IMG/VR virus record: IMGVR_UViG_3300021478_000117
Coordinates: 1-22,024 of that record
Source of the DNA: a virus
Strand: one strand, 5' to 3'
DNA: 22,024 nucleotides
The position numbers and the translations under genes were made by a program. Positions 1 through 22,024 of this stretch are shown in pieces (position 1 is the stretch's first letter; every line of letters starts with the position of its first letter). Under the pieces are notes generated by a model. That model was not told the origin of the DNA and ran no database searches. It saw nothing but the letters and a program-made list of their open reading frames with translations.

Positions 1-135
1 GTGCAGCTGCTGACGCTTCCGCATCTCCGTCGTCAGCCGGTCGACCTTGGCGATCGACTCGGGCGTGGACGGCAGAAGTTTGGTCTGTATCTCCGCGAGC
101 GTGACCTCATGCGGAACGAGAACTAGCTCTCCCAT
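1..135 (-). CDS. N-terminus of unknown phage protein (truncated by window edge)
   Basis: Only the first 45 codons are present. The ATG (135-133) directly follows the TAA of the upstream gene (138-136), so the two are probably translationally coupled. The visible part starts MGELVLVPHEV and continues with a mostly charged, probably helical stretch ending in LTTEMRKRQQLH. No catalytic motif can be judged. The general look (short helical lead ending in EM-x-K-x-Q) recalls small phage proteins in which such a lead precedes a cupin-like domain, but this is a weak impression. The position, last in a run of virion genes, suggests a structural or late-expressed accessory protein. Confidence 0.6.
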   Translation of the reverse strand, partial: MGELVLVPHEVTLAEIQTKLLPSTPESIAKVDRLTTEMRKRQQLH

Positions 136-1131
136 TTAGGCGGCCGCCTTCATGCCGATGCGCGCGAGCTTCTTCGGCGACGGCGCGTCAGGCGAGAACT
201 TCCCCTTCGCCAGGGCGGCGCCCTTGTGCTCGCGGATCTCTCTGCGGATGGCCTCCATGCCGCGGGCGCCGGCGTCGCTGTCGCCGTTGCCGAGGAGGGC
301 CGTCGACTCGGCGTCCATCACGAACTCGCCGGGCGACAGCATCGCCTTGACGTGGTCGCTGCGGCCGTCGCCCTTGCCGTCGCCCGGAACGAAGTTGCCG
401 TCCGGTCCACCGCTGGCGAAGTGTCGCTCCGGCATCCCGCTGAGTCCGGCGAGTTGTGGGTAGCCGCCGTGCATCATGCGGATGGGGCCGCCCGAGAAGT
501 AGCCGGCGTTAGGCAGGACTTGGCCTGGGAGGGTAGGCTGCGGCGCGGAGGCCCCGAACTGGTTGCCGCCGAAGCGGTTACCGCCGAACTGGGCGCCGCC
601 GAACTGGTTGCCGCCGAAGCGGTTACCGCCGAGAGGCGTCGGAGGCGGCGAGCCGGGGACAGTCTGCATCGCCTGCGGAGGCGGACCCATCGCGCTCATC
701 TGCGGCATCGGGGGCCTGGGCTGCATCGGAGGGGGAGTCGGCATCGGCGGGGGTGTGGGCATCGGCGGCGGGGCCGGCGGCGGCTGGGCGGCCTTGATGG
801 CGGCGAGCGCGAATTCCGAGGCCGTCATCTGCGTGCCGGGTACGAGGGCAGTCGAGGGGTTGCTGTTACGGGTGATGCGCGCCACGAGGGCGGGGGCGCT
901 CGATATCGCCGGTGGCGGGCGGTCCTGCGCCGTCACGACGGCCGGAGCCGGTGGCGGGTTCGGGTTGACCTCGGTGGCGTCGATCGTGTCCTTGCGGGAC
1001 TTCTTCTTGAAGGGGCTCTCGAACTGGCCGGGGTTCGCGGCGTTGAGCGCCGCGAAGTCGTTCGCGGCGTTGTTGCCAGTTCCCAGCCCGGGGTCGGGGG
1101 AGTTGTAGCCTTGGTCGAAGAATCCGGCCAT
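136..1131 (-). CDS. Proline/glycine-rich virion-associated protein with conserved phage C-terminal domain
   Basis: This 331-residue protein has three zones. The N-terminal third is polar and low in complexity. The middle (about 115-200) holds PPPMPT hexapeptide repeats followed by five GGN(Q/R)F-type pentapeptides. The C-terminal 100 residues contain HFASGG, then GDGRSD, AMLSPGEFVMDAES, LLGNGDSDAGA and HKGAALAKGKFSP. That C-terminal block is a pattern I recognise from many phage structural-module proteins (GxGRSD...LSxGEFVxxA...LGxG), whose exact role is not settled. The disordered middle probably acts as a flexible spacer. The ATG at 1131 has AGGAG upstream at 1142-1146 with a ten-base spacing. 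The gene ends next to the start of the truncated left-edge gene. Coding is well supported by the conserved C-terminus; function is uncertain. Confidence 0.85.
   Translation of the reverse strand: MAGFFDQGYNSPDPGLGTGNNAANDFAALNAANPGQFESPFKKKSRKDTIDATEVNPNPPPAPAVVTAQDRPPPAISSAPALVARITRNSNPSTALVPGTQMTASEFALAAIKAAQPPPAPPPMPTPPPMPTPPPMQPRPPMPQMSAMGPPPQAMQTVPGSPPPTPLGGNRFGGNQFGGAQFGGNRFGGNQFGASAPQPTLPGQVLPNAGYFSGGPIRMMHGGYPQLAGLSGMPERHFASGGPDGNFVPGDGKGDGRSDHVKAMLSPGEFVMDAESTALLGNGDSDAGARGMEAIRREIREHKGAALAKGKFSPDAPSPKKLARIGMKAAA
554..628. repeat. Five 15-bp tandem repeats encoding GGN(Q/R)F
   Basis: Five consecutive 15-bp units fill 554-628. Read on the plus strand they follow an order A-B-C-A-B: units 1 and 4 are identical (ccgaactggttgccg) and units 2 and 5 are identical (ccgaagcggttaccg). 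The third is a variant with an Ala codon in place of Asn. On the coding (minus) strand they encode GGNRF, GGNQF, GGAQF, GGNRF, GGNQF. The A-B...A-B order suggests duplication of multi-unit blocks rather than one unit at a time. Confidence 0.9.
722..775. repeat. Three 18-bp tandem repeats encoding the PPPMPT tract
   Basis: Three imperfect 18-bp units (722-739, 740-757, 758-775) share the core gcatcgg followed by a G-run on the plus strand. On the coding strand they give the Pro-rich hexapeptide repeat PPPMPT. Together with the GGNxF repeats they form the low-complexity middle of the gene at 136-1131. Confidence 0.75.
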
Positions 1132-1232
1132 ACGAAGAACGCTCCTAAAGAACTGCCTTAGAGCGCAAAGCCGCCAAGGGGCCGGATACCCCCTCGTGAC
1201 CTACCAGTGCTATTCTCAGCGTAGCATATTGA

Positions 1233-1463
1233 CTATACGGCGAACACCAGCTTGACGGCGGCCGCCCACTTACGCCAGTCATTCTTGAAGAACTCCGGGC
1301 GTGGCGTCTTGGGCTCGATCAGAGACAACCGCCTCGCGAACTCGTCCCATCTCATGCCCTGCCAGAAGAGCTGGTTGCCCAGCTCCGGATTGAACCCGAC
1401 GACGGTCTCCTGCCACTTCTCCCAAGTCAGGTACGTGGGGTCAGGGACCGTGGTGAGGGCCAC
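1233..1463 (-). CDS. Small tryptophan-rich phage protein, unknown function
   Basis: The frame stays open further upstream (to 1577), but that part overlaps the end of the tail-hub gene. The GTG at 1463-1461 overlaps the TAG stop of that gene by one base (TAGTG) and has GGAGG eight bases upstream, so I choose it. The product is 76 residues, beginning MALTTVPDPTYLTWEKW and ending in a basic/hydrophobic helix (DWRKWAAAVKLVFAV). The W-x2-W, W-x2-FA and W-x2-WA pattern suggests a small helical protein. The likely coupling to the gp10-like hub gene suggests a tail or ejection accessory role, but I know no defined function. The frame is convincing because of the coupling and strong ribosome site. 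Confidence 0.75.
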   Translation of the reverse strand: MALTTVPDPTYLTWEKWQETVVGFNPELGNQLFWQGMRWDEFARRLSLIEPKTPRPEFFKNDWRKWAAAVKLVFAV

Positions 1464-3430
1464 TATCCTGTCCTCCGGCCCTGGTCCGGCTTGCTCCACA
1501 TGAGCGGCACGCCGCCCTCGTAGTTTCCACCGGCGACGTTCGAGGTGAACTTGAACGACGTGAGCCTGCCGGTCCACTTGAACTCCACCAGCTCGTCGGC
1601 CTGAGTCGGCGGGTTCGCAAAGATGGTGTACGGATAGAACTGGTCAGGCGTGCCGGTCTCGTCCGTCGGCGTCTGGATGGGGGCGTTCGCGTTCTGGCGC
1701 GAGAAGACCTCCATCGTCATGTTTCCGGTCTGGTTGAAGTCCGGCTCCAGGACGGAGTACGACGTGCTGCGCGGGTCACCGGGCTGCCCGGGCGACCGCG
1801 GAAGGTTAGCGAACTCCTGCGTCTGGAAGAACGAGTTGATCGCCTTCGCGGTCTGCTGTCGTCCGCTCACCTCGTCGAGTCCGGTCTCGTGCTGCCAGAT
1901 GCTCGTGCCGCCGGTGTCGGAGTTGACGTCGACGCCGGCCAGGATGGGGAAGTTGTACGTCACGTCGTAGTGGCCTGCGCTGCGGCCGCTATTCGGCAGC
2001 GGCGTGTCGTACCACTCTCCGGTGTCGTACTTGTAGATGACGGCGTGGTTGCACTGCGTCGCCGTCGGACCGAACGGGAAGCACCACCAGATCTCATTCC
2101 AGCGCGGCACCTTATACGCGAACACCTTCTGGCGCTGCGCGAAGTTGAGGTTCTTCAGGAAGTACTGCTTGTTGTACTGGTTCGGGATGTCTTGCACGAC
2201 GCCAGAGAACTGCTGGAAGCCAGACGTCGAGGCCCAGTAGTAGATTCCGTTGTTCTCGATCACGGCGTTCTGACTCATGATCGAGGAGTTGGTGCTGACG
2301 GTGTTGAAGTTCCAGAAGGTGACGCCGCCAACGAACTGACCGATGATGACGGACGACAGCGACCAGAAGATTCCGGCCGGCGCGGCCTGACCGCGTATGG
2401 GAATACCGCGGACTATCTTGTCCGACACCGGACGGCTGTTGCCGGAGCCGACGTCGTTGAAGTTGAGCGGGACGCCCGGGACGGACCAGCTGAGGACGCC
2501 GCCGGCGCCGTACAGGAACAGGTACGGCCCGATGACGCAGAGGCCGCCGGTCGTGGTGAGGTTGTTGCTGCCCGCGAGGTATCCGACCGCAATCGTGAGG
2601 CCGCCCGATGATCCAGATATGGCGACGCTGCTCACTGTGCCGAAGGTCGAGCCCAGGTCCAGCGTGGTGTTGTTGGGAAGAGCCGTCGGTCCCACAGTCA
2701 GGGGGTTACCGTTCACGTCTGTGCCCGTCACGGTGATGTTCACGGCCGCGAGGTTGCCGTTCGTGGTGACGGAGAGGTGTCCGGCGCCGACGGGGATGGG
2801 GGCGTTGACGTTCAGGATCAGGAAGCCGGCGCCCGAGATAGTCTGCGGGAACGCCACCGCGCCGCTCACGGCCGTGATGATCTGGACCGCCGGTATCAGT
2901 GGCGTCGTCGCCGTGACGGGGCCGACGTAGACCTGACTGACCGTCTCGTCCGCGATGTTAGCCAGCGCCGGCGTAGCGACCGCGAACAGCTGCACCACTC
3001 CGCCAGATACCTGGAAGATCGCGTCGTCCTGCCAGATGTTCAGCGGGTTAGCGACGAAGCCCGATGGGGTGCGGACGATCGTGCCGGTGTTCGTGCCGTC
3101 GACTAGGTTGATGGCGTACCGCTGATAAGCGGAGGGCGTGCCGGTGTGAACGTACGCGAAGCCTGCCGCCTCGAATATGTCGATGTTGTTGGCGACGCCC
3201 TGTATGTCGCGGACCTGCTCACGGTAGCCCAGCATCTTCCATGGCTTGCCCTGGTAGAAGCGGCACCACTGCATATCAATATACGTCGTGACGGAGAAGC
3301 GCGAGCCGTCTCGTGTGCAGCCCGGCGAGGACAGCAGCGCGAGCGGAATCGGCGTCGGCATCTGGCTGATGGCCTGAGCCAGTGCCGCGTCCTGTGCGTC
3401 TTGCTGTGCCTGATCCTGGGGGCTGGGCAT
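1463..3430 (-). CDS. P22 gp10-like tail hub / packaged-DNA stabilisation protein
   Basis: This 655-residue protein begins with a short Q/A-rich helix, then SSPGCTRDGSRFS and DMQWCRFYQGKPWKMLGYR (about 34-70), a start pattern I associate with podovirus proteins related to P22 gp10. The body alternates beta-rich stretches with WF/YYWAS/WWCFPFG-type strands, as expected of the beta-propeller that closes the portal-connector channel and carries needle and spikes. Residues about 170-290 differ: they contain few aromatics and many T/G/N/V residues, including VTGTDVNGNPLT, and look like an inserted Ig-like module. The C-terminus (EFKWTGRLTSFKF) is a beta-strand-rich cap. The gene lies four bases after the collar-fibre gene and overlaps the next small gene by one base. 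The ribosome site is weak, so coupling is likely. The family call is from motif memory, not a search. Confidence 0.75.
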   Translation of the reverse strand: MPSPQDQAQQDAQDAALAQAISQMPTPIPLALLSSPGCTRDGSRFSVTTYIDMQWCRFYQGKPWKMLGYREQVRDIQGVANNIDIFEAAGFAYVHTGTPSAYQRYAINLVDGTNTGTIVRTPSGFVANPLNIWQDDAIFQVSGGVVQLFAVATPALANIADETVSQVYVGPVTATTPLIPAVQIITAVSGAVAFPQTISGAGFLILNVNAPIPVGAGHLSVTTNGNLAAVNITVTGTDVNGNPLTVGPTALPNNTTLDLGSTFGTVSSVAISGSSGGLTIAVGYLAGSNNLTTTGGLCVIGPYLFLYGAGGVLSWSVPGVPLNFNDVGSGNSRPVSDKIVRGIPIRGQAAPAGIFWSLSSVIIGQFVGGVTFWNFNTVSTNSSIMSQNAVIENNGIYYWASTSGFQQFSGVVQDIPNQYNKQYFLKNLNFAQRQKVFAYKVPRWNEIWWCFPFGPTATQCNHAVIYKYDTGEWYDTPLPNSGRSAGHYDVTYNFPILAGVDVNSDTGGTSIWQHETGLDEVSGRQQTAKAINSFFQTQEFANLPRSPGQPGDPRSTSYSVLEPDFNQTGNMTMEVFSRQNANAPIQTPTDETGTPDQFYPYTIFANPPTQADELVEFKWTGRLTSFKFTSNVAGGNYEGGVPLMWSKPDQGRRTG

Positions 3431-3434
3431 CGGA

Positions 3435-5381
3435 CTACAGCTTAATGAAGGCGTTCATCACCATCGTCGACTGGACGATGTTAAAGGACGACGACGTTCC
3501 GGTGCCGCTGACGTTGATGCCAAACGAGCCGTTGACGGCGGTGAAGCCACCAACTGACACGCTATCGCCTGCCTGAGACGCGAATATGATCGCGCCCGGA
3601 GACCCGATGCCGAGGCTGTTGCTGGTGATCTGGCCGCTTGTCTGATTAAATCCGACGTTGCCGAAGTTGATACTATTTGCGCCGCCTGAGTTGATCGTTG
3701 TAGTTGCGGTGTTTAAGCCAGCGTTGCTGTTAGAGGCGCCCATCGAGCTGGACGACAGGGCGGCACTCAGTCGGCCCGCGTTCGTGGAGCCGTTAATCAC
3801 GTCCATGCCGGCCGCGACGGTGCCGCGCATGTCGGGGACGCTTAGTGCCTTGTTGGCGGCGAAGTCAGCCGCCGCGGTCGCGCCGCGTCCGCCGACTACG
3901 GGACAGACGGTGTTAGAGCAGTTGTTCCATAGAAGCGTGTAGAGGTTCTGTGTGTCGGCATTCGCGCGCTGCGTAGCGCCGGATGTCGGCGAACCTATGG
4001 ATTGGCCGGAGGCGAACACGAAGCCCGCCTTCGCGGTGGCGAGACTCATAACGACGTCGCCGGTCTGGAATCCGCCGTTAACGGACGGCACGAGGCCATT
4101 CGTATCGAGCTGCAGCATCAGGTTAGCGTCGGGCAGGCCCGCGGCGGCGGACTTGTTGATCGCAGCCGATGTGCCGAGGGGGGCCGTCGTGGCGTTCACG
4201 ATGCGGCCCTTGACGTCGATCATCAGGACAGGGACGGCGGCGGCAGATCCGTATACGGCGGCGGTGACGCCGGTCGAGGATAGGTCCAGCGTGCCGGTCG
4301 TGGTGATGGGGCCGCCGGTGAGATTGGAGGTCGTGGCGACGCTGGTCACGGTGCCGGAGGTCGCCGTGAAGGCGACCGACATGTTGCTGCCGTTCGAGCG
4401 GATGATGGAGAACGAGCCCTGCGGGATCACGACACCGGTGTCTGCGCCGTTAACTTCCAGCGTCAGCGTGAATGCACCGGTAGTGTTGTTGCGCACAAAC
4501 CAGAAGCCGGGGCCGGTGCCATACTGCACGACCGTCGGGCCACTGAGGACGCCGCTGTAGTCCTGAACCTGTGCGGCGGCCTGACTGCCGGTCAGTGTGA
4601 ACGCCGTCGAGGTCACGGGGATGTTGACGGCCGTTACGGTGGAGCTGATCGAGCGGCCGTACCCGAGGGACCAGAAGTTCGCGCCGTCGCTGAATATCAC
4701 GGCCGACTCGGTCGGCTGAAAGACCTTCGTGGCGGCGTTGTCGATGAGCTGCCCACCGGAGGGCGTCCACGTCAGGGTGCCGGTGCCGTCGTTGATGACG
4801 TACACGAACCAGCCGTTCCCGAAGGTGGAGGCGCTGCCGGGCGTCCAGACCACAGTGCCGCCGAGGCTCTGGAGCACCGTCGCCAAGTCGCTGACGAGTG
4901 GCGAGTAGTTGCCGACCTTTGGCTGGATGACGAGGTTCTGGTTGAGCTTCGTGACGGCAGCAACTAGGCCTGCGCCCGCGAGGGAGGCGGCACTGGCGCT
5001 GGAGGTGCCGGTACCGAACTGCACGCCGCGCCACTGGCCGGCGTTGTTGGAGTTGCCGACGAGGTAGAAGTACCACTGCTGACCGGAGGCGACGGTGCCG
5101 ATCACCGTTAGGCCGTCGTTCGCCAGAATAGTGAAGGACTGGGCGCCGGTGTTGTTGATGAGGGCCGACGATCCGACGGACACGAGCGTCGCGTCAGGGA
5201 ACGTGACCGTCAGGTTCGCGAGTCCGGTCGTGATGTCGTTCTGCCACGCCAGGACGTTGCCCGATACGGGGTCCTGAAACGGCCACTGCAGCACGAGATT
5301 GGAGACGACGGAATAGGTAGCGTACGACACGGACGTCGGGTTGACGACCTGACCGCCGAAGGTGCGGGTGAATGCGGTCAT
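3435..5381 (-). CDS. Tail fibre with C-terminal collar-like domain
   Basis: This 648-residue protein is rich in S, T, G, A and N, typical of trimeric fibres. Residues 85-140 contain a motif common in phage fibres (ANDGLTVIGTVASGQ, then NNAGQWR and SASAASLAGAGL). Residues 343-367 contain GTVTSVATTSNLTGGPIT, another frequent fibre shaft motif. Residues 453-540 resemble the phage tail-collar domain: FASGQSIG, a helix with NLYTLLWNN, then VPDMRGTVAAGMD, matching the usual xxPDxRGxxxxGxD. The last 110 residues (SSSMGASNSNAG through MNAFIKL) are probably the receptor-facing tip. Its start overlaps the stop of the upstream connector gene (TAATG at 5379-5383). It is most likely a second adhesin beside the beta-helix tailspike. 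The shaft is expected to vary between relatives. Confidence 0.85.
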   Translation of the reverse strand: MTAFTRTFGGQVVNPTSVSYATYSVVSNLVLQWPFQDPVSGNVLAWQNDITTGLANLTVTFPDATLVSVGSSALINNTGAQSFTILANDGLTVIGTVASGQQWYFYLVGNSNNAGQWRGVQFGTGTSSASAASLAGAGLVAAVTKLNQNLVIQPKVGNYSPLVSDLATVLQSLGGTVVWTPGSASTFGNGWFVYVINDGTGTLTWTPSGGQLIDNAATKVFQPTESAVIFSDGANFWSLGYGRSISSTVTAVNIPVTSTAFTLTGSQAAAQVQDYSGVLSGPTVVQYGTGPGFWFVRNNTTGAFTLTLEVNGADTGVVIPQGSFSIIRSNGSNMSVAFTATSGTVTSVATTSNLTGGPITTTGTLDLSSTGVTAAVYGSAAAVPVLMIDVKGRIVNATTAPLGTSAAINKSAAAGLPDANLMLQLDTNGLVPSVNGGFQTGDVVMSLATAKAGFVFASGQSIGSPTSGATQRANADTQNLYTLLWNNCSNTVCPVVGGRGATAAADFAANKALSVPDMRGTVAAGMDVINGSTNAGRLSAALSSSSMGASNSNAGLNTATTTINSGGANSINFGNVGFNQTSGQITSNSLGIGSPGAIIFASQAGDSVSVGGFTAVNGSFGINVSGTGTSSSFNIVQSTMVMNAFIKL

Positions 5382-6034
5382 TACTGGCTAGTCCTCGATA
5401 GGGTTCGGTCGACGACCTTGGCGATCTCCTGGGCGTTGACGGCCGCTAGCTCGTCCTTGAGCATCGACTTCCAGGTTACCATACGTGGGTCGTTCTTTAG
5501 GAACGGCTCCAGGTTGGTCAGGCACTGGAATAGCAGAAGGTTCGGCACGAGGTTCGTCAGGTAGTTCTGTTGGTTGTCGCTGCTCAGGAGGTCCGGGAGG
5601 CGGTAGACGATGATCTCGAACGGGTACGCCTGATCCGGTACGGCGCCGATGATCCAGTTGTTGAAGTCGTAGTCGGTGTACAGCGTGGGCGTGTCGAAGG
5701 ACGTCGGGTCCGGAAAGACCTGAGCGATGTACTCAAAGCTGCGGGCGCGCAGGAGGCGCTTCTGCACGAAGCCTGGGCCGGTCCCGATCGAGAACGTCAC
5801 GGTGTTGCGCCAGCCGGTCGGCTTCGGCAGCGTCGGGTTCTGGGGACTCAGGGTGCCCGTCATTACATCACGGTACCCCTGAATCTTCAGTCGGTCGGCC
5901 AGAGACCGCTCCGCCTGATTGATGATCTGCGGCTTCTGCCTCTGGTAGGCGGCGTTGTTCCTCGTGCCCTGCTCTACGTAGTCGTCGAGGCTCTGCGAGA
6001 GCGAGGTGAACGTCATTCCGGTTGCGCCGCTCAT
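5381..6034 (-). CDS. Head-to-tail connector / adaptor protein
   Basis: This 217-residue protein starts MSGATGMTFTSLSQSLDDYV and then has a helix with AERSLADRL. Next come KPTGWRNTVTFSI, RARSFEYI, TLYTDYDFNNWIIGAVPDQA and YPFEIIVYRLPDLLS. The order helix / W / R-S-x-E-Y / YTDYDxxxW / P-x-P-x2-Y-x-F-E-I is a pattern I recognise from adaptor proteins of podoviruses that link the portal ring to the tail tube. The C-terminal half (LTNLVPNLLLFQCL to LKDELAAVNAQEI) is helical, as in such adaptors. Its ATG overlaps the stop of the upstream 122-residue gene (TAATG), and its own stop overlaps the fibre gene in the same way. The start at 6034 gives full length with no extra overlap. Exact connector class is uncertain. 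Confidence 0.75.
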   Translation of the reverse strand: MSGATGMTFTSLSQSLDDYVEQGTRNNAAYQRQKPQIINQAERSLADRLKIQGYRDVMTGTLSPQNPTLPKPTGWRNTVTFSIGTGPGFVQKRLLRARSFEYIAQVFPDPTSFDTPTLYTDYDFNNWIIGAVPDQAYPFEIIVYRLPDLLSSDNQQNYLTNLVPNLLLFQCLTNLEPFLKNDPRMVTWKSMLKDELAAVNAQEIAKVVDRTLSRTSQ

Positions 6035-6402
6035 TAGTGTGCCTTCGTGTTTCCGCCGGGCTGGTCGTTAGGGAACGGCTCTACGGGGTCATTGGGCGTC
6101 AGCCAGTCAGGCTGCACCGCCGGCTGGTTCATCGGGACGTCGGGACGCACGTACGGCAGCGTCAGCTTGTCGGCGCTGCGCGGCGCCATCCGGTAGGGAT
6201 CGAAGTCGTCGCGGTCGGCGGCGCACACCATGAAGCCAGGGATGTTCGGGTCCGTCTGCAGCATATGCAGCGGAAACTTGAATTGACATCTCTGACAAAT
6301 TCCAATTCCCAGCGACGGGTTGCCGCGCGTGTCGAGGAACTTAGAGGCGGGCCTGTCGGTATTGCCTCCCGCGTGCGGCTTGGGTGATATGCGTTCGGGC
6401 AT
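6034..6402 (-). CDS. Small cysteine-motif protein, likely virion-associated
   Basis: This 122-residue protein is polar and Pro-rich at both ends with a compact centre. The centre (32-72) reads GIGICQRCQFKFP, DPNIPGFMVC and ADRDDFDPYRM. The C36-x2-C39 pair, C60 and neighbouring His/Asp residues suggest a small metal-binding knuckle, although only three cysteines are present, so a fourth ligand would have to be H46 or an Asp. I recall similar small proteins (C-x2-C...G-x2-C-x2-D-x-D-x-DPYR) next to tail genes in other phages, without known function. The ATG (6402-6400) follows the tailspike stop by one base. The tail TPNDPVEPFPND is disordered. Confidence 0.75.
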   Translation of the reverse strand: MPERISPKPHAGGNTDRPASKFLDTRGNPSLGIGICQRCQFKFPLHMLQTDPNIPGFMVCAADRDDFDPYRMAPRSADKLTLPYVRPDVPMNQPAVQPDWLTPNDPVEPFPNDQPGGNTKAH

Positions 6403-6403
6403 G

Positions 6404-7576
6404 CTACGGGGCCAGGACAGGGGGTGGAGTATGCAGGGCGCCCTCGGCGGTACAGTAGTTGAGGGTCTGCTGCAGGTTGGCGGTGCCGCTGTACTTGATA
6501 AGAGACGTAGCGGCGACGCCTGTGCCGCCTCCGTCGCTCGTCAGGTTGCAGCCCACGATGGTCGCTATGAACGGCAGGCCGGTGTCGGAGAAGTTGAAGC
6601 CCCAGGCGCCGGTGTTCTCGAAGTTGACGAAGGAGGCGCTGCGTATCGCGCCGTTCCAGCCGCCCTGGAGGTTGTTGATGAACTTGCCGCCGATCATATC
6701 GATAGACTGCACGCCGTCGATCGTCTGAGCGCCGCTCAGGTTGTTACGCGACAGACTGGGTCCGTGAAGAATGAAATCAGAGATGACGCCGCCGTTGGGA
6801 GTAGAGAACAGCGCGCCGTTCTGCTTGTTGTTCTTGCAGTCCCAGCCGTAGCCGTCGTTCTCGTATACGTCACCCTGCACCGATATACCGTTACCGCCGC
6901 ACCATGAGGACGATATGTTGTTGAACTGCGACAGCAGGATGGGGCCGCCGTTTGAGCGGATAACTAGGCCGTCGCCGCAGCCAGCCGTAGAGAAGGCGTT
7001 ACCGAACAGGACCAGATTCTGGAAAATCATGTGCTTGACGGAGCCGGACAGCACGACCATCGGCGTCACGCCGTCAGTGATCGTGGCCTGCAAGGGTACG
7101 CGAGAGAAGTCGAAGAAGAGACCGCTGTCGCCGACGTCCGTCACGTTGATGTTCAGCGTGCTCGTGATCGCAATCGGGGGAGTGGAGGGGTCCAGTACCA
7201 GACCGAATACCTTCACGCCGTCGACGGCGTTGATGAGTGCCTGAAGCTCCGCCTGATTAGCGGGACGCGGCAGGCCGTTGCCGGCAGGAGGTGCGGGCGG
7301 TGAGTATGGCGTCCCGCTGTCGGTGCCGGTCCAGGAGGCGAACTGCGACTGGAGAGTGCTGTCGAAGAGGCCGAAGTTGCCGCTGTCGGAGGTGCTGAAG
7401 GTCGCGACCGTTGGGCCGGGGGCGGCGCCGGGCCAACTCGCGATAGAGGCGTTGGCTGTCCAGTCGTACACGATGAAGGTGTCGGTGCCGCTGTAGGTGT
7501 ACGACGCCATCAGGTCGGTACCGTTGCGCACGACGGAGTACAGGGAGCCGGACTTGATGATTGCGTAGTCGGTCAT
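6404..7576 (-). CDS. Beta-helix tailspike (possible polysaccharide-degrading adhesin)
   Basis: The frame is open further upstream, but the start is the ATG at 7576. It has AGGGGA a few bases before it and follows the upstream stop by eight bases; an earlier start would run through the connector gene. The product is 390 residues. Residues 1-100 form a small beta-rich head (YAIIKSGSLYSVVRNG, TFIVYDWT) and a Pro linker (SPPAPPAGNG). Residues 105-370 look like a right-handed parallel beta-helix: LQALINAVDG, then short repeating strands such as MIFQNLVLFGN, GDGLVIRSNGG, GNGISVQGD, VQSIDMIGGKFINN and SFVNFENTG. Such spikes bind and often cut host surface polysaccharide. I cannot assign catalytic residues. 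Its place between connector genes suggests it binds the tail there. Confidence 0.75.
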   Translation of the reverse strand: MTDYAIIKSGSLYSVVRNGTDLMASYTYSGTDTFIVYDWTANASIASWPGAAPGPTVATFSTSDSGNFGLFDSTLQSQFASWTGTDSGTPYSPPAPPAGNGLPRPANQAELQALINAVDGVKVFGLVLDPSTPPIAITSTLNINVTDVGDSGLFFDFSRVPLQATITDGVTPMVVLSGSVKHMIFQNLVLFGNAFSTAGCGDGLVIRSNGGPILLSQFNNISSSWCGGNGISVQGDVYENDGYGWDCKNNKQNGALFSTPNGGVISDFILHGPSLSRNNLSGAQTIDGVQSIDMIGGKFINNLQGGWNGAIRSASFVNFENTGAWGFNFSDTGLPFIATIVGCNLTSDGGGTGVAATSLIKYSGTANLQQTLNYCTAEGALHTPPPVLAP

Positions 7577-7584
7577 GGTGTCCC

Positions 7585-8658
7585 CTATGCGGTGTAGTTC
7601 TGTAGGCCGAGGTCGTACTCGGTCGGTGAATTGTCGCGCTCCTCGGCAACAGCGAGAGCGATCGCCTCCATCTCCTCCTGCTGAAGAGTCTGGTATCGCT
7701 TGAGGTCGGCCTCCTTGAAGGTGCGGCAGATGCGTCGCGCCATCCGCGCCGTGATGGCGTCGTACCAGCGCGCCGGCAAGTCTAGTGCCTGCGTGATCTG
7801 ACTTACGGGGTCCAGGTTCTGATTGACCCAGCACGTCAGTGTGTCGTACTTCGCGGTCGTGTCGGGCGTCGGCCACACATACAGCGTGGGTCCGCTGAGG
7901 TCGCGGTTCACGTACCAGTTGACGACCTGACCGCCCTGAGCCTTGTTCGGCATCTGCGAGAAGTTCTCAAGGTTCCAGCGGCCGAGGTTGATCTCCTGCG
8001 GGGTGTTGCCGAAGAAGATCTCTGTCGCGCCGAACGGGACGGCGCCTACGCTGCGGACGCGCCAGAATAGGGCGCCCGCGACGGGAGAGCCGAGGAGGTC
8101 GAACCACGTCCACTGACCGACCTCGTTCCATTGGACGTCGATCGCGTCCACCGGCGTGTACGTCACGCCGTCGTTCGAGTACTCGAAGAATAGGGCGAAC
8201 TCTCCGGTCGTGCCGCTGAGGACGCCTACGTTAGTCACGATCGTCGCAGTCGGAAATCCCTGACCGACGGAGCCGTTGGGCGAGGTCTGCAGGCAGACGG
8301 TGGCGAAGTTGTCGTCGAATGCGTTCCCGGGTACGCCGCCGCTGTCACTGAAGCTGGAGGTGCCCAGCTGCCGAAACAGCGATCTGCGGTTAAGTGTCAC
8401 GACGTCATTCGTCCCGGGTGGCGTCGGAATCTGGTCGATGCCTAGATAACACGGCAGGATCGCGTACTGTCTCTTCCAGAGCTGGACGCCCTGGTTCACG
8501 AGTGACGTGAAGACGAGATTGAGCTGCCGTAGGAACTGATAGACGTGCTCGCCGGTGATGCCCTCCGGTGGAATACCAGCGCGCGACGTGGCCTCCTCAA
8601 GCATATCCTGAGCAGTGTAGGGGAGTAGTGCGCCTGTGGACGTTCCCGAGAGTGACAT
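7585..8658 (-). CDS. Head-tail adaptor with inserted discoidin-like (lectin-type) domain
   Basis: This 357-residue protein begins PYTAQDMLEEATSRAGI followed by GITGEHVYQFLRQLNLVF and LVNQGVQLWKR, a helical start I recognise from podovirus connector proteins. The C-terminus returns to this fold (WYVNRDLSGPTLYVWPTP, LPARWYDAITARMARRI and an E-rich helix). Between them, residues about 108-222 form a distinct beta-sandwich: NAFDDNFAT, FALFFEYSNDG, TYTPVDA, WTWFDLLG, ALFWRVRSV and TEIFFGNTPQ. This pattern (strand, SxDGxTYxPV, WxWFDL, FWRVRSV) is typical of F5/8 type C or galactose-binding-like domains. The insertion could decorate the neck surface or bind glycan. The ribosome site AGGAG lies in one arm of a perfect inverted repeat upstream. 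The domain call is by motif only. Confidence 0.8.
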   Translation of the reverse strand: MSLSGTSTGALLPYTAQDMLEEATSRAGIPPEGITGEHVYQFLRQLNLVFTSLVNQGVQLWKRQYAILPCYLGIDQIPTPPGTNDVVTLNRRSLFRQLGTSSFSDSGGVPGNAFDDNFATVCLQTSPNGSVGQGFPTATIVTNVGVLSGTTGEFALFFEYSNDGVTYTPVDAIDVQWNEVGQWTWFDLLGSPVAGALFWRVRSVGAVPFGATEIFFGNTPQEINLGRWNLENFSQMPNKAQGGQVVNWYVNRDLSGPTLYVWPTPDTTAKYDTLTCWVNQNLDPVSQITQALDLPARWYDAITARMARRICRTFKEADLKRYQTLQQEEMEAIALAVAEERDNSPTEYDLGLQNYTA

Positions 8659-8662
8659 AGTA

Positions 8663-8696
8663 CTCCTAGTATCTCATATCTAGGTGAAGCTAGGAG
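8663..8696 (-). promoter_or_regulatory. Inverted repeat enclosing the Shine-Dalgarno of the adaptor gene
   Basis: On the coding strand CTCCTAG (8696-8690) and CTAGGAG (8669-8663) form a perfect 7-bp stem with a 20-base loop. The right arm contains AGGAG, the ribosome site four bases before the ATG at 8658. Folding of the mRNA would hide the ribosome site. The loop contains ATATGAGATA, so the element is AT-rich among GC-rich neighbours. It could tune adaptor translation; a role as a transcription signal cannot be excluded. Confidence 0.4.
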
Positions 8697-8709
8697 ACGA
8701 GGGGCCCTC

Positions 8710-9039
8710 TTAGTTCACGACCGGGTTGGTGAGCTGGAAGTGCGTCCCGTCGAACACGAACAGGCACATCATTCCCGCCAGGATGTCGCCGGCCGCGAGG
8801 GCGGTATTCGCGCGCTTCACGATCGTGATGGCGCCCAGGCCGCTGACGTTGATGGTCGGGGTCGTGGTGGCGTTCGTGGCGTTCGCCTTGACGACGAGCA
8901 GGTTGCCGGTTACCGAGGCGTACGAGGACAGAGGCTGCGTGGGCGTGACCACCATCGCGTCGGCGGCGCCGGAGTCGTTGCCGAGGAAGGAGCCCTGTCC
9001 GGGTACGGCGGTGAGGCCGGGCTGTACGGTGAGAGCCAT
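8710..9039 (-). CDS. Small beta-rich structural protein
   Basis: This 109-residue protein begins MALTVQPGLTAVPGQGSFLG. Its pattern, VVKANATNATTTPTINVSGLGAITIVKR followed (in pieces) by AGDILAGMMCLFVFDG and THFQLTNP, matches a repeat unit common in phage fibre and tail proteins, where a strand (TPTINVSGLG) is followed by GDI and a closing YDGTxFxLxN segment. It may be a short head-fibre or decoration subunit. Ribosome site GGGAG lies five bases before the ATG, and the start is one base after the stop of the upstream gene. No signal peptide or catalytic motif is visible. Confidence 0.75.
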   Translation of the reverse strand: MALTVQPGLTAVPGQGSFLGNDSGAADAMVVTPTQPLSSYASVTGNLLVVKANATNATTTPTINVSGLGAITIVKRANTALAAGDILAGMMCLFVFDGTHFQLTNPVVN

Positions 9040-9040
9040 G

Positions 9041-9715
9041 CTAGCTCCCGCCGTGCTGGATCGCCGTCAGCGTGACTGAGTTGCCCGCGCCGGCGGTCTC
9101 GCTGTTCAGGATGATACGCATCATGGAGGGCGCGAAGTTGTAGTTGGACTGCGTCGTCACGGTCGCGTTGACTTCGTTCGTGTCGCTGCAGTTGACCCAC
9201 GTCACGGCGTTGGGCGGCAGGATGACGTTGCCGTTCATGTCGAGGGCGTTGCAGTCGTCTAGCGTCTGCTGGACGGTGTAGTTCACGGTGCCCTGCACGG
9301 TGACCTGGAAGGCGACGACGCCGTCCGAGAGCCACCGGTCGAACACGAGCCAGCCGCTGCCGCCGACGCCGTTCGTGCCGACCGATATGTTGCCGGTCGA
9401 GGTCGAGTCGGTAGAGACGCTGACAGTCTTGTAGTCCAGGACGGACTGTACGGTGCCCGCGCCGGTGCCTGCGATGGTCTCCTTGATAGCAGAGCCGCCG
9501 GGGCCGGTGCCGGTGAGGAAGTAGTTGTGGCCGGTCTCGTTGGCGGCGAACGTGATCAGGACGCGACGCGGGTTGTCCATCGTCGCCACGGTGCCGGCCG
9601 CGTTAGCCAGCGTCCCGTTGAGGACGAGCTGGCCAGCGGTCGCGCCAGAGGCAGTCCTGATAGCGGTCGCGTTTCCCGCAGCCAGCGGGCCGGCTGTCGT
9701 GATTTGCGGACGCAT
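9041..9715 (-). CDS. Beta-rich virion structural protein (Ig-like module)
   Basis: This 224-residue protein starts MRPQITTAGPLAAGNATAI. Residues 50-117 read RRVLITFAANETG, FLTGTGPGGSAIKETI, DYKTVSVSTDSTSTG and NISVGTNGVG, a beta-sandwich pattern close to the inserted module of the gp10-like protein. The second half (TVNYTVQQTLDDCNALDM, WVNCSDTNEVNATV, FAPSMMRIILNSETAG) is also beta-rich. It lies between two other small beta-rich proteins downstream of the major capsid gene, so I infer a head-surface or neck structural component. GAGAGG lies a few bases before the ATG. I do not recognise a named function. Confidence 0.75.
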   Translation of the reverse strand: MRPQITTAGPLAAGNATAIRTASGATAGQLVLNGTLANAAGTVATMDNPRRVLITFAANETGHNYFLTGTGPGGSAIKETIAGTGAGTVQSVLDYKTVSVSTDSTSTGNISVGTNGVGGSGWLVFDRWLSDGVVAFQVTVQGTVNYTVQQTLDDCNALDMNGNVILPPNAVTWVNCSDTNEVNATVTTQSNYNFAPSMMRIILNSETAGAGNSVTLTAIQHGGS

Positions 9716-9730
9716 ATCTGAACCTCTCTA

Positions 9731-10474
9731 CTAGGCCGTGCCGCCCCCGACGTTCTGCAGTACGGCAGTCGTCAGTGAGGTGAAGGTGACGATGAAGTCG
9801 CGGTACGTCGTGGTGGCGATCGTCATGGTGCCCGTGAGGGTCCAGCCGGTGTTCGTCACGACGGTCCAGGTGCCAGTGTTCGCGCTGTTCTTGATGCGCA
9901 GCCAGTACGTGGAATTCGGGGCGGCGCCGTGCAGCGCGGCCTGCAGCGCGGCCACCGTCGGCAGCGTCACGTTGGCGGCGCCGGCCGGGTTGCCGGTGAG
10001 GTCGAGAACTACATCAGCCGAGGAGCCGCTGAGGTTCGCGGCGGTCGCCGTGAAGCTGACGGCCGAATTGTTCGTGTTGTAGGCCGCAGCCACAGGAGAG
10101 GTGACCGAGCACGTCCAGGCATGCAGACCCGTCGGGCCCGTGACCGGAGTCGTGCAGAGGAAGTAGCCGACGGAGTTCGGGAGGAGTAGGACGCCCTGCG
10201 ATCCGGCGATGCCGTTGATGGTATCGACCGAGTTGCCCTGCGTCGCGTACACGAGGATGGCGTTCGCGCCGTTATTGACGACGGTCACTTCCGCGCCGGC
10301 CGATCCGGGCGGGAGGTTGACGCCGGTGCCGGCCGCAGCCGAGGTAATCGTACACATCGAGCCAGTCAGCTGCAGACCTGTGGCCTGAGTGGTGCCGGCG
10401 GCGGTGAGCGCGTCCTGCGGGGCGTTGCCGAGGGGGCCGGAGCCCGGGAAGTTCGTCGTGGTTGGGAATACCAT
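9731..10474 (-). CDS. Beta-rich virion structural protein, possibly head fibre or decoration
   Basis: This 247-residue protein is low in charge and rich in T, A, G, N and V. The first half (GLQLTGSMCTITSAAAGTG, then AEVTVVNNGANAILVYATQG and INGIAGSQGVLLLPNSVGYF) follows a pattern seen in phage structural proteins: a strand, VVNNGxNAIxVYA, then a Gly turn. The second half (residues about 140-247) contains ADVVLDLTGNP, LRIKNSANTGTWTVVT and TTYRDFIVTFTSLTTAVLQNVG. This resembles a closing beta-sandwich of decoration or fibre subunits. It is the second gene after the major capsid gene if the small ORF between them is real. AAGGAA lies about five bases before the ATG. The function is inferred from context and composition only. 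Confidence 0.75.
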   Translation of the reverse strand: MVFPTTTNFPGSGPLGNAPQDALTAAGTTQATGLQLTGSMCTITSAAAGTGVNLPPGSAGAEVTVVNNGANAILVYATQGNSVDTINGIAGSQGVLLLPNSVGYFLCTTPVTGPTGLHAWTCSVTSPVAAAYNTNNSAVSFTATAANLSGSSADVVLDLTGNPAGAANVTLPTVAALQAALHGAAPNSTYWLRIKNSANTGTWTVVTNTGWTLTGTMTIATTTYRDFIVTFTSLTTAVLQNVGGGTA

Positions 10475-10486
10475 CTTAGTTCCTTG

Positions 10487-10573
10487 TCAGAGTAGAGGCG
10501 GGGACGGCGGGCGGCGGGCTCCGCGACCACCGGGACCGCCGCCCCGCACGATGCCAATTACTCGGCACCGCAT
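10487..10573 (-). CDS. Possible 28-residue Arg/Gly/Pro-rich small protein
   Basis: An ATG at 10573 opens a 28-codon frame, MRCRVIGIVRGGGPGG followed by an R/P-rich tail, ending in TGA twelve bases before the next gene. It fits the gap between the major capsid gene and the next gene almost exactly, which is the argument for it. Against it, the ribosome site is weak (GAG only), and most of the frame lies in a GC-rich inverted repeat that could force such a composition by itself. Confidence 0.3.
   Translation of the reverse strand: MRCRVIGIVRGGGPGGRGARRPPSPPLL
10498..10547. terminator. GC-rich inverted repeat after the major capsid gene
   Basis: The left arm gcggggacggcgg (10498-10510) pairs with the right arm ccgccgccccgc (10536-10547), twelve pairs with one bulged base around a 25-base loop. 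In mRNA this would be a very stable hairpin just after the capsid gene. There is no U-run, so it is not a standard intrinsic terminator. Attenuation or protection of capsid mRNA from 3' decay is equally possible. Confidence 0.4.
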
Positions 10574-10583
10574 CTCGAAGTCT

Positions 10584-11498
10584 TTAGGCGCCGGGGGTGC
10601 CGTACACCGTTCTCCAGTTTGTCCAGCCCACATCCCAGCGGCTCGTAACCTTGTAGCGCATGGAGTCAGTCTCGAAGTCACCTTCCATGCTCTTCTCGGC
10701 CATGCGGCGAGTAATGAACTGGAGGCCCATGCGCTCGTCGGTGGAGATCCACCAAGCGGTCGGCGAGGTCAACCTAGTGATCACGACGTAGCCCTTCGGC
10801 AGAATCTTCGTGCTCATCACCGGGTTGATGTCGTTGTTCGCTTGACCAGTCCTCAGTGCACTCTTCGTGATCACTTCGGCTTGGAATTCGTTGTCGGGGC
10901 TAACCACGAGGCCTTGCGGCGTGATGCGAACCTTCTTCGTGTCGTTGTCCTGAGCCTTGCGGATCTGGATGAGGAGGTTCTCGACCGAGGTCTGAGACAT
11001 CGCGGCCGGGGTGGCCAGGACGTTCGACTGCGTGCCGAAGGCGATGGGGTGCGCGCTGTTGACGAGCGAGACGCCGTCGCCGCCGACGAACGAGCCGCTG
11101 AACGAGTTGTTCAACACGTTCGCCGCGGCAGTCTCTTCGGTCTCGATCATCGCCTGAGCGAGCTGCTCAGAGTAGATCTTGCCCAAATTGATATGATCCC
11201 CGTCCTCGACGAGGACCTTCGTCAGAGCGAAGGCGGCGCCGTACTGGCGGAACACGTAGCGCTTGTCGAACAGGACGCCACCCGACTTGTAGGTGACAGG
11301 CCCGCCGTCGCCCATGGCCGGGGCAGCGCCCAGGCCGTAGAGCACCGGCTCGTCGTGGTAGGCGCGCTTGATGCCCGGCTTGACCCGGAACACCTGCTTG
11401 TACTCGTCCTTGCGGATGTCGTAGACGCCGTCGAAGTGGTCATTCAAAATCGGCTCCACGATGATGCGGAACTGAGTTGAATTCATTGGTGCAGCCAT
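10584..11498 (-). CDS. Major capsid protein
   Basis: This 304-residue protein has the usual length and motif order of a podovirus major capsid protein in the HK97-fold family. In order it shows: N-terminal MNSTQFRIIVEPILNDHF, VYDIRKDEYKQVFRV, a spine-helix region LGKIYSEQLAQAMIETEE, then NSFSGSFVGGDGVSLVNSAHP (in two pieces, about 131-151), LLIQIRKAQDND, ITPQGLVVSPDNEFQAEVI, NNDINP, TAWWISTDERMGL, SMRYKVTSRWDVGWTN and the C-terminal WRTVYGTPGA. The GGDG...L...HP and Wx2STDE segments are ones I recognise from annotated capsid proteins. AAGAAGGA lies eight bases before the ATG at 11498. A second possible start is M5 (11486). It is preceded by the decoration gene, and a promoter candidate lies upstream of both. 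Confidence 0.9.
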   Translation of the reverse strand: MAAPMNSTQFRIIVEPILNDHFDGVYDIRKDEYKQVFRVKPGIKRAYHDEPVLYGLGAAPAMGDGGPVTYKSGGVLFDKRYVFRQYGAAFALTKVLVEDGDHINLGKIYSEQLAQAMIETEETAAANVLNNSFSGSFVGGDGVSLVNSAHPIAFGTQSNVLATPAAMSQTSVENLLIQIRKAQDNDTKKVRITPQGLVVSPDNEFQAEVITKSALRTGQANNDINPVMSTKILPKGYVVITRLTSPTAWWISTDERMGLQFITRRMAEKSMEGDFETDSMRYKVTSRWDVGWTNWRTVYGTPGA

Positions 11499-11535
11499 AG
11501 TACGTGTCCTTCTTCTAAGTTGAGGCTAAAGTGGA

Positions 11536-12138
11536 TTAAGCAACCACAGGCTGGTAGGTGAACTGAACGCGGACGATCGTGAAGGCGTCGCCGGCGGCAT
11601 TCACGCCACCCGAGAAGTACGAGCCTTCCGGGATGTCGATGATGCGGCACAGGCCGGGCGTCGCGCCCGTCAGGGTCGCATTGAGCGCCTGAGTGCTGAT
11701 ACCGGTGAAGGTCGAGCCCTGCGAGGTGTTCGCGAGGTTCGCGGCCTGACCGATGCCCGACTGCGGCACGGAGCCGTTCGCCTGGACGTCGTACAGGATG
11801 TTCGGGTCGTCGGTGTAGTAGACCTGCATGTTCGCCACGCCGGCGCCGTTCTGCAGAGTCGTCTGGTAGGCCTGCGAGGCGGGCCAGAAGGGGCTGATGT
11901 GGAACACACCAGCGGTGTCAGTGAACTCGCAGCCCTGGAAGACGCCGAGGGCGGTGTCCGCGCCGGTCGTGCACGGGATGAGCGTGCCGTCGGTCGCCGT
12001 GTTCTTGATAGGGGTGCCAGTGAAGATGGCGGTGGCGAAGCCCGAGGCGATGCCGTTCTGGCGGTACTTCTGGCGGATCACGCCGCCCGAGAGGTGCGCG
12101 GCGGCCTGGAAGCCGAAGGGATTGCTGGTAGCGACCAT
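11536..12138 (-). CDS. Capsid decoration / head stabilisation protein
   Basis: I choose the ATG at 12138, giving 200 residues starting MVATSNPFGFQAAAHLSGG. AGGAG lies eight bases upstream. A longer frame back to 12210 has no ribosome site and unlikely sequence. The protein is beta-rich: GFATAIFTGTPIKN, GALGVFQGCEFT-like strands, VFHISPFWPA, VYYTDDPNILYDVQANGS, STFTGISTQALNATLTG, GLCRIIDIPEGS and TIVRVQFTYQPVVA. The TDDPNILYDVQ segment is one I recall in head proteins encoded next to podovirus capsid genes. It is the first gene after the terminator-promoter pair and is followed by the major capsid gene after 37 bases, so equal high expression of both is expected. The decoration role is inferred from position and fold type. 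Confidence 0.8.
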   Translation of the reverse strand: MVATSNPFGFQAAAHLSGGVIRQKYRQNGIASGFATAIFTGTPIKNTATDGTLIPCTTGADTALGVFQGCEFTDTAGVFHISPFWPASQAYQTTLQNGAGVANMQVYYTDDPNILYDVQANGSVPQSGIGQAANLANTSQGSTFTGISTQALNATLTGATPGLCRIIDIPEGSYFSGGVNAAGDAFTIVRVQFTYQPVVA

Positions 12139-12315
12139 GAGGAGAACTCCTGAAACTGAAATGCGGATGGGTTCAATCGCGTGATCTACCGCGCAAGCGC
12201 AGCCGTTCACTCGACCAGACTGTTCCGACTCCAGCGATTCAGAAGATCACCAGCCACCCGGAGGGGCCGACAGCTCTAACTGTCTATCGCGAATCTCTTA
12301 CGTGTCTCTATCTTG
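12139..12315 (-). other. Long untranslated leader of the capsid transcript
   Basis: No supported gene lies in this gap. If transcription starts just after the promoter candidate at 12316-12324, the leader is about 170 bases. It holds a perfect 5-bp hairpin with a 6-base loop (GACAG...CTGTC, 12269-12284) and a GCGCTTGCGC palindrome near 12190. The ribosome site lies in a short palindrome AGGAGTTCTCCT next to the ATG. Such leaders can stabilise abundant late mRNA, but nothing here matches a known riboswitch or tRNA. Confidence 0.4.
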
Positions 12316-12340
12316 ATCATAACATAAATTATTCTGTCAA
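12316..12340 (-). promoter_or_regulatory. Extended -10 promoter candidate for decoration and capsid genes
   Basis: On the minus strand TGTTATGAT (12324-12316) matches the extended -10 form TGnTATAAT with one mismatch. A perfect TTGACA lies at 12340-12335, but only 13 bases separate the two, shorter than the usual 16-18. The extended -10 may act without a correctly spaced -35. The patch is strongly AT-rich in a GC-rich genome and lies right after a terminator and before the two most abundant head genes, which supports a real promoter. Confidence 0.5.
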
Positions 12341-12363
12341 AGTAAAGCCCCCGATCTGGGGGC
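12341..12363 (-). terminator. Intrinsic terminator after the scaffold operon
   Basis: On the minus strand GCCCCC-AGATC-GGGGGC (12363-12347) forms a perfect 6-bp GC stem with a 5-base loop, followed by TTTACTTTG. It starts seven bases after the stop codon at 12371. The U-tract is interrupted but the layout is that of a Rho-independent terminator. It separates the portal-to-scaffold operon from the capsid operon and directly precedes the promoter candidate. Confidence 0.65.
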
Positions 12364-12370
12364 CCTACTC

Positions 12371-12940
12371 CTACTCGAACTGCTTGGGGGACCTGACGAA
12401 TCGGGCCATCTCTCGGAAGCCGTCGCCCAGCTCCATCTTGCCGCCCTGCTCCTTGATGCGCTCCTCGATCTCGGCGAGGGGGTCGTAGATCGAGCGGGCG
12501 CGGTCGGCCGGGAGGTCATGATGCAGCTCTCGCATCAGCTCCTGATACAGCTCCTCCGGCAGCTCCATACCAATCATCTCGCGCCAGCGAACGGTGTCGT
12601 CCAGGTTCGAGCCGTCCTTGACGGAGTTATCCTGGGGCAGCCAGTTGGCGTTCTCCATGTCCGACTTCTTCAGCGTCCGGTACCCGAAATTGATGCGGGT
12701 CGCGACGGTGTCGGTCGAGTGGGACGTCGAGACCCAGCAGCGGTGCCAGCCCTCCTTGCGGGGCAGGTTCGGCAGGTGTGTCTGCTCAAGGCGCTCGCGG
12801 AGACGCCGGCGGCGCTCCGGGTCGGTCGGGGCGTTCGCGGCGGCCCAGTCACGGTTCGTGAACTCGCGGTCGCCTCGGTTATCCTGGCGGCTCAGGCGGG
12901 GCTCGTCGGCCTCTTCCTTGGGTTCGTTGATCTTAGCCAT
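12371..12940 (-). CDS. Conserved-looking phage protein next to scaffold, unknown function
   Basis: The frame extends to 12976, but the ATG at 12940-12938 overlaps the TAA of the upstream gene (TAATG) and follows an AAGAAGAAG purine tract, so I take it, giving 189 residues. The sequence begins MAKINEPKEEADEPRLSRQD. Residues 30-60 are Arg/Glu-rich and helical (DPERRRRLRERLEQ). Then comes GWHRCWVSTSHSTDTVATRINFGYRTL, here split: WHRCWVST and RINFGYRTLKKSD. The C-terminus has ELPEELYQELMREL and a charged helix. I recall W-x-R-C-W-V-S-T...GY proteins between scaffold and capsid genes in other phages, always hypothetical. A head-assembly helper is inferred from its place between the scaffold candidate and terminator. 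Confidence 0.8.
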   Translation of the reverse strand: MAKINEPKEEADEPRLSRQDNRGDREFTNRDWAAANAPTDPERRRRLRERLEQTHLPNLPRKEGWHRCWVSTSHSTDTVATRINFGYRTLKKSDMENANWLPQDNSVKDGSNLDDTVRWREMIGMELPEELYQELMRELHHDLPADRARSIYDPLAEIEERIKEQGGKMELGDGFREMARFVRSPKQFE

Positions 12941-14058
12941 TACTTCTTCTTCGCGGCTTCGAAGCCGGCCTTCCACTTGCCGATCAGGCGGTTGCGGTAC
13001 TTGACTTGGTCCTCGCTGAGGCCCTTGACGTCTAGCAGGTTCATCTCGTCGAGCGTCTCGCGCTCCTGGATGCTGAGGCGATAGCTCGTGCCCGAGGCAC
13101 GGGCGCTGCCGCCGCGGCCAGCGCGGGGCGGCATCCCGCCGTCGTTGCGCTCGCGGCGCTTCGGCGCGGGAGCCTCGTAGTCGTCATCCACGTCGTCATC
13201 CACGTCGTCGTCTCCTGCGGGGTCACGTAGGTTCTGGTTCTTCATGCGGGCCCGGACCTCTTTCCAGTAGGCCTTCTGGTTCGGCTTGTACTTGCCTTCC
13301 AGGTCCACGGCGACGTCGATCGCGCGAACGGCCAGAGAGAACTGGTCAGTGCCGTTCGCATCGAACGATGGGAAGTCGTCGAGGAACTCCTCGGCGTAGC
13401 GGGCGGCGTTAGGGTCGGCCTGCCTGACCGGCTGCGGCTGCTGGATCTGCTGCGGCGGCACGGTGCGCGGGTCGACGGAGGCCGCGAGGCGGCGCTTGTC
13501 GTACACGAGCTGATCGAGCCTTCGGTTCGCCTCGTCGCGAAGACGGAGGGCCTTCGCGTGCAGCTCGCCGTTGGATTCTGTGACGGCGCGCGATATGGCG
13601 GCGTCGATCTCTTCGAGCTGTCCCTGCGTATACCGGATGTGGCCGTCGATGTCGCCGGCGGCGAGGTGGACCTGATCCGTGGTGACCTTGGAGACAACGC
13701 CCTTAAGAGACTGGATCTCCTGGGCCATCTGCTCGATGATCTGCTGGTTGCGGCGATCGCGGTCGCGGCGTGCGCGGTTGCGACGCTTCCGGCGAGATGG
13801 GCGCTCGTCGTCCTCGTCGTCCTCGTCACCGTGGCCGAGGCGCTCGTCTTCCTCGTCCTCGGCACGTTCGCGTGCGGCCTTGCGGCGCTCGTCGCGCGCC
13901 TGCTGCCGGCGGGCCTCGGCGTTATCCGGGCCGTCGTCCTCGTCGTCGAGGTCGGTGTCGTCGAGGAGTCCGCCCTTCTTCTCGTCGACTACCTTATCTT
14001 CCACGACGACGTCTTCGTCGTCAGCATCTACGTCTCGCTCACGGGCGGGGCGGGCCAT
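12940..14058 (-). CDS. Scaffolding protein candidate
   Basis: This 372-residue protein is extremely charged. Residues 1-90 are an acidic tract (DVDADDEDVVVEDKVVDEK, DDTDLDDEDDG), followed by an Arg-rich block (RPSRRKRRNRARRDRDRR, about 85-103). Next is a long helical, coiled-coil-like region (QQIIEQMAQEIQSLKGVV to LVYDKRRLAASV, about 104-190). A Gln/Pro linker leads to AARYAEEFLDDFPSFDANG and a second acidic run (DDDVDDDVDDDYE). The last 40 residues form a basic helix (YRNRLIGKWKAGFEAAKKK), which suits binding to the inner capsid shell. Acidic N-terminus, coiled coil, basic C-terminal helix and position upstream of the capsid genes fit a scaffolding protein that shapes the procapsid and then leaves. 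AGGAG lies six bases before the ATG. No protease motif is visible in it. Confidence 0.75.
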   Translation of the reverse strand: MARPARERDVDADDEDVVVEDKVVDEKKGGLLDDTDLDDEDDGPDNAEARRQQARDERRKAARERAEDEEDERLGHGDEDDEDDERPSRRKRRNRARRDRDRRNQQIIEQMAQEIQSLKGVVSKVTTDQVHLAAGDIDGHIRYTQGQLEEIDAAISRAVTESNGELHAKALRLRDEANRRLDQLVYDKRRLAASVDPRTVPPQQIQQPQPVRQADPNAARYAEEFLDDFPSFDANGTDQFSLAVRAIDVAVDLEGKYKPNQKAYWKEVRARMKNQNLRDPAGDDDVDDDVDDDYEAPAPKRRERNDGGMPPRAGRGGSARASGTSYRLSIQERETLDEMNLLDVKGLSEDQVKYRNRLIGKWKAGFEAAKKK

Positions 14059-14067
14059 TATCTACTC

Positions 14068-14511
14068 CTACGAGGTGGTGACGGTGAGGGGGTCACCGGT
14101 GATGGGCGCCAGCGCGTCGCTGGGCTCGATCAATATGAACGACACGAGGGCGCCGTTCGGGGCCTTCACGTCGAATCGGTCGCCGCCGTACATCGGGCCG
14201 CGGATGAAGTCGCCCGCCTCGTACCACGCACCTTCTGGCCACGGCTGCAGTGTCTTGCGGTCATGGAAGGCCATAGGGCCTACAGCGCGCACGAGGGCGA
14301 CCTGTACCCGATATCGTTCAGTGTCTTTAGTCTCGTCTGACATAATGATGGTACCCACGCGCGCCTTGGGCGTACGAAGTTGCAGAAGCGCGAGACTGCC
14401 GAACGGGACGCCGAAGGGCGGCAGTACGTCGGGGAAGGCCTCCTGGTATTCAGCAGCGTATCGATTGCCGATTAGTTCTGCGACTGTCTTGACCGGAGAA
14501 AACGTCGTCAT
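14068..14511 (-). CDS. GroES (Cpn10)-like phage protein
   Basis: This 147-residue protein follows the GroES order of strands. It has PFGSLALLQLRTPKARVGTI (about 36-55) and an acidic IIMSDETKDTERY, where GroES has the mobile loop and IVLPDS-type strand. VQVALVRAVGPMA (69-81) matches the GxVVAVGxG strand. YEAGDFIRGPMYGGDRFDV (97-115) matches GDxVxxxxYxGxxv, and ALVSFILIEPSDALAPI (121-137) matches the final strand (ILxExDILAxI). Phage GroES-like proteins, such as T4 gp31, help host GroEL fold the capsid protein. The place just before the scaffold and capsid genes fits. GAGG lies eight bases before the ATG, which directly follows the upstream TAA. Some relatives may instead be structural. Confidence 0.7.
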   Translation of the reverse strand: MTTFSPVKTVAELIGNRYAAEYQEAFPDVLPPFGVPFGSLALLQLRTPKARVGTIIMSDETKDTERYRVQVALVRAVGPMAFHDRKTLQPWPEGAWYEAGDFIRGPMYGGDRFDVKAPNGALVSFILIEPSDALAPITGDPLTVTTS

Positions 14512-14703
14512 TTATTCATCCTCGGAGCGGTTAGCGTTTTCGATGATTTCGTTCAGGCGCTCTCGCACCAGACCGTAGGCGCGAAGCTGTCCGTTGATCT
14601 GACCGAAGCTGAACGCCGTCCCCTCGGAGGCGTTCTCAACCCCGGCGATGGATTCGCCACGCAGCTCTTCGAGCAGCGCGAGAATCGACTCTAGCGGGAT
14701 CAC
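14512..14703 (-). CDS. Small helical phage protein, unknown function
   Basis: This 63-residue product starts at a GTG (14703-14701) that directly follows the TAA of the preceding gene; no ATG is available. It reads MIPLESILALLEELRGESI, then a Gly/Ser stretch, then GQLRAYGLVRERLNEIIE and an acidic tail. It probably forms two amphipathic helices. The ribosome site is weak, so coupling is likely. I do not recognise a function. The abutting ends on both sides (its own TAA is followed directly by the next ATG) support it being a real gene. Confidence 0.7.
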   Translation of the reverse strand: MIPLESILALLEELRGESIAGVENASEGTAFSFGQINGQLRAYGLVRERLNEIIENANRSEDE

Positions 14704-14880
14704 TTACTTGTTGGTCTTGTTGCTCTTGTCGCTCTTCGAGCCGCCGACGCGCCCTTCGGACTGCGCCGAGGAGAGCGATTCGCCAGTCGCGATCGACTTG
14801 TGAAGGGGCAGCGGCCCCTTCATCGGGAACTTCGTCAGCGTCGACTTGCCTGACTTCGTGATACGGGTCTCGTTCGCCAT
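14704..14880 (-). CDS. Small basic phage protein (58 residues), unknown function
   Basis: The ATG (14880-14878) directly follows the TGA of the preceding small gene. The product reads MANETRITKSGKSTLTKFP, PLHKSIATGESLSSAQSEGR, then a Lys/Ser/Asn-rich tail ending SDKSNKTNK. It has no clear fold. The stop-start abutment on both sides and the absence of a longer sensible frame support it. Another minus-strand frame (14636-14884) covers the region but would overlap both neighbours. I know no function; a small virion or DNA-binding protein is possible from its charge. Confidence 0.65.
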   Translation of the reverse strand: MANETRITKSGKSTLTKFPMKGPLPLHKSIATGESLSSAQSEGRVGGSKSDKSNKTNK

Positions 14881-15024
14881 TCACTTGCCCTTCTTCTTGC
14901 CGGAACTGCGGCGCGCTTCGCTAAGTGCGATTGCGACCGCTTGATTTTGCTTGCGCCCAGACCTAACTAGTTCTGAGATGTTACTAGATACCGTCTTCCT
15001 ACTCGAACCTTTTTTAAGAGGCAC
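14881..15024 (-). CDS. Small conserved phage protein of the MPLKKG...QAVAIAL type
   Basis: This 47-residue product reads (V/M)[35 protein letters not shown] and a Lys-rich end. It is a clear member of a very common small tailed-phage family, typically MPLKKG..SK..I..NI..L...G.PQKQAVAIAL, whose function is unknown. Here the start is GTG (15024-15022), not the usual ATG. An in-frame stop at 15064-15066 with no ATG between makes GTG the only reasonable start. GGAG (15035-15032) lies seven bases upstream, inside the divergent HNH gene. The loss of ATG may have happened when the HNH gene inserted. Confidence 0.85.
15016..15021 (+). promoter_or_regulatory. Ribosome binding site of the HNH gene
   Basis: AAGAGG lies five bases before the ATG at 15027. 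It coincides with the Pro-Leu codons at the start of the small divergent gene, so its sequence is constrained by both genes. It supports 15027 as the HNH start. Confidence 0.65.
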
Positions 15025-15026
15025 GA

Positions 15027-15536
15027 ATGATCTCCATAGTCTGTCGTCAGTGCGGCGGAACCTTCATGGTCCGACCGTATCGAAAACACTCTGCAACCTT
15101 CTGTTCTCGCAGATGCGGGGCCCTGGGCACCGTCTCCAAACGAGAGCCCCACAGGCTCAAAGCCATACGAGGCAAGATCGCCCACAACAACCAGGGTATG
15201 ACTAAGTCGTGCCTGCAGTGCTCTAAGATATTCAGGCTTTCGCCATCACGTCTAGAATCAAAACACTACTGCAGCCAAAACTGCTACACCCAGGCCCAGA
15301 AAAGCAACCCACTTCCGCTGAAGCGCTACAAGCGCGTCACTGTCGATGGAATCCGAGTCTTGGAGCATCGACACGTTATGGAGAAACAACTAGGCCGTAA
15401 ACTACTCACGCACGAACAAGTTCATCACAAGGACCGCGATAGGCACAACAACGATCCGGCCAATCTTGAAGTGCTGGACATAGTCGAGCACGGCAGAATC
15501 AGTGCGTCCCACAGAGGACCTCTACTTCGAGCGTAA
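15027..15536 (+). CDS. HNH endonuclease, free-standing homing-type
   Basis: This is the only supported plus-strand gene. The 169-residue protein has two Cys4 zinc ribbons with identical spacing: C6-x2-C9-x16-C26-x3-C30 and C62-x2-C65-x16-C82-x3-C86. These are followed by an HNH nuclease domain: [15 protein letters not shown] (112-126), [15 protein letters not shown] (130-144) and NLEVLD. The H133-H134, N141/N142 and N146 pattern matches the HNH_3-type motif HHxDxxxxNNxPxNL. Such enzymes nick or cut DNA of related phages and spread their own gene. Two 60-base lines within the gene count 52% and 48% GC, against 65% in a line of the portal gene, suggesting separate origin. It ends 26 bases before the oppositely oriented stop of the next gene. 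Confidence 0.9.
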
Positions 15537-15562
15537 CATAATTGCTGCGCTCAAAATCAAGC

Positions 15563-15895
15563 CTAGGACTTGCCGCCGCGGCACAGCGCAACCGTGGTCG
15601 CGTGCTTCGAGGCCGCGCCGATGGCTGGGCAGTCGTGAGCCGAGGCCGTGGTCTTGTAGCCGCGCATCGAGCCGCCCTGGACTCCGCCGCCGTGCGAGAA
15701 GGCCGCCCCGGGAGCGCCCGGACCAATGCCGGCGCCCGGAGGCCCGACAGGGAGGCTGCCCGGCATCGGGCCGGAGGCGCCCGCGGGGAGCGCGCCGAGG
15801 GCGGCGCCCATCGCAGGCTTGCGCGGACGAGCCTTGCCGAAAGCTGAAGTCGGAGCCGGGGGGCGGCCCTTGCCGCCGAATGCGCCTTTGGCCAT
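15563..15895 (-). CDS. Small Gly/Ala/Pro-rich phage protein
   Basis: This 110-residue protein starts MAKGAFGGKGRPPAPTSAFG and is low in complexity up to about residue 75 (ALGALPAGASGPMPGSLPVG). Its C-terminus is more defined: GSMRGYKTTASAHDCPAIGA and KHATTVALCRGGKS, with two cysteines. Small proteins with such a disordered start and RGxxxxxxxxxCP/G-rich ending occur beside portal genes in other phages, but I know no function. AGGA lies about nine bases before the ATG at 15895. It shares the operon with the portal gene (47-base gap). The HNH gene lies just beyond its end. Confidence 0.7.
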   Translation of the reverse strand: MAKGAFGGKGRPPAPTSAFGKARPRKPAMGAALGALPAGASGPMPGSLPVGPPGAGIGPGAPGAAFSHGGGVQGGSMRGYKTTASAHDCPAIGAASKHATTVALCRGGKS

Positions 15896-15943
15896 TGATC
15901 TATTATCCTAGATAAAGTTGAAGGTCTGATCTACGATAGCATA

Positions 15944-18628
15944 TCACTTCTTACCGCCGACGCCCTTGCCGTTGCTGATCGCGGGCTTATGCTTCCCGGC
16001 CTTGATGGCCATCTGCTCGATCTCGATGGCCGTCTCGTTGTCCATCTCAGTCGTCTTGATGTTGGTGTCGGCCTGCGTCTGCGTGGCCTGGGCGGCGACG
16101 GTATTACGATCGTCGGCAACCTTGATGTTTGCGGCGTCGACGAGGTGCTTCTTCTCGGCGTTGTCCTGGTCGGCCTGAGCCTGCTGGTTCGCGCGGTCGG
16201 TGTCGGCCTGAGTCTTCGTGGCCTCGGTCTGCGCCTTGAGGTTGTCGGCGTTCTGCTGCGCGTTGACCTTCTGGCTCTCGATCTGAGCCTTAGAGTCGAC
16301 TTCCTTGGCCTTGACCTGGAGGGCGGCCTGATCGTTCGCGGCCTTGGCCTTGTCGGCCTCGGTCTGGCGCTGGACGTCCTGCTGCGCGACGACGCTGGGG
16401 TCCATCGGCGTCGGCGGCTGCATCTGCTTGATGAGGGCCTGCGCCTTCTGAATGAGCGGCATCACGGACGCCAGCTCCTGCTGGGCGTGCTGCATGACTT
16501 CCGGCGTCAGCTCCGCCATCAGGCGGTCGAGCTGCACTTCAAGTCCCTTGACCTGTTCGAGGGCGTCTAGCGTGATGCGCTGGTCCTTGAAGGTCTCTCG
16601 CAGTACGTGATTCGTGGCGACGAGCATCGCGTCGGCGTACCAGAGAGCCAAGTGCTCGCCGAAGTGGTTGAGCATCGTCGGCAGGAACTTCATAGCCAGG
16701 ATGGGGTTCGAGCCGAATAGAGGGCTGTCCATGTAGGCGGCGTGCTGCGCAATGTGGCTCTCGTGGTCCTGGCCCGGGTAGGCCTTGAGCGGCAGTCCCT
16801 GAGAGGCCGCGACATTCTCGGCGGCGGCGTTCAGCTCCTGCGGCATCGGTGCGTCGATCAGGAACTGCTCAGGCTCCGGGACCTTCATGGAACGTAGCTT
16901 GTTCAGTTCGACTTCTCGGATCTTGTAGACCTGGGGTAGCGCGATCGCGGACTGCGACAGCATCATCGCGGAGGCCTGACGCTGCGTGTCGCTGAAGATG
17001 CGGGGGTCGCTGACGGGGCGAACGACCATCGGTCCCTGGTAGTCTTCCTTCGTCACGAGGACTTCACCAAATTGGTCTACGATCTGCGCGTTCTCGACGG
17101 TCTGCTGGTTGTAGTCCCAGAGCTGCTTCAGGAAGCGGCGCATCGAGCGGTGCTGGCGCGCGAAGACGGCACCGAAGGACTTGAGGCCCTGCTCCACCAT
17201 CATGTTGGCGGTGCCGACCGGCGTCTCGCCGTTCATCTTGTTGAACTCGTCGAAGGTCGTGCGGATCACGCCGCGGCCGCCGTCGACGAGGAAGCCCAGG
17301 AGCTGGAACAGCGTCGGGGAGGGCTGCGGGAACACGAGCGGCATGTACGTCTTGCGGATGTCGTCCATCGCGAGCGTGCCTTGCATCTCGGTGACGGAGC
17401 CGACGTTCGGGGCGATCTTCTGGCCGCCGGCGGTGGCGCCGCCCTTGAGCTTGACACCCGTCTGCGTGCTGTTGAGTAGGGCGGCGTCCATGAGCGCACG
17501 AAGCGCGCCGGTCGCGGCCGCCGAGAGGCCACCGATCATGTGCGTGAAGCCCACCGGATAACCGCCGCGCCACGGCCAGAACGGCCACTCGATGAGGAAG
17601 TCCAGGCGGAACTTGTTGGGGTCGTTCGGCTTCCAGTTGCGGTAGATCGATAGCACCTTGCGGGTCTGCTCATCGACCGTGACGAGGTACGGCAGCGGTC
17701 GCTCGTCGCCGTCAAGCTTCAGGAACGTCGAGCACTCGTACACGACGCGGACGTCGTCGATGTTCTCCGTCGGCAAGTCGCGGCCGATGATCTTGTCGTT
17801 CGAGCGCGAGGACAGCGTCTGCTCTACGTTGTCGCTGGACGTCGCGGGGTCGATCTCGTCTAGCCAAAGTCCGGCCTCGACGTTCGCCTCGAAGGTCTGC
17901 CGGTCGACGTCCATCTCGTGCGTGATGCGCTGCTGGGAGTAGAAGTCGCCATCTGACCAGGGGCGGTGGACCTTATCGATGTAGACTACGATAGCGTCGG
18001 GGCGGCCGTCGACGGGGGTCATCTTCGTGTAGAAGGCGCCGCCGATGCCCTGCTGAGTGAAGCCGGCCTCAAGCTCACTGTAGAACGAAGGCATCTCCTC
18101 CGTCAGCTGGTAGTTCATGTGGCGCGACGTGCGGTCGGCGCGGTCGTTCTTGTCGTTCGTGGGGATGCCGTACGTCTGGCCCTTGACTGGGCCCTCGGGA
18201 GGCAGCAATTCTCCAGTGACGCGCGCCGAGTAGTCGACGACGGCCTCCGTCATCATGGGGTGTACGACGCGAGATGCGCCAGGGAAAGGGGCGCCGCCGG
18301 GGGCATCGTTACCGAGTCCGGTGCGGCGGAGGCCCTCTTCCTGTTGGGCGTCGCGCTTCTGTCGTGCGTCCTTGTCGACCTCGATCGAATCCAGTAGGTC
18401 CATCGCGATGTCGGAGAGGTCGCGGGCGTCCATCCCGTCGGCGAGGTTGTCGAAGTGGGCCTTGTCGCTATCCGACGTCCCTTCGCCGAGGTCTATGTCT
18501 GCGGTGCCGTCGTCGTTCAGCGTGATCTCGCTGCCGGCGGGCTTCGTGGGCTTTAGTGTTGAGGCGGGGTCGCTGAGGGTCTCGCGCATGAGGTCCACTG
18601 CGCGGCCGCCTCGAATATCCTCAGCCAT
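15944..18628 (-). CDS. Portal protein
   Basis: This 894-residue protein forms the twelve-subunit ring through which DNA enters and leaves the head. The diagnostic region is PFPGASRVVHPMMTEAVVDY (114-133) followed by GELLPPEGPVKG (139-150), matching the F.GAS.V.HP...EA......EL.P..GP pattern of large podovirus portals. Further signs are DFLIEWPFWPWRGG, a helical wing with GALRALMDAALLNS and LKGGATAGGQ, and AFDEFNKMNGETPVGTANMM-like helices (barrel region). From about residue 745 to 870 is a long Q/A/K/D-rich coiled coil (TEADKAKAANDQAAL, NAQQNADNLKAQTEATKTQA), then a basic end. Its ATG directly abuts the stop of the large upstream protein. Length is at the upper range for portals because of the acidic N-terminus and C-terminal coil. 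Confidence 0.9.
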   Translation of the reverse strand: MAEDIRGGRAVDLMRETLSDPASTLKPTKPAGSEITLNDDGTADIDLGEGTSDSDKAHFDNLADGMDARDLSDIAMDLLDSIEVDKDARQKRDAQQEEGLRRTGLGNDAPGGAPFPGASRVVHPMMTEAVVDYSARVTGELLPPEGPVKGQTYGIPTNDKNDRADRTSRHMNYQLTEEMPSFYSELEAGFTQQGIGGAFYTKMTPVDGRPDAIVVYIDKVHRPWSDGDFYSQQRITHEMDVDRQTFEANVEAGLWLDEIDPATSSDNVEQTLSSRSNDKIIGRDLPTENIDDVRVVYECSTFLKLDGDERPLPYLVTVDEQTRKVLSIYRNWKPNDPNKFRLDFLIEWPFWPWRGGYPVGFTHMIGGLSAAATGALRALMDAALLNSTQTGVKLKGGATAGGQKIAPNVGSVTEMQGTLAMDDIRKTYMPLVFPQPSPTLFQLLGFLVDGGRGVIRTTFDEFNKMNGETPVGTANMMVEQGLKSFGAVFARQHRSMRRFLKQLWDYNQQTVENAQIVDQFGEVLVTKEDYQGPMVVRPVSDPRIFSDTQRQASAMMLSQSAIALPQVYKIREVELNKLRSMKVPEPEQFLIDAPMPQELNAAAENVAASQGLPLKAYPGQDHESHIAQHAAYMDSPLFGSNPILAMKFLPTMLNHFGEHLALWYADAMLVATNHVLRETFKDQRITLDALEQVKGLEVQLDRLMAELTPEVMQHAQQELASVMPLIQKAQALIKQMQPPTPMDPSVVAQQDVQRQTEADKAKAANDQAALQVKAKEVDSKAQIESQKVNAQQNADNLKAQTEATKTQADTDRANQQAQADQDNAEKKHLVDAANIKVADDRNTVAAQATQTQADTNIKTTEMDNETAIEIEQMAIKAGKHKPAISNGKGVGGKK

Positions 18629-21600
18629 CTAGATTTTGCTCCCGAAGTAGCCGTGACCGATCTCGCCGCCATGCGAGTCGAAGAACATACTCTTCCAGCC
18701 TAACATATCGTCGTCGACCCTCCCGCCGCGGGCGTTAGGCTCCGGGATATGGTTGAAGTCGTAGGGGGCGTCGTGGATTCCGGACATGTCAGGCACCGAC
18801 ATCGCCGCACCACGAGGAGGCATGCGTGTCCCGCCAGAGCTGCCACCGATCTCGCCGGACAGCAGAAGGTCGCGAGCCTCCTCTGGATGAATTCCGCGCC
18901 TCTCGGCTACGTCGGCCATGTGGTTCGCGATCATTTCAAGCTTAGAGGGCCCTATGTAGCGGACACCGGTCTGGGGGCCGCCTAGATTCCACAGCAGCGC
19001 CTGGGCGTCGCGGGGCCTCATACCAAGGCGACCAGCGACCTTGTCATTGAACCACGGAACGGTATCGCTGTATTCCGTATTAGACATCACGCCATTTCTC
19101 ACGGCAGCAGTGTCCGCAGTGGACACGTCTGGGTAGCCCAAGATGCGATTGAAGTGACTATCCGCGACGGGTCGATCCGAGTACGGGAAGCGCGGGTCAG
19201 TCGCGGCAGCGTAGGTGGGAACCTTATGGCTGGCGGGCCACAAGCGACCTGTCTCTTCGTAGTCTAGGAGATTAGGAGCCTGCGCTGTTCTTCCATAAGA
19301 GTGACCTTTCAGGCCGCGCAGTTCATCGGGAAAATCTGCAGATCTCTCTTCCTCTGGGATTACATGATACCTCAAGAAATCGTCCAGGCGTCCCTGTTTG
19401 GCAAGCCAATTAGCATAGAAGCCGCGATTTATCTCGGTCTTGGGGTCGCTGCCGGCCGACATGACGGCGGTGCGGTTGTTGAGGTCCGTCATGGCGCGGT
19501 CGCCGGTGCCCAGCTCTCGCATGCGATCCCACAGAGGAGACATCTCGTACCACGAGCGCGTCAGCTTGATGTCTGGATCTGACAGGCCGGCCGATAGGGC
19601 GCCGCGAAGGCGAGCGGCGTTAGTATTCGTAAGGACGCGAGGACTGGTCTTGGCGGTGCCACTGAGATTGAAGGGTGGCGACTGCAAAAACGGACGGATG
19701 CTGTCGAGGTCTCGGTTGCCCTGCGACAACTCGTCGAGGGAGTTGCGGGTATGGCCGAAGAGCTTGTACATGTTGCCCTCCTGGCCGGGGTCGGCGATCA
19801 GGCGAGACCTCGCATCGGACACTAGCTCCGGTGCGGGCTTATAGATTCCAGGGAAGGACTCGCGTGCAGGGTCGATCAGGTATTTCGCGGCGCGACCGAT
19901 CGCTTGCCCGACGGGGCCCAGGTCCTTGTGGTGCTCGACGTCGTCCTGCTGCCACATCCACTCAGGGAGCAGGCCGGCCTTCTGGTCGGCGTAGACGGTG
20001 TCGGCGCCGCTCGCGCCCTTGTTGGCGGCGGACTGCGGCCCGAAATTCACCCAGGAGTTCTGTCCGCGAGTTTCCGAGGTAGCGGCGGGTATGGCATCCG
20101 AAGAGTACGAGCGCATGTGGTTGAGCCACGCCCGCTCTTCACCGGGTGCGCGGAAAAATGGATTACCGGGCCCGAAGTGTCCGAGCGCATCGTGTACAAC
20201 ACGAAATGCGTCGTTGGCAGTCGCGTTATCCAAGTCTCCAACTCTGCCAACTCTCTTGAGGAGCGGATTATCGCCGATATCAGTCTGTGTTCCATAGCCT
20301 TGCTCCGTTGGGAAAACCTTGAGTCGGCCATTCTGTACGAGGTCGCGATAGCCTAGTGACGGCGACGCCGCGTAGGGGTCTCCCTCTCCATGCTTCAGAA
20401 ACTCGAACTTCGCGCCGGTGCCTTCGAGGGCGCGGTACTGGTCCATCGTCTCGTCGATCAGCGCGTCGTATGCGCGCTTCACGCGCGGGTCCGACGGGTC
20501 GTGCTTCATGTCCTCGTAGCCCTGCGCGATCTTTCGGGCGCGGTCCTCGTCGAGCTTGGGGTACGACGTGATGGGGTAGTCGGTGCCGTAGCGCGTCGCG
20601 AACTTGTGTGCGACGTCCTCGAACTCCTTGATGGGGTGCGCCGGCATCTGGAATCCGCCCGGGAGCTTAACGGTGCTGGGCTTGCCGGCGGCCTCGCGAA
20701 GGATGGTCGTCAGTCCCTTGCCGACGGGTCCTAGGTCGGCGTGGTACTCGACGCCGCCACCACGCGCGAAGGCCTCGCTGCCTAGACGGAGCGGTGGTTG
20801 AGGTATGAAGTGCTGAGGAATTATTGGAGTGTCGGCGCCCTGCGGCAAAAACTTATCCTGCATACGCTGGACAGCCTCCTCCACCGGGTCACGTCCGAAC
20901 TCTTTTGGATTCACGTTGTTGAGTCGCACGAGTGCGACGTCGTCGCCCATGTTCTCCATCGCACGCATCCGGTGGCGACCCTCGTGACCTTCAATTCCAG
21001 TCATGCCTGTGGGGCGCGGACTACCTATCAAAGGCGTATTTGAAAACAGGCTACCTTGTGGTGATTCCTCCCCATAGCTCTCTGGCGTCTTGTACATCCA
21101 CAATTCGGGCGGCCTGTCCATTCCTTTGCTCTGGATATGACTGGCGAGTCGATCAAGGTACGCCTCCTGCGTCTGGTCCTGACGCGACGGCATGCGGCCA
21201 GCGCTGCGGGGCATGGACTGGAAGCGAGGATACGGAACTGCGCGTGACGCCGACTCTGGAAGGGGAAGTGCGTAATCCTCGAAGGCGTACGGTGGTAGCG
21301 TCGTAAACAGGCTGTTGCGGTACTCGCCCTTGCCCGACATCGGATTGAAGGTATCGAGCAGCCCCTTCGTCGAGTAGCGGTCGAGGTTCGCCAAGTCGGC
21401 GGCCTGCTCCATTCGTGCGCCCTGGAGGGAGCCGAAGGAATTGCGGATCGTGCGGATGGCCTTCGCGACCTTGCCGCCGTCGGCGTATCCGCGCATCCCA
21501 ACTTCGGGTGGAAGCTCCTGGGGCGTCACGGTGTCCTCGGACGGAGACGTCAATGCGTCCCAGACACCGAGGCCGCCCTGTATCGCCAGAGCCGGAAGCT

Positions 21601-22024
21601 TGCCGCTCGCGGACGTGACAACGTTGGCGACATCGAGCGGAGCGCCGACGGGGCCCATCTGCCTCGTGAAGCGAGTGGCGTCCGGCAGGAAGTCGGCAGC
21701 CCCACGGACTATGCGCGCGAGATCCTCCGGTTCAAGGGAGGTGTCGACGTTCATCAGTCGACGTCCGGCCTCCTTGAGGGAGCGGCCGGTGTTCGGCATC
21801 CGGTGCCAGCTATGCGTGACCGGGAAGGGGCGGTGACGATCCATCGCGTCGTACATGCCGGCGTCTCGGTCGTCACCGTCTATGAAGCGCTCGTACGGAC
21901 TGCGCGCCGGGCCACCGGTGGCATAGACCTGAGCCGGCGGATTCGAGCCGGCAGACGACGGCGCGGTCTGGAAATTATAGAAGGGCGCGGCGAAGCGCCC
22001 GCCGTCGCGGTCGTCGTAGGAGGC
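18629..22024 (-). CDS. Very large multi-module phage protein, likely virion/injected (start outside window)
   Basis: The frame is open from 22024 to the TAG at 18629; a Met at 21856 is internal or a later start, since 56 in-frame codons precede it. Numbering from that Met (1075 residues): 123-130 YADGGKV; 288-304 GIEGHEGRHRMRAMENMG, like the GxHRxxA patch of ParB-type folds; 369-379 VEYHADLGPVG; 405-600 a helical block ending in FRVVHDALGHFG (551-562), EER (573-575), H580 and SETRGQNSWVNFGP; 640-650 VEHHKDLGPVG again; 770-960 a block with DPKTEINRGFYANWLAKQG, DSHFNR (899-904) and AQALLW (951-956); then a Gly/Pro tail with ARGGRVDDD. Several unrelated modules joined by similar linkers resemble polyvalent proteins thought to enter the host with phage DNA. 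It abuts the portal gene, suggesting late expression. No module function is proven. Confidence 0.8.
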   Translation of the reverse strand, partial: ASYDDRDGGRFAAPFYNFQTAPSSAGSNPPAQVYATGGPARSPYERFIDGDDRDAGMYDAMDRHRPFPVTHSWHRMPNTGRSLKEAGRRLMNVDTSLEPEDLARIVRGAADFLPDATRFTRQMGPVGAPLDVANVVTSASGKLPALAIQGGLGVWDALTSPSEDTVTPQELPPEVGMRGYADGGKVAKAIRTIRNSFGSLQGARMEQAADLANLDRYSTKGLLDTFNPMSGKGEYRNSLFTTLPPYAFEDYALPLPESASRAVPYPRFQSMPRSAGRMPSRQDQTQEAYLDRLASHIQSKGMDRPPELWMYKTPESYGEESPQGSLFSNTPLIGSPRPTGMTGIEGHEGRHRMRAMENMGDDVALVRLNNVNPKEFGRDPVEEAVQRMQDKFLPQGADTPIIPQHFIPQPPLRLGSEAFARGGGVEYHADLGPVGKGLTTILREAAGKPSTVKLPGGFQMPAHPIKEFEDVAHKFATRYGTDYPITSYPKLDEDRARKIAQGYEDMKHDPSDPRVKRAYDALIDETMDQYRALEGTGAKFEFLKHGEGDPYAASPSLGYRDLVQNGRLKVFPTEQGYGTQTDIGDNPLLKRVGRVGDLDNATANDAFRVVHDALGHFGPGNPFFRAPGEERAWLNHMRSYSSDAIPAATSETRGQNSWVNFGPQSAANKGASGADTVYADQKAGLLPEWMWQQDDVEHHKDLGPVGQAIGRAAKYLIDPARESFPGIYKPAPELVSDARSRLIADPGQEGNMYKLFGHTRNSLDELSQGNRDLDSIRPFLQSPPFNLSGTAKTSPRVLTNTNAARLRGALSAGLSDPDIKLTRSWYEMSPLWDRMRELGTGDRAMTDLNNRTAVMSAGSDPKTEINRGFYANWLAKQGRLDDFLRYHVIPEEERSADFPDELRGLKGHSYGRTAQAPNLLDYEETGRLWPASHKVPTYAAATDPRFPYSDRPVADSHFNRILGYPDVSTADTAAVRNGVMSNTEYSDTVPWFNDKVAGRLGMRPRDAQALLWNLGGPQTGVRYIGPSKLEMIANHMADVAERRGIHPEEARDLLLSGEIGGSSGGTRMPPRGAAMSVPDMSGIHDAPYDFNHIPEPNARGGRVDDDMLGWKSMFFDSHGGEIGHGYFGSKI

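What the first reader, a model, noticed from the sequence alone, without database searches (positions are those of the whole stretch)
18629..22024. Giant multi-module protein abutting the portal gene
At least 1131 residues, with at least three blocks of different character (ParB-like patch, HDxxGH block, DSHxxR/QALLW block) joined by short glycine linkers. Known polyvalent proteins of phages and conjugative elements combine effector domains like this and are proposed to be injected. None of these blocks has a function I can name with certainty, so this is the best candidate for undescribed biology in the window.
Basis: partly seen in the sequence, partly recalled or inferred. Interest (0 to 1): 0.6.

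Follow-up and report, generated by a model that had tools for sequence, protein, structure and literature searches.

The report
Phage protein with swappable modules
Next to its DNA-entry gene this virus of bacteria encodes one long protein built from interchangeable modules, probably packed into the virus and injected into the host; two of the modules recur together in very distant phages, and a short repeated "[YF]-A-x-G-G" peptide marks many of the places where modules are swapped.

Summary
In detail: 18629-22024 (-) is one open frame of 1131 aa, lacking probably only its first Met, directly upstream of a real portal gene. It is a mosaic. In 84-85% identical relatives (1341, 1475 aa), whole extra modules (ART-like, JAB-like, one unknown) are inserted, mostly at a [YF]AxGG tag; in one relative the module is flanked by a 24-bp direct repeat covering the tag. 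Tags are about 34-fold over shuffles and rare elsewhere in the phage. Block B (HDxxGH, aa 419-695) recurs in giant polyvalent proteins carrying ART-PolyVal, LPD22 or LPD38, as a stand-alone phage protein and in Micromonosporaceae chromosomes; it matches no Pfam model or solved fold. Block C (aa 696-1060, DSHxxR/QALLW) is a divergent homologue of DUF7178 (PF23802), shown by stepwise profile search with decoys. B and DUF7178/C are recurrently fused, in either order, or neighbours, including Rhodococcus phage E3 gp205, recorded as a structural protein. The ParB reading of block A was not supported. Best explanation: a virion-packaged polyvalent protein, new to the catalogue, whose B+C pair acts early in infection, perhaps on DNA. 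Packaging, injection and chemistry remain untested.

The parts
18629..22024 (-). Giant multi-module gene, 1131 aa in window (complete but for the start codon)
   Evidence: Open frame; homologues of 1222-1475 aa in L002-L005
21488..21925 (-). Module M0 (aa 34-179), predicted helical, found at the N-terminus here and at the C-terminal side in L112, L115 and L116
   Evidence: Local BLASTP matches L108 31-182 to L116 1183-1338 and L115 1398-1577 to L116 1184-1345; window aa 101-423 matches L108 98-423
20771..21487 (-). Block A (aa 180-418), EGHEGRHR motif at 20969-20992; ParB-like by motif only
   Evidence: Homologues in L113, L112, L115, L116, L005; no ParB_N match
19940..20770 (-). Block B (aa 419-695), HDALGH 20177-20194, GEERAW 20126-20143, ETRGQNSW 20051-20074
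   Evidence: Alignments A1, A4; about 200 phage records; PHROG 3170 E=5.8e-10
18845..19939 (-). Block C (aa 696-1060), divergent DUF7178 homologue: SWYEM 19541-19555, SAGSD 19445-19459, HKVPTY 19211-19228, ADSHF 19151-19165, QALLWN 18986-19003
   Evidence: Stepwise profile searches both ways; Foldseek match to a DUF7178 protein
18632..18844 (-). C-terminal tail with NARGGRVDDD (18707-18736), a short conserved end peptide
   Evidence: Similar GG.VDDD peptide near the ends of the L113 and L116 proteins, and GGRVDGDLDL / RIDDDLDL in L005
21911..21925 (-). Junction tag 1 YATGG; L003 has a 101-aa module inserted exactly here, between YAEGG and YAAGG
21473..21487 (-). Junction tag 2 YADGG(KVAK); L002 has an ART-like and L003 a JAB-like module inserted here
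   Evidence: 24-bp direct repeat flanks the L002 insert
20756..20770 (-). Junction tag 3 FARGG
15944..18628 (-). Portal gene, directly downstream of the giant gene
   Evidence: tblastn to portal / head-to-tail connecting proteins
10584..11498 (-). Major capsid protein (context)
   Evidence: Pfam Phage_capsid_4 E=2.9e-14

Best explanation
The gene encodes a polyvalent protein of a tailed phage, made with the late genes from the terminase-portal locus, probably packaged in the head and delivered into the next host with the DNA (inferred). It is a chain of independently folding modules. Shown: the modules are gained, lost and reordered between relatives, and [YF]AxGG tags mark many of the exchange points. 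Shown: block C is homologous to DUF7178, and block B and DUF7178/C recur together, fused in either order or as neighbouring genes, in very distant phages and prophages, so they probably work as a pair. Inferred: the pair acts on nucleic acid early in infection, C as a glycosylase-like domain (two phage records name DUF7178 proteins DNA glycosylase or N-glycosylase/DNA lyase) and B as a metal-using helical enzyme (HDxxGH, GEE..W..H, ETRGQNS), either degrading host DNA or protecting or repairing phage DNA. Inferred: the tags serve as recombination joints and perhaps as cleavage or sorting sites that free the modules.
For: Module gain and loss: window against L002, L003, L005 proteins; tag-to-tag insertions with a 24-bp direct repeat. 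Tag counts 43 against 1.27 in shuffles (maximum 6), 1 in 23,375 control residues; alignment ends lie near tags 2.7 times more often than rotated controls (0.256 against 0.093, maximum 0.163). Context: portal, terminase large subunit upstream in relatives, capsid downstream. Block B in proteins with ART-PolyVal, LPD22, LPD38. C to DUF7178: strict chain E<1e-3 at each step (L352 at 1e-9, itself over Pfam's DUF7178 cut-off; Roseobacter phage CRP-1 at 7.9e-4), reversed decoys none, block B drift control none; shared W-Y, S, K, D, Q, W columns, the D invariant in 40 sequences; fold match. Pairing: 26 of 80 viral B loci and 8 of 48 bacterial B loci have DUF7178/C fused or nearby, against 0 of 79 unrelated viral loci, P=3e-9. 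Two folded domains with a low-confidence linker.
Against: No domain of the window protein reaches a curated Pfam or NCBIfam model, and Pfam's own DUF7178 model does not see block C directly; direct hhalign of C against DUF7178 was weak (probability 2.5-4.8%). No solved structure resembles the model, so the chemistry is unproven. The glycosylase label rests on annotators' names. 54 of 80 viral B loci show no DUF7178 nearby (some are short). The control loci were not matched for phage type. No proteomics of this phage group was found.
Confidence: 0.68

Rival explanations
1. A non-enzymatic internal head or ejection protein: the modules are structural or DNA-condensing, and the swapping reflects relaxed constraint on cargo rather than effector choice.
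For: Position beside the portal; Rhodococcus phage E3 gp205, with the same B+DUF7178 pair, is recorded as a structural protein; tags also occur in tape-measure-like proteins.
Against: Blocks B and C keep strictly invariant polar residues typical of active sites across distant phages; B also exists as a solo chromosomal gene in Micromonosporaceae and DUF7178 as a solo gene in cyanophages, away from the virion genes in S-CBP42. The cultured Caulobacter relatives have no gene at all at this position, so it is not an essential structural part of the lineage.
Confidence: 0.15
2. A late-expressed intracellular effector that is not packaged: it acts in the infected cell, for example in superinfection exclusion or host take-over.
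For: No experiment places it in virions; the solo DUF7178 gene of cyanophage S-CBP42 lies outside the structural cluster, and solo B genes sit in bacterial chromosomes.
Against: The gene sits directly before the portal in every family member where that side is held, with a terminase-sized gene upstream in L002-L005 (terminase confirmed by profile in L003); the same locus in phage ctpbd312 carries an unrelated tagged 890-aa protein and Caulobacter phage RLK has none, as for an optional packaged cargo; published reasoning on polyvalent proteins (PMC5512222).
Confidence: 0.13
3. About the tag only: it is merely a low-complexity flexible linker with no role beyond joining, spread by descent.
For: Most family members are related, so tag counts are not independent; Gly and Ala codons in tags are only mildly biased.
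Confidence: 0.3

Closest known systems
Polyvalent proteins of phages and conjugative elements (Iyer et al. 2017, PMC5512222)
   Same: Long multi-domain protein encoded among late virion genes of a terminase-portal phage; relatives share ART-like and JAB-like modules; block B sits in proteins with ART-PolyVal, LPD22 and LPD38.
   Different: None of the window's own blocks matches a catalogued polyvalent domain above cut-off; the words linker and glycine do not occur in that paper's text and no junction tag or B+DUF7178 pairing was seen in the passages read.
DUF7178 (Pfam PF23802)
   Same: Block C shares its conserved residues in order and is reached by stepwise profile search in both directions.
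   Different: Block C is longer, has a separate N-terminal part (PGIYK) and is not recognised by the Pfam model itself.
Rhodococcus phage E3 gp205 (858 aa)
   Same: B followed by DUF7178 in one protein, recorded as structural.
   Different: No [YF]AxGG tags, no block A recognised, and not beside a portal in the stretch read (tail fiber and aminotransferase neighbours).
Phage P1 DdrB and phage N4 virion RNA polymerase
   Same: Large multi-domain proteins carried in the head, the former processed before packaging (as cited in PMC5512222).
   Different: No sequence relation was tested or seen; no zincin peptidase recognised here.

Membership tests
Polyvalent proteins (Iyer et al. 2017) | Several unlike domains in one polypeptide | tested here: met
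   Four modules plus tail; blocks A, B, C and M0 each occur in other combinations, with insertions and reorderings. That their activities differ is inferred, not shown.
Polyvalent proteins (Iyer et al. 2017) | Encoded with virion / portal-terminase genes | tested here: met
   Portal next door, terminase upstream in relatives
Polyvalent proteins (Iyer et al. 2017) | Carries catalogued polyvalent domains | tested here: inconclusive
   None in the window protein; relatives: ART-PolyVal in L110 E=0.0024, below cut-off; other block B carriers over cut-off
Polyvalent proteins (Iyer et al. 2017) | Packaged and injected with the DNA | not testable with these tools
   No proteomics for this phage group
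DUF7178 (PF23802), for block C | Match to the curated model over its cut-off | tested here: not met
   hence called a divergent homologue, not a member
DUF7178 (PF23802), for block C | Homology by iterated profile with decoys | tested here: met
DUF7178 (PF23802), for block C | Shared conserved residues in the same order | tested here: met
   W-Y, S, K, F/Y, D, Q and W columns
DUF7178 (PF23802), for block C | Same predicted fold | tested here: inconclusive
   S-CBP42 protein (a DUF7178 protein) at Foldseek E=0.34, probability 0.84
ParB/sulfiredoxin superfamily, for block A | Match to ParB_N or a ParB-like model | tested here: not met
   only a GHEGRHR motif remains
Aromatic amino acid hydroxylases, for block B (motif lead only, recalled from memory) | Catalytic-domain fold | tested here: not met
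   No such structure among the 50 listed PDB matches (of 107), and none of any kind at E<=0.001; the HDxxGH plus distant Glu pattern is at most analogy

The most novel reading that the evidence does not exclude
Block B plus DUF7178/C is a previously unrecognised two-domain virion effector pair that excises and processes bases in DNA at the moment of infection, and the [YF]AxGG tag is a general junction signal of phage virion cargo at which a phage or host protease cuts the chain into modules.
Probability: 0.15. Interest if true: 0.82.

Novelty: new variant of a known kind. Interest (0 to 1): 0.55.

Why it matters
Polyvalent proteins are thought to be cut into working parts, but where the cuts fall is mostly unknown. 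The tag gives exact candidate sites that mass spectrometry could check. The recurrent pairing of an unannotated domain with DUF7178, fused in either order or adjacent, in an actinophage, in prophage-type loci of Proteobacteria, Verrucomicrobia and Acidobacteria and in viral dark matter, points to a conserved early-infection function for two families that have none assigned, one of which also lives alone in Micromonosporaceae chromosomes.

Tried and rejected
Structure prediction from the single sequence: useless, pLDDT 37. One alignment carrying block A as well failed because the fragments were misplaced, so block A has no model. Solved-structure searches by sequence and by fold: nothing. Pfam, PHROGs and NCBIfam on the window protein: only PHROG 3170, of unknown function. 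Block A and block C by tblastn in 50,697 phage records: no match. Block C in 84,980 bacterial and archaeal genomes: none. ParB reading of A rejected. 'Crystallin beta/gamma' and 'lysin' labels on block B carriers look spurious: no Pfam support for the former in the carrier scanned. Aromatic amino acid hydroxylase idea for B: motif only, fold not matched. Direct hhalign of C against DUF7178 was weak; the intermediate sequences were needed. Papers: no hit for YADGG in a phage context or for DUF7178.

Full report
WHAT IS THERE. The window is a whole virus record of 22,024 bases. The minus-strand frame 18629-22024 is open for 1131 codons to the window end. Four related records give full-length homologues of 1341, 1475 (two records, identical) and 1222 aa; their N-termini show that the window probably lacks only the start Met. 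The gene lies between a terminase large subunit plus one small gene upstream (Terminase_6N E=2.8e-9; small gene PHROG 'DHH phosphoesterase' E=6e-8; read in L003) and a portal downstream.

IT IS A MOSAIC. Window and L002/L003 proteins are 84-85% identical over their longest alignments, yet L002 has an extra ART-like module (WHGSP...; by motif only), and L003 an extra JAB-like module (FFSIHSHP...) and a 101-aa module. The L005 protein lacks block B altogether, and has a JAB-like module with JAMM-type HPH...PSPAD residues and another unknown module. In L113 block C precedes block B, in the window it follows. The N-terminal module of the window lies near the C-terminus of L112, L115 and L116.

JUNCTION TAG. 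Many module boundaries carry [YF]-A-x-G-G-x-[VIL]. In 11 non-redundant block C proteins there are 43 [YF]AxGG against 1.27 in shuffles (maximum 6 in 1000) and one in 23,375 residues of other genes. Ends of local alignments fall near tags 2.7 times more often than rotated controls. The L003 101-aa module lies exactly between YAEGG and YAAGG where the window has one YATGG, and the L002 ART-like module is flanked by a 24-bp direct repeat covering the tag. Codons vary, with a mild preference for GCC and GGC/GGT, so constraint is mainly on the peptide. The hits lie in unrelated proteins: tape-measure-like, small basic, and 80-90-aa proteins of PHROG 17747/16028. Not every junction has a tag: the window B/C junction has only the leader VEHHKDLGPVGQAI, resembling VEYHADLGPVGKGL at the A/B junction.

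BLOCK B. Conserved residues include HDxxGH, GEE..W..H and ETRGQNS. It occurs in about 200 phage records, in giant proteins of 2772-3939 aa or more, two of the scanned ones carrying ART-PolyVal, LPD22 or LPD38, as a solo protein of about 440 aa in many viral contigs, in 600-3500-aa prophage-type proteins of Proteobacteria and others, and as a solo gene of about 230 aa in Micromonosporaceae chromosomes. In two Sphingomonas loci the block B gene stands just before ORFs that look like terminase and portal by size and order (not tested by profile). No Pfam model or solved fold matches.

BLOCK C. No sequence match in phage records or bacterial genomes. A model of B+C (mean pLDDT 77; most of both parts 75-95, linker below 50 at window aa 694-727) matched a 198-aa protein of cyanophage S-CBP42; the 198-aa hypothetical protein of that genome is DUF7178 by Pfam at E=4.9e-48. 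Profile searches over 5,093 translated frames plus DUF7178 seeds then linked C and DUF7178 in both directions; with inclusion E<1e-3 at each step the chain passes through L352, whose segment is over Pfam's own cut-off, and reaches Roseobacter phage CRP-1 at 7.9e-4; reversed decoys gave nothing and the same iteration from block B drew in no DUF7178. Shared columns: W-Y, S, K, F/Y, an Asp invariant in 40 sequences, Q and W. Direct hhalign alone would not have shown it, nor does Pfam's model. So C is a divergent homologue, not a member by Pfam's rule.

THE PAIR. DUF7178/C is fused with B in 14 viral B loci and a neighbour in 12 of 80; in bacterial loci 7 fused and 1 neighbour of 48; dereplicated, 26 of 64. 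None of 79 unrelated viral loci has it (Fisher P=3e-9); those controls were not matched by phage type, so the P value is indicative. Both orders occur. Rhodococcus phage E3 gp205, B then DUF7178 (Pfam E=4.7e-17), is recorded as a structural protein; I could not read any underlying proteomics. Its neighbours in the stretch read are a tail fiber and an aminotransferase gene.

OPTIONAL CARGO. Caulobacter phage RLK, with a 42% identical portal, has only a tRNA between terminase and portal; phage ctpbd312 has a different 890-aa protein there that also carries a YAEGG tag and related GG motifs. The locus looks like a cargo slot.

HOW IT PROBABLY WORKS. Shown: modularity, junction tags, B-DUF7178 association, locus. 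Inferred: packaging in the head near the portal and delivery with DNA, by analogy with phage polyvalent proteins (PMC5512222). Inferred more weakly: C is a glycosylase-like domain (two phage records name DUF7178 proteins so) and B a metal-using enzyme acting in the same pathway on DNA; tags are recombination joints that may also be cut. Iyer et al. propose cutting by metallopeptidase domains; none is recognised here, although relatives carry JAB-like modules.

LIMITS. No proteomics, no solved fold, block A unresolved, tag statistics not fully independent of descent, and the tag's role undecided between joint, cleavage site and binding motif.

Noticed in passing
L130-L208 (IMG/VR loci): YADGGKV occurs in many unrelated environmental phage proteins, including 80-90-aa proteins (RRDDTDFTQYADGGKV..., PHROG 17747/16028), N-terminal tags (MV.R.HKYADGGKV) and tape-measure-like proteins.
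   Followed up: partly
L361-L386: Block B as a solo gene of about 230 aa in Micromonosporaceae and other actinobacterial chromosomes; neighbours not identified.
   Followed up: partly
window 136-1131 (-): 331-aa protein with a single FASGG tag at aa 238 just before a stretch weakly like tape measure proteins (PHROG E about 0.001).
   Followed up: no
L389:2445-5248: Caulobacter phage RLK has two 'large terminase' genes separated by a methyltransferase gene, possibly an interrupted terminase.
   Followed up: no
L003:9203-9961: Small gene between terminase and giant gene matches PHROG 4771 'DHH phosphoesterase' (E=6e-8).
   Followed up: no
L392:4227-6896: Phage ctpbd312 has an 890-aa tagged protein at the same terminase-portal slot, otherwise unrelated by eye.
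   Followed up: partly
window 18632-18844 and ends of L113, L116, L005 proteins: Short conserved C-terminal peptide GG.VDDD.L, a possible packaging signal.
   Followed up: no
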